Shown: in pieces, positions 1-64,000 of the stretch
Layout of the letters: each line of letters starts with the position of its first letter
How positions within the stretch are numbered: the first letter of the stretch is position 1
Assembly (NCBI GenBank): GCA_013176395.1
Contig: JABMLP010000003.1
Location: forward strand, 868,001 to 932,000
Length of the DNA: 64,000 bases
From: Venturia oleaginea
Lineage: Eukaryota; Ascomycota; Dothideomycetes; Venturiales; Venturiaceae
Direction: 5' to 3'
The notes under the pieces: model-generated
Databases searched by the model: none
What the model was told of the DNA's origin: nothing
Seen by the model: only the letters and a program-made list of their open reading frames with translations
Translations under genes and position numbers: made by a program

Positions 1-165
1 CTTCTTGGTCAACAGCTTCCGTTGCGCGGACAGGTGCTTGAGGATGGCAGTGGGTTCATTGATGGTAACTAGAGTGGGGATATAGTTGATAGAGGCATTG
101 TTCGCGAGCGCGCCGGTGCTAGGACTCGCGAGGAAGGCTTCGTACTTTGCTTTGAGGGAAGTCAT
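1..165 (-). CDS. Conserved fungal protein, N-terminal fragment cut by window edge
   Basis: The minus strand reads open from an ATG at 165 to the window edge, giving 55 residues (begins MTSLKAKYEAF and continues through a segment with TLVTINEPTAILKHL). From memory this resembles the N-terminus of a small conserved fungal protein with a SnoaL/NTF2-like fold, but the fold-defining part lies outside the window, so the family call is tentative. A 64-residue frame over the same ATG region at 119-313 is an overlapping artefact. Nothing can be said about catalysis or localisation. Confidence 0.55.
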   Translation of the reverse strand, partial: MTSLKAKYEAFLASPSTGALANNASINYIPTLVTINEPTAILKHLSAQRKLLTKK

Positions 166-877
166 ACTGTCGATAAAATGACACGCGTTTTGGTGGTAGA
201 GTGATGTTGTTGTTCCAGAGAAACAAAACAGAGCGTCGGGAGTGAATACAAGGCAAGGATGTGCTATGCGGGGAAGGACTGAAGTGGTCAACGGCAAGAG
301 CTTTGTAGGACAATGGCGATTCTGTGTGTTGATGTTGACGGAAATGGAAGGGTCAATAGTGTTGGAGCCTGGAGGAAGGAAAGTGTCCAAAACTTTGTTC
401 CACAAGCAATCTCCAGCTGTAGAGATACCCATGTCGCGTAGCTTGTTGTCTTCCAATTTCTCTTTGTATGTAGGGGTTTCAGCTTCATGTTTCAGAACGA
501 GCTGTCAAGGGTTTATTAGAGAGCTATAGGATGCGGTCAAACTAAACTAAACTTCGTCCCGCTGAGCTGGCTTTGGCTATTAAACCCAGTGCAACAATAT
601 TGACCAGGTTCCTCTTCAAATCATCTCTAAATGCCATCGGTTCTCACCCTTCCCGAATTATTTGAACATGTTGTACCAATTGTCATGAATAAGGCTGTCT
701 TGCAAGCTTCATGCTTTTCCGATTCTGCATCACCTCGCATGCATCCATGCTGCACAATGAATGACGCTCAGAACCTTGCATGTGGAAGGCCGACAAGGAG
801 AGGAGTTCTCCTACCTCCTATTGCCGGGTGAGAGCGGAGTGGAGAGATGTGGTCGTAATCCTTAAGTCGATCTCCCA

Positions 878-953
878 ATTCCTGGGCTCAATCCTGGGCC
901 CAATCCTGGCCTCAATCCTGGGAAGAATTCCTGGTCTCAATCCCGGGAAAATT
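878..953. repeat. Degenerate 12-bp tandem repeat (CTCAATCCTGGG-like)
   Basis: The motif CTCAATCCTGGG recurs about five times in succession with small variations (cccaatcctggc, a variant with aagaattcc, and a final copy with cccggga). It lies in non-coding DNA. The frames running across it translate to an Ile/Leu/Pro-rich periodic peptide that is an artefact of the repeat. Confidence 0.8.
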
Positions 954-1929
954 CGAAATAATATGGAGACAGCGAACACCAGCTCTTTATCATAACCATT
1001 CCAACAACACATTGACGAAGACGCACTGAAACCGATATCTGATCTGGACATTCATAAAAACACGGATCTCCATGTCACCATCACTCCAAACAGTATTATA
1101 GCTAGGTATGTTGGAATGATGCCTACTGCAATAGTGATCTTCCCTTTTGTTGACACTCCTTTCCACACGAAGCAAGTCCGCAAGATGTATCGCTAGCAGA
1201 TGGCACATCGTCAGCAGTTCCTTTGTAGTACTTAGTGATATAAGAGTTTTGCAGGTAATTGTGCTTCTGCATGCAGCATTTAATGGCATATATGCACCCC
1301 ATCTCCCTAAAAAACTTGAGTGGTTGTCTACTAACACTCTCTCCCATAGACTTGCGAACGCAGCGAATTGCGGACTTGCAGCATCGTGCACCTGAATGAG
1401 TAGCCTTGTGCTTGTGCTTCAACACGGCAGAGATGTCGAAATAGGAAGTGGACGTCGTGGAGTCCACGCGAAGGAATAATTGATCATGTCATTCCAACGA
1501 CTAACCGCAATCTCGAAAGATATTACTCGATATCGATAATGTCACCAGCCATCCGAGAAATTTCCCACATGGCGCAATTCTATCTCTGATTCAAGTTGTT
1601 AGATCTCCTCCATGACCACACGTGACAATCCAGCTCGCAACCCAATCCTAGATGAGTACACACCAACAAACACCCGATTCCATCACCCGTCCAATGTCCA
1701 TCCCGCTTCACAATCCCATATCCGAGCAGTTCCAAAAAAGAAAAGCACGGATCTCACCCACGCCGCAAAGACGAATGCCACGAATGCCACTACCAACCAC
1801 AAAGACGCCTCATTCACGCGGTTCACCATTCGCGACTTGCCAGCGACGCGACGGCACGCGACGCATAATCAGGGGAGGTGCTCAGTCACCTAGGTAAGCC
1901 ACTCTCTCAGCACTTCAACACGGTCCATT

Positions 1930-1975
1930 GAAAAGAAAAAAAAAGAAAAAAAAGAGAAAAAAAGAAAAAAAGACA
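1930..1975. repeat. Purine (A/G) tract
   Basis: An almost pure A-with-G stretch on the plus strand, reading as a pyrimidine tract on the minus strand, about 700 bp downstream of the end of the mucin-like gene. It explains a run of lysines in one frame and of Phe/Ser in the opposite frame, neither of which is a real protein. Confidence 0.85.
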
Positions 1976-2650
1976 GAAGCTGTCTTGGTGGACAAGACAG
2001 ACGAGCTGGTGGAACTCTACCGATGCAAAACGAGCATAGCAGACAGATGCAATGTAGCGGTGATACGCTTGAACAGGGAGATGCAACCGCGAATGGAAAG
2101 TGAATACAACCATGTGTAACATTAAAATCGACCAAGTAGTGCAAATACAGCAAAACAAAGCACGCGATATTGGTACCTTCTAAAACAGCTACAAAAGCAA
2201 GGGACAAAACAGCACAACAATCCAGGTAAATAGTACACTTTCCAAAGAGAGAAGGAGAAGAAAAAACCCAACCCCCAGATACAAGTATGCGTAAATCGAA
2301 ATCCTTAACAAAGAAACCCAAATTACAGCAACGCCAACATATCATTACAGAGAAAGAAAAAAATCCCCAAAATTGGATATCAAAATGTGCCGCCGTCCGG
2401 GTAAATCCTCTCTCTTCAGATAGCATCGTGAAACCATAAGCCGCATGTATATACCGGTGCCATGCGGGCAGCAAACCAAAAAGCCAACATATGGGAATAT
2501 GCTCCGTGCTCTATCATTCTCCCCGCCGCCGCTGTGTAATCAAACAAGAAAAAACGCCCCGCTAAATGTACAGCAAAGAAAAATGTCTTTAAGCCAGAAT
2601 GTGGGGAAATTTGAGATCGAAAATTAGATGTTGGTGAATGGCATCCAGGT

Positions 2651-4434
2651 TCACCTCTCATTCTTGGCCTTGCCAAACATGCGTTTGAACATGCCCGATC
2701 GACGATTGTTGGGCTTGACAGCAAAGGCTCCATTCTCGCCTGTCGTGTCATCGCTCATCGGCAATTGCTCCAAAGCGAGTGGGTCGTCTTCTTTCTTAGA
2801 CCAGCCATAAAGATCCTTATCGTCAGCGCGAAGTTCGGGTCGTGTCAAGGTCATCCGTAAAGTCATCTCCCTGTTTGCGAGTGGCTCTTGTGAGAAGCGA
2901 TGGGCGAAGATTTCCGAATCCATCTTGAAGTTCAGGGATGGACCATCGGTCGAGTCCAGGCTGGCGAAGATGGATGACCCATACGGTTTGCGTCGACACA
3001 TCTCGTCGCCATCTGCAGGTGTTGCTGGTGAGTCAGGACAACCGTCTGAGCTGTCTTCAGATGCGTTGTCATCATAACGATCTATGAAGGAAATCACTTC
3101 ATCTTTGAGGAAAGCCTGAGCATCATTGCTTGAAGTTGATTTGTGGGTGCGGAACAGAAAATCCGCGTCAGGTGCATTCGAATTGGACGGAAATCCGAAT
3201 TCGACAGCCTCATCAAACTTTTGCGGCGATGACAGATATTGGCGGAGCTTTTGACGGGCTTCAGGGTCTTGATAGTAGGTGGCAGCTGGATCGAAGGACC
3301 GGCTGACAGAGTCGATACTTGGTCTTACAGTAAAAGTAGTCGTCCGTGAGGGGCCTGGGCGATGATGCGAAAAGGTTGGCGAGGCTGGAGTCTGCGGTGC
3401 AGACGGACCTGTGGAACTAGGCAATCTCACGTGAGTAGCTACACTGGACGGCTGCTTGGAAAGACTCCTTCGTATCGTGCCCTTAGTCGATTTTCGGCGT
3501 GCCGCAGGCGGTCGGCCATCGAAGCAGTTCATGGCGTCCGTTGAGGGTCGGAGTAGATCGTGTGAAGCTCGTGTTGACCTCGTGGTACACCCACTGCACG
3601 ATGGCCGCGGTAGGGGAGAGTTGGATGACTTTTCTGAATACTTTCTTGTATTTCGTGAGGTCGAACGAGAACGTGAAGCTTGAGATGCTGCGATTTGCTC
3701 CTGCAGTCGATGTTGCTCCTCCTGTGAAAAGTGCTGTCTTCGAACCTTTGCAGGCAGCGACAAAAACCAGCGAGCCTCTGCGTTCGAGACAAGTCCTGGT
3801 CTCAGAAGATCGAGGTTCTTTCCGCCGGGTCGTCGTAGATTCAAAGAACCTCTAGACTTGCAAGTTGGAAAAGAATCGATAACTGGGCGGACTTGGAGGG
3901 AGTTGGGAGCGTCGCAGAGGTAAAGAGAGTTCTGGGCGATCTGGAGGCGCTCGAGCGTGGAGAAATACTTCCTCCTGTTGAAACGATGATTAGCATTAGT
4001 GCCTCCACGTTGGGGTGAAATTGGCCAGGAAGTAGATGTAGAAACGAGCGGGAGCGAGCAGGCCAGCGTCAGAAAAATGGAGTTTGAGCAGATGGGTCTG
4101 CTATGTCGGATTGGGACAGTCCTAGATATGGCGCTATTCGACCGTGAAATGCAAGCGACTTATTCATGCAATACTAGGTAGCGTGTGTTTTGGGAGCCAT
4201 GATGGCGGAACGCATGCCAGCAACAGGGACTCGGCGCGACATGAACTGACACATGAAAAAGTGATGTGAGGGTGGAATATTGAGCTTTAGAAAGCAAGTC
4301 GTCGTACGGGTCTTTGGAAAGAGGCAACATTGGTGAGACGGGGGGGAAACTCAGAGTGAAACTTACTGGATGGAACGTGGGAGTTGATGGAATTCCGGCT
4401 CCGTAAGAAGAACTGCAGGTGGCTGCAGATGCAT
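2651..4434 (-). CDS. Fungal-specific mucin-like/low-complexity protein
   Basis: Two exons are proposed: 4434-4367 (starts MHLQPPAVLLTEPEFHQLP) and 3974-2651, joined across an intron with GTAAGT donor and tgctaat branch point before CAG; the join keeps the frame and gives 463 residues. Residues ~20-120 are basic and contain a Gln-rich helix. The middle is Ser/Thr/Pro-rich and probably disordered. The C-terminal third carries a conserved-looking block (EMTLRMTLTRPELRADD, DLYGW) and a basic tail (MFKRMFGKAKNER). I recall this C-terminal block in filamentous-fungal proteins often labelled mucin-like; no biochemical role is known to me. No signal peptide is visible, so a secreted mucin is unlikely. 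The 392-nt intron is long for this window and exon 1 is the least certain part. Confidence 0.7.
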
Positions 4435-7400
4435 CTTCACGATCGTCTCACTACCTATATATAATTGCGGCAAGGAGCCCGAGATGATGTGGAGGTCCTG
4501 GTCGACGAGTCTGGTTGTGTGGAGACGGGACTATTGGCGGGGATCTATGGGACAGGAAGGAGGAGAAAGGAGAGTCTCGAGATGGTTCGGTGGTTCGGTC
4601 TGGAAAAGGATGGTACGGAGGTGAAGGGATTGAATTTCACAGCTATAGATGATCTGTACCTCCAGTCCTCTGCTATGTAAGGAGCGCCTTCTTCTGCATG
4701 GAGCATGGAGCATGGAGCCAGGATGATGGAATGGGAAAGGGGAGAGGCGCCTTTGAGCTTGCCGTGCCTGCGTGCCTGCGTGCCTGCGTGCCTGCGTGCC
4801 TGCACCCACGACGAACCTCGACCCAGGACGCCCACCTGCAAGATGGAGGTACATAGTACTAGTACGGTATGCAACAACTGCCACTGTGCCGATCGACACG
4901 ACAAGGGCGGGCTTGCGTTGTTGGTGGGCTGGCTGTGTAGGAGTAGTAAACTCGATATCCTCACATTGATCCGTACATAGGAATCCAGGGAAAATCACGA
5001 CAGACGGGGCAAACACCCTGCGATACCCTCGTTCGTCGCAATCCGGTGGCGTCACACCAATGGATCCTCTGATCCTCAGTCCCCAAAGCCTCAGAAAAGG
5101 GTTAGTTGCTGGCCTCTGCCGACTCATTCTCGGCACTAGCCCTATGCCTAACTCCCTCCGTCGAGGCCAACCCCACGGATCGCCCTGCAATTGCTAGAGT
5201 TTTCCAGGCAGAGCTTGCGACGCTATTCTTGCTCGCCCTCCAACGATCCACGAGCCTGCCGCCATTCCCATCAGTTTGGGAACTTGTACAACCGATGATG
5301 TGTTCCCCCGACAATGTGTACTCTACTGTGGGACTATAGTATAGTGCTTGCAGAAAAGACATTTACACTTGGCGTGTTCATCAAAAAGAGTTTTCACCTG
5401 TAGACTTGAAACCGCCTAGGTATTTCTCGTACCCTTACCCAAATAAAATCCAGATTTTGATGTTCCTTATTCGCACGAACTCTGCACTGACTGGACTGCA
5501 TTCTACGTATGCATGGATGAGATATACCGCTACGAAAGGGTCGGAGAGACTTTATTAAATTCTTGCCAAGTGTTAACCTCGGGGTCCATGACTTCAATGC
5601 CGGTATGGACTTTGGAAGCTACATCTCTCCTTGGCCAATGCCCTCATCTACAGTCCAGTCAATTCTGCATTCATCGTCTGCCTGAGAACCCAAGTTGTTC
5701 CAGCAGGCCCTGCGTCACTACAGATACGTAAAGTGAATTACATGCCATAGGGCAAAACCTTCGACACTTTGTTTGCAGAATCTGACTTCACCATCCTCGG
5801 CCATTGTGAGGCTCTTCCCTGGACCGGGAAGGCATATTGACAACATACACAGTATACCAAGGTTTGGTTAAGCCTCGTCAGCCCACCAATTTGCCTGCCC
5901 TTGGACCGAATCGCGTCGAAGCCATGAATAACGAACTTCACCTCTGCATAATAAGCGGCACCGGCAATGACTCTCGCTAACAGAATTTGGCAACTGATCG
6001 ATATTGATCTCGACCCTCCAACTGCAGCTTTCATGGCCTCGATCTCGGTACGGCGGCTCATTTGGCTGCCTGCATCCATTTCCAAAAATCGACCATGGCA
6101 ATACCCGAGAGTGCTGTGCTATGCTATGTGGCACTGCTATAAATGCTTATACAACAACAGCAGGCTTGACAAGGGTTAAGTTCGCATTGAAACCTTTCTG
6201 GCTGCGGCCTTTTTTTGGACAATTTCCGAACGTTTTGGAACAACGTCTTGCATGAAGAAGGGAATTATCCACACCCCACAATTCTTACGACGGATTGGGG
6301 AGTAATGTAGACATGCGGACCGGTGCGCGCCTCAATCGCACCGATATTGCCTGCGGTCAAAGAAAAACTACCGATATTTACAATATCATGAGCTAATTTA
6401 CAGCAAAGGGCACCACTTCTTATGGATCTACTGAGACTACCCAGATGGCAGTGCTCCTGTTTGACCACTGATATTGTGAAGGATTCAGTTCTTGTCTAGA
6501 GGCGGCTGTTCCCGATTTCCACGATGGGTCGCATCAACAGTTCGAGAGGGCGCGGTATGTGCTCATTCTATTCTAACCAATTTTGCCAGGAAGGAACAGC
6601 TCTATCCCAGTGCCACTCTTTCTGTCCAGGCCAATGGATGATCGATGGAATATTACCGCTTTAAGAATAGAATGCGCTTGAGCCACTCTCCTCATCTACC
6701 CCAGCGTCCACCGCAGTTCACCATCAAACAAACTGCTCGAGAGCGCCCATGATGCATACCGGGACAAGGGGTGTATGTCCGACCCACGTCGTACTCTCGA
6801 CGCCATTGACGTGCCGATGGAAACACCGCCGTCCGACGCTTTTCAAAACGCATGCCAAGTAGTCCTATGCAATCCTATGCAGTCCAAATCTTCAGTACCC
6901 TGACTTTAACAGCCTCTTTTAATCTATATGAACCACATTTCTGCCTGCTAACCCATCGGACCTACGCTATAATTGAGCTGGATATCATGCAGTTGCCACA
7001 AGATGCGTAACACTGCCTCGACATCAATGCAACAAACATGTATAGTGTTCCGACCGTCAAGGGCAAAGGAGAGACAACATCGGGATATTCACACCGGTGA
7101 TACGGAGTTACGAGAGAGCTAGACTTGATGTCGGTAATACCATTGATAAAGCCGTGGGGTGTGTGTGAAAGGCATACGTTGCTGATCTTGCTCTCATGAG
7201 CATGCCTGAGACAATCTTTCGAAGCTTCACCGAAATCCCCTCCGCTCGATCAAACTTCTTTCCACAGCGCTTCCAGCTTTTTGGACATGTACGGTGAGAT
7301 TGGCCGTTCAGTTATCGCAGCAGCCAGCTGTGACTTGGGCCTTTACTCCACTTTTGGGTGACGACTGGCGGCACGACTTACTCTGGAGTAGATACAACGG

Positions 7401-9154
7401 TGGTACTATCTCGAAGCAGTACACAACTGACATCGCATCTCTGTCCCAAGATCCACGGCATCGGAACACTCTCAGAACCATCCATAAGATGTTGCGATTG
7501 TACGAGGTCGGTCTTCGCGCCATGATCAAGCCACTTCAACACTTTCATATTCGAGCTTGTCTGATAGCAAGCCAATCTGAGACAGCATGGTGTCGTGGAA
7601 TTCAGGCTCATCAAGCATCGAATTTAGATACATTACGCTCTTCTCTACCTCGACAACCTCTCGTCGATACCATACACACAAGGAGAAGAGATTCGCTGGG
7701 TTGTCGACTCTACAGACGTCTTTCTACCTCCACAACATCACTGCTGGTATCATCCATAGGGCCAGAACAGCCAGCGTTCAATCAAGCTACACAAGGGTCG
7801 ACCATATGAGAGCTCTATTATAAGCAAGCATGTCAGCCAAAAGATCGTTGGAATCATACAATGCTTCTCAACTTTCACGACCATTACAAGGTCGATCTGC
7901 TCTTCAAAACACAGACCTTGATTTACGAAACAGGCGTGTTCTTCAGCTGTAGTCACTATCGATGCAGCAGCAGTGCTGTGAAAATTGCAGGCTTCCGTGG
8001 AGCATAACCTTTGATTCCGCAGGCACTCTGGAGTTGACAGACCTCATAATCTTTGGAGATTATTCTCTCAACGGGATATATGTATGAGCCTCGGAGATCA
8101 AGACCTGGGTACGTAATATAGGATAATCATACTGTCAATCGCGGCGACTCTTCCAACGCTCGCAATCGTGGCGAAGGTATTCAACAACCTAGTCTTCAAC
8201 GTCGACAATCGAGTCCAACTCGAGTGCTACATTGCATTTTTATCCACAGCGTTATGCCTGGAGTTATTCGGACTGGCCCAGCGGAGAATGTTGCTCTGAC
8301 TATTGATCGTGTTGCGCTTCAGCTGTGAAAGGCCCTCGAGACAGAACCAGGAGCGTCAACGTGCCAACCACCGACAATAATGGAACCCACACTTACACAA
8401 GCGACATGAATCATATGGTACACCGTTTATCGAGTCACGCTAGTCATGGCTTTAGCCTCGTCAACGCTACGCATCTCCAATGGAAGAACAAGAACAGCTC
8501 CTCCTCAACAGAAGCCCGATCCAACTCTTCGGTGATTTGTTGTCGACCACGGCCACGATTAGCTTGATGAAATATTGCCAGATCCAGCCTTCAATTGATA
8601 CGGCACCATGCTTAGAATGCCAGTTTTGAAAAGGTACCTGGTGAGAGGTACGCGGAATCAGCCAAATCGCTCAAGGCAATACCGGACAATTGTAATCGTT
8701 AGTTAAGGGGCCAATAAGCTTGCCAACAAGATCAGGAGGTTGGCTCACGACTGTTACTGAGAAGTGCGGACAAGATTCCAAATGCCCCTTCCTTTGTTCC
8801 ATCAACCAGAGGCTCAAACAAAATTCCATTCGCCCAACACATCAATATCAAGGGCTCAAGAGATGCAATAGCCGGGAACATTGCTTACTATTTCTCAACT
8901 TGAAAGTGGTATTTTGATCTGAAGATTATAGTACAAGGACATTGAAAAGACGGCGGCTCTGTGCGGCTGATGAATGGTAGCAGACGAATCCTCAGAGTAG
9001 TGACAGTGGTATTGATTTGAATCGTCTTAACTTCTATGCCAATGATGCAGTAACAGTGTCGACGAGAATGGTTGATCTGTACTTGTAGCACAATGAAGCA
9101 ATCTCATAATCAATAAACGCCCATCATTTCTCCTCCCTACACGCTACTGGAACT
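4435..9154. other. Long gene-poor region with possible gene relics
   Basis: About 4.7 kb without an intact recognisable gene. Frames are short and overlap on both strands. Between about 7290 and 8570 on the plus strand several adjacent frames look coding-like but are broken by stops and shifts. In one, ETAMVSWN-type and GLSTLQTSFYLHNI-type stretches, then HGFSLVNATHLQW near 8440, are loosely reminiscent of purple-acid-phosphatase-like metallophosphoesterases. No metal-binding GDxxYAD or GHxH motif was found, so this stays a weak guess. Confidence 0.4.
4764..4803. repeat. Octanucleotide tandem repeat, 5 x GTGCCTGC
   Basis: Five perfect head-to-tail copies of GTGCCTGC (40 bp) upstream of the mucin-like gene, in DNA with no supported coding function. 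The ACVPACLRAC-type peptides read across it come from the repeat. Confidence 0.9.
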
Positions 9155-10174
9155 CTACCTTCCAAATCTCATCTGTGTCTTTGCGAAACGATGCACGGCT
9201 CGCAGGAAGACTTGGTACCCGACTCCTTCTGTGTTGTCAGGGACGTGATAGATCTCTGTCAACCTGACTTGCCATGGCGGGTATCCATCCAATACAACTC
9301 TTGGGCCGAACAGGAGCAAGAGATCTGGTTCTCCCATGACGCTCTCGCTGATCTCGGCATCGATAAGCTCGGTGCTAATGTCCGAGGGTTGGATCCTGTT
9401 ACGCTGAGACATCTCGGCGAGAGTCTTTGTCAGGTCCACCAATGTTGATCGGCCATCCTCTTCGGAGAGAAGGAGGATTGTCAAGTGATTGGGGAGGTGA
9501 TGGGTGTCGTCGGCATGATTTGGTGGAGTATGAGGAGGAGAGAAGGCGGGTTGATTTGGCGACCTGAGTGATACTGTTGGACAATTTGAGTATGGCGTAT
9601 TGCCAAAATATGCTTGCAAGGTCCTCGTGATGGTGTTGTGTGTTTGCGGGATGTAGGATTTGAGGATGCCAGTTCGTTCGTAGACGCTGAGGAAGGGAAT
9701 GCCAGCACTTGCGCACCAAGCTGTTACTTCGCTGACTTCGTGTACGAGCGTCTCCAACGCATTTGCTCTGTCTTCTTCTGGGTGAAGTTGGAGAATGACA
9801 CTGAGGTGCTCAGGGAGTCTGGAGAGGTTGCGAACATCTTTTCGGATCAAGTCCGGGGTACGGTGGTGGTAGTACAGGATAGCGAGGATGCGGTCGACGA
9901 TGGTATGGTAGGCGATTCGCGAGCGGATATAAAGACCAAACAACAGGTGTATTATGGAGTAGATGAAGAAGTGTAATTGCGATTGTAGGGTCTTTCGTAG
10001 TCCTGGCCTCTTTCGTTGCGACCTCTGCCGTTTTATCGAAGGATTTGGGATGCCCTTTGTCGGAGCTGGAGGCAGAAAGCGCTGCATGATGGTTTCGCTC
10101 TCTTCCTTTGTTATGGGTTTTCCGTCGAGGGATTTGCTGCTATGGAAAGCTTGGTGCTCTCTCGAGTTCAACAT
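9155..10174 (-). CDS. NUS1: Nus1/NgBR-like subunit of cis-prenyltransferase (dehydrodolichyl diphosphate synthase complex)
   Basis: A single-exon frame of 339 residues from ATG at 10174. Nus1 is the non-catalytic partner of Rer2-type cis-prenyltransferase at the ER membrane and is needed for dolichol synthesis and so for N-glycosylation. Visible features: a basic N-terminal region, a hydrophobic segment around residues 67-85 (LHFFIYSIIHLLFGLYI), a conserved-looking block (RKDVRNLSRLPEHLSVIL), a central insertion rich in Pro/His/Asn (residues ~195-235), and a C-terminus ending in RFGR. The last contains the RxG motif that in this family completes the active site of the partner subunit. It is divergently arranged with SEC10. 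Confidence 0.88.
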   Translation of the reverse strand: MLNSREHQAFHSSKSLDGKPITKEESETIMQRFLPPAPTKGIPNPSIKRQRSQRKRPGLRKTLQSQLHFFIYSIIHLLFGLYIRSRIAYHTIVDRILAILYYHHRTPDLIRKDVRNLSRLPEHLSVILQLHPEEDRANALETLVHEVSEVTAWCASAGIPFLSVYERTGILKSYIPQTHNTITRTLQAYFGNTPYSNCPTVSLRSPNQPAFSPPHTPPNHADDTHHLPNHLTILLLSEEDGRSTLVDLTKTLAEMSQRNRIQPSDISTELIDAEISESVMGEPDLLLLFGPRVVLDGYPPWQVRLTEIYHVPDNTEGVGYQVFLRAVHRFAKTQMRFGR

Positions 10175-10895
10175 TTCTGGAGCTGACGCGCTAGTGGGAG
10201 ATCACGGTTCGCGTTTTCTGTCAATTGCTCGGTTATGGATGGTTGGTGGAGCGTAAAGTTTAGTGTGGTTGGAGAAAGAGGTGAGGAGTCTGATTATTCA
10301 ACAGAGTAGGAAGAGGCAGCTTTTTAATTGAGGTCCTTGAGGGCATAGTTAAGATGATCAGGTATGCAGTAGTAGTATGCACTTGTGCAGCCAACATTGG
10401 AACCGCCAACACCCCGGACTCGTCATCCAGCCCTATGAGCCACAGGAGCTTGTGAATCAGTTAGTCGTGCAGGGGACATGGTCGGGGGGTATCCAGGAAC
10501 AGTCCTCCATAGTTCGTACCAGGATAGCGATCAATACATTTCGTTGTACACAGCAGATGCACCAAGCCCAAGATCAAATGCACATACTCGAGTATCAAAC
10601 TGGACGAGCTACCTGGGACTATGAAGAAGCAAGTCATAAAGTCATCGTCGTCCGTTGTTTAGTTTGAGGGTCCATCTCCATGTCTTCAAGCTTTCTATTG
10701 GCCTGGCGCGGCTGGAGAATCAACAGAATCCCTTTCGTTCCAACAACACTTTCAGAAACCTAGAATAATGCTGCCAGACATCTAGCCCTCCCTATTCGAC
10801 CATTCACTAACTATTTCGAGACACAACTTTTGCGGGTCCAAGCGTCCTACCTGGAGAGGCCGCCTTGCTTACCTAGGTATCCAGATCATTCCCCA
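10175..10895. promoter_or_regulatory. Shared intergenic region between divergent NUS1 and SEC10
   Basis: A 721-bp divergent spacer that must hold both promoters and 5' leaders. An upstream in-frame ATG at 10830 could extend SEC10 by 22 residues. No specific transcription-factor site can be asserted. Confidence 0.5.
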
Positions 10896-13599
10896 ATGGC
10901 TTACCCGCGACCTTCGGACGCACCCTCGATAAGGTCCCTGGAGACCCGAAGATCTACACTTACTCGTGGCCCTACCTTCAACTTGGACACCTTCGAGAGT
11001 AAAGACTTCATCGTCAAGGACTTTGTCGAGACCCTCTCAGAGAATGCCACGAGTAGACGTTCCGCCCCTGCAAGTGGCCAGCAAGCTGCTTTCGACCCCA
11101 AACCTCTCATACGAACATTCGAAGCTGCCCTTTCGAGATTAGGTTCCCTTTCCGAAGACCTGACAGAGCAAGAGACGGAGCTATCGGCCGCAGTGCGACG
11201 CGCTGAATCGCAGCACAACCAGACTGTCTCATCCTTGAGCAGGAAGCTAGAGAAGGCCACCGACCAGTTCAATCGCCTGGACAATACCCTAAATGGAGGC
11301 ATAGGCGACAGTTCGAGCACAGATGCCGGTGGAGCCGTCGCATTACAGATAGGGGAGAAGCTAGAAGAGCTGGAAAGGCAGAGGCAACGTGCAATTGATA
11401 CAAAAGACTTGATAGACTACTGGATCGAAGTCAGTGAGAAGGGCAGCCTGTCGAAATTAGAAGACAAGCGGAGGCTTGGTGGCAATAACAAAGTACAATG
11501 CGCTGCCATTGCTCGACAGCTGCTGAAAATAAGCCACAGGCTGGATCCTGAAGGCACTTCGCAGATGAATGGGAAACGTACCAACGGAGTAAACGGCGCC
11601 AGGGGCAAGGAACTTAGCAGTAATGATAATGGAATTACGAACCGTACGAGGGTGGTCATCGAGAAATTTCTGGAGAGTCTTGAAAAAGACTTACTTGATC
11701 AATTCGACGATCATTACAGGCGCCAGAATCTTAACGGCATGCGGGACTGCGCAATTGCAGTTCGCGATTTCAACGATGGATCCAGTGTCATTGGCATGTT
11801 TGTGAACCAGCATCAATTTTTCATCGACAAAAGCCAACTCGTGACCGAGGCTGTGGGCGGTGATACGGAGACGTGGGAGCGCATAGCGGATGCTGATGCT
11901 GAGCCTCCTGGAGTCGAGCCTGGCTTGCAAGCTTTGATCGATGAGATCAGGCTTGTCGTGCAAGAAGAGTGCTTCACCATCAAGAGAGCCTTTCCATTTT
12001 ATGAAGAAGTTTTGACAAGATTCCTACAACGAGTCTTCCAACAATCTGTATGGTTCCTTGTTTCTCTAGTTTCTTGAGTATGCTAATAGCCATAGATACA
12101 ACAACGCCTCGAGCTAGTCCTGGAGAAAGCGGAATCGATATCGACGCTGGCTTTCTTACGCACGGTGCAAACGTCAAGGAGTTACATCAGCAATATGGTT
12201 GAAGATCTGAAGAGTCATGGCCTTACGGAGCATCCTGAGCCTGCGACACCCCAGATTGTTTCTTTTCTAGATCAGCAAATGGAAGAGTTGTTTACCCCGT
12301 ATTTGACGGGTGTTGCATACATCGACCGCGAAAAGAAAAGTCTGGAATACTTGTATAGAGCTCTGCTACTCAAATTTATTATGTATCATGTGAGGAACCT
12401 ATATGGCCTTTTTCGTTAACAACGTGCTAACAATCAGAAAGGAACGACGGAAGAAGATGACATCAGCGTCAATGCTTGATCGTATGGCGCAGAGGACTCG
12501 TCAATTTGCAGACTCTACTCGGGAGGCGTACTTTGAAAAGCTAGATACATCTGACCTTCCTACCTCACAAAAAGCGATGCTCATTCGCCTTGCCGGTATC
12601 AAACCTGCTGACTCAAATGGCGACAAGAAGACCGAAATTGAAGTTACAGAAGACGATGGCCAACTGGACATTCTCAAAGCTAAGAAAATGCTCAGGTGGC
12701 TTGCTGAAGGCGTTGGTCGAGGGCTCGAATTGAACGGCGGTGGTACCGAGACACCAAAGGACGTACAAGCCCTGCACCAACTTCTCATAACACACATGGG
12801 GGATATCTACATAGACTCAAGTCTAGACTGGGCCATCGACATGGCTACCTCCCAGGAATCTGTCACCAAGGTCGAGCCAGATCTTTCGTTCTTGCCATCT
12901 CTGAGGACCTCGATACAGATCCTTCATTTGCTCCAAACGAGCGTAAAGACCATGCTCCTCCCGCTAGCACTCTCAAATGTCACCGTTCGTCGCGACGTCG
13001 AGAAAACGACGGTTACTACCGTGTCCAGGCTAGAAAGCAAAGTCAGCATCATCCTTCACAAAACGCTCGATGTCAGCCTCGCCTGGACAGCGAGACTGTT
13101 GGCGAATCAGAAAAAGACGGATTTCAAACCCAGAGAGGAAGAAGCCGACTCCGCCATTGCGGCTCTACAAACGCCCACGTGCCTCTCCATCTACAACTTC
13201 TTATCTAAAGTGGCATCCTTGGCAAATACAACCCTCGACGGCTCAAACCTCTCCTCCTTCCTTTCCGAACTAGCACTCGGTTTACGCTCTCTCCTCCTCG
13301 ATCATCTGAAGAAATTCCCTGTTTCTCTGCTGGGGGGTATCATTCTCTCAAAGGATGTGGCAAAGTATGAGGAATTGGTCAAAGGGTGGAAGTGTGACGG
13401 GACGGTGTGGGAGCGACAGGAGGGGATGAAGGTTGTCAAGGAGGTTGCTAACCTGTTTATTATCTCTCCGGAGGCGTTGAGGGAGAGGTTGAGGGGGAGT
13501 GGGAAGGGGAGTGATGAGGTTGCCGAGTTGAGGAAGTTTGTGGAGAGGAGGGAGGATGTGGGGAGTGTGGGTGTTCAGGCTGTGCTGAGTGGATTGTAG
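10896..13599 (+). CDS. SEC10: Exocyst complex component Sec10
   Basis: Three exons: 10896-12047, 12096-12389 and 12442-13599, joined in frame to 867 residues, close to the usual fungal length (~850). Sec10 is one of eight exocyst subunits that tether secretory vesicles to the plasma membrane at growing tips. Recognisable blocks: FNLDTFESKDFIVKDFVE near the N-terminus, a coiled-coil region with a block ending ELSAAVRRAESQHNQTV, then EKLEELERQRQRAIDTK and VQCAAIARQLLKISHRLDPE. The second intron (12390-12441) needs the AG at 12440-12441; the AG four bases upstream would lead to an early stop. The start was set at 10896 because the family begins close to FNLDTF; 10830 is an in-frame alternative. 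The last exon carries MLDRMAQR and AYFEKLDTSDLPTSQK. Confidence 0.9.
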
Positions 13600-13809
13600 A
13601 GTTGAGATGTCTCGTTGCGATACGTTAATACTTGGATACATGTTAGTTCCTGTTGGCATTAATGGGGTTTGGAACCTAGGAAATATTTTTCTCGGAATTT
13701 ACATGTCGATTCGCTCGTACATTCTGTGGATTGGCTCAACAGGATTGTCTACTTGACTGTGATACATGCACTTCCAAGAAACCTGAATCCAATTGGAGAT
13801 ATGCCAATA

Positions 13810-14853
13810 TCATTCGAACGATATGTTACTCCCCATCCGTTGTAGATTATCCAGGAAGCCCATAGTTCCCTTCTTCTCACTACTTTGGCCAGCTTTGGCA
13901 GCAGCAGAGCCACCACCACCAAACTTCCTAGGTGAAGCCGTCCTGAGCCTCGCCCCATCCTCCCTCTCCAACTCCTTCAACCTCCCATCCGCCAACGCCA
14001 CCAACCCGTCTACAAACCTAATTCTAGCCTTCTCCTCCGCCGTACCCCTCCATACCTCAGCCAACTCCCTCAACGCGCCCACTCGCGCCAATGCAGCTTC
14101 ATATCCCTCCACCCTGTTATCCGCACGCACGATCAGATCGGCGATTTCAGCACGCAGGCTTTCGGCGAACTCGCGGCCTTTTTCTTCGCGGCTGTGGCTT
14201 TCGGAGTCGGATACCGAGATGAAGGTGGACAGGCTGGAGGAGACTTCGGAAGGGGGGAGGGACCATTGCATTGCTTCGCCGAAGACTTTGATTACGCTTT
14301 CCAAGCGGGATTTTACGAGGGTTAGGGTACGAAGGTGGGTAATGTAGGGTGGTTCGTCTGGAGGTGGTGTTTTGGGGGGTCCATCCTGTGGTGCATTGTT
14401 AGTGATGGTTACAGGAAGTCTATAGCTTTGACTGCTGGTGGTCTGATATTTTGGCGCTGGTGGTCTGATATTTTGGCACTTGGCTAGGAATCTTGAGAAA
14501 GTGGAGGGATGTCAACTCACTTTGACTGTTGGTTGCCTTGTTTCGGGCACAAATAGAGCGATGTCATCTTGTAAGGCTTGGTCCAGAGCTTCAGAAAGAC
14601 CAATTGCTTCGCCTCGAAGAAGATGCACCTCATAGACCAGTCTGGCTCCACTGCGCAGTATGTCGTCGGTCAATTGTGTGAGCACGGCGGTCAATCGTGA
14701 GGTTTGAGCATTCAGCTGCGAGAGTAGATTTTGTGTCTGCGAGGAGAGTTCTGAGAGGTTTAGCTTCGGATTGAGAATTGAATTGAGATAGTCGGGCGCA
14801 TCAAATGGGCCGGGCTGTAGAAAGGGCTCCAGTATGGAGGTTTCTGAGGCCAT
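13810..14853 (-). CDS. COG7: Conserved oligomeric Golgi complex subunit 7 (Cog7-like)
   Basis: Two exons, 14853-14521 and 14385-13810, joined with GTGAGT donor and CAG acceptor to give 302 residues. The COG complex tethers retrograde vesicles at the Golgi. The N-terminal half has the fungal signature I remember for this family: FLQPGPFDAPDYLNSIL, LLSQLNAQTSRL and an LTDDI/ARLVYEVHLLRGE helix. After the junction come LRTLTLVKSRLESVIKVFGEAMQW, EEKGREFAESLR and GTAEEKARIRFVDGL. It is much shorter than animal COG7, which is normal for filamentous fungi. The C-terminal tail (about 40 residues) is Gly/Ala/Ser-rich. The gene converges on SEC10 with 210 bp between stop codons. Confidence 0.82.
14434..14477. 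repeat. Perfect 22-bp tandem duplication inside the COG7 intron
   Basis: The unit gctggtggtctgatattttg(gc) occurs twice head to tail within the 135-nt intron (14520-14386). It does not touch the splice sites. Confidence 0.95.
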
Positions 14854-15573
14854 GGTTGGGAATACATGGTGGAACTGCACGGAGTCGAGCCACAGAACAA
14901 AGACTACGGTTGGCTGAAGATATCGGTCCAGGCCATATCGATAAACTCCTGGCGATTGACGGGGACGGGCACCGAATGGCGCTACATGACTCGCGTCGGG
15001 TTGTTTCCAAGTTGGCACGACTTCAGATAATTATCTGAGCAAGTTAACAAAACAAAACAAGTAAGATACGACTGGCCGGAATTGGAGCAAACGCGAGATG
15101 CAACGTGAGCGATAGACGAGAAGAAAGTGCTGCCTTGGGAACAAAACGGGTGGTACTAGGCTGCAAACTGCCTTTTGCCCTCAGCTCTAAACCGTTACTG
15201 AGCCTCACAACCTTCCTTCTAACAACACTCGCTCGCTGAGACGTGACGACCTTCGCTCAGAGATAGGTGACTCGGCTGTGTTCGTCGTACATTCTGTCGT
15301 TGAAAGACGACTGCCCTTGCCTTTCTGCTCGCCTAATAACTGTGCAACACTCAACAACTGCGAAGTGAGCAAACACATCGTCTACACCCCGACGACCTAT
15401 AACATCACCAGCCGCCATATTCGCTTCTACCATCATCATCATCACCATCACCATCACCATCACCATCACCATCACCATCACCATCACCATCACCATCACC
15501 ATCACTCAAACAATTCGCTGCAGTATCAATAACCCCAGCTCTAGCTTCAGCTCGACCCAACAGCCTTGCAACC
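14854..15573. promoter_or_regulatory. Divergent promoter region COG7 / PARP-UBC gene
   Basis: A 720-bp spacer holding the leaders of both genes. The end near 15573 contains a CATCAC repeat and an upstream ORF (15278-15532) that terminates 42 nt before the PARP-UBC start codon in a different frame. Confidence 0.55.
15431..15505 (+). repeat. (CATCAC)n hexanucleotide microsatellite in 5' leader
   Basis: A few CAT units followed by about ten CATCAC repeats, ending 68 nt upstream of the PARP-UBC ATG. On the plus strand one frame reads poly-His inside an 84-codon upstream ORF; on the minus strand the frames read alternating Met-Val or Gly-Asp. None is likely to be a functional protein. Confidence 0.95.
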
Positions 15574-18500
15574 ATGCCTCGCAAGGCATACATCGCCGAC
15601 CTCAAGCGCCTGTCTACAGATCCCACCAGTGCCATCGACGGCATCCAAGACGTTCGCTCGGGCGATGACGACGGCGAATTTCGATTCAAGGTTACGCCAT
15701 TGGGCGCCAGTCAGCCATATGAGATTTCCGCCCTCATTCCTGGTATGTGCTCAAATACTGCTTTGGATTACTTTCCCCGTCCCCAAAAATACAGCTTGAA
15801 TGCCTATGGGCCAATTACCTTACCTTCAGAACCGCTGCTGCCAGCTTTCCCCGAGCTTCTTCTCATCGACCAATTACCAACACGTGATTGGATAGCAAGC
15901 ACGTCAAGAAAGATTTTATTGATTGTGCTGGTGGATTTCGCTGCTAATACTCTTGCTAACTTCCTCCTAGATGTATCGGATTATCCAGGTAGCCACATGT
16001 ACCATATCTTTTCCGCAGATGACAATGCTCCGCCCTCGGTCGGCGCGACTTTGAACAACTTGCCCAACACTATGGGAAAAGACCTACCATCGCTTTTGGA
16101 AATTGTATCGAGGGCGTTCTCGCCGGACTCTGACGGAGATACTCCCATGGTGGACTCCCAGTACGAAGAGGAGGAGGAGGAGGATGAAGATGACTACTCG
16201 GAGGATGAGTATGCCCATGCCGATTTCTTCGGAGGTGAACGCAGTGCTTCGAGATCCGATGCACCACATCTAATTACAGGCGCACCTGCCACTGCTTCGA
16301 ATCAACAATTTCGTAACCGCATTCGTTCCGACTTGAAGTCAGCCAAGTCAGCTGGCTTCAAGGTTGCTACACACGGCCCCTTGATGGAAGCAGGCCCGGG
16401 CTATGTTAGTATTTCGTGCCGCGTTGCCAAACTCGGAATCTCCGAAGAAGCCATGCAGGCATGGGAATTGGATTCCAATCAATATCTCATCTTGCTCATT
16501 CACTATCCCAGTGGGTACAAGACCGTCGACTTCATCACAGGCTCTGATAATTTTGCTGCTCGCCGTGGCGTCGAGCTTCGAGTTGGTCTCAGCAGCAGAT
16601 CAGTATAAGCCGACTTTACAAGAATCCATCAGTGCGTTCACGAAACTGTCCTCGGAAGAAGAATCGAGAGCAGAATTGATGCACGCCAAGGACGAAGGCA
16701 AGAAGAAAACATCCGAGCCAGAAGGTTTCCACAATGCCTTCATCTCCCGACCTCTCAACGAACTTATTAACGAACGCTTGGCTACCATCATTAAATATCG
16801 ATATATCGGCATGGGCTGGACAGGTGCAGAGGAATTTTACAACGACACCCAAGGCAAATCCTTCTCCATGTCCGGCGAAGATTCCATCGACAGCAAATAC
16901 ATGGCGCAAGAGTCGACCAGCGTCCCATCGATCGCAACCCGTGACCACCTGACCGAGTCCAAACCAGGAGAGCCACACTCATTCCCACTCCTGGCGATGC
17001 AATTCGTTCTACGGCATTTCGTGCGCTGCACAGAGTTTTGCCTTGTCTGCCATTCGAAGCTCGAGGATGACTTAGAGGCCCTCAAGCCCTACGTCTGCGA
17101 GAAGCCATTATGTTTGTACCAGTACATGTCATTGGGTTTTGGTCCAAGCATAGAGCACGAGATCATATCTCAGCCATATGTAGTTGATCTGCTCATTAGC
17201 TTCTGCTACCAGAGCGCTACTGGTGGCAAACTAACCAGCTTTCCTACTGGACTCAGTCTCAACGTGCCCCCGAGGATGGTGACCAGTGAGTACACGACGT
17301 ACCAGGCACCGCGTTACCCCCCTCCAGCTGCAGTGCTAGATACTCCAGCGGTTACTCCAGTTCCGCAGGATCGCGACACTCACAAAGCCAAATTCGATCC
17401 ATTTACGCGAGAGATCCTTTTTGAGAAGGGCATGAGCAATCCTGTTCGAGTTGGAGACTGGATTTGTTACAGCGATCCCTCCGTGTCTGGACCTGCACAA
17501 CACGCTCGCATTCTCGAGATAGCTTTGTTTCCAACCATCAGAATCTCTGAAGCCATCACGGCCACCCGCATCGACGACGACTTCCTAGCCACCGCGAATC
17601 GAAGCACCACAGGACCCATGACAAAATCTTCGCGCCTCCTTGATTTCTCCTTTCTCATCTACAATACCAACTTCGACACCCTCAATGATAATCAAAAGCG
17701 AGGCGCTATCGTTGGGCAACTGGATTTACTGCCTAGTGTGATGGAGATCAAGGACTACTTGACACGCAACCGAATGGCCACGCTAGCTAGTTGGACGGAT
17801 CGTATCTCTCCAGCCGCATCGGGTATCCTGCGTTGGATCATTGCATCCAATCGCGCCTGCATAGTACAGGTAGATGACCCGGACCAACCTAAGAAGAATC
17901 GCGATAAGCGATTGCAAGGAATGGACGGATGGATGCAATTTCGCTTTGCTATGGGAGCGCCAGACAAGGAGCGTCGCTTTATGGACTCCGTTCAGTCCAC
18001 GGCAAATCGATTAAGTCTCACCTATCCAACCCTTTTTGCATGGCACGGCAGCCCCCTGTGCAACTGGCACAGCATCATTCGTGAAGGTCTGCACTTCAAT
18101 ATGATCTCGCATGGGAGAGCATTTGGTAATGGCTGCTACCATTCGATGGACTTCACCACTAGCTATGGCTACTCGGGCTCGCACTATCGTGGAACTGGAG
18201 GTGTTCCAAATAGCTGGCCCTCAAGTTTGCTTAAAATCTCCGGTGCTATGGCCTTGAATGAGATTGTCAATGCTCCAAAGGAGTATGTGAGCATGAATCC
18301 TCATCTGGTTGTGGCACAGCTAGATTGGATCCAGACTCGGTATCTTTTTGTCCAGTGCAATGGCGACGTCAAGCCGTCTGATACAACTAGCAGCGACGTT
18401 ATGCACGTCCAAGATCCCCATATGACGCCCAACGGACAGAATGGCAAGATCCTGATTCCGGTTGGTGCGATGCCAAGGTCTCGTCGCCCTGACTTGCCAA

Positions 18501-19453
18501 CCACCACAGGACGAGCGAAGAAGAAGGTGAAGTGCCTTGGATCTGCATCACACCCAATCGATCTGGACGACGATGATGCCGCTAGTATAGTTACGGACGT
18601 TGAGGACCTCAATATATTATTTGATGAGGACGTTAGCATCATTCCTACAGCTGAGGTATTGCAGATCAAGAATGCTAACGGAAAGCATGGCGGCTTCTTT
18701 AGCGGAATCAAGTCAAAGATCTCGTCCTCCAAGTCCTCCAAAGCAGAGAAGCCATTGACAGACTTTGTGCCGGGCCAGTTGGATTACTCAACATTGCCGT
18801 TGATGGAAGAGCCATCATTTGCAAGCACTTCTGCTACGCGTCGTCTCCAGAAGGACTTCCAGACTCTGCTCAAGGTCCAAGAGTCTCAGCCTCTGCATGA
18901 ATTAGGTTGGTTCATCGACCCTGAACAGTTCAACAACGTGTACCAATGGATCATTGAGTTTCATTCTTTTGAAGACCAGCTTCCATTGGCAAAGCAAATG
19001 AAGGCCAAGGGCATTAAGAGCGTTGTTTTGGAGATGCGATTCGGAGCCGACTATCCAATGTCCCCACCCTTCGTGCGGGTCATCCGTCCACGCTTCCTGG
19101 GTTTCATGCGAGGTGGTGGTGGACATGTCACTGCTGGCGGCGCTATCTGTATGGAGGTAAGTGATCAATTCCCCGAGACTCCTAACATATACTAACATAT
19201 TCAACAGCTTCTCACCAATAGCGGATGGAGCGCCGTCTCCACCATTGAGTCTGTTCTTCTTCAAGTGCGGCTCGCCATGTCCAGCACAGATCCCCATCCA
19301 GCGAAGCTTGATGAGGGTGGCAGACGCGACTACGGCGTCGGCGAAGCCATCGATGCTTATATTCGGGCTTGTCAGACCCACGGCTGGCAAGTTCCACCTG
19401 GCTTCCGTGAGATGGCTATGGGTGGCGCACCAGCCAGCTCTGCATACCGTTGA
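15574..19453 (+). CDS. PARP catalytic domain - ubiquitin-conjugating (UBE2Q-like) fusion protein
   Basis: Exons 15574-15742, 15971-19156 and 19208-19453, about 1199 residues. The family, found in filamentous fungi, combines a PARP-type ADP-ribosyltransferase domain with a C-terminal UBC fold. Visible: an acidic stretch around residue 120; a Cys-containing conserved region (EFCLVCHSKLEDD, KPYVCEKPLCLYQYM); the PARP core around residue 745 (AWHGSPLCNWHSIIREGL, then GRAFGNGCYHSMDF); and the UBC core around residue 1100, with HVTAGGAICME at the splice junction followed by LLTNSGWS. The Cys in GGAICME is the presumed catalytic Cys. The frame changes once between RVGLSS and DQYKPTLQES, near 16591-16603, where one base must be skipped; no plausible intron fits. 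This may be a sequencing indel or a real lesion. Substrates are unknown to me. Confidence 0.88.
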
Positions 19454-20238
19454 AACTGTCTTCCTTCTGGTTGGCTTCGTCGGATGGAGGCAAGCCAAAA
19501 AACACCATTTGCTACTTCTGTCGCTCTTTCTGCTAGTTGCTGTCTCTTGATGTGGCCCAAATTATGCTGCAAGATAGACCACAAGTACACGCATAATATT
19601 TGGAGATGGTAGATTCCGACTTGACGGAGACGTTACATATGGGTGTCGGCCGGCATGGGCGATCTCGTATTTTGGAGAAGGTCCTTTTTCTTCTCGTCTT
19701 CTTTTCATACTTTGAAGCATAGCGAGCGGAGCTGGGAAAAATTGATAACCCCATTCGTATTCTCCAGAAAATGTCTTTAGAATAACGAGGTCATGATGGG
19801 GGTAGGGTAACCAATGGGTTCATAGACTGGCCGGCGAGTCGTCTTTACAAGAAAATGAGACGCTCTTTTAATCACCTTTTGAGTCAATGCGAACGTTTGC
19901 GTGTGCATATGTTGGACTCCTCTACTCACTTGCTCTTAAGTTTCGTTTACTTTACTTCAACTATATCCCCCGGAGAAAACAGATAACGGCTGTTTTGCTG
20001 TTGCAGTCACGGCCATAATCACGGTGCGTAGTAGAGGATCTCATGTATTGCCAATCACAAAAGAGGTATATAATTGCATTGTCATAAGAAATTTCGTCAG
20101 GACCGAATGACCTTTGGGATATCAACAAAGCAGAAAGAAACACGAAAGAAAATCGCCCTTTTGAAATCAGAGCAGTTTTTATGCTTTATCCGCCCAGCAG
20201 CTTCCTGCCATCATACAGTAATGTTGTTCCGACCTGAA
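19454..20238. other. Intergenic, 3' UTR region
   Basis: Downstream of the PARP-UBC stop. T-rich and AT-rich short frames only; nothing recognisable on either strand. Confidence 0.6.
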
Positions 20239-20608
20239 TCATAGACTATCGTCCTCGCCAGCCTCGCGCAGATGCCTCACGATAGCTCTTTCGGTGTTGA
20301 GCCCAGCCTCTAGCGTGTGAATTCGATGTTGAAATTCTGCAACTTTCGCTTCTCGTGCTGTCAAGGCCAATCTGGAGATCTCGCGCCTACATTCTGTCAG
20401 CTTAGATGCTTGAAAGCACGTAGGAGCCTCCGCCTTGTCCTCGTCCTCCTCGGTCCCGAAATGGTGGCATGGTGCTTGGTAGTGGGTAAATTAGCTATGT
20501 TTGGGATTGGCTCTTGGAGGGAACTCCAACAAGTTTTGTAATTGTGTCCATGGTTGTTCGAGTGTTATGCCTTGTCGCGAGATGGCTGGATGTGATAATG
20601 CGGGGGGG
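20239..20608 (-). pseudogene. Coiled-coil reading frame interrupted by one in-frame TAA
   Basis: On the minus strand a frame runs from a good acceptor (gctaatc branch, then CCAG, exon from 20608) to a TGA at 20239-20241. It reads PWTQLQNLLEFPPRANPKHS, then TAA at 20493-20491, then continues in the same frame as HYQAPCHHFGTEEDEDKAEA and a highly charged helical segment with heptad character (KLTECRREISRLAL, EFQHRIHTLEAGLNTERAIV) to the end. The single stop would be explained by one CAA-to-TAA change. No upstream exon or start codon could be identified, and I do not recognise the family. It could be a decayed gene, or the C-terminal exon of a gene carrying a recent nonsense mutation. Confidence 0.4.
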
Positions 20609-21557
20609 CTGGAGACGATTAGCGCCGCACCCGAGCAAGAAAGAAATAATCATTCTACATTGGGAAAGTATATTGAGCTCGGCGGGTATAGAACACAACA
20701 GACAGACTTTCTGGTTAGATGGCGTATGAAATCTGTTTGTCCTCCAGTCAACGGTCTTGGATGAGAAGCGGAAGTGGGAGTGGAGTCGGTTCCGATCTAA
20801 CTCTCAGCCTTGCGTACCAAGGATTCTATGCAACGGGACTAGTACTCTGATTCTTACCATAACAGAATCTCAGAGCGTCACGTGCCTAAGTCTTTCTTTG
20901 CAACTGCGATGGAGACTGCGAAGTCCATGGCAGGATAATATGGGAAAGTGTCAGCAGGCAATCGCCATACTTGGACACGAGTTTGTCTATATGCTGTTTG
21001 AGACGCACATGTGAAGCAAAATCTCGTTGTTTCGGCCCGATCACCCGCAACGGTAACAATCAGGACTGCTTCCCGCCCTCATCGAGGACGAGGACGCGGT
21101 TATTGTAAAACGGATTATTGACGAGAAGCTGCCTCGGACCTCGCGATATCTGTTGCTCTAGGCGATATAGGTAGGATATTTTCTTTGTCCCGAATCTCCC
21201 GGCTAGACTGTCACCGCTCCGGGCCTTTCCTCACTTGCGAAAGGACGAAAAGGGACTGGATCCCTCGGTACCTTCCTTATCTATATCAACAGCACCCCGG
21301 GCCATGTCTCGCTCCTGGCGTCCGAGAATCGGTCTATAGAACACCTCTGTGGGTCCAACCTCTGCCGATTCGAAAGAATTATGGACCGCGCAATGTTTCG
21401 ACGTTTCAAAGCTCGGTATCGACTTTGAAATGCTGATACCCGAGGCCATGAGAACTTCGCTAGTGGCAACGGCCTTTAATGTCATCATCAAGACCGCCCT
21501 CGCGCCTATGTCCTTCACGGCTTCTCCTCTCCTCTATCCTTCATACAACATATCAAA
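20609..21557. other. Upstream region of acyl-CoA oxidase gene
   Basis: Short overlapping frames only. The last 100 bp before 21558 is pyrimidine-rich (cttctcctctcctctatcc), as is common in fungal 5' leaders. The upstream part would have to hold missing exons of the broken coiled-coil frame, but none was found. Confidence 0.5.
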
Positions 21558-23777
21558 ATGCCATCAGTCCCATCGTGGGTTAAGGACCTGAAGCCCTCGG
21601 GCCCACAGGGCTCGGAGCTCCTTGCTGCTGAGCGGGAGAAGTCTACTGTTCCTGTAAATCAACTATCAGAGTTTCTGTTTACAAAGGAGAAATTGCAACG
21701 AAAGGAGAACATCTTGAAGATTCTCGAATCTGAACAAGTCTTTGACAAGAGCCAGAACTACTTCTCCGGTCGAGTCGAGCGTTTTGAACGGGCGTTGGCA
21801 AGGGCGAAAAGGCTTCAGAAGATCCGTAAAGAGCACAACTGGTCCGCAGAGGATTTCTTTATGGCCTCAGACCTCATCAGCGAACCTGGTCCGTATGGTC
21901 TCCACGAGGGCATGTTCTTGGTATGTTGACATTGAACCGCCCCATCACGATGCACCCCACATATCGCTTCCCGTTTGGGAACGCAAGCTTACGTTGCCAG
22001 GTCACTCTTCGAACCCAAGGAACAGAAGAACAACAGGAGATATTTCTGAAAAAAGCAGAGAATTATGAAATCATCGGCTGTTATGCCCAAACAGAACTCG
22101 GACACGGTTCCAACGTTCGCGGTCTCGAGACGACGGCCACTTGGAACCAATCAGACAAAACATTCACGCTACACTCGCCGCATCTTACTGCTGCAAAATG
22201 GTGGATTGGCTCTCTGGGAAAGACGGCTAACTATGCATCGGTCATGGCTCAGCTGATTGTTGATGGAAAGAGTTACGGTCCACACCCATTCGTGTGCCAA
22301 ATTCGGGACCTCAAAACCCAGGAGCCGCTAGAGAATATCCACATCGGTGACATCGGCCCGAAATTTGGCTACAACACCATGGATAACGGGTTCCTGCTGT
22401 TCAACAAGGTCAAGATTCCACACATTTCCATGTTGGCCAGATTTTCAAGGGTCGATCCGGGAACAGGAAAATACTTCAAACCAAGCACACCATCTCTCGT
22501 GTATGGCACGCTCACATATGTCCGAAGCACAATTGTGCACGCGGCAGGAAGCACACTTGCTCGTGGTGTTACGATTGCAATCCGATACTGCTCCATTCGT
22601 CGTCAATTTCAGGATCGTGATGCGCCACAGTGGGAGAAGGGTGAAAACCCCGTCATCAACTACACGATGGTGCAGATTCGATTGCTCACGCTACTGGCCG
22701 CTTGCTTCGCTCTGCATTTTACGGGACAGAACATGATGAAGATGTACCTGCAAAACCAGGAGAAGATGAACAAAAAGCGATCCCACGAAGACACTACGAG
22801 GGCACCTGGGCCAGAAGAAACACATTCTGGTAGTGACCTGCTTGCGGATCTCCACGCAACATCTTGCGGCTTGAAGAGTTTGGCTAGTAGCACTGCCGCT
22901 GAGGGTCTTGAGGCGTGTCGTAAAGCATGTGGTGGTCATGGATACAGCAGTTTCAGTGGCATCGGCCCATGGTATGCTGATTACCTGCCAACAATTACAT
23001 GGTAAGATCGCTCCTATAGATACCAGAGGAGCACAACTGACGCGTTCTAGGGAGGGTGACAACTATATGTTGACTCAACAGGTTGCTCGTTACTTGTTAA
23101 AATCGGCACGCTCTGTCCTTGCTGGCGAGAGACCGTCCAACGACACTACGTCCTATATGACCGACTTCCACAAGCGCGTTGACATGGGCGCAGCCTTTGA
23201 CATTCTCTCCGACGATGAGGATATCGTCAAGGCATATGCCTGGAGAGCAGCGTACTTGGCATTTGAGGCTCTCAAGCACCGTGACGATCAGAAGAAGGCA
23301 TGGAATGACCTGTTGGTCGACTTCTACCGATTGAGTCGTGCGCACTCTCAATACATCGTCGTCAAATCCTTCCTCGATGCTCTCAAGGACCCCGCAACTA
23401 AGAAGACTCTCGACGCCACAACTTTGGACGTCATGTACAAGCTCTTCCGCCTCTACGCCCTCTACACCCTCGAACAGGAAGCCTCTGAATTTTACACCAG
23501 TGCCGCCTGCACTGTTCGGCAGATCCAGCTTGCAAGGAACAATGCCGTCATGACTCTTCTTAGCGAGATCAGACCTCACGCTGTTCGACTCGTGGATGCT
23601 TGGGCTTTCCCTGATTGGCAGATGGACAGTTCGCTTGGACGGGCTGATGGTAAGGTGTATGAAGATATGTTCCATCGGGCAAGTCAACAGAACCCGCTCA
23701 ATGACATCACGGTCGACCCGTACCCCAACAGCCCAGTCTTGTTCAAGCAGGACAACAGGACGAAGAGTAGATTGTAA
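21558..23777 (+). CDS. POX1: Peroxisomal acyl-CoA oxidase (first step of beta-oxidation)
   Basis: Exons 21558-21920, 22001-23001 and 23051-23777, 696 residues, matching the ~700 of the family. The enzyme oxidises acyl-CoA to trans-2-enoyl-CoA with FAD, giving H2O2, in peroxisomes. Visible: YGLHEGMFL joined to VTLRTQGTEEQ, IIGCYAQTELGHGSNVRGLETTA (flavin/substrate region), AAKWWIGSLGKTANYA, FQDRDAPQWEKGENPVINY, and the catalytic-region block EACRKACGGHGYSSFSGIG followed by WEGDNYMLTQQVARYL. The C-terminus is SRL, a functional PTS1 variant, which supports peroxisomal import. A ~35-residue insertion rich in Lys/Glu/Ser (after LHFTGQNMMKMYLQNQEK) is in a position where fungal members vary. Confidence 0.95.
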
Positions 23778-24056
23778 ATAGATCGTGCAAGTGGTGTGGA
23801 CTCATGCATTGTATTCGCAAGAAAATAGAGTCGCAAGACAAATTGTTAGGAAACTTTCTTGCGCTTTCGGCTCGTTGCATTCTGGTCATAGCTTGTGTCC
23901 GAGCATGTCTACTTCTCCGTGAACTACCATCAAGATCAGCCATCTCAAAGCATCGTGAAATATTTCTACAATTTGGTAATGACCTTGAGATACTAATGTT
24001 CGATATTGGAAGGAGGGAGGGAGAAAGAGCCAACTTTGTCTCCGCATCCCAGAGAT

Positions 24057-24842
24057 TTACTGAGCCGAGCTACTTCCCTTCTCCTTCCGCATGTCTGCAA
24101 GTCTTCCCGCTTCCGCCTCCCACTCATCGAAATTCCAAATATCATCTACGTCCCCTGTCTCGCGTTGGGGCCTAGGTTTCGCCGTAGCTGGAATTCTGCC
24201 TGGTCTTGAATCTCTTTGCTTGAACCCTTCTCCTGGCACGATGCAATCATTCTCTGTTCCTTCGGGCGTTGTGAGTTTGAATCGTGGCAACGATAATCGT
24301 GATCGCGGTGATGGCTCTCTCCTTGCCTCCAAGTCAGCGGACTCGATGTGCGGTGAGTGAGAGATGTGTGTATACCTTATTGAGGAAGACCCCTGAGGAC
24401 TGGTGCCAGAGAAGGAAGAGTGGTTACCATGAAGTGTCGCGTAGGAGGATTCTCATGACGACGAGCTTTCACCAGATGAGGAGGATGGATCATTGGACTT
24501 GTTGTTGGATATGACTCGTAACTGGCTGAACGATAGTTTTTCGCTTATGAGGAGTTTTTCGCGATCGCCGTGAGGACATATTAGCCCTGGGCGAAAGTTT
24601 TTGAGCAGGTGATGTGGAGGTCTCATAGGCAGTCCTCCAAGTTGGCCCAAGTCGGAGGCGTTCCAGAAGATGGATGTTCTATACCAAAGCTGACGGGTAC
24701 TGTCGAGTCTCCAGCCAAGCATGGCGGTTTGATGGCCTTTGAGGGAGGTTATAGTTTGAGAAGGGCAAGACATGTCTGATTTTGGTGTTTGGCCTTTCCA
24801 ATAATTTCTGACCGTAGGACATGAGTGACGGAGAGCGGGCAT
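24057..24842 (-). CDS. Unrecognised reading frames, possibly one multi-exon gene
   Basis: Two minus-strand stretches look partly coding-like. One runs from ATG at 24842 to a TGA at 24453 and ends in a Ser-rich tail. The other, from an acceptor at about 24327 to a stop at 24057, is polar and ends with a charged segment (DDIWNFDEWEAEAGRLADMRKEK). A possible 24-nt micro-exon (24399-24376) lies between them, but I could not find a donor that joins all parts in frame, so the exon structure is unresolved. No domain was recognised. Confidence 0.28.
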
Positions 24843-25337
24843 GGTTAAATAGTATAGGCGATATCAGAAGGCCAGAAAATATCACTCTTCATCATAGCCT
24901 AGGTTGGTGGTTGTTTGTTGATCTATGACTAGAACTTGCCGCCCGCAGACGTGTACAGCCATCCAACCGGCTATTGAGCTGCATCTGTGATGCAGCGCAT
25001 TCGCATAGCCAGTAGTGCCAGCAAAATCATGTATTGCAAAGCGTCATCCGAGGCAAGGCGTGTTCGCAAGAACCGGACCATGCTAGGTATCACCAGGAAT
25101 TTGACCGATTTGTTCTACCAGGTCAACGCATGGAAGCATTTTCGGCCTATATTTGTTAGTAATTGATAGTATTTATGAGAGCACATCTTACAATGAACTT
25201 TCTCTTTTCCGTCAAGCGACTTCCTGCCTTTGTATAATAATTAATGAAGATCCATCTCTTCCAAAGGGGTATATTTTCCATCCAACCAATCCGACTAGAT
25301 TCATACTCTCTTTGCAAAAGCATTCCTGTCAGTTTCA
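24843..25337. other. Intergenic, nothing recognised
   Basis: About 500 bp between the uncertain frames and the POP7 stop codon; AT-rich near 25150-25250, no supported features. Confidence 0.6.
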
Positions 25338-26109
25338 TCACCTCAATCCAATACGTACCTCAAGCACACTGACTTGCCGCACCCTAGTCTCCGGAAGATC
25401 TTCTTCCTCCTTCCCATCAACACCCATCTGTTCTCCCTCGGGGATCTCTTCGTTTGAGACCGAGATATCGTCAACAGCCCAGACGCTAGCTGTGGTCAGT
25501 CGAACTTTGACCCCTTCCGTGATAGCGTTCTCTTGAAAGAATCCAGCTATGCCCAAAACCTTCTCGATAGCTTTTCCCGTGCCTTTGACGATCACCTCCT
25601 CTCCTCCTCCTTTGCTATTCTCAGCTCGCTCGGTTTCCTCCATGGCTTGTGCTAGGATCCTGTCTCCACCAGCTTTCCGTCTGATTTGCGCACCTTTGCG
25701 CGTGGAGGAGTGTGTTATATCATTAATAGATTGTGAATTTCGCTTCGAGATCTGAGTGAGGTGTGTTCGTGTTCGTTGGACGGCGGACATGAAAGGTGTT
25801 TTGGAGGAGACGTATATAATCTTCTGGGTCGCGGAGGAAGCGCGAGATGAGGGCACAGGAGGGTGGTGGAGTGGTCGTTTCTGTATGCGCGAGTCTACCA
25901 GTCGCGTTAGCATCGTTGTCAAATTCTGTTCTGCTCCTGTTTGTAGTCACGAAGGATTGGCAGAGAGCAATCATTTCTGGGCCAAGACAGAAATCAAGCT
26001 GATGTGCTGTGATAATGTTTGGAGTGAGCATACTTGATGGCAGCTTTGGAAGCTTTCCAGGACGCGGCTTTGCCTTCGTAGCCTGAGCAGGAGGTTCTGA
26101 AGCAGCCAT
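25338..26109 (-). CDS. POP7: RNase P / RNase MRP subunit Pop7 (Rpp20), Alba-like
   Basis: Exons 26109-26034 and 25894-25338, 210 residues, joined with GTATGC donor and a gctaac branch before TAG. Pop7 binds the P3 stem of RNase P and MRP RNA as a heterodimer with Pop6, for tRNA 5' maturation and pre-rRNA processing. Family signature in exon 2: IIYVSSKTPFMSAVQR, QSINDITHSSTRKG, RRKAGGDRILAQAMEETE, a GTGKAIEKVL helix, then a VRLTTASVWAVDDI strand and the C-terminal LPETRVRQVSVLEVRIGLR. The N-terminus is a basic Pro-rich extension. An acidic insertion (EEIPEGEQMG) sits between the last strands, as in other filamentous fungi. Confidence 0.9.
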
Positions 26110-26431
26110 AATATTTGTAGAAGTAAATGGTGCTTGAGAAGATTCTTAAAAGCAAATGGCGCTGGATCTAGGGTGGGAAGGGTCTTCCACGTGAGGACGC
26201 GAAGAACTCTTCTATTTATAACTCCGACATACCTCCTACTGAAAGAATGCTCCAAATACAAAGCCACATACTACTACTCCAGACTGCCAACTCTGTAGGG
26301 CTTGGCATCTTGCCGCAATGACCTTCAGTTTTCCCCGCATACTATGTCCGCTCCTAACTCCCATCGTAATTCCAAGTCACACTATGGCAGATTCCTATTT
26401 CTTATTCCTCGAGAGAATTGAGCCCTTGAAG

Positions 26432-26900
26432 ACTACTCACCGCCGTGGCTGGGTTCGTCGTGGCGTTAGGGGGTCCTGGTGTTGGAAAAGGGACACAGTG
26501 CGCTTTGCTGGCTAAAAAATTCGATTTCCATCACATTTCGGTTGACGATTTATTGCGAGAGCAAGACAAGAGCCGGACTTCTCTCTTTCGGGGATTTATC
26601 TCAAAGAGTATACAGAAATCAGTTCTACTCCCGGCTCAGCTCACTACTCAGCTCTTGAAGAGAGAAATGAGCGAAGCGCAAGCTGCTGGAAAGCACAGAT
26701 TTCTAATAGATGGCTTCCCAAGGAGTGTTAAGCAAGCGGCCGACTTTGAGCTCAAGGTAGCTATTATTATCTCTTTAGTACAACCTTGACTAAGTCTAGC
26801 AACCAAAGTCTTGCGTTGATGCTTGCCTTACGTGCTTCCTATTGCGTTGATTAAACGCCAAGGAACCATTGATGAGAAACTGGAATTAGCTGAAAGGTGA
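26432..26900 (+). pseudogene. Nucleoside monophosphate kinase-like fragment (UMP/adenylate-kinase family), truncated
   Basis: A frame with a perfect P-loop (LGGPGVGKGTQCALLAKKF), an NMP-binding region (HHISVDDLLREQ) and the FLIDGFPRS motif runs to 26756, where a donor-like GTAGCT follows. After a possible acceptor near 26801 the frame gives only a short tail and a stop. A related segment (ALIKRQGTIDEKLELAE) appears in another frame. The LID and the C-terminal Arg-rich motif of active kinases (RxDD) are absent. No ATG precedes the P-loop in frame; an upstream exon is only guessable. It is probably a decaying or truncated kinase copy rather than a working enzyme, although an unusual short kinase cannot be excluded. 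It is divergent from POP7. Confidence 0.55.
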
Positions 26901-27325
26901 TGGTGATAGTAAGAATCATCTTGGTGAAGCTACATCGATACCTATCTGAACCCTAGGTCTCTTAGAGTGAAAAGCGCGACCTCATCTCAAAATCCCATTT
27001 CCTTTCTTTATGCCCTGTGCCTTGTTCATAAGGACCGACGGACTGACATAGCAATCCATAGTGACGCATTTGGAAATGGCCAGTCAAGCGTGGCATTGTC
27101 GGCAAGGCTTGGCAGAGCCTGTATTGTCGGCAGGGCTGCAATGTAAAACCACAAGAGTCAAGACCAACAAAACACCTCGAGTCCTCGACAACGAAATCCA
27201 TCTCAAACGCCCAAGCTCTCCACAATTTTCATTCAAACTTCTTCTCGACCGCTGTCCGCCGGAGATCTTATTGGACATACCTACTCAGTTTTCAGACTTT
27301 TCCCAAAGAGGCAAACACTTTTGAG
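26901..27325. other. Intergenic between two gene remnants
   Basis: Contains an 87-codon plus-strand frame (27061-27324) with no recognised features. Nothing else is supported. Confidence 0.5.
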
Positions 27326-27911
27326 TCAGTTCATGAACTCGAGAACATCGTTCGTATCTCTTTGAGCTTTCCAGTGCATGATAGCTAGCATATCGGCCAT
27401 GGCTGTAGCGTAGCGATCCACGTCCAGATCGAGTTGCCCCATCTGATCCATATGCATGGCGAAGTTTCGAAGCTTAAGAATCGTGATGGGTGTTCGTTGG
27501 ATTTTCGCCTGCCGAGATAGGCGCGAATGATGCAGTTGAGGTTGGCCTTGGAGGATTTCGCCATCCCCCAACCGTCTGGCGCACAAAATCGATCAATGAG
27601 GCATTCCCTAGCTGCTTGAGGAAAGGAAGGGATACGTTTTGCGACAAGAGCGTTGATGGAGCTTGATCTTGGGAAACCGACTCAGCCTCATACTCCACCA
27701 GGCAGCCTCATCTGCTCGGAGGTACTGGCGACATGCTGGCACGGAGACTCTGGGGGCCGTCTCGGGGGAGAACCCGAGTTCCTGTATCGCTGATAGCAAT
27801 TTCCGACGCACGAGGAAATCGTTTTAGACAGAACGTGCTGGATTCTTGCTTCTCTTTTGACAATACTGGTGTTGATCGCAGGCTTCTCAACCGACCAATG
27901 AAGTCTTTCAA
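27326..27911 (-). pseudogene. DUF3669-family pseudogene (C-terminal region, frameshifted)
   Basis: Three overlapping minus-strand frames each carry part of one protein that I recognise as the fungal DUF3669 family. In order: GFSPETAPRVSVPACRQY with DEAAWWSMRLSRF (about 27790-27690); then in a second frame INALVAKRIPSFPQAARE, LIDRFCAPDGWGMAKSS and LNCIIRAYLGRR; then in a third frame LRNFAMHMDQMGQLDLDVD with YATAMADMLAIMHWKAQ to a stop at 27326. Two frame changes in about 450 bp with no splice signals indicate decay. The N-terminal half was not located upstream. Function of the family is unknown to me; it is expanded and variable in filamentous fungi. Confidence 0.7.
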
Positions 27912-28209
27912 GAGTGGCAGTAATTTACCGAGGTCGATATTGAATTAGAATACCGTTATGGGGAAGCAGTATTGATTACCTTGGGTTCCGCCTCTCTTGT
28001 TCATCATCCTCCGCTGCTACGCCATCTATCGTCGTACTAAGCACGCTTTGGATACGTTAGGGTGTCCAATCTCCTTGATGGCCCCATCCCGATCGTGAAG
28101 CATCATCACTCGAAACTAAGCCCCAAGATCAATAACCAATTAGAAGACAAAATTGGGGACAAGTAGAGTATTTTTGCACATCACCCAGAACTTATATTAC
28201 TAATGTGAT

Positions 28210-29951
28210 CTAACTACTCTCCATAGCTTGCGTCAAAAGTGAGCCAAGACTATTAAGCTGACTGCCCTCCTCGGCCAAGAAGATGTGCTTGGGAATCTGG
28301 TATTCCACGACCGGAGTCTTCTTCATGTTCTTCCCCAGCTCTGCGTCCAACAGCGATTTGTAGGAGTAATCCAAAAAGTCGTCGAGGTTGTACGATAGTT
28401 TTGTGAATTGTTCTGAGATGATCTTGGCCAATGTAGCGACGTTAGGATGATAATGGCTTTGTAGCATTTCGATCTCCCAGATACTACTCTCGAGCGCGCC
28501 CGTGAGCATTGGATCCGTCTCGTTCATGCGAAAAAGATCTTTGAAACCATGCTCCTCCCAGTTTTTGAGCTGCTCGGGTGTTCGTGGCTCGCGATGAATC
28601 ATAAATGATGCTTGAGGGTGGCGCTTGAACATGTTGTAAATCCAAGGCACAACAACAACGATACTTCCAGGAGGCGCAGCCAAAGAGAGGTGGGCAAGGC
28701 GCTTGATAAAGCTTGCCACCAATGCAGCAGGCAAATGTGTCGAAGACATGAAAGTGTCGAGGAGTCTGAAGAAGCGTGATCGATGTTTGGACTGTAGTAT
28801 CGTATCATCAAGTTGAGAGTATAGTTTGGTATAGAATGATGGATAGTCGAGGTTCTTTTTTTGCATAAGGTAGAAAAGACCAGACAGCGCAAGTAATGAG
28901 GTTGCGCCGCCCTGGTTATAGGAATCGGTTAAGAAATCCATCAGCAGCTCAATTTTCTTGAACCACGGCACGATGCGGTGGACCATCATTCCGAGTATTG
29001 TTTTCCGATTTTCCTTGCTGAGTCGAGTCTTCAGTACGGCCAACCATGCAGCTTGTACGCGTTTTCGGTGACCAGAAACCAACACCATTGGGTCCTTCGG
29101 CCTGGTCGGGCGCTCGGCAAAGAAGTCTGATATCTCTTCTTCCTTCTCTGGAGGTTCTTCGAGGGTCGATAGAAGGTCGAGGCTTGCATTGACAAAGCTC
29201 TCTGCTTGCGAGACAGACAGAGCTTCAGTGTCTTGGGATCTAAGAAAAGGTTAGATCATGGGTCCATTGATGCAAACTAAGAACGAAGATGATCATTTGT
29301 TAGCTGAGAGAAGGTCGACACAAATGAAGGCCCAGCACAATATGCCACCACTTACACAATGTATCCAAGGGTCTGAAATCGCACGTCATCGTACTCCTGA
29401 AAATATTTGAGGTTGTATTCTGCTCGTAAAGCCTCGGTGCTTGATCCAGAAGTGAGCAGGGCTTGCGTTAAGCGTGGAAATATGCCATTCTCCCAAGCTG
29501 AAGTACCCTCCTTTTTGATCTCCTCCTTCACTAAGCGCATCACCAGTGTCAAAGATGACGAGTTCAATTGCGACGGAGCCAGAACCAATTCTAGGTATTC
29601 ATCCAATCGCGCCTTCAACCAGCGCACAATAACGAGCTCCGATTCGGCCGCACCACCGACGACCTTCAGGCTTCCAGCTGCTAGTAATCGACAGTATATC
29701 CGACATACTGCTACCCTTGCAAGGACTGAAGTATCGGAATCGTTCTTTGCGAGAGAGAGTAGAGTGGCGATGTTGTTATAGTGTTTCCGTGACTCCAGGA
29801 CCTGGGCTTCTAGCTGTAGAATATGCTCTTCTTGGTCGTCCGTATCGCTGGTTGGAACCTTGGCTGTCTTCTTCGACTTTGTCTTCTCTCCATCTTTTTC
29901 TGGCCGCTTGCGCTTCTTTCCAGCAGCCGTGTCGACTTCCAGGAACGGCAT
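28210..29951 (-). CDS. NOC4: Nucleolar complex protein 4 (Noc4), CBF/Mak21 family
   Basis: Exons 29951-29356 and 29239-28210, 541 residues. Noc4 pairs with Nop14 in small-subunit (40S) pre-ribosome maturation and export from the nucleolus. The N-terminus has a Lys-rich nuclear localisation-like segment (KKRKRPEKDGEKTKSKK). The first exon ends at RFQTLGYI and the second begins SQDTEALSVSQ. The CBF/Mak21 domain in the C-terminal half shows a block ending in GLFYLMQKKNLDYPSFYTKLY, FFRLLDTFMSSTHLP, AAFIKRLAHLSL-like helices, PWIYNMFKRHP, a TDPMLTGALESSIWEIE block and an SQLNSL tail. The length matches yeast Noc4 (552). The gene is divergent from ATP4 with 252 bp between start codons. Confidence 0.93.
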
Positions 29952-30203
29952 GTCCGAGGGCTTGTGTTCGTGTAGTTGTCTTCGGGTTATTTGGGATTGA
30001 TAAATTGCTGCAATGCTGAGATTTGGTTTGCGCGAACATGGAATATGTGATGTTTTCTTTCTTCTCTAAGTTTTGGCTGAACCCTGCGAAATTGAATATC
30101 TTCGGGCCGGGTTTTGGCGATGGCTTGGCTGCACTGAATCTCAAGCTTTCTCATTGTCAACGCCGACTTCACCTCACCCACCACATCCCACCTCATCGAA
30201 GCA

Positions 30204-31096
30204 ATGGCATCGCGACTCGCACGGAGCGCTGCTGGTATGTCGCTCCCATGATATACTATAATGGATGCCATTGGCCCCCATGCTGACCCGATACAGGCGC
30301 TCGACAGCTCCTCCGCCCAACTGTTCCTTTCCGAGCCATCCCATCCATCTCCTCTCGCTACGCCTCCACCGGCGTCCCCCAAGAAGCCCCTGAGAAGAAA
30401 GCTCAGTCTCTCCTCGACTCATTACCCGGCAGCACTTTGGCTTCCAAGGCTGCTATCCTCTCCGCAGGTGCCGGTCTCTCCATTGCAGGAATTAGCAATG
30501 AGCTCTTGGTTATCAACGAGGAGGCTATAGTCGCATTGAGCTTGACCACTATTTTCTGGGCTGTTGCTCACTACGGTGGTCCAGCATACGGCGCATGGGC
30601 ACAGGGGCAGAACGAGAAGGTCGCAGGCATTCTCAACTCTGCCAGACAAAACCACACTTCGGCCGTCCAGGATCGCATTGCCAGCGTCAAGGAGCTCGGC
30701 GGTGTCATTGACATCACTAAGACTCTTTTCGAAGTTTCCAAGGTTGGTGGACTGCGAAGGGCATCAATCTCCACAAGGCTAACAGGATGTCTAGGAAACC
30801 GCCAGACTTGAGGCTCAGGCTTACGAGCTCGAGCAGAAGACTGCGATTGCCGCCGAAGCCAAGACTGCGTTGGATTCATGGGTTCGATACGAGCAGAGTG
30901 TCAAGCAGAGGCAACAGAAGGAGCTCGCTGAGACCATTATTGCCAAGATTGAGACCGAGTTGAACGACCCCAAGGTGCTCAGGCAGATTCTCGACCAGAG
31001 CGTCAGGGATGTTGAGCGTAAGTTTTGATTTCTCAACTCATCCCCCGACGAAACTAATATTCGACAGGCATTCTTTCACAAAAAGCAGCGGCATAA
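30204..31096 (+). CDS. ATP4: Mitochondrial F1Fo ATP synthase subunit b (Atp4)
   Basis: Four exons: 30204-30234, 30297-30742, 30795-31017 and 31068-31096, 242 residues. Subunit b is part of the peripheral stalk of ATP synthase in the inner mitochondrial membrane. The N-terminus (MASRLARSAAGARQLLR) is a basic amphipathic mitochondrial presequence, followed by ISSRYAST as a likely cleavage zone. Two hydrophobic segments (AILSAGAGLSIAGISNELLVI and IVALSLTTIFWAVAHYGG) form the membrane hairpin. The rest is a long charged helix for the stalk, ending RILSQKAAA. All four junctions keep the frame. Confidence 0.95.
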
Positions 31097-32432
31097 TTGA
31101 ACTTTTGGTAAACTTAGAAGAGGCGACTGTTCCAATACAAATCTGTCAATATAATCCCAATTCAAGCTTGTTTTTGAGCTGGATCGGAACGCTTCCACAA
31201 TTTCAGATATGGACGGCCGCCACAATATGTTGTGAAGAGCAAGCAGAAGCAAAATCTGAAAGGTGGTTAGCCTACACAAATGACCATGAGCGTGCTTTGT
31301 CACATCTTCTCAGCGAAGCCATCGATTTTCAACCTTCAACAACAATAACACAACTTCGGCTGGTATTAGATGATCATGACTTTCTAGTAAGCATTCTTAA
31401 AAACGGATAGCGATGTCAAGTAGGAGGACTTCATACCAATCGGTAGCTTCGCATTCAAGTACTCGTCACTGGGAACATGCACGTATCAACAGCTGACGCG
31501 GCTAACGACACCGGCCGTGGAAATGTGCTTGTTCCAAGTATCATAAACTGTCTGCAGGCTCAACGAATGCCTCCGGCTAACTTTGCCTAGAATAGAACTT
31601 CATTGATGCTGCATGATATTCAGTGCCTTACTTTAACTTACCAGACCCCATCCAACCTCATTCTTCATCGATAATCTCGCATCAATTGTGAAAGACCAGT
31701 GGAAACCTACACTAAGGGCGCTAGACGAAGATTAGAGAAGCCCGTTCGCTATTTAACATCCTATAAGTGCGATTGCATTCTCAGGAAGGAACGATTGGTG
31801 ACTTGGCTCTTGACTTGGGAAATATGGCGAGCTTCAGGTCCTGCTGGCATGTTGGCGTCAATCCACTGCCAACTGATATGGAAAGCGCCAATCTTTTTTC
31901 TGGTGGTGAGGGAGAAGCGACTGTAGAGTAAGCAATTGCGCTCAGAGAATTTCATGATACCCCCAGTTATTCCTTCCTGTTCCTGCGGTTGGTTTAGTAT
32001 GCGGCTTCCTTCGTGGCCTTTATCTTCCGCAGGGCCCTTGGCAGCAGCGCGGCCAATCCGATACCATTGGATCCATCGTGCCGAAGCTTCTGCTGGTCCT
32101 TGGCTCGGATTGTTATCAAGAAGTTTCCAGCCATTTCAGCTCTTACCAGCAATACACTTCCCTCTTTTCTCCAGGTGAAGATATTACTCTAGAGATGGAG
32201 TTGTTCTCGAAGGGCAGAAGTTTGAGGGTCTTTCCTTCCGCGCTTGGCGTGTCTTCTCCTTCTGCACCTATATGAATCACTATTTATCTACGGTATCTCT
32301 CCCGCTTCGACTTTCACTTTCACCACACATAGCCCAAACTCTACCTACTCTCAGACACACTCTCTACTTCTGCTTATCCATCGTACAAACACACTTTTAA
32401 TCCCTTACAACCACAACGGACAGCAGCTAGCC
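31097..32432. other. Intergenic, includes 5' leader of the next gene
   Basis: About 1.3 kb. Short plus-strand frames (up to 133 codons) have no family features. The 150 bp before 32433 is rich in C and A with pyrimidine runs (actctacctactctcagacac), consistent with a transcribed leader. Confidence 0.55.
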
Positions 32433-34036
32433 ATGGAAGCTCTCACAAAACACCTGTCTGGTGGCCAGACAGCCGATCCAGAGCCTCCGCTGCCAACTCG
32501 CACTGTCACCTTCGCGGAAGACGACAAGGAAACGCCGAAGAAAGCCAAAACAACGACTAACGACGATGTCGTTGCGCCACCTCTCAACCGAAGCGTTACG
32601 TACATTCCGTCTCAAGTCGGTGCTCCCAATGATAGCGCCGTTTCCTATACCGCCAATCCACTCAGCCTCCTTTGGTACGACATCAAGCTGTGTGTCTCCA
32701 AGTTGCCTGCATCGCTAGGCATCATTCTGCCAATGCGATTCGGCTCAGATGCAGATCCATTTGATGAGCTATACCCGAATCCGTACAACTTCCACAGTGT
32801 GGCGTTACATAGCTTCTTGATGTGGACTCAAGGCTTGTTCGTGCTCTCTCTCCCCTTCTGCATCTTCGGTAATGTTCTCTTGACTGGCATATGGGTGGCC
32901 GTCAACATGATCTTCAACTCAATCGTCTCTTACTTCCTTAATGGAAAAAAGTTGAAGGTATATCCGAGCGTCGAGGTAGATCGCGAGGGCAAGTTCAGCG
33001 ATGAGTACTGGATCTTTTTGAATGGGGTCTCTGTTGGGTAAGTCACTCACTCACATATCTCTTCCACACTCAGCTAACTCCGTCCTAGACAGTATTGGCT
33101 CCAGAGCAACGTTGATCGGCTTTCACTGACGTTTGGCCGTCCTGTCACTGGTATTCATAATCCCACTGATGGAATTCTGTTCGACCTGATTCAATGTTTG
33201 GTGAGTTGCAAAATTTGAGACTGCTTCCACATGCTGACCCAGTCTCTTACAGGTTCAACGCAACTTCGCATACAACACTGAGGATATACGCGAAGCATAT
33301 GCCTGTGTCAAAGAAGCTCTTCTCGACTCCCGCATCAAGAAGGTCGTCTTCATTCTTCACAGCCAAGGCGGCATCGAAGGCGGCTTGATCCTCGATTGGC
33401 TCTTTGCCGAAGTCTCCCGCACCGCTCTCGAGCATCTCGAGGTCAGTACTCCAATGCGATCATGTCACACAAGCACTAATTTAGTCCCAGGTTTACACGT
33501 TTGGCAACGCAGCAAATCACTTCAACAACCCTGACTGGTCCGCCCCTGCCAAAAAGGATACGGCGGCGCCAATATCCATTGACGAGAAGCCTACATCTGC
33601 GAACAAGGTCATCAAACACATTGAACACTATGCCAATGGCGGTGACTTTGTCGCCCAATTCGGTGTCTTGAACTACACCCGTGTCCCCAACCGCTTCATC
33701 GGTCGACTCTTCCTGTCTCCAAACAGCGGGCACTTACTCAATCAGCACTACCTCGGTTACATGTTTCCATTGGACGAAAGCCGCCGTCGTGTAGCCGATG
33801 AGAGCGAATTCATGGATATGGATGTCCGTCTCAATCGCCACGATGTGGGCCGTGAGGATATTCCAGGCGTCGATTCTGGTAATGACGATGATAGCATTGC
33901 TTTCATCGGCGATGTCAACAAATCTGTCGTTCCCATGGTCCGACTCAAGAAGAGTGGAAGAGGTGAGCGATTGAAGGTGCGAGACTTTTCGAGGTTGTGG
34001 CAGTATCGCAACGGAGGTACTCCTTTGAGCTTGTGA
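32433..34036 (+). CDS. Membrane-associated alpha/beta-hydrolase-like fungal protein
   Basis: Exons 32433-33037, 33089-33200, 33253-33441 and 33491-34036, 483 residues. Residues 1-90 are polar and probably cytosolic. Residues ~120-175 hold two hydrophobic segments (SFLMWTQGLFVLSLPFCIFGNVLL and IWVAVNMIFNSIVSYFL). A hydrolase-like core follows: an NPTDGILFDLIQCLVQRNF block, DIREAYACVKEALLDSRIKKVVFILHSQGG and LDWLFAEV. HSQGG at the end of a predicted strand matches the lipase-type nucleophile elbow with Ser as the candidate nucleophile. A candidate late His is in the SGHLLNQHYLGYMFPLD block. I remember this as a conserved fungal family of unknown function; substrate and location are not known. 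The C-terminus is polar. Confidence 0.8.
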
Positions 34037-34509
34037 AAGTGTTGACTGAATCTGACCGGGGTACCTGGGGTGTGGTTTCGACAGCCCTTACTTACATCGC
34101 GTACATTTTCCTCCTGCATCTTATCTTCCTCATCACGTCTTGCTTGGGATGGTCAGCTACTTTTGGGAGGATTTTAGCCATGACGTCCCGATTCGGTTCT
34201 CTTTTATCACTTTGTCTTTTCACGCCCTATACCTTGCTGTATAATCTACCTCCCTTTACCTGTTGTACGCAGCTCACCCCAGCATCTTTTTCTACATTAC
34301 CCTCGCCCTAGGACCTACTTCCATAGAGAATTACATGATCAACCACAGCTCTATCGTTTCAGATTTGAGGTGTCGTTATTGACTTGACTTCAGTTCGGGT
34401 GCTGTCAGTCACGAGAGATATGGATGCAGCTTTGTACGCATCTGCAGAAGATAGGTGTGACCATGAGCTCAGAACTATCCTGTAGGTCTGATTGATCTAT
34501 GTGCCTGCG
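34037..34509. other. Convergent 3' ends
   Basis: The region between the stop codons of two converging genes, T-rich after the plus-strand stop. Frames here (33997-34311) run out of the coding exon and are not supported. Confidence 0.6.
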
Positions 34510-35960
34510 CTAAAGATCACCTCTCATACTTCCCAAAGCATCTTTTCTATCCTTCAAGACGCCCAACACAGTCTTTGCACGTGAAATACTCGCTTCTCCG
34601 GCTTCCACTTGTTCCCGAACGAATTTATTCGTCGTTTCCCCGGTTTCTTGTGCTGCTTTCGCCCAGGCTAGCATACTCGTTGCGTTTTGTGGGACGAGGT
34701 GGGATTCGCCTGCGAGTCTTTGGAGAACCTTTGTTGTCTCGGTTGATGAAGAGGCGAGTTGGCGACGGAGGTGGGATGTTTGTGCTTGTAGGCAGGATGA
34801 GGCTGTTTGAGTGCTTGATAGTACAGGTAGATAGGGGAGGAGTTTTGTTGCTAGACGGTCCAGATCTGCGTTTGCGGTGCGGGAAAGCCCGTCGTTTGTT
34901 CGCGTTCGTTGATGGCTGAGGGGGGGGCGAATTGGTTCTTGCGATATTTTTGCTGTTGCTGATGGTGTGTTTGCGGCGATTGTTGCGTCGACGTTTGCGA
35001 TTAGTTTTTTGCGAGCAGTTGTGTAGCGGTGGTATAGCTCGTCTACTCTAGAGGCTAACTCTTCGTCCGAGATATCTTCGGTGGAAGGTTGTCCTTCATC
35101 TTCCATGAAAGACATGTCGATGTGTGTTTGATCAGGATCGGCCTCTGGGATTTTAGCCAGTTCTCCTTCCACCCAGGTAATCAGCTCGTCCCTCGCCTTT
35201 CGTAAAGTCTCCACTTTTTCTAGCATAGACGGTGGCTCCATGGATCTCTCTGCTTCAGCGGTACTCTTTGCCGTTTTCGCTTCTTCAAGTCGGCTTCGTG
35301 CGATGAGTAGCTCTTTCTTCAACCGGAAGGTCAATTCTTCGACTTTTGAATCGGCGTCACTTTGATCTAAACTCGCCATGGGTGGCTGTGGCGGTTCTCC
35401 TAGCTTGTCCTTCACGGAGGCTTTGATGTCCACGTGTACAGGATTGGATTCGGAATCGACCAGACGTGTTACGGCATCTTGGATGATTTCCAATTTTCGA
35501 TGTTGGCGTCTTTGGCGTAGTAGTTGGATATACTCGCGTATTGATTCGGATCGCTGTGCCCCGGAACGACCTTCAGTTCTATCTCTTTCCTGTCGCAGCG
35601 ATGTCAGCAATTTAATTTTCGAATATTGTCTTCAATTTGAAGAAGTGAAAGACGAACCTGATCGTCGTTCAACTCATGAATCTCTTCCTTGATGGCCGCA
35701 TATCGTTCCTGGGCGCGTTGGTGGGCTATGAAAGCGTCTAGGGATTGTTTGTAAAGGCCATCTGATGGAATCGAGGAGGTCTTTGCTCTCAGAGATGGCG
35801 GGGGGCATGTCAAGGAGAGATGTGAAAGTGGCAGTTCCGAATCGTCGCTGAGTTGCTTTTTTAGATATTCAGTCAGGACTTGGCGTATACGGTGCGTCTT
35901 TTGCCGTGTGTGTATGTATGGACTCAAGGCATCGTCTACTTGTGGAATTGGACATGACAT
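34510..35960 (-). CDS. Uncharacterised coiled-coil protein
   Basis: Exons 35960-35658 and 35589-34510, 460 residues, joined across a 68-nt intron (donor CAG/GTTCGT, ctgac branch). The N-terminal exon is helical (QKTHRIRQVLTEYLKKQLSDD; then a long helix with HQRAQERYAAIKEEIHELN). The second exon begins with a charged coiled coil (SIREYIQLLRQRRQHRKLEIIQDAV), a second coiled coil (KVEELTFRLKKELLIARSRL), an acidic linker, and a C-terminal helical region. The architecture is like a kinetochore or augmin-type structural protein, but no specific family was recognised and I do not assign one. Confidence 0.7.
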
Positions 35961-37441
35961 TGCGAAGGAGAGATGGGATGGAACAGAATCAGGGTCTGTT
36001 GCCGAATGGAAGTGTGGTTTTCGGAATCGCGCTGTCAGGTGTGGACGTGTTAGATCTGACACCCATCAAACTTATAGGAGTAAGAAGAGGAGATATTTTT
36101 ATGATCAGTTCTTGTAGAGGTTTGAAATTCAGACTAGAAATTTGCGTTCGTTATGGCAGTTCAACATCGATTAGAAGTCTCCGCGACACACCATGTCACC
36201 AACTACATATTTGACAGTCTTGTTCTACGCGTTCATCCTCAGCAGTAGTGCGTACGGGACCACGAAATGGTCGACAATAACGTCTTGAGATTTGGGGAGG
36301 ATGCTTAAAATGCTCGGATCTATAGCCCTCCGATGCGAGCTGCTCCTACCCTCGCCATCGCCTCACTCCCGCCAACATTCATCAAATCCACCATCCAACC
36401 ATCTTCTAGAGTCATGGCGGGCATTCAACAATCTAGGAATATGTTAGCACCGTCTCCAAGCTTGGAGAAGTGGAACATATGTTGTGATGATAAAACTTCA
36501 TTATAGCAGCAGCATTTCCACTCCCATATGCCTTTGTGTACACATCGAGTCGACCTGATATATGATAGGGTTCTTTGCGGTTCTTCCTTGTGGACATGCG
36601 ATGTGTGGGGACCATATTTGCTGATGTCTTTCAGCGAAAGTTCGACAATGGGGTGGGAGATGAGAAAGCAAACAGGCGCTACAAGAGTCCTTCGGACCAT
36701 CGCAAATAGCAATCACTCTCTGCTAGTTGTTGCTCCTCATTGCAAATACTCGACAATCCTCTCGGACAAATGATGAAGCAAGTATTCTCACCTATATTAG
36801 AGAGATATTAGATATGAGGTCTTGTTATTTAGTGTTATCTCTATCACAGGCAGATGCCTTAAAAGCACCTGCCCTGTGCCGTGTTAACCTGATCTACACC
36901 CACGATCTGAATATTGATGTTATGGTGCTACCGTCCTTTCTAAAACACCTCCGCATCATCGTTGAAGAACTCTACCTCACCAGTCCCTTAGAATACATTG
37001 ATTGGGACTGCACCTTCAAGGATTTAAAAACCGGATGGGATGAGGGGTTTTTGATTGGAGAGAGTAAAGATACGATGATAGATGAGAGAGAATGTATTTC
37101 TTGATTGGAGTTGGCGATCTTTTCCTGGCAATCCTCTTTGCATAGATGGAATGCTACGTGGGATCTGAGAGATGTGGACGTATGTTTACTCTTTCAACGG
37201 TTATCCTGATTATCATGATCTTCCATACTTGAAGAAATTGGGTCCAATCGGGACCGAAAGTCATGATTATGCTATCAAATCCGAATCCACAAAGCCACTG
37301 TGACGCAATCATCAATCATGCATGCCAGCCGTGATCTCTTCCCATCATTAATTTCATCGTGATATATCGTACATAACTCTTTCATTTTCCAGAATGCCCA
37401 GTGTTACAGTCAAACCAACCTTGTCAAAGGAGAATTGATCA
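35961..37441. other. Intergenic, no supported gene
   Basis: About 1.5 kb. A 125-codon plus-strand frame at 36727-37104 is the longest candidate. It lacks recognisable motifs and may be a fragment of a decayed gene. Confidence 0.5.
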
Positions 37442-38584
37442 TCATTTCGCGTGGTCCACAAGACGTTGATAGGTATCTCGCGGTATCCTTTTGATAAAAG
37501 TCAAGGCAAGCATCTTGATTTTGTTGGCTTGAAGAGGTGGGAATGATCGGAGGACTTGGTTGGGACTACGATGGTCATTAGCTAGAGGCTTGGAGATTGT
37601 CGAAAGCAGAATACCAACCTGTCAGCACCAAGGATTTGATCCCGAATCATGACCAATTGCGCAACAATGCAAACGACATTCAAGTGAGTCCCGTATGCAA
37701 ATAAAAAGTCCCATAATTGCAATACTTCTGGTAGTGGCGGCGTGCAAGCGCACATGGTAAGCACTGAAGGAAAGGCGTAAATGGAGGCATTGAGGCCCTT
37801 GCTGTATAGGTAGTGATACAGCTTGGGATCATTAATTTGCAAGATTTCGTCGACAAGCTTGAGCCCGTTATGTACGCCCTCCATACTGCCACGAATGTAT
37901 CCTGGACACTCTGATTGCAGCAGGCTGTCGAAAGCAACGAAAGCTTCGGATTCGCTGCGAGCAGCATACAGGAACGGGGCAGCGAGGACATTCATGCCTT
38001 GCACATATCCGACGTAGTCTGTCTTATCTCCCATTTGACTGCCATCCTGAGTGGTGCCTGCTATTGAGCTACGAGAATGCATCGATGTATCTGGGGAGGC
38101 AATCTGGTCGTTGTTCAGAGATATAGGCGGTGACATCCAGCCGTTGATTCGGGCTTCATGGGCGTCTTGTAATTTCCAGGCGACAGCATTGAGGACTCTG
38201 GTCAAGCTGTTCTCGGTCACTCTTCGACGAAATAACGGATCGGTTGCGAGGGTACGGAAAGTGTCGTTGCGGATCTTGCTGTAAGCTGGAGAAGCGCCCT
38301 GGCGGACAAGGTCGAGGTAGACATCGGTTGCTATGGGCGGTGAATTGAGGAGGATGAGCCAGATGTATATTCGCAATTCGGACTGGTATTTGCACTGGTC
38401 AGAGAGGTCTTTTTGGGGTATGATTTGTTCTGTTTACCATGCCATCGCCATTACTTGGGATACCGTCGGCCACAATCTTATGGCGCAGTTCATCTAGTGC
38501 GGCTACAACATGTCCGTTTTGGGGGCCCTTCCTGAGAAGCTGCTCATACGAGGGAGAGGCAGTCATTGTCATTGTCATTGTCAT
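37442..38584 (-). CDS. BUB2: Bub2-type TBC-domain GTPase-activating protein (mitotic exit/septation checkpoint)
   Basis: Exons 38584-38438, 38382-37619 and 37565-37442, 344 residues. Bub2 (Cdc16 in fission yeast) with Bfa1/Byr4 forms the two-part GAP for the spindle-pole GTPase Tem1/Spg1. Visible TBC features: ELRIYIWLILL, YSKIRNDTFRTL with the Arg-finger region, YVGYVQGMNVLAAPFLY containing the catalytic Gln, and ECPGYIRGSMEGVHNGLKLV. Joining exon 3 restores the family C-terminus (SFPPLQAN, LTFIKRIPRDTYQRLVDH). The N-terminus is an ATGACA repeat giving MTMTMTMT, so up to four in-frame start codons exist; the first was taken. It is divergent from PSO2 with 285 bp between starts. Confidence 0.93.
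38563..38584 (-). repeat. ATGACA hexamer repeat at the BUB2 start
   Basis: Nearly four head-to-tail copies of ATGACA on the minus strand encode Met-Thr repeats at the extreme N-terminus. Any ATG in the run gives the same downstream frame, so a length change by whole units would not disrupt the protein. Confidence 0.95.
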
Positions 38585-38869
38585 GTTGGGTTACTCGTAC
38601 GTTGGAATCGTGGTGCTTGGTGTGGAGCCAGAGAGCAGACGCGTTAGACACGTACATGGGGGCATAATCTAAACAACACGCTGAATTTATGTCCATGTTC
38701 AATTCAATTTGATGGATATGTTCATCGGAATCAAATGTCAAAAGTTAACAATCTTCCAATCGTCATTGACCAGCCTCGTGACCACGCGTTTCCCATTCAG
38801 TGAATGAAAGCAATGGACTTTTAGCATCCAACATCTACAATTCACCACCGAAACTTCCCTCAATCCCTC

Positions 38870-41428
38870 ATGTTTCGCAATCCACGAGAGAATGTAGCGC
38901 TGCCTCCCGAACGTAAAGCATTACCTTCCACAGGCCGTCCACCTTCGCCACCCGCATCTACTCCTTCAGCAACCACGTCGCCCTTCACTCTACGTCCAAT
39001 GCCTGCCAAAACCAAGGCCACTCCTCAGAAAGCGACGACTGCCGCTTCCAAGATCTCGAAACCCAAGGCACGACCCAACGGAAATATCATAGCATTCTTC
39101 AAGAAAGCCGAGGATCTGAGCACATCTTTGTTTCTGCCGGATCGCGTCAACGAGTCGACAGCGTCTGTGAAGAGGAGGAAGACTGAAGAGATGCCCGAAG
39201 ACATAGAAGAACTGCAACAAATTCCGGGTGCCAAAGCTTGCAGTCCACCCCTTCCTCAAGTAAAGCCAGAAGAGGAAACCACGCCTGTAAAGTCCGAATC
39301 GCCGGATGAGACTTCTAAAGAGAAGGTCCGGAAAAGAGCTGGGCCTTTTATAGATGATTCCGATTCCGACGATTCCGAGCTCGACGAAGCACCGCCTCAG
39401 CTACCGAATCCCTTCGCAGAACCACCCGTGAAATCAAACACTGTGAAGATCGAGCAATCAGAAACTGTGGAGCTTACAACGCCAACCACTTCGGTGAACA
39501 CTCCAGTTCAGGCCTCAAGTATCAATACAGAGACACTTTCCGCACTCAAACGAGAGGCGACGAGCTTCAGTGGAGTTGGCGACTTCGAAGGATTTGAGGA
39601 CGTGGAGGATCTGGTAGAAGCCGACTTTGAAGATGGCGAGGAATTCGAGTACAGGATGTATATGGAAGAGGAGAGAAAGCTAGGCGTTTACGACGACGAT
39701 GATTTTGAAAGTGACTGTGCATTGGTTCTGGACCAACAATTCAAGGTTGAAAAGCCTCCCGATACACTGGACGTTTCTGGACCGACGTGCCCGATTTGCA
39801 GCGTTGCACTAGCTGGAATTGATGATGCGCAAGCTTCTATTCATGTCAATAACTGCCTCGATGGCAATCCAACGCCCCTTCCCGTCCAGGAAATAGTCAC
39901 CGAGGCGACGAAGACGAGTGTGCGAAAGCCTCCGCTACTTCGTCCCGCCAGGCCACCACAGAAGAATCCATTTACAATGGCAGCAAATAAGTCCACTGCT
40001 GAGGTGTCCGCGTTCACGAAGCTCATGTCTGGTCATAGTGAAGAAGCAGCATGGAAAAGCGCTGCAATTGCAGAAGTCAAATCACGAGGCAAACCAGCGT
40101 ACGAGCGTACTTGTCCGTTTTACAAGATAATCCCGGGATTCTCCATTGCTGTTGATGCCTTTCGTTATGGGGCTATCGAGGGCAGCAAGGCCTACTTCCT
40201 TTCTCACTTTCACAGCGATCACTATATTGGACTGACTTCAACGTGGTGTCATGGTCCGATCTACTGCAGTAGAGTCACTGGTAACCTTGTACGACAACAG
40301 CTGAGAGTGGACCCGAAATGGGTAGTCGATCTCGAATTCGAAGAAGAGAGGGAGATTCCAGGCACCGACGGGGCTCGTGTTACCATGATATCGGCCAACC
40401 ACTGCCCAGGCAGCTCGCTATTCCTATTTGAAAAGGCTTTGAACAAGATCAAACCCGAGAAGATCCAGCGCGTTCTCCACTGCGGAGACTTCCGAGCTTG
40501 TCAAGCTCACCTTGAGCACCCTCTACTTCGACCAGATGTACAGTGCAAGATTTCAGGAAAGATGAAAGAGCAGAAGATTGACGTGTGCTATCTGGACACT
40601 ACCTATCTAAATCCAAAATACGCCTTCCCACCACAAAAGAAGGTCATCTCAGCCTGTTCCGAAATGTGCATCAATTTGAACAGTTCCGCTCCGAATTTGA
40701 CAGAACCAACGGAAGCGATGAAACGCGAGCAAGCCAGCAAAGGAATGACTGACTTTCTTCAAGGAGTACCGAAAACCAAGAAAGGAGACCTTGCCCTTCC
40801 CGGCCTCGATCGTCGTGGACGCCTCCTGGTCATAGTTGGAACCTATAGCATTGGCAAAGAACGTATCTGTGTGGGCATTGCAAAAGCTTTGAAGAGCAAG
40901 ATTTATGCACCAGCTGGGAAACAGCGAATTTGCAAATGTCTCGAGGATCCAGAATTGGATGCACTCTTAACAAAGGATCCACGAGAGGCACAAGTTCATA
41001 TGACACCGCTCTTCGAAATCCGCGCCGAGACACTGGACGAATATTTGAATGACTATCGCGACAGCTTCTCGCGAATTGTCGGCTTTCGTCCTTCGGGCTG
41101 GAATTATCGACCACCTGGGTCCCGCTTCATCGATTCGCCACCAGTCTCAACAGTTCTCTATGGTCAGAACTGGAAATCAAGCTACACGATCAAGGAGTTG
41201 GTCCCGCAGAGAGGCAGTACGAAGAAGGCAAGCTGTTTTGGTGTGCCTTATTCTGAGCATTCAAGTTTCCGCGAATTGACAATGTTCTGTTGTGCGTTGA
41301 GGATTGAGAAGGTTATTCCAACTGTTAATGTGGGAAGTGCAAAAAGTAGGGAGACAATGAAGAAATGGGTGGAAAGGTGGTTGGCTGAGAGGAAGAAGAC
41401 TGGACTTTTTAGTGTGGAAGCTTGGTGA
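38870..41428 (+). CDS. PSO2: DNA cross-link repair nuclease Pso2/Snm1 (beta-CASP metallo-beta-lactamase)
   Basis: A single-exon frame of 852 residues. Pso2 is a 5' exonuclease acting in interstrand cross-link repair in the nucleus. Domains: a Pro/Ser-rich N-terminus with a PCNA-interaction-like segment (NIIAFFKKAED); acidic linkers; a small zinc finger around residues 305-330 (CPIC with HVNNC), typical of UBZ-type fingers in SNM1; and the metallo-beta-lactamase core, with SHFHSDHYIG near residue 445, ANHCPGSSLFLFE, HCGDFRAC near 540 and YLDTTYL. The beta-CASP region follows with IVGTYSIGKERIC, then VPYSEHSSFREL near 792 and PTVNVGS. All expected metal-ligand motifs are present, so the enzyme is probably active. 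Confidence 0.95.
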   Translation: MFRNPRENVALPPERKALPSTGRPPSPPASTPSATTSPFTLRPMPAKTKATPQKATTAASKISKPKARPNGNIIAFFKKAEDLSTSLFLPDRVNESTASVKRRKTEEMPEDIEELQQIPGAKACSPPLPQVKPEEETTPVKSESPDETSKEKVRKRAGPFIDDSDSDDSELDEAPPQLPNPFAEPPVKSNTVKIEQSETVELTTPTTSVNTPVQASSINTETLSALKREATSFSGVGDFEGFEDVEDLVEADFEDGEEFEYRMYMEEERKLGVYDDDDFESDCALVLDQQFKVEKPPDTLDVSGPTCPICSVALAGIDDAQASIHVNNCLDGNPTPLPVQEIVTEATKTSVRKPPLLRPARPPQKNPFTMAANKSTAEVSAFTKLMSGHSEEAAWKSAAIAEVKSRGKPAYERTCPFYKIIPGFSIAVDAFRYGAIEGSKAYFLSHFHSDHYIGLTSTWCHGPIYCSRVTGNLVRQQLRVDPKWVVDLEFEEEREIPGTDGARVTMISANHCPGSSLFLFEKALNKIKPEKIQRVLHCGDFRACQAHLEHPLLRPDVQCKISGKMKEQKIDVCYLDTTYLNPKYAFPPQKKVISACSEMCINLNSSAPNLTEPTEAMKREQASKGMTDFLQGVPKTKKGDLALPGLDRRGRLLVIVGTYSIGKERICVGIAKALKSKIYAPAGKQRICKCLEDPELDALLTKDPREAQVHMTPLFEIRAETLDEYLNDYRDSFSRIVGFRPSGWNYRPPGSRFIDSPPVSTVLYGQNWKSSYTIKELVPQRGSTKKASCFGVPYSEHSSFRELTMFCCALRIEKVIPTVNVGSAKSRETMKKWVERWLAERKKTGLFSVEAW

Positions 41429-42287
41429 GCGTCTTTTGATATACAAATTATGTGCACAAATATTGTCGACCAAGCACAAGGTACACGCGGTATTTGTTCA
41501 CTCGTGAGCCTGGAAGGAACAATCCAACTTGGTGATTTACAAGACCTGCCGTTGCTGCTGATATCCATCCTTACGGCTCATCATCATGTTTGCAATCCAG
41601 GCATTCAAAGCCCGTGAAAGTTGTGTCCAAGGACTGCTGCAGATCTAGCTCTTTCACTATTGGCGACCATCTCATCCCAATCCCAATGGGTCTAGCCTGG
41701 CAACACCAGCACTGGAAGCCCCAACAGTCCCGTCAGCCTTGGTGGCATCCCTATGCTAGCAAAGCGACGGATTGTGTTCCTGGCAGTAGTTGGGTCGCCC
41801 CAGGTGTACGAAAATGTGGTTTAATCAGGATCTACTCCGCATTCGACGGTGGAACGATCGCACTCTATTACCGAAGAGTAGTCATCCGTAGGCAGGATTT
41901 GAAGGAGGAGGATTTCGGGTCGGGACAGGTCAAGTTTTGATGACTAAAAATTGCTTCATCTGGGGTTGAGGTAGAGGTAGGCCCTGTTCCTTTCCCACGG
42001 CGGGGGCTGACTTTTGCACAATCGTTTTCTGGACAATGCCGGTTGGTATTTTCGAGGGTAGACGAGGAGAAGGACGAGGCGATAGTTTGACTAGTCAGAT
42101 CAGTGTGGTCACTGGTTCTTGGGAAATTGTAGGCTGTGAACCTTTGTATTGAAGAACTCAGATGGGGGCCATCTCAAGCTCGTTCGCGTAACCTTTGCGC
42201 AATCCAATTCCGTTACAATTTATCCTATGTGCGTTATTTCTTAATTATGCAAATTCATCACTCATCCCAGTTTTCTCATCCCAACAG
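41429..42287. other. Convergent intergenic region
   Basis: Between the 3' ends of PSO2 and the mannosidase gene. Frames up to 116 codons lack features. Nothing else seen. Confidence 0.6.
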
Positions 42288-45200
42288 CTACAATTCCAAC
42301 CTGAACGTTGCAACCTCAAATGCCCTGAGCTCAATCTCAACACCTTTTCCGCTCTTCAATACCACAAGCTCATCTCCAGCATCCTCAAGCAAATTCGTCT
42401 TGAAAACAGCCTTGACAGGAACGACACCCCACGTCAATGTACCCTTCGACTTACCACCCAGCGCATCAAATATCCTGAGAACAACGCTTTTGCCTTTCTT
42501 GGCGGGTAATTCCCCACGAGAAACATCGACATCGTCATCACCACGTTTGACAGTGTCGATAATCAAAGATTTGGAGCCGTCAATCTTGAAGGAGGAAAGT
42601 AGGGGGACGATAGAAAATGGCTTAGGGTGGTGATGAAGCTTCATTGGGTTGTTGAAACTGTACCCAGCCCTGATGGTCTTGTAATCGAGAGGTCCGTTAT
42701 GTGGGAAGATGGAGTAACGGATTTGGTGGCGGCCTAGATCATTAGTAAACACGACAAACAGCACAAGAGAGATGGTACTTACCCATATCAGCGTGCGCGT
42801 CCGGTGCCTTTGGTGCTCGGAGCAAACTCAATCTCATCAAGTTGCCGCAGGTAGCAAAGCCATACTTTGAGTCATTCAAAATTGAGACACCGTAGTTTGA
42901 CTCGGAAAGATCAGCCCACTTATGGCAGCAGACCTCGAATTTGGCCATATCCCAGCTGGTATTGTAGTGCGTGGGTCGACGTACAATACCAAATTGTGTC
43001 TCGTAGCTTGCCTCGGTGTTGCTGACGTCAACGGGGAATTCAACCTTGAGGAACTTCATAGTCTCGTGCCACTCAACCTCCGCCTCGACATCGATAGAGG
43101 CGTAATTGTCGTCTGTTTCAGCGTTGAGTGAGATCGTTGTCTTCACCCAACTCTCTTCACTGATCTTAGTCTCCGTGAGAACACTGACGCGGTGAGGGCC
43201 ATGTTCTGCAATCTTGCTTGTTGATGAAGGCAATTCTTGTCGCGATTGCAAATGGAAGACTTCGACATCCCAGGCTTGCCAATATAGGGGCTTGTCGTCA
43301 AAGATCACCAGCTGATTGGCTTTGCCACCCTTCGCAATGACCTCGCGATTGGCGCGCTTGTCAAACAGCGAGGTGATCACACCGTCGCTAATCTTGACGT
43401 CGAAGGCGCTGTTAGAGAGCTCGAAGGAGCCCTTCTTGGTCTCTCGAATAGATACAGGGGCCGAAGAATCCGCAGTCAGAGCCTCTACACTCCCTAAGCC
43501 GATATTGACGGTATCGATGACAGCATACTTGGGAGTTTCCGATTTGATGGGTAGCTGTGTCATCTCTGTTCGTGCCCATGGCAAGGTGTTGAGCGCAACA
43601 AGATTTCCTACACTCGAGGTCTTCTTGTCATCATCGAAGCCAAGCTCGCTAAGTGCATCTGTGAGAACTTTCGTCCCGGTCTCAAAAACCTCGGCGTAGA
43701 GCTGTTGTCGCAGTTAGTATCAGCTGTACATTTGATTGTGAATCGCATACCTTGTCTGAGTCATCGTAGCACATCTCGATTGAGCTACCTGGTAAGCAGT
43801 CGTGGAACTGGCAAAGAAGCACAGCTTCCCACATGAAGTCAATTTCCTTTTTTGGGTACTTGTACGTGCTCTTCTTCCCATCCACGTCACCTTTGATGGT
43901 GGCCATTGTAGCAAGGAACTCAATGTCTCTCAGCATGAACTCGCTCTTCCTGTTGTTCCTCTTGTTGTTTGCTTGCGTGGTGTATGTGCCTCTGTGAAGC
44001 TCGAAGTACAGCTCTCCATACCATGTAACAAAGTCGGTGCCAGTCTCTGCCTTCTTTTCCAATTTGACAAAGAAGTCATCGACAGAATCTCCCAGTTTCA
44101 CTCGAGGAAGAAGTCCAACAGTGTCAGAGATACCACGAGCTCTGCGAAGCTTCTCGATGTGCTCCCATTGAGGTCCTCCACCTCCATCACCTTTACCGAA
44201 GACCAGCAGGGACGTCTCGTCTTGATCCAAGCTCTTATGCTGGGTGACACTCCTCTTCACATCACCGAAGTGTGCCTCCGCGGTGTAGGTCTCGCTAGGT
44301 GCCATGTGGCATAGTACTTGACTTCCATCCAGAGCCACCCAATTGAATGTAGTATGTGGGAAATTGTTGATATTGTTCCAGCTGAGCTTCTGTGTAAAGA
44401 AACGGCTCATACCTGCCAACCGACAAAGTTGTGGGAGTTGTGATGAGTAGCCGAAGGTGTCGGGCAGCCAGAAAGTCGTGCACCTTTGACCAAAGTGTGA
44501 CTCGAAGAAGCGCTGTCCATAGACGAATTGTCGGACAAGCGACTCTCCGCTCGGCATGTTCGTATCGTGTTCGACCCAACTGCCTCCAATGGGCTGAAAG
44601 TTGCCTTTCTTGACATGCTCCTTGACACGATCGAAAAGTGACGGATACAGCATCTCTAGCCATTTGTACTGCTGAGCTTGCGAAGCACAGAATCGAAGCT
44701 CTGGGTAGCGATCAAGCAGATCGCACTGATTCGACCAAGAACGAGCAACCTTGCGTTTGGTTTCGGCCCACGGCCATAGCCAGCATGTGTCGATGTGGCA
44801 ATGTCCTACTGCCGTGATCAGGGATGGTAGGTCTCCATCGTAGATCTTCGGAGTATCGACGTTGCCAATGTATTCACGGGCAATCTTGCGGCACTCTTTG
44901 ATGCTCTCCTTAGTGCCATGGCCAGCAATGAAGCAATCTATAATCACGTTGCACACTTGCAAAGCTTTATGTGATTCCCAGCCATCGCCAGGAAATTCCC
45001 TAGCAGCATCTGTCTAGGGTTAGATTTCGCGGACACATTGGAAAGGGATAGCCTGCTTACCTCCAATTATCCAGAAATCAATGTAAAGTTGTCGCGCATC
45101 TAGGTTTACTGCCGTGATTTCCGCCGTGTGTAACTGGAAGTACCTATCTGGTGGAGGTGGTTGAATTGAGTCTCCCCCTGGCGCATTGCCAAACATGCCG

Positions 45201-45988
45201 TTGCAAGCCATCTCCACGTAGAATACATGTTCCTTTCCATCTCTCCAGCTCTCTGGCAAGATCCATTGCGTACGCTCTCCACCACCAGTCAAACCATGTA
45301 CGACCTCACCTTTCTCTGTCCATATCATGCCCTCATTGTTGGCATCCCAGACAAATTCGAGGTGCTCCTTCTTCGCGAGATCATCGGGTATGGTTAGATG
45401 AATCTTGAACCAGTGTGTGGCCCAGCTAGGGCCGAAAGACTCGCCGACATGGGTATCGCGGAATTCGTGGGAGGTTGCCTCTTGGAAGGTCGGTCGTGTG
45501 AGGTCTGGTGGAGAGTAGACTTCTAGTCTCACCCACTTGTCGCCAGTAGCGCGGGCCTCAATGATCTTGCTGTGGCTGTTTTTAATGGCGTGTCTCTCGT
45601 AGAAGAAGCTGGACGTACTCAAGCAGACCTTGCTTCCTGTATTGACCATCGTCGGTAAATTGTCTCAAGCGATCTAAATATAGATTATGGATCTATGATT
45701 GCTATTAGCGACGGCAGTCTTCCGCTTCGTGAATCCGGTAGTACACGCCTCTTCGACTCGAGGTCGACATGACTACGATTCTGGCGAATACCAGAAACGT
45801 AGCCATGTTTACCTTGGAGTAGAAAGCATCCGACCATTTCCAGCTACGCGTAATGGACCCGCTACTACCGTACATCGACCACGCAACAGAGACAACGATT
45901 GAAAGACCTGACATACCTGTTTCCCTACTGGCTTCTCAACCAACGTAGGATACTTTGTAGAAGTTGGAGTATTGTGGCTACCTCCCAT
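42288..45988 (-). CDS. AMS1: Vacuolar/cytosolic alpha-mannosidase, glycoside hydrolase family 38 (Ams1)
   Basis: Exons 45988-45917, 45692-45061, 45009-43751, 43701-42783 and 42733-42288, about 1094 residues if one extra base near 45628-45634 is skipped. Ams1 trims free oligomannosides and reaches the vacuole through the Cvt/autophagy route. Exon 1 ends EKPVGKQ and exon 2 begins IHNLYLDRLRQFTDDGQYRK, matching the family N-terminus (PVGK then YxDRLRQF). The frame then changes before LSTSSFFYERH. GH38 core: TAVGHCHIDTCWLWPWAET, GGSWVEHDTNMPSGES and FWLPDTFGYSSQLPQ near residue 415, whose Asp is the expected nucleophile, plus LLCQFHDCLPGSSIEM. The C-terminal beta domains follow (LVALNTLPW, IRYSIFPHNG). 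If the frameshift is real, translation could begin only at an internal Met (45649), removing the N-terminus. Confidence 0.93.
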
Positions 45989-46238
45989 TGTGAGTTGCGA
46001 TCGTTCGTGAGGCTATTGTTGTTCTAAGGAGGACTCGAGGCAGGAAGCTGTGGACAGTACTACGTAGTGCGAAGCTACCCTGGCAATCAGCACATATGAC
46101 CGGGTTTCCCCACTGAAACAGGGGCTAGCGGCCGTGTGATCCATATATCTGTAACGCTATACGCTACCAAAAGAATGCGGAGGCTGGGGCGCTGCCCGCT
46201 GGGAATGGAGGGGTGAGAGCAGTCTGGTTGTCTGGTTT

Positions 46239-47487
46239 TTACTTTGCTGATGGGTAATACTCAGGACCTCTGATTTGAATTTTGATAGCTAATAAGAGAG
46301 ATAAACTAAACGACAGGCTGTGATCATGCGTATATACTACTAGTGCGGCTCGTCTTAAGATAGACCTGGTCATTCCCGTCTTGTCGACATTGTCCAGCAA
46401 TCTTTCATATGCTTCCTTGACAGCAACAACTGAGCCCTTTGGGTGTGTCTGCCAGAACACATACTTAACACAGCCAACGGGACATTTAGCAAGGAAGTCC
46501 AATCCCGATTTTACACCCTATCTCGCTTGTCCACGCCATTTCCCGGAGGTGACCGCCCCGCTGACAGAATCGAACAATTTCTTATCAACAAAGAATATGA
46601 AGTCTTCGCGTCGCACTTGGAACTTTTTCACAGCCATTCCTTCCTTGGATCTCTCGGTGTTCAGTAGTTTGTCCAATTCTTCAGCAAACCCAAGCTCAAT
46701 ATCAGCGGTTGCACTCCCCTTGTAAGACGTTCCCGGCATCTCTTCCATGACCAGTTTGGCGGTATGGTCTAGTGTTCTCAACACAGGAGAAAGAGCTGCC
46801 CCCGCCTGCGCATCACTCATGCCGATCTCATCCGTAAAATCTACATGTAATGATCGCAGCTTATAGCCGTTGGCGTTCAGCACCTGGTTAATCGACTCCT
46901 CTGTTGTCGTAGGCGGAATACGGACTCTCAATGTGTCCAGAGACAGAGGGTTTCTGATCGCGTCAGTGCCCCAAATTGGAGAGCCTCACGCTTCTAGTAT
47001 TGAAGGCATTGACGACTTCCCTAGCGACATCTTGGTTCTCCAATGTTATGTGTACGTATGCACAGGGCCTATTCCACCGGAAAACCAGCTTTGAAGATAC
47101 TTCGCTTTGGTAGAGATCTTTGTCCAATGTTGCTGGCGCACGAGGATGGGGGGTCTGAGAGTATGGTATATCTTGTAAGTTCTGGCTGGGAGGGAGCGTC
47201 CGAACGTGAGTCTTCATTTGTGGATCGGTTGGCTTACGGCCTTGGGAGTTAGGGAAGTTGTGTCTTATGGAGAGCTTGTTCTGTAGTTGGTCAGTTCTTT
47301 TGAAATAGCAATGTTGCCAATCGCTTTACTCGGAGCTTTCTTTCGTATCTATCAAATTTGCACTGACCACTGTACTGTATCGAGAGTGATGTCTCGGCCG
47401 CGGAACTGTCGCATAGTTGTACGGAGTTGGGGTTGAGTATAGAAACCCTTTTCGTGTCCAGAATCGTATAGAATTGATTGAAGTCAT
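46239..47487 (-). pseudogene. Unrecognised gene with mitochondrial-like presequence, one frameshift and one in-frame stop
   Basis: Exon 1 (47487-47368) encodes 40 residues rich in Arg, Ser, Tyr and His without acidic residues, typical of a mitochondrial targeting peptide. A GTCAGT donor and CAG acceptor lead to exon 2 from 47280. Exon 2 is coherent (KLVFRWNRPCAYVHITL, VVNAFNTRSVRLSNLG), but at a run of four Gs (minus strand; 46969-46972) the frame must skip one base to continue TDAIRNPLSLDTLRVRIPP. It then reads on until a TAG at 46520-46518 and continues in the same frame beyond it (DFLAKCPVGCVKYVFWQTHP) to 46239. No family was recognised. It is either a decaying gene or a good gene with two sequence errors. 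The TAG could in principle lie in a 36-nt intron, but the donor is poor. Confidence 0.5.
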
Positions 47488-48260
47488 ATCGATGGAAGAG
47501 TGCTCGTTGGGAGATGCGGCAGGCCAATAGTTGATGAATGGAAATTCGAAAGACTTGGCCAGCCCGGACCTCAGAGTTGAGCTTCGAGCTACTGACACGA
47601 CACGTGAAAATTCAGCTTTTTGCAATGCAAACTACGACAACGATTTCCATCATTTTGCTGGACCAGGTATAAGACCAACTATCTATTTCTCTTGACTCAG
47701 TTGCTGGAAGATGACAGCTCAGCTGAATCGTGTTCTCTCGATCTTATTGTGTAGATTTAAAGTATTTGACCTTCAATTGTAAGAAATCATTGTTTAAAAC
47801 AATCGCTGGCGATATAAATAGAGCCACTACTGATTATCATGCAAGATTTGGTGCAGAGGAAAATGACAGGCCACCTTTCACTCTACATAGACACGACCAA
47901 AAAAACCACGTCAGGCAATGAAGTGTAAGCAAAGCCGAGGACCAGAATGTTTGGAATTGGCATTGAGACCGCTCTGCCTGGCTCCTTGATAGGATTTCAG
48001 CCAGTATGGTCTCGCCCTCTTTCTACTTTTGGGAGTATGGTGCTTGAACGTAATATCTGTACACCATTCAATCCACATACAGCCGACCAATATCGTATCC
48101 TACTGAGACATCCTTGTTAACCCCAGATACCTGAATGTCTAGCCTCCTAGAAAATTAGATAGAATGTGAACATGACTTTGAGATTTTCCTCACCACTATC
48201 AGCCAATCACTGTCCCAACAATTCATTCATACCCATAATACCACCTTGTAACCCATTTCA
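47488..48260. other. Intergenic, nothing recognised
   Basis: AT-rich around 47740-47830. No supported features on either strand. Confidence 0.6.
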
Positions 48261-48650
48261 TCAAATCCTCCCCGTTCTCCCCCTCCCCTCAAGTGCAGCC
48301 TTCGCATCGCCTAATCCCGGCCTACAAGCATGTCCATAACTAGGCGGTCTCTCATCTTGACTCCCATACTCCCTGACCTCATACTTTGCCCCATGAACCC
48401 TTTCCCCATGCTTCTTCGGCACATAAATTTGCGGCCCTAGAACTGGATGGTCACTCTGCAACTCCCTAATCTGCTTAAACTGGCGCGTGTTCTCTGGTGC
48501 CAACGATCTCTCAAAAATGTGATTGTCGCTACATGATCTGGCGCATCCGCCGGTAGTTTTTTGGTAACGGCTACAAGTGTAGATGATACCGAAGAGAAGG
48601 TTGAAGGAGGCGAATAGGAGGATTGTTACTATGGCTATTATGGGGATCAT
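48261..48650 (-). CDS. Small single-pass membrane protein, unknown
   Basis: A 129-residue frame beginning with a strong hydrophobic segment (IIAIVTILLFASFNLLFGII) right after the start, then a short Cys-containing region (YTCSRYQKTTGGCARSC) and a polar, Pro/Arg-rich C-terminus (PVLGPQIYVPKKHGERV; SYGHACRPGLGDAK). This is a signal-anchor-like topology with a cytosolic tail. No family is recognised. The clean hydrophobic start and consistent composition favour a real gene, but it could be lineage-specific. Confidence 0.5.
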   Translation of the reverse strand: MIPIIAIVTILLFASFNLLFGIIYTCSRYQKTTGGCARSCSDNHIFERSLAPENTRQFKQIRELQSDHPVLGPQIYVPKKHGERVHGAKYEVREYGSQDERPPSYGHACRPGLGDAKAALEGRGRTGRI

Positions 48651-49481
48651 TGCGGTTGTTCGAGGAGTTTAGGCGGACGATGTGATCAGGAGGGGCGCAG
48701 ATTGGTGGATGTAACCAGAAGAGCTAGGATGGTGGTTGTTGTGAACGAGGTGGGGCAGATTCGTGGTTGTTGGGGATAAGAATATGTGGTTGGATCCGAA
48801 GAACAGATGATAAAATTCTTGATGAAGAATTTGTTGAGACCAGACTGGATGATGAAGAAGAAAGTCAGCGCTTGATAACATGAGAACGAGAACGTGCAAT
48901 GTTGTGATGGCTTTGTTATCATTCCTGTTCCAAGTGACACTGTGTTCGCCGCCTTTGTCGAGTGTGCCTCGTTTGAGCCTGAGGGTGCTGATGGGAACTT
49001 TCATGAGGTTTTAGTGAATCAGTGCAAGGACTATTGCAATCGTATACTCCTTCGCACTTTTGTGGGACCAACATGCAAAGATGTTGGTAATTTGCCAGGG
49101 ATGGAGGGGGCTATGAGCAAGATTGTCAAAGGTCGGCGAACTCGAGTATATGTAAGAAGCAACAGATGCACTCTCCCGTGTTGAAATTGCTCCTCGAACT
49201 TATCTGATTGGTGAGAACGTTGTTCTATCAAAAGGATGCCGGCTCCATTCCGATGCAAGATCCCTGGCCGGAGCCGGTTTACCAGCTCAGCCTTCCCCGC
49301 TCAGATACTCTTTCTAGAAGTAGTTGACCTGAATTAGTTCGATTTCTCGAACAAAGATATATACTGTCTCAACGTCATAACTGTCATCAAAGTCAATGGC
49401 AAGCTCTCCACTATTCCAATCGTCAACTGAAACCTCAAATCAATACTATCCTGCATTCTTCACCAAACGCAACCAGAGAGA
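48651..49481. promoter_or_regulatory. Divergent spacer between two small membrane-protein genes
   Basis: Includes a 96-codon plus-strand frame at 48894-49184 without recognisable features. The spacer should hold both promoters. Confidence 0.4.
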
Positions 49482-50009
49482 ATGCTTTACATACCATGGG
49501 AGCGGATTGCAATCATCGTCATACTCAGTATCATACTCCTCGCATGCTGCGCATTAATCGTTCGCCTACATCGACAAGGACGGAGACCGAGTCACACTCG
49601 AACCTCGAGTTTGGAAGAGGGAGCAAGAGGATGGTACGCCATGAACAGAACGCCAGATACTCCAACCACGGAACGCGTTGTCCAAAGACATACACTGGAA
49701 TCGCATACCGGAGGTGGACAACGAGGAGACACAGTTGAAAGCGACCGAGGATTGATGTGGCAGGAACTTGGTGTCGATTTCGATAGAGTTTCAGCGGAGA
49801 GGTCAGAGTCTGTTGGTCTGAAGAACCACATGAATATTACTGGCGAGGAGGTACAGAAGATGACGGCAATTAATTTCCATGTAGGACGCGGTGAAGGTGA
49901 TGAAGGTGGATGGAGGAGAAGCTCGGCCGCGGACATCTTTCAGCATGCTCCCAAGTTTGGAATTGGGCATCGAAGAGGGAACTCTCTACATCGAGTGGAG
50001 AGCCCATAG
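49482..50009 (+). CDS. Small single-pass membrane protein, unknown
   Basis: A 175-residue frame starting MLYIPWERIAIIVILS, with a hydrophobic stretch (IAIIVILSIILLACCALIV) at residues 9-27 followed by an Arg-rich stop-transfer (RLHRQGRRPSHTR). The long polar tail has acidic and Gly/Arg-rich parts and ends HRVESP. It resembles the divergent 48261-48650 gene in layout (N-terminal anchor, polar tail) but not in sequence. No family recognised. Confidence 0.5.
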   Translation: MLYIPWERIAIIVILSIILLACCALIVRLHRQGRRPSHTRTSSLEEGARGWYAMNRTPDTPTTERVVQRHTLESHTGGGQRGDTVESDRGLMWQELGVDFDRVSAERSESVGLKNHMNITGEEVQKMTAINFHVGRGEGDEGGWRRSSAADIFQHAPKFGIGHRRGNSLHRVESP

Positions 50010-50099
50010 CGCGGCCAATTGAGTGGGCTCGACTTTTATACATGATCGCATACGCTGTGACGATTTATAAGGTCGTTGTAAGGTTAGAGATGTCATTTA

Positions 50100-53000
50100 T
50101 CAGGCACTACTAGCCGCGGACAGTCTTGGAAGATCTTGGAGGCGAGGCTGAATCTGCTCGAGGACTTTGGCAGCGATAGCTATGGCACCTTCGGGCATTC
50201 CTACAAAGCTATTAGCATAGATGAACCCATAGTTTGAATACAACAACTCACCAGCCAATCTGGCTACCTTTAATGCATGTGACTCTCTGTTCACTCCTTT
50301 CCTTAAGCGGTGCACATACGAAAATGAGCCATCGCTCTCCTCAACCACATCTGTACAGTAGCACCCTAGTTCTTCAAAACCTCTCGTCATGTCAGCCAAA
50401 GCATGAAAATGAGTGGCAAACAATGCCCTGCACCCATTATGGTGATAGAGATGCCACAAGGCGGCAAAGCCAACCGCAATGCCATCTTCAGGAGTTGTTC
50501 CGCGTCCCACTTCATCCATAATGACAAATGATCTGGACGTCGCTTGTTTCAGGATTTCAGCCGTCTCCAGCATTTCCACCATGAACGTGGATTGATCATT
50601 GTACAGGTTGTCAGCCGAGCCCACACGGCTGAATATCTTGTCCACTAGACCAATCTCTACGTAGTCTGCTGGAACGAAAGACCCTGTCTGTGCCAGAATA
50701 GAAATCAATGCATTTTGGCGGAGGAATGTGCTTTTCCCACCCATGTTCGGTCCAGTGATAAGGAGAATTCGCTCCTCATTTCCCACCACGCAATCATTGG
50801 TGGTGAATTGACGCCCCTGTTCGTTAAGTCCGACTTCCACCATGGGATGACGGCCCCCAATGATACGATGCGTTGTCTTATGGTTTAAAATAGGACGAAT
50901 GAGGTTCTGCTCGCTTGCTAGAGTAGCAAAGGAACAGGCCACGTCGAGTTCGTCAAGCACAGCCGCATTCTTGCGCAGCTTGACTAGATTGTGGATGACG
51001 AGCTTGCGAAGCTGGTCGAAGACACGGTTTTCCTCAGCTCGAATACGAAGTTTGGCCTCGTCAATCTTGTTCCCGAGTTGAGTCCATTCTGAGAGATGAA
51101 GAGACTGTGTTGACTTGCTTGCACTGACGCTTCGAGTACTTCCCAACGCTTCGAGTGATGCTTTGAGGTCCTTTCCTTTGATGTGAACAATGTGACCCAA
51201 GCCAGGGGTCCATTTCAATGTCAAGCTTTGAGCTCCGGTTTTCTCTTTGAGATTAGCAGAAAGTTTATCCACTTTTTCAAGGAGATGATCTAGCTCTTTG
51301 TGAAGTCTGGTCAAGACGGCGCTTGCGCTTCGACGCATGATCCATACATTATCGCGCGAGATTGTTTCTTGCTTGTTGATTGATGCCGCGGCCTTCTTAA
51401 TATTTTTGGGTACACCCTTCAATTTCATTTCTCCGCCTTCTTCACTCAAAACATCATCTGCTAACTCCACCAGATCAGCGGCCTCCCGATCTTCAAGTCG
51501 GTGGACTTCCGAAAGCATGTCCTCATCAATGGCTTCTGAGATGCGGACAGACAAGTCAATCGGGCCTTCCATTGATAACTGCTTCCAGAGTAGGCGAAGA
51601 CATTCTTGGCCCCGTTGAGATTTTGTTGTGAGGGCACCATTGCCTGGGCTGATATCGGGCATCTCCATGTGTGTCTCGAGCAATTCTGCTATCTGCGCGG
51701 ACACCTGAATGGTTTTCGATAGACTAAGGAGATCGTCGGCATCACCTCTTCCGAATGAAAACTTCTGAACCAAGCGCATGGAGTCAAAGGTATTCCGCAA
51801 CAAGGTGACGAGTTCTTGACGAAGAACTGGGCTGATATGAAACTCAGAGACCAATTCTAAGCGCTGGTTGATCTCTTCCAATGACATCGAAGGCGACGAC
51901 AGACGCTGTGAAAGCAATCTCGTGCCACTTTTCGTCACTGTTCGACGCACTGTATGCATTAGGCTTCCTTCGAAATTCCCGTCTCGCAGCGTCGATTTGA
52001 CTTCTAGCGCTCTGAGACTGTTCCGGTCGATCAACATGTATTCCTCGTCGTGCCGTTGTATTGGTGCTTGGAGCTGTGTCTTGCTCTCAAGCTGCGTACT
52101 GTTCACATATTGTAACAGGAAATTGCCAGCTTTGACCTCGATTTCGGAGAATTTACCAGGGTCCAGCCCTGCTGCTGATTCCTCAAGCATTGGTGCCCAG
52201 TCATCGACAGATCTTGAGGAATGCTCTTGTTGATAATACGTGATTACATGATAGCCCTCTCTGAGAAGGGACATGAGACGAGAATTCTCGATGTTTTCAA
52301 AGGCTTGGTCTAGAACGATCTCGCGCGGTCCAATTCTCGCAATGACGGATGGGAGAGAAATAATATCAGTGGCCTGGGTGAAGAAGTCTCCACTAGAAAG
52401 ATCCAGCCAGGCAAGTCCAACTTGTTGAACCGAAGTGGTGGAGTCTGATGTGGCTTTGCCGGAATGGTGTGAACTTCTGGCTTCCAGATCGCCAGCTCTT
52501 GGGTCCGCGTGAATGCTCAGGAGGAAATTGTTCTCCCACGGATCCATGAATTTCTCGTCAATCAAAGTTCCAGGCGTGATGATTCGAGTGACTCTTCTAT
52601 CGAACAAAAGTCCTCCAGACCTCATCTTCTGAGACGGATCGTGTGCATATTCCTCGGCTATTGCCACATATTTGCCCAAGTCCTGAACCAAGACTTTCAG
52701 ATACCGGTCCAGTTGGGAAATTTGGAACCCGGACTGTCTCTCATTAGACGAATGAACACATCAGAATTTAGCCATACATACCATAGGTACTGGTCCCGCA
52801 CGTGTTGACTTTTGAGCAACCTTGAGGTTTAAAAGCGGCCCATATTCTTCTGCATGCTCAAAGTAGAGCTTGACGCGTCGTTTTGTCAGCATTCGCTATC
52901 AACTTCGACAATTAACTAGGAGCAATACCTCGTAAAAATTGCCGACGCGTGTCAGGACCACGCAATGAGAGAATTTCTCCATGTTGTTTTTGGCCTGCTG

Positions 53001-53276
53001 GACCACGGTCGGATAAGCAGGTCCATCGTTTGGATCAATGATCTCGAGAGCTTTCTCCGGAAGAGAGCCTTGGGGAATAGCCTTGACAGTCATTCTTTTC
53101 GCCCCACGACTCCATACTGTGCTCCCAAATTGATGAGGTCGTGCTACGCGAGGTTGTGCTACGCCTGGCCGCCGTGTTGTTTTGCGTGAAGTAGTTGACA
53201 AAGCGCGACATTCGGCACAAATGAATGGAAGAACAGGTCGGCCTGTCTTTGATTCGATGAGGCGTCTCGCCAGCAT
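50100..53276 (-). CDS. MSH1: Mitochondrial DNA mismatch repair protein Msh1 (MutS homologue)
   Basis: Exons 53276-52929, 52868-52782, 52733-50252 and 50200-50100, 1005 residues. Msh1 maintains mitochondrial DNA. The N-terminus (MLARRLIESKTG) is a likely mitochondrial presequence. The mismatch-binding domain I holds the conserved F-x-E-type motif as VGNFYE split by the first intron (next exon LYFEHAEEYGPLL). The second exon ends AGPVPM and the third begins SGFQISQLDRYLKVL. The ATPase domain shows LLITGPNMGGKSTFLRQ (Walker A, near residue 805), the DQSTFMVEM loop, SFVIMDEVGRGTTPEDG (Walker B/signature) and ALFATHFHAL. The last intron splits ARLAG from MPEGAIAIAAKVL. It shares a 234-bp divergent spacer with RPS19. 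Confidence 0.95.
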
Positions 53277-53510
53277 AACGAAAGTCGATGGTCAATGTAT
53301 TCCTAAGCACCTGATCGCAAATTGCTGTCTTGAGCATAGAGGGTCCAATCAGGCTTAGCGGCAGGTATTTTTTCGAGACTCACGTGAGGGCTGGTCCACA
53401 CGAATCGAAAATGAGCACCTTCGAATTTTACGACCCGATAGCCTTCGACGATTCTAACTCCAACGACTACCCTTCCCACCTCACATCTCTCTTAACACAC
53501 AATCGTAATC

Positions 53511-54236
53511 ATGGGTGGAGTTAGCGTCCGAGATGTCCCTGTGAGTCCCATTGAAGCGCTCTCGGTTTGCTCAAGTCGACCAAGTACTGACTTTGCGACA
53601 GGCGGACAAGTTCATCACAGCCTACGCCGATTTCCTCAAGCGACAAGGTCGTCTGCCAATCCCAGGTCCGTACTACACATACCCAGTTGTTTGAATCCCG
53701 TAATTGGGGGATCTTTGCATACCATTTTCGGTTCTTGAGCTGACCTTGGTGCCATTTTCTACAAACAGCTTGGGTAGACACTGTCAAACTCTCCGCCTCA
53801 AAGGAGCTCCCACCACAAAACCCCGACTGGTAAGGCATACTCGGATGGTTAGATATAGATTCAGGCTTATGGAAATGCATCAGGTTCTACGTCCGCGCCG
53901 CCGCTGTCGCCCGTCACATCTACCTCCGCAAGACCGTCGGAGTTGGCCGATTAAGAAAAGCCCACGGTGGAACCAAGAATCGCGGATGTGCACCTTCCCA
54001 CCACGTCGACGCTTCCGGAGCCGTTGAGCGCAAGGTCATGCAGGCATTGGAGAAGATTGGTGTTCTAGAGCACGATGAGGACAAGGGCGGTCGCAGAATC
54101 ACACAGTCCGGACAGCGAGATTTGGACCGTATGTTTGATTCAATCAAGATTGGGGAAGCTCAAATGCTAACGAAGCGCTGCAGGAATTGCCCAAACCACC
54201 TTGGAGTCGGAAGAGGGCGAGGATGACGACGAGTAA
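53511..54236 (+). CDS. RPS19: 40S ribosomal protein S19 (eS19)
   Basis: Five exons: 53511-53540, 53602-53665, 53769-53829, 53884-54128 and 54184-54236, 150 residues, all phases consistent. The protein starts MGGVSVRDVP, then ADKFITAYADFLKRQGRLPIP, AWVDTVKLSASKELPPQNPDW, FYVRAAAVARHIYLRK and GVGRLRKAHGGTKNRG, and ends with an acidic tail (LESEEGEDDDE). The dense introns near the 5' end are typical of fungal ribosomal protein genes. Confidence 0.97.
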
Positions 54237-54913
54237 ATGCATTGTTCAACTACACTGGGTCTTTGCAGCGGGCGTGTCACTCGGGAGTGATCTCCCTCCC
54301 TGGTTTCCTATAGGTCAGGCATGGGTAAAATAGATGCCCAAAGGCGTTAAAAACTGCTCGAATCATATGTTTGCACTCTTCAAAAGACCCACCTCTCTAG
54401 TTCGTAAGTCTTCACATACTGACCGCTACTGACATTACCTTGTACCTCGTCACTGTGTCGTTCGTTCGCAAACGGAGCCCTACCTAGAAGTACTTAGTAC
54501 ATTTGATCGGTGTGTTGAACATGTCGTCCAGGTCACTGGTTGGCTCCTCGTGTGTTACGACCTGATTAGCTCGAGGCTGTACTGTGGAGAGTGTTTGACC
54601 GCGAACTGATGGAACGATGATAATGAAGCCACGTGTGAAGTCCTTCCTCATTCGTCGAAGTGAAGGTTCTAAAACTTCGCTCTTGCCTTACCTTGCGTCG
54701 ACCCACCCATCCGTAATTTCCTGCTGTGTACTTCCACCTTCGATCAATCCCTTTCTTCAACCTTCACTCACTCACTTGCTCACTCACTTTTGCAAACGTC
54801 CGCTCATTCTATCATAGTGCCCGTCTCTACCAGGGTAAGCTTTTGAATGCGACTGGCAATTGTTCATTAGGAGACACCACTGACAACCCTAGTAGACCAC
54901 CGTCAGCACAAGC
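54237..54913. other. Intergenic, 5' leader of the acidic-protein gene
   Basis: The part from about 54740 is rich in pyrimidines and ACTCACTTGCT-like repeats, consistent with a leader. No gene is supported. Confidence 0.55.
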
Positions 54914-55666
54914 ATGGACGATTCATCCCCCACAATGAGCAAAAAGGAAAAGCCCACGTCGCGACCCACCAACTTCAAGCCCTTGTCTCGCGAGGAATTC
55001 GCTAAAGTTACGTATGGCGCCAACAAGTACTGGTTCGCCAAGCACTACTCCAAGGGCCAATCGCTCTCCAGCAGATTCCTCGAGCAAGCTGCAAAATGTC
55101 TTTCTCTGAAGTCAGATGACCCTAGTAAGAAGGAAGCCGACCAACTTCTGGACGCCATGCGCAATGACCCAGACTTCTACACCGAGGAAATGCTGAAGAA
55201 GGCGCTTGGAGGGAAAGAGTCCGAGAAGGGAGGGCGCGCTCGTACCAGTTCGTCTGCATCCAGCTTGAAGGAGACCGTTGTTCCGTACGCCAACAAGGGG
55301 TTCACGAACCGCTTCACGAACTCAGAGTACGATGACGACGACGATGTTTTCCGCTCCGACGGCGTGATCGTAGAGACTCCGACCGAAGCACGCGGCATTG
55401 AGGATGATGGAGATGGTGATTGTCCTCCACCACGCACTATACATGAGGACGGCAACTACAAGACAACGTCCAACGCGCGATTGAGCACAGTCTTCGAGGA
55501 GTCGAAGGGCAAGAAGGCAGGCTCTTCCTCGTGCAGCAAACCTGTCTGCGTTGACCTGAATTCGGATGATGATGACGATGACTACGAGGATGGGGATGAA
55601 TTTGGCAAGGAAAGTTTCTACGATGACTACCGCGGAGAATTCGATGGTTCCTACAACGATTACTGA
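54914..55666 (+). CDS. Acidic low-complexity protein, unknown
   Basis: A 250-residue intronless frame. The first 90 residues look folded (FKPLSREEFAKVTYGANKYWFAKHYSKG; FLEQAAKCLSLKS; ADQLLDAMRNDPDFYTEEML). The rest is polar and disordered with runs of Asp (YDDDDDVF; DLNSDDDDDDYEDGDEFG). A short segment KPVCVDLNSDDD precedes the last acidic run. No signal peptide or membrane segment. No family recognised; the conserved-looking N-terminus could be tested against fungal genomes. Confidence 0.6.
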   Translation: MDDSSPTMSKKEKPTSRPTNFKPLSREEFAKVTYGANKYWFAKHYSKGQSLSSRFLEQAAKCLSLKSDDPSKKEADQLLDAMRNDPDFYTEEMLKKALGGKESEKGGRARTSSSASSLKETVVPYANKGFTNRFTNSEYDDDDDVFRSDGVIVETPTEARGIEDDGDGDCPPPRTIHEDGNYKTTSNARLSTVFEESKGKKAGSSSCSKPVCVDLNSDDDDDDYEDGDEFGKESFYDDYRGEFDGSYNDY

Positions 55667-56390
55667 ACGGGTGTGACAGAGGACAGGATGTACTGGGTAG
55701 GTGAATGGGAGCAACAGATGGAAGTTGGGCATGCTTTTGTGTGGGTTTACGGCGTCTCACAGGATTTCCCACGGACAGGAAAATGGCTTTTACGGATGGC
55801 ACTCGATCAGATTCACAATGATATCACGATGGAAAGATAGCGATGTACTATATACCCCCGCAGTGGCTTCGCTTGTCCAGTTTCCCGCCTAGCCTGCAGG
55901 AATCACGATATTGGCTTTGTATATTATTATTCTGTGGCCGTGTTGTCGTTTCATTCTGTTCCCTCTTTTTCTTTTGGGGAATGGCTGATGATGGGTGGTT
56001 GAAGGACAATGACAGTCACTCCCAGCCTTGCTCGTTATGCGAGGACAATCTGACATGGCCAGTTCATTGACTTCCTGCTCGTCCTTGTGAAGTCCGGACT
56101 CTCATGATCTTTGTTAGGCTGTACTCGTTCATGTCAATTAGTGATGTGGGAGGGATTTGGACAATCATTGTTTTCACTTTCTCCTTGTTGAAGACAGTCT
56201 CAAGACTAGGATAATAACGATAGACGGATTGGCGGAACAGATTTGTGAGTTGATATGCGACGAGTGAACTGCTAAGAAGTCCTGTTTATACCCAACCTCA
56301 CGTACTGCCTGCTGATGGTGTAAAAGTCGACGTCCCAGGGTATTCCATCATCTACCTTTTCGTCAACTCACTTGCTCCGAGACTTGAGCC
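55667..56390. other. Intergenic between the acidic-protein gene and the first Cys-rich mini-gene
   Basis: No supported gene. The part adjoining 56390 should hold the 3' UTR of the minus-strand mini-gene. Confidence 0.55.
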
Positions 56391-56510
56391 CTACATGACG
56401 ACGCAAGCACATGACTCGGAGATGCCGCAGCAAGAACAGGATTCCTGGCAGTAATGTGGTGCTGTTGGCTTGACGATGGAAAAGATTGAGGAAGTTGTTG
56501 ATGGCTGCAT
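56391..56510 (-). CDS. Cys-rich CaaX-box peptide precursor, copy A (39 aa)
   Basis: ATG at 56510 in a good fungal context (CAAAATG) opens a 39-residue frame ending in TAG at 56391. It starts MQPSTTSSIF and ends with cysteines spaced C-x3-C-x-C-C-x5-C-x-C-V-V-M; CVVM is a CaaX box predicting farnesylation. There is no signal peptide. Upstream, 56612-56567 has a 46-nt GT...AG stretch that fits an intron in the 5' leader. A paralogue lies 755 bp upstream in the same orientation. Fungal a-factor-type pheromone precursors are short, non-secretory, often begin MPS-like and end CVVM, so that is the leading idea. The extra cysteines are atypical, and a prenylated metal-binding peptide is the alternative. 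Short and in a non-coding-looking context, but supported by the paralogue comparison. Confidence 0.75.
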   Translation of the reverse strand: MQPSTTSSIFSIVKPTAPHYCQESCSCCGISESCACVVM

Positions 56511-56612
56511 TTTGACTGGCTGACTTTTTCAGTGCGCTGACTTGATTTAGGGCTGTCTTGTGATGTCTGAGCATGATTAGGGATTAGTTGTGAGGTAGAA
56601 ATGACATGTTAC

Positions 56613-57264
56613 CTTTGAGGATTGGAAGTAGTAGGATATGAGAGTTGAGTAAGAGGGTTGAAACTTGAATTGAGTTCAGAGTTGAATTGTGTCTGGCGTG
56701 GTTATGAGGAATTGCCGTGAGGATGGCACACGTTAAGTACCTGCCTTCATACGTGCATACGTAGTAGAGATAAATCCGTCATTAGTGTGGCTATGTATGT
56801 AGATCGACGACATGTTGCAGGAAGCTTGGTGGAGCTTAGTTGTAGCTCGTGTCCGCATTCGGACCTATCGCCGTAAACCCTAGCTGGATGACGAAACATT
56901 CGTCTCTCAGCCTCGTACGAAAGCAAGGAAATCCTTTCGTTAAAAGCCTGGTGTTAGTGTTGTCTGTTGGTGTGATATGATGTGTTGTACTATACTCGGT
57001 AGCTATGGGAGAGAAGCCCTAGATGATGAATATCACTGGATGTTCTTTCCCCGAGGATAATCGATATCAAGAGCAAGAGAAGTAGAAAGCTGTCAAGGGA
57101 AATAGTCGGATCTATGTCATTTTAACAGCTCTCAAAAGCATCCCGTGACCAAATTGCATCGTTCCTTTCCTAATTCGGCGCATGTCGTTGTAGCCGTTAT
57201 CCATCACATTTCCATCGTTTTCGTTTCATTTCTTTCTTCCATTATTCGAACCAAACTGAACTCT
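56613..57264. promoter_or_regulatory. Spacer between the two Cys-rich mini-genes (promoter of copy A)
   Basis: About 650 bp carrying the start region of copy A's transcript and the 3' flank of copy B. A pyrimidine-rich stretch (minus strand) lies just upstream of the putative leader intron of copy A. No further copy of the Cys-rich tail was found in it. Confidence 0.4.
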
Positions 57265-57396
57265 TTACATGACGACGCAAGAACACGACTCATAAAATCC
57301 ACAGCAGGAACAAGATTCACTGCAATAGTGAGGTATGACATTGCCCTTGATGACGGAGGAGACGGAAGAGGTCGTGGAGGTGGTACTTGGGGGCAT
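57265..57396 (-). CDS. Cys-rich CaaX-box peptide precursor, copy B (43 aa)
   Basis: ATG at 57396 (context CACCATGCC) opens a 43-residue frame ending in TAA at 57265. It starts MPPSTTSTTSS, has a short Val/Ile/Lys segment, then the same C-x3-C-x-C-C-x5-C-x-C-V-V-M tail as copy A. Compared codon by codon with copy A, the last 21 residues share 17 amino acids; 7 of these 17 codons differ synonymously and the stop codons also differ, so the copies are old and the peptide is constrained. A 44-nt GT...AG stretch (57488-57445) in the leader parallels copy A. In-frame upstream codons could extend the frame, but they cross the putative intron and contain no ATG. Confidence 0.78.
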   Translation of the reverse strand: MPPSTTSTTSSVSSVIKGNVIPHYCSESCSCCGFYESCSCVVM

Positions 57397-57488
57397 GGTG
57401 TTGTTGAACTGGTTGGTTTGAGGATTCAATTGGAATTGCTTCTTCTGCAATCAGCTTCGAATGTTCATAAGGATGGTCAAGGTTTTAC

Positions 57489-58048
57489 CTGAGTTAAGGA
57501 CGTGAATATGTTCTATAAGGTAAGCTATTGGAGGAAGATGTCAGTGAAGGGTTGGGGGTAGATCAAGGCTTTAAGTAGACCAGCCAGCTGCGAATGACTC
57601 TTTGTATGGATAGGGAGCTAGCTCAGCAAGCCAATCTGAGCATCCAGATGCCACATGTTTCATCATGGCTGCAGCTGCTTTTCGGGCTTGCCCAGCTTAG
57701 GAGTGCCAGCAAGGCGCGAGACTTGACGCATACATGGTATAGGTATTACAGCCAACTCAACCGCGATACTCTACACTACCTAGCCATTTAATCATCATTG
57801 TAGCCAAAAGTGTGGGCATATATGACCCAATTATGCCTCTTTTTTGATTGGATCTTTCTAGAATCTTCGTCATAGCTCTTGACTTCGAAAACACTCGGCA
57901 ACCATACTCAACCCTGAGAGCTCGGGTTGAAAACACGACGAGGAAATACATGTGAAACAACTATTTCCTGCCCGCTCAGAAGCCTCACCAATACCTCCCA
58001 CAATACCATCACCGCACATTTGTCCTCCGCTTAGTAAACACCACCAAC
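57489..58048. promoter_or_regulatory. Divergent spacer between copy B and GET3
   Basis: About 560 bp holding the promoters of both genes. It contains a short 65-codon plus-strand frame with no features. Confidence 0.4.
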
Positions 58049-59180
58049 ATGTCCACGGCGCTCATTGACAGCGACGACCTGGAGGCCATGGAGCCTACTC
58101 TCAAATCCATACTCGAGCAGAAGACTCTACGCTGGATTTTTGTTGGAGGAAAAGGAGGTGTCGGCAAGACTACAACCTCCTGCTCCCTCGCTATTCAACT
58201 CTCCAAACATCGCAAATCCGTCCTCCTAATATCCACCGACCCCGCCCACAACCTCAGCGATGCTTTCAACCAGAAATTTGGCAAAGATGCCCGACTGATT
58301 GACGGCTTCACAAACTTGAGTGCTATGGAGATTGACCCGAATGGTAGCATACAAGATTTGCTGGCAGCTGGCGGTGAGGGAGCAGATGAGGCAATGAATG
58401 GACTTGGTGGACTCGGAAACACCATGCAAGACTTGGCATTCAGCGTATGTGTCCTATTACTCGTCAAGAAGAATGGACACTAACAGTTCATGCAGATACC
58501 CGGTGTCGACGAGGCCATGTCGTTTGCTGAAGTCCTCAAGCAAGTCAAGGCTCTATCCTACGAAGTCATCATTTTCGATACCGCTCCTACGGGCCACACC
58601 CTACGTTTCCTCCAATTCCCTACAGTCATGGAAAAGGCTCTTGCCAAGATCTCACAGCTCTCGACACAGTTTGGCCCTATGCTGAATACCTTCCTTGGTG
58701 CCCGCGGCGGTCTGCCTGGAGGTCAGAACTTGGACGATGTCATACAGAAGATGGAGGACTTGCGCGAGACCATTGCAGAAGTGAATACGCAGTTCAAGAA
58801 CGCGGACATGACCACGTTCGTATGCGTGTGTATACCCGAGTTCCTGTCTCTGTATGAGACGGAGCGTATGATTCAGGAACTTGGCAGCTATGAAATCGAT
58901 ACGCATGCCATCGTGGTCAATCAACTGCTATTCCCGAAGAAGGACAATCCTTGCGAGCAGTGCAATGCTAGGCGGAAGATGCAAAAGAAATACCTCGACC
59001 AGATTGAGGAATTGTACGATGAGTTCAACGTGGTCAAGATGCCATTGCTGGTGGAAGAGGTCCGAGGAAAGGACAGGCTGGAGAGGTAAGTTTCAAGCTA
59101 CTCACTCCGCAGGAAGCCATGCTAACCTGTTGCTCAGTTTCAGCAATATGCTAGTCACGCCGTACGAGCCTCCTGTATGA
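58049..59180 (+). CDS. GET3: Guided entry of tail-anchored proteins ATPase Get3 (ArsA family)
   Basis: Exons 58049-58444, 58496-59085 and 59138-59180, 342 residues. Get3 is the cytosolic ATPase that carries tail-anchored proteins to the ER receptor Get1/Get2. Visible: a P-loop with deviant Walker A ([12 protein letters not shown], residues 33-44), [15 protein letters not shown] (switch I), [11 protein letters not shown] (A-loop/switch II), the Met-rich hydrophobic groove region ([11 protein letters not shown]), VNQLLFP, and the zinc-binding CEQC near residues 284-287. The C-terminus ends VTPYEPPV. Frame and phases agree across both introns, and the length matches yeast Get3 (354). Confidence 0.96.
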
Positions 59181-59754
59181 ACAGCTGACTTCACACGGCC
59201 CACTCCTCCGAATTGTCATAAAGCGTTAAACCTGCCTGGAGTTGGGGCGTTGTAGATTCATGAAGAGAAGTAGCACCGGAGAGAAGATATGAAAACACGA
59301 TTGTCATGCTAATGAATCTATGTATATCAGTGACTACCAGGCATTCGATCGCAAAGCAAACCTCAGTATTCTATCAGGGCTAATAGCGAAGTTCAACCTA
59401 AGCATTCCTGATTTGATCTGAGTATCTACTTTCCTCAACTCATACTATCTTGATTCTATTCAGCTCCGTATTTTTTTTTCCAACTCTTACGCTGGCCTCA
59501 AGGTTAGCCTGGGGGCCATCGAATTTCACATGACTGGCCGCATTCAAGAGGCAGGCAGTCTGTGATCGCCTCTTTGTTGAGTGGAAAATCATTGTGTTGT
59601 GAGTAGCAATTATTAACTTCCAGGCCTCCAAAGTCGAATTTCCAGCCTGTACGAGGCGGAGGCTACGAACCTTCCATATCGTCTCGACGATGATGGGAGA
59701 GCCGATGGAAATTGCTGTTCGTGGACTCACCCTCCACGGGCATCGGACGGCACG

Positions 59755-59797
59755 TCGTGGTGGTTTGCCTGGTAGAGCGGACTCTACCACACCACGA
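59755..59797. repeat. Inverted repeat with potential to form a bulged hairpin
   Basis: TGGTAGAG (59770-59777) pairs with CTCTACCA (59782-59789) around a 4-nt loop. TCGTGGTG (59755-59762) pairs with CACCACGA (59790-59797) outside, with a 7-nt bulge. That gives 16 possible base pairs. It could be a chance palindrome, the stem of a non-coding RNA or a recombination relic. Confidence 0.75.
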
Positions 59798-60153
59798 GCG
59801 ATGCTCCTGGACACATGGAAAATTCAGTACGTAGTAAGAGATGGCAATACAGCGATTACACGAAGAGCAACGTATACTGGAAGTACCACGCTGGCACCGA
59901 GTCGGAGGAGTTCAAGTCCCGCCAAGGCCGCACAAAGAGTCAAAATTCTTAACTACGACTACTACCTTATCTACTTCCTACACCACCTCACCTACCCCGT
60001 ACCGGGCGTGTACCGATACCTCCTCCGCAATAGTCTGAAGAGACTCCACCTCACCTACCTTACCTACTACGCAAAAGTCTGAACAGACATCACCTCACCT
60101 ACCACCAACGATGGCGCGAGAGTCCAAAGGGGCCGCAACAGGCGCTGGAGGAT

Positions 60154-60246
60154 AAAGGGCAGGGCAACATCGAAAAGTGAGCGGAATAGAGAAGGTGAAG
60201 GGCAGGAGGAGAAGAAAAAAGGGCAGGGTAACATCGAAAAGTGAGC
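60154..60246. repeat. Two near-identical 29-bp direct repeats
   Basis: The unit containing agggcaggg(c/t)aacatcg occurs at 60154-60182 and 60218-60246, differing at one base, with a 64-bp period. Surrounding DNA is purine-rich with many gggcagg motifs. Confidence 0.85.
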
Positions 60247-61430
60247 AGGGAGGAGGAGGACCACCCCCGGTACAGGGACAAAGGGCAGGGGTGATAGGGA
60301 GAAAAAGGGCAGGTTAAGGGTAGGAGAATATTCTGGTGATGTGAGTTGGGGGACAACGGACCACGGCAGGTTAAGGCATGGTATATACGGGGGATAGGAA
60401 ATATCCGTATATGACGGTTCTCATGTGAAACGACAGCAGATTTAAGGCAGAGGACACGGCTTAGGAGCCGTAGAGGAGCTGTACTGGCGGGAGTAGGATA
60501 GATGACCCGGGTAGTAAAGTAGGGGGCATAGTAAGAGTAGGTGTACGGCCAAGTCGAGAGACGTCAAGATAGCGAAGGGACCGGACCGTTGATGGCCCCC
60601 TTACGCACCGTATGGATTCCGCTCAGGATAGATCCGAGAGGCTTTTTCATCCCAGAGAGTTGGGTTTTTGCGATTGTAGATAGAGATTGTGGGCACACGG
60701 CACAGCAGCCATTACATACCACGTTAAATTATTATTAACTTCCAATTGTGACGGCATCGATCGTCCCTGAAATCCGGACAATTTCCCGTACCTCCAACGT
60801 CCCCCAACGTCCATTGCCGTGTCCACTACATGGATCATCCTCGTTTACTTGGTTCAGAGATGGCAGGAAATGAAGAGGAGTTTCAATGCCTGGATGGTTT
60901 GGCACATTTTTGGAAGGGTGAAGTCAAGGTGAGAAGAGGACTGGAGTGTGAGCTTGGTTGGAGAGCGAGTCAGACCGGAGTTACTTTCATTAGGAAATGG
61001 GCAAATCTTGGCGAGAAGATGGGAAGAGAGGCAGAGGTCAGAGGATGAAGTTGAAGTTGACAGGAAAGCGTGTGCGTCTGCAGGCGATTTTGCTAAGAAT
61101 GTATCCAAAATCTAAGCAAAGATGTTTGCCACCGAACCAAAGCTGGTAAGAGAGATGCAGGATTTGGAGAAAGGGCAATGGGTCTTCACATGTAAGACCG
61201 AAAGGGAAACCATGGCCCAAGACACGTGGCTCGCCAGGGTCCTTACAAGAGGGAGAAGAACCCAAATTGGCCTCAATTCTTCGAAGATCGAAGAAAGGTG
61301 GCAAGAGAAGCCACCACAGCCGCGTCGATTATTCGAGGTTTCAGGGGGATGAGGTTCCATATTAGGTCATAGGTTATAGATCCGAGATATGTCCTCCCTC
61401 CTACGACTCCCTCCCTCCCTCTCACACACA

Positions 61431-63261
61431 CTACCTCCCAAACAACTCCCTCTCACTCAAACCCGTGTCATTGAAGCCTCTCTGCACTTTGACCGGAGAT
61501 GCCGTCTGCGGCACATCAGGCTGCGTAGTGAACGGACTAACCTCGTTCAAGCTCTTGATCCTGCCCAACAAAAACTCCATCTGCCTATACGCAGCTGAAG
61601 GCTGATACTGTGGCACCATATGTCCACTCGTGAACACCTCAACCCACGTCAAACCTCGCTCCGTGTGCGTGATGCCCATCTTACCCGCTCCAGCTGTCGT
61701 ACCGAGATTGAGTTCGGTGTGGTAGGGGACGTAAAAATCGGATTTGGGAGGGGTTTGGAAGCCTTGCTTGCCGGACCATGTCATATTTTGGATTGTGAGG
61801 AGGGCGCCGTCTAAAAGGAGGATGAAATCGAGGCTTCCGTGGGCGATGATGGTCCGTTTGGATCTCTCGATGACGGAAGGGAGAATGGTGAGACCTGATG
61901 GGAGGGAGGAGTCGTTGCGCAAGGCAACGTCGGAGCATTCCTTCCATGCCATAACAGGAGCGTTAATTGCCTTCTGCACATCGGTGCGGTTGAAGTAGAT
62001 TGATGCACCTGGAGGAAGATATTCAAAGGATCCCGGGAAGCCGAGGACGTCCCAGAGGTTGGGGCAAGTGGTTGCAATGTCGTAGATATTGAAGCAGGGG
62101 TTGAACTGTGTTGCTGCGTTCTTTACCCTGGCCCACAGCGCGCAATCGTCAGTAGTTTGCGGTGGTACAGGTAGTTTGCCTTTTGGTGGGTAGACGAGGT
62201 TCTCAGTTAAGTACTTGGTATAGCCGCATTTCTCGGCTCGGGTGGTCAGATCGGTCATGGTGGTTTCGTTTAGGTTGAAGAACTTTTCGTAATCTTTTAC
62301 GTATTTGGTGACGGGGACTTCTGCCATAACGGGATCTGTGTTGATGCTTCCGCTGCGGTCTTGTTAGTCGTTTCTCAAACATTCTGATCATGCCAGAAAT
62401 CACATACTCATAAATCATAGTACCCTGTACATCGAAATGCTCCTTGTCCTTCGCATTGAACATAGCATCAGCCATGTACGGGATGTACATGCCCGCGTAC
62501 GACTCTCCAGCAATATATATTTTCTTATTCTTGAACTTGAACGTCTCCTCGAAGTTCTTGAGGAAGCCCAAGAGACTAGCTGCAACAGCCTCTTGACTTG
62601 TTTCGATGCTTTGGCCTTGGGAGAAACCGGTGCCGACGGGTTGTTCGACCCAGATCATATTTGTGAGATTGTGCCATGACCATTGATTCTTGACGGGCTT
62701 TAAGGTGCCGTATTGCCACATGAAGGGGCCGTTTTCTTGGAGGAAACCTTCCAGAGAGGAACAGCCGGGACCGCCCTTTCAAAGTATCAGTAGGGAATTT
62801 CGCGTACACAGGTGGGTAACTTGCGTTCAGCCAGATAGTGAGGTCCTCGGTTCCTTGAGGATTCGAAGTAGGGAAGAACCAGAAGTAGAGCTGGCCAGCA
62901 TTCGAGGCATTCGAAATCGGTATCAACCCAGCATACGACTCTCCAATATCGAAGTCAACATCTGGGATCTTTGTGCCATCGACGATGAATTCTGTAGCCA
63001 ATTAGCGTCCATGCCTCTTCGTTGGCCAGCGAGCATGCTATACATACTTTTGATCGCCTCCGTCTGCGGTATAATTTTCGCGTCGGCTCTCTTGACCTGC
63101 TGCACCCTCTCCGCGCTCTTCCCATTCATGGGAACATGATGGAAGCTCCTCTCCGCCAACTCAATCCTATCCGCGACGGCCTTTCCGGCATGCCGTGGAT
63201 CCCTCCTTGCCTCGCCCAACCCGGCTATCAATGCCAAAAGAAGGGTATTGAGGAGCCGCAT
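61431..63261 (-). CDS. Secreted serine carboxypeptidase (peptidase family S10)
   Basis: Exons 63261-63048, 62991-62825, 62775-62408 and 62352-61431, 556 residues. Serine carboxypeptidases remove C-terminal amino acids, usually in acidic secreted or vacuolar settings. The N-terminus (MRLLNTLLLALIAGLGEA) is a signal peptide. Exon 2 has ISNASNAGQLYFWFFP and ends LTIWLN; exon 3 begins GGPGCSS, the oxyanion-hole motif, across an unusual GC-AG intron. Catalytic residues are visible: Ser in AGESYAGMYIPY, Asp in HGSLDFILL, His in TSGHMVPQYQP. No C-terminal membrane segment is seen, unlike Kex1-type enzymes. Several NxS/T sites (NRT, NDS, NMT) fit a glycoprotein. A GTG at 63276 in frame is not the likely start. 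Confidence 0.93.
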
Positions 63262-64000
63262 TATGAAGGCACTCACGAAAAATTGAAGTGAGTTCGCCGG
63301 TTCAAGGCGGAAGTGGTATTAGTAGAAGTAAGAAAGGAAGAAAGGAAGGGAGGAGCGTCTAGAAGAAAGAAAATGGCACAGACGTAAGGTAAGAAGACGT
63401 GGAGTAGAAGAACAAAAAGACACAGTGCTGGTCCTCCCAATAAACGCGCGCGACCGCACTCTCAAATCAACACTGAAATTACATCCCATATGACGACCAA
63501 CAAGGCCCAAATAGAGTGATTTGTAGGCAGGACAGCGCACAGAGCCCTCACAGCACCCGTCCGTTCCTGCTCAGACGCGAAAACCTCTCCCAAATCCATG
63601 ATAGGCGGAGGGTTGTCCAGACTTCGCTCTGATGTCCAAGGCGGTGGGGCAATCTAATTACAGTAGAAGACGGGTAAAGTCGTTCTGCCCTTCTTTGTGG
63701 GGAACCTGTCGTTGGTTGGTGGAGGTATCTCACAGAATTCCGTGCCCATTTCCTCACTCTCGCAGACCAGGTGTCGACGTTTCAGGACTTATGGCAAGGC
63801 CATTGACGAAGCCAACGGCAGCGCAATACGACCTTGAACGGCTTCTCCATCCAAAGAGGATCGTCGTACTGTCGCGGGAGGCCAGAGTAGGGACTGAGAG
63901 GAGTACCGTGTAAATTCGCACAGTTTTGGGCCCACCAGATTAAGCATAATTTCGGACGGACTCTCGGTCAAACGATATGCGATTTCCATGCCAACGCAGA
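63262..64000. other. Upstream of carboxypeptidase gene; no supported gene
   Basis: Purine-rich (GAAAGGAAG) leader-like DNA near 63300-63380. The remainder has only short overlapping frames up to the window end. Confidence 0.55.

Follow-up and report, generated by a model that had tools for sequence, protein, structure and literature searches.

A family of short cysteine-rich genes ending in a CaaX box in Venturia oleaginea and its possible role as a source of an a-type signalling peptide

The closest described systems to the genes considered here are the precursors of lipopeptide pheromones in filamentous ascomycetes. Among the Sordariomycete a-type precursors, of which N. crassa mfa-1 is a named member, that of M. 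grisea is printed as MSPSTKNIPAPVAGARAGPIHYCVIM, with the start MSPST and the end PIHYCVIM, and that of C. globosum starts MPSTTTQTKV (PMC3068285). Several a-type genes per genome, both clustered and dispersed, have been described from Huntiella and the Ceratocystidaceae (PMC10182648, PMC13037118). A hydrophobic N-terminus is given as a criterion for a-type precursors in one account (PMC13037118), and a Ser/Thr-rich start is named as common for them in another (PMC10569646). The latter, a 2023 study of Leotiomycetes, states that no a-factor gene had previously been reported in filamentous ascomycetes outside the Sordariomycetes, and in the literature examined the only published candidate outside that class is the putative Leotiomycete a-factor itself (the BCIN_13g03330 family), which has 45–64 residues, a Ser/Thr-rich N-terminus and most often the end CTVM, with CVVM in a few, and which is encoded by genes that are unannotated in most genomes (PMC10569646). 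No Dothideomycete a-factor was found in the open-access literature searched, which is no proof of absence. A further type of precursor is HPP1, the h-type precursor of Trichoderma reesei, which carries three copies of (L/I)GC(T/S)VM with Kex2 sites, is required for male fertility and is the protein for which a CaaX box with Met is stated to be of the farnesylation type (PMC3068285).

The window analysed here is a stretch of 64,000 nucleotides on contig C23 of the genome assembly (46.08 Mb in 61 contigs). An earlier note on this DNA had described two co-oriented mini-genes for peptides of 39 and 43 residues, and both were recovered, on the minus strand, which the note had left unstated. Gene 1 (56391..56510, minus strand) is an intronless open frame with the stop TAG for a 39-residue CaaX peptide precursor, MQPSTTSSIFSIVKPTAPHYCQESCSCCGISESCACVVM, and gene 2 (57265..57396, minus strand), also intronless and with the stop TAA, specifies a 43-residue CaaX peptide precursor, MPPSTTSTTSSVSSVIKGNVIPHYCSESCSCCGFYESCSCVVM, in the start context CACCATGCC. 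The two products are 69% identical and share a Ser/Thr-rich start, a tail of the form C-x3-C-x-C-C-x5-C-x-C with PHYC at its first Cys, and a terminal CVVM; gene 1 begins MQ. The conserved tail, containing the six Cys and the CVVM, comprises 21 codons in each, at 56394..56456 in gene 1 (CVVM codons 56394-56405) and at 57268..57330 in gene 2 (CVVM codons 57268-57279), both on the minus strand. Recounting gave exactly the figures reported earlier, namely identity at 17 of the 21 tail positions, different codons at 7 of these 17, and stops that differ, and the identical spacing of the six Cys in both peptides was likewise borne out. When a DNA pattern of the Cys block was searched with 2 mismatches allowed (shuffle mean 0.01 matches), it occurred at two places in the window, genes 1 and 2, each with 0 mismatches. 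As previously proposed, the CaaX box is of a prenylation type, more precisely of the farnesylation type (CVVM, X = Met), and inspection by eye agrees with the absence of a secretory signal, the N-termini of the family being polar and Ser/Thr-rich without a hydrophobic core.

A search of the genome with the gene 2 protein returned three matches: genes 2 and 1, and a further gene, gene 3, which lies on another contig and encodes a 39-residue family member, MPSTTSSISSIVKPKPIEHPCSESCECCGIGESCSCVVM (G000:C9:1043466-1043585, minus strand, E 1.9e-10); with 39, 43 and 39 residues, all three products fall below 100 residues, as do a-type precursors. For peptide 2 the protein search yielded a single database protein, a 43-residue hypothetical protein (Vi05172_g489, hereafter P0003; 86% identity to gene 2, E 2.6e-14) of V. 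inaequalis, a Dothideomycete of the order Venturiales. The expectation that automatic annotation would as a rule overlook frames of this length was only partly true, since the V. inaequalis copy had been annotated. Profile searches with four and then five members, in which 2 of 40 and 2 of 114 candidates reached E<=10, added solely P0004, a 53-residue frame on a 1325-base contig (E 4.8e-11 with the profile of four members) that keeps all six Cys and the CVVM; the E-values of P0003 in both searches and of P0004 in the second are circular, because these proteins were already in the profile. Beyond this genome, the database protein and profile searches thus found relatives in V. inaequalis and on the 1325-base contig only, and the absence of other Dothideomycete relatives is weak evidence, as the search depends on short proteins being annotated and having 5-residue words in common with the query. 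The weak matches that P0004 gave on contigs C1 and C8 (E 0.10 and 0.18) had no CaaX ORF of 18–100 residues at either locus, and a plasmid tblastn gave no family match, as expected for a fungus. In the alignment of genes 1–3, P0003 and P0004, all five members keep the six-Cys spacing and the CVVM; homologues that had lost either, which the earlier note had named as counter-evidence, were not among them. Invariant in the tail, besides the six Cys and VVM, are its first Glu, the Gly that follows CC and the ES that precedes the fifth Cys; the first half keeps STTSS together with one Pro, one Ser and one Lys. All five end in C-[SAW]-CVVM, and the residue pair that separates CCG from ES varies, being IS, FY, VS, IG and IG in the five members.

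Because 34 ATG frames of at least 25 residues overlap positions 55500-58500, the minigenes might have been chance open frames, or else decayed copies. Several results refute this reading, which we regard as extremely improbable, and confirm that the minigenes are real, conserved genes: the third copy (E 1.9e-10), the V. inaequalis protein (E 2.6e-14), P0004, the pattern of substitution, the limits of DNA similarity and a simulation. Over the 21 tail codons, dN for the three pairs was 0.125, 0.267 and 0.220 and dS was 1.72, 3.07 and 2.45, the dS values being saturated, so that dN lies well under dS (0.125–0.267 versus 1.7–3.1) in keeping with the purifying selection claimed earlier. Tail differences summed by codon position were 13, 11 and 31, and the excess at third positions was significant in one of the three pairs (P 0.0085) and marginal in two (0.056 and 0.065). 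The coding sequences aligned above all 200 shuffles in each of the three pairs, whereas none of the six comparisons of 300-base flanks beat the shuffles (11 to 184 of 200 reached the observed score); DNA similarity ends at the coding boundaries. The duplications look old, with only the coding part kept, since the coding DNA is alike and the flanks are not. The simulation, a Markov chain with a three-base context trained on the window and run to 92 Mb, twice the genome, on both strands, yielded 36 C[VIM][VIM]M stops and seven ORFs of 25–60 residues, none of them with six Cys (their last 25 residues contain 1 or 2); a shorter 12-Mb simulation gave zero ORFs. In the real genome the CVVM-stop pattern has 11 matches, three of which are family members. 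One match reads TGG and hence has no stop, and three more fall in Met frames of about 40–55 residues (L001/L060, L002 and L041), from all of which the Ser/Thr start and the Cys block are both absent.

A short CaaX peptide precursor is a known kind of gene product, and the six-Cys build was not found described in the open-access literature searched. Like the Sordariomycete a-type precursors, the family is short, has a start of the MPST/MSPST type, ends in a CaaX box with Met (as in M. grisea) and is multicopy, as in some taxa. A further likeness is that the M. grisea precursor ends in PIHYCVIM and that genes 1 and 2 have PHYC at the first Cys. In the family, however, the CaaX Cys is the sixth, and neither the M. 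grisea letters nor the partial C. globosum letters printed in PMC3068285 contain a six-Cys or any multi-Cys block, which counts against reading the family as a-type. So do three further differences. The polar, Ser/Thr-rich start departs from the hydrophobic start required in PMC13037118; the family lies elsewhere than near cyanate lyase or EBP2, where many Sordariomycete a-type genes are found; and the Gly-Tyr motif, which is frequent though not universal near the C-terminus of a-type precursors and present in 87 Leotiomycete proteins of PMC10569646, is absent from all five members. The putative Leotiomycete a-factor is otherwise similar in size, in its Ser/Thr-rich start, in the CVVM of a few members and in occurring outside the Sordariomycetes, a likeness by description only. 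HPP1 (PMC3068285) resembles the family in being a short precursor that has several Cys and a CaaX box, but the family has a single terminal CVVM and no (L/I)GC(T/S)VM repeat.

The genome encodes a receptor of the kind that an a-type signal would address. STE3, the a-type receptor, was found at C15:186097-187000 as two pieces over the cut-off, the first with one in-frame TGA that is most simply an intron, and STE2 lies on C3 (191.5 bits). A candidate MAT1-1-1 was rejected: the sole MATalpha match (L037 4812-4940 = G000:C11:860511-860639, minus strand) scored 25.1 bits against a cut-off of 28.1, and the region was judged to hold no MAT gene. EBP2 maps to C8 and cyanate lyase to C3, while contigs C23 and C9 carry the family genes; the 10 kb around each of the two markers contained no a-factor-like CaaX ORF, and one frame ending CMAA (L059) was seen in these surroundings.

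Competing a-factor candidates were sought with three gapped scans for MP-starting ORFs of about 16–46 residues ending C-[codon with middle T or C]-[F, L, I, M or V]-M. These gave 13, 6 and 8 places in the genome, with a true stop in 15 of the 19 from the first two scans and in 6 of the 8 from the third; two of the last eight are family genes, which serve as controls, and gene 1 cannot match because it starts MQ. A scan for [FYWCL]-C-x-x-M followed by a stop found 15 places, 13 with a true stop, and recovered, as a further control, the Ras tail CGCCTVM (Pfam Ras) as well as a frame ending NGCCVVM, which we take to be a G-gamma tail and which had no Pfam match. Four candidates, those closest to a-factors in appearance, were set aside as likely chance frames: a 39-residue/19-residue frame on C13 (L026/L046) that runs antisense to an open frame of 144 residues, a 36-residue frame (L065) inside a 430-residue frame, a 26-residue frame (L068) inside a 169-residue frame, and a frame ending YCVVM (L071) that is without Met and antisense in a 308-residue frame. 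Three others, the short L019 and L067 and the 43-residue L041, overlap no frame of at least 110 residues and may be rival a-factor frames; none is Ser/Thr-rich like the family or has the Cys block. L041 (G000:C36:35232-37246, about 884-1015, plus strand) is a Met frame ending CVVM within a 66-residue frame, Lys/Arg-rich, with a single Cys and no Pfam match over the cut-off. The remaining Met frames were judged by eye only. No convincing conventional a-factor emerged from these limited scans, which cover unspliced frames with X = Met.

Our preferred explanation, held tentatively and with somewhat less than even confidence, is that the three genes encode precursors of a farnesylated Cys-rich lipopeptide that would most likely serve a Venturia-like lineage of Dothideomycetes as an a-type signal directed at STE3. 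An exported a-type signal is favoured by the conserved Ser/Thr-rich first half, the multiple copies, the finding of STE3 but of no other convincing candidate for its ligand, and the variable residues held in a fixed frame. We infer the prenylation, cleavage, export, thiol state and receptor of the candidate pheromone. The cytosolic precursor would be farnesylated on the last Cys, that of CVVM, after which VVM would be removed and the Cys methylated, so that the end after CaaX processing would read ...ESCxC(farnesyl)-OMe. The Ser/Thr-rich N-terminal half would be cut off near the conserved Lys, and a Ste6-type transporter might then carry the remaining C-terminal piece of about 20–25 residues out of the cell. 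The other five Cys are spaced alike in every member, which suggests a structural use of their thiols; these may form disulfides, or bear metal or palmitate, and hold together a small scaffold in which the variable pair located between CCG and ESC would be candidate positions for specificity. A bolder form of the proposal, which we consider rather unlikely, is a Dothideomycete a-type pheromone of a new build, that is, a farnesylated peptide on the conserved Cys scaffold C-x3-C-x-C-C-x5-C-x-C, perhaps an old a-factor with an HYC end to which a Cys-rich module was added, and in which mate specificity would be set by the two variable residues. Besides the differences already described, the occurrence of other short CaaX-ending Met frames (including L041), the restriction of relatives to V. 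inaequalis and one 1325-base contig, and the CxCaaX tails, which are typical of palmitoylated, non-secreted proteins, argue against an a-type role. The family supplies candidates for a kind of sex pheromone long missing from these fungi; three copies with homologues and a diagnostic Cys/CaaX signature make the question testable in Venturia, and the family profile can be used for searching other Dothideomycete genomes. If the product is not a pheromone, a prenylation-type Cys-rich family without a curated profile over the cut-off would also be unusual.

Two intracellular explanations are retained because of the CxCaaX end and the metallothionein-like spacing, and the extra Cys, the lack of a Gly-Tyr motif and the lack of conserved synteny keep both of them serious. 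The peptides could be non-secreted metal-binding or redox peptides in which CxCC and CxC bind copper or zinc and the farnesyl group acts as a membrane tether. Short fungal metallothioneins have a high Cys content with CxC and CC, a density and spacing that the family shares, with its six Cys invariant in all five members, and three genome copies would fit a dosage role. To our knowledge, however, fungal metallothioneins have no CaaX box, and a metallothionein would need none, yet CVVM is invariant here; the Ser/Thr-rich start would also be left unexplained, and no metallothionein model matched at E<=10 (Pfam with five members, NCBIfam with four, gene 3 being left out), a negative limited by the HMMER filters, which drop most weak matches. 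We judge this explanation unlikely but well short of negligible, and give the same low standing to the other, namely that the genes encode a small intracellular membrane regulator or decoy with the last Cys farnesylated and the neighbouring Cys palmitoylated, like the CxC tails of Ras and G-gamma. The C-[SAW]-CVVM end of all five members places a Cys beside the farnesylation box, as in the CCaaX tails of Ras and in G-gamma tails, and the scans that detect the family type of ending also returned the Ras tail CGCCTVM and the presumed G-gamma tail NGCCVVM. Those tails, though, end full domains, whereas the family members are free peptides with no further domain for regulating anything, and palmitoylation needs no invariant Cys spacing across 21 residues. 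A CaaX-processed peptide that acts outside the cell in some other way, such as in signalling for growth or hyphal fusion, and is not recognised by STE3, appears quite improbable to us; in its favour, non-mating roles of pheromone-pathway components are discussed for Neurospora and Fusarium (PMC10569646).

Nothing over the cut-off was found in Pfam (five members) or NCBIfam (four members, gene 3 left out); the sole profile match of any strength, that of gene 3 to a Pfam spider-toxin model (E 0.015, 15.9 bits, cut-off 27), was taken as chance, and so was a PDB match at E 2.6. AlphaFold2 predicted no fold from the alignment of five (mean pLDDT 52, pTM 0.16), a result that would be expected of a peptide precursor but is not specific to one, and that is uninformative on disulfides.

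The upstream regions were scanned for five motifs over up to 700 bases of the three genes. The region 5' of gene 1 (56511..57264, minus strand), which is also 3' of gene 2, is its presumed promoter and leader, and that 5' of gene 2 (57397..58048, minus strand) is a presumed promoter that would also serve a divergent ArsA/GET3-type gene, one exon of which matches the ArsA family. The 652 bases between gene 2 and this divergent gene contain two copies of TGAAACA, which we take to be a word of the pheromone-response-element type: one at 57656..57662 (minus strand), 266 bases upstream of gene 2, is weak and may be chance, and the second is at 57953-57959 on the other strand, at -563 from gene 2. 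The word is absent upstream of genes 1 and 3, and the 600-base upstream regions of the three genes share no word of at least 8 bases, observations that count against the a-type reading, although common control of the three genes is neither supported nor excluded by these upstream words. Possible introns in the 5' leaders were noted by eye.

Other genes of the window were recorded in passing. A 250-residue frame without a Pfam match at E<=0.001 (54914-55663, plus strand) is convergent with gene 1. At 16385-19192 (plus strand) lies a 936-residue frame with a match to the PARP catalytic domain, whose C-terminal part presumably resembles a ubiquitin-conjugating enzyme, a resemblance not found by the Pfam scan. 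About 4 kb from the minigenes, at 61434-62778 (minus strand), two frames that overlap make up a gene for a serine carboxypeptidase (Peptidase_S10).
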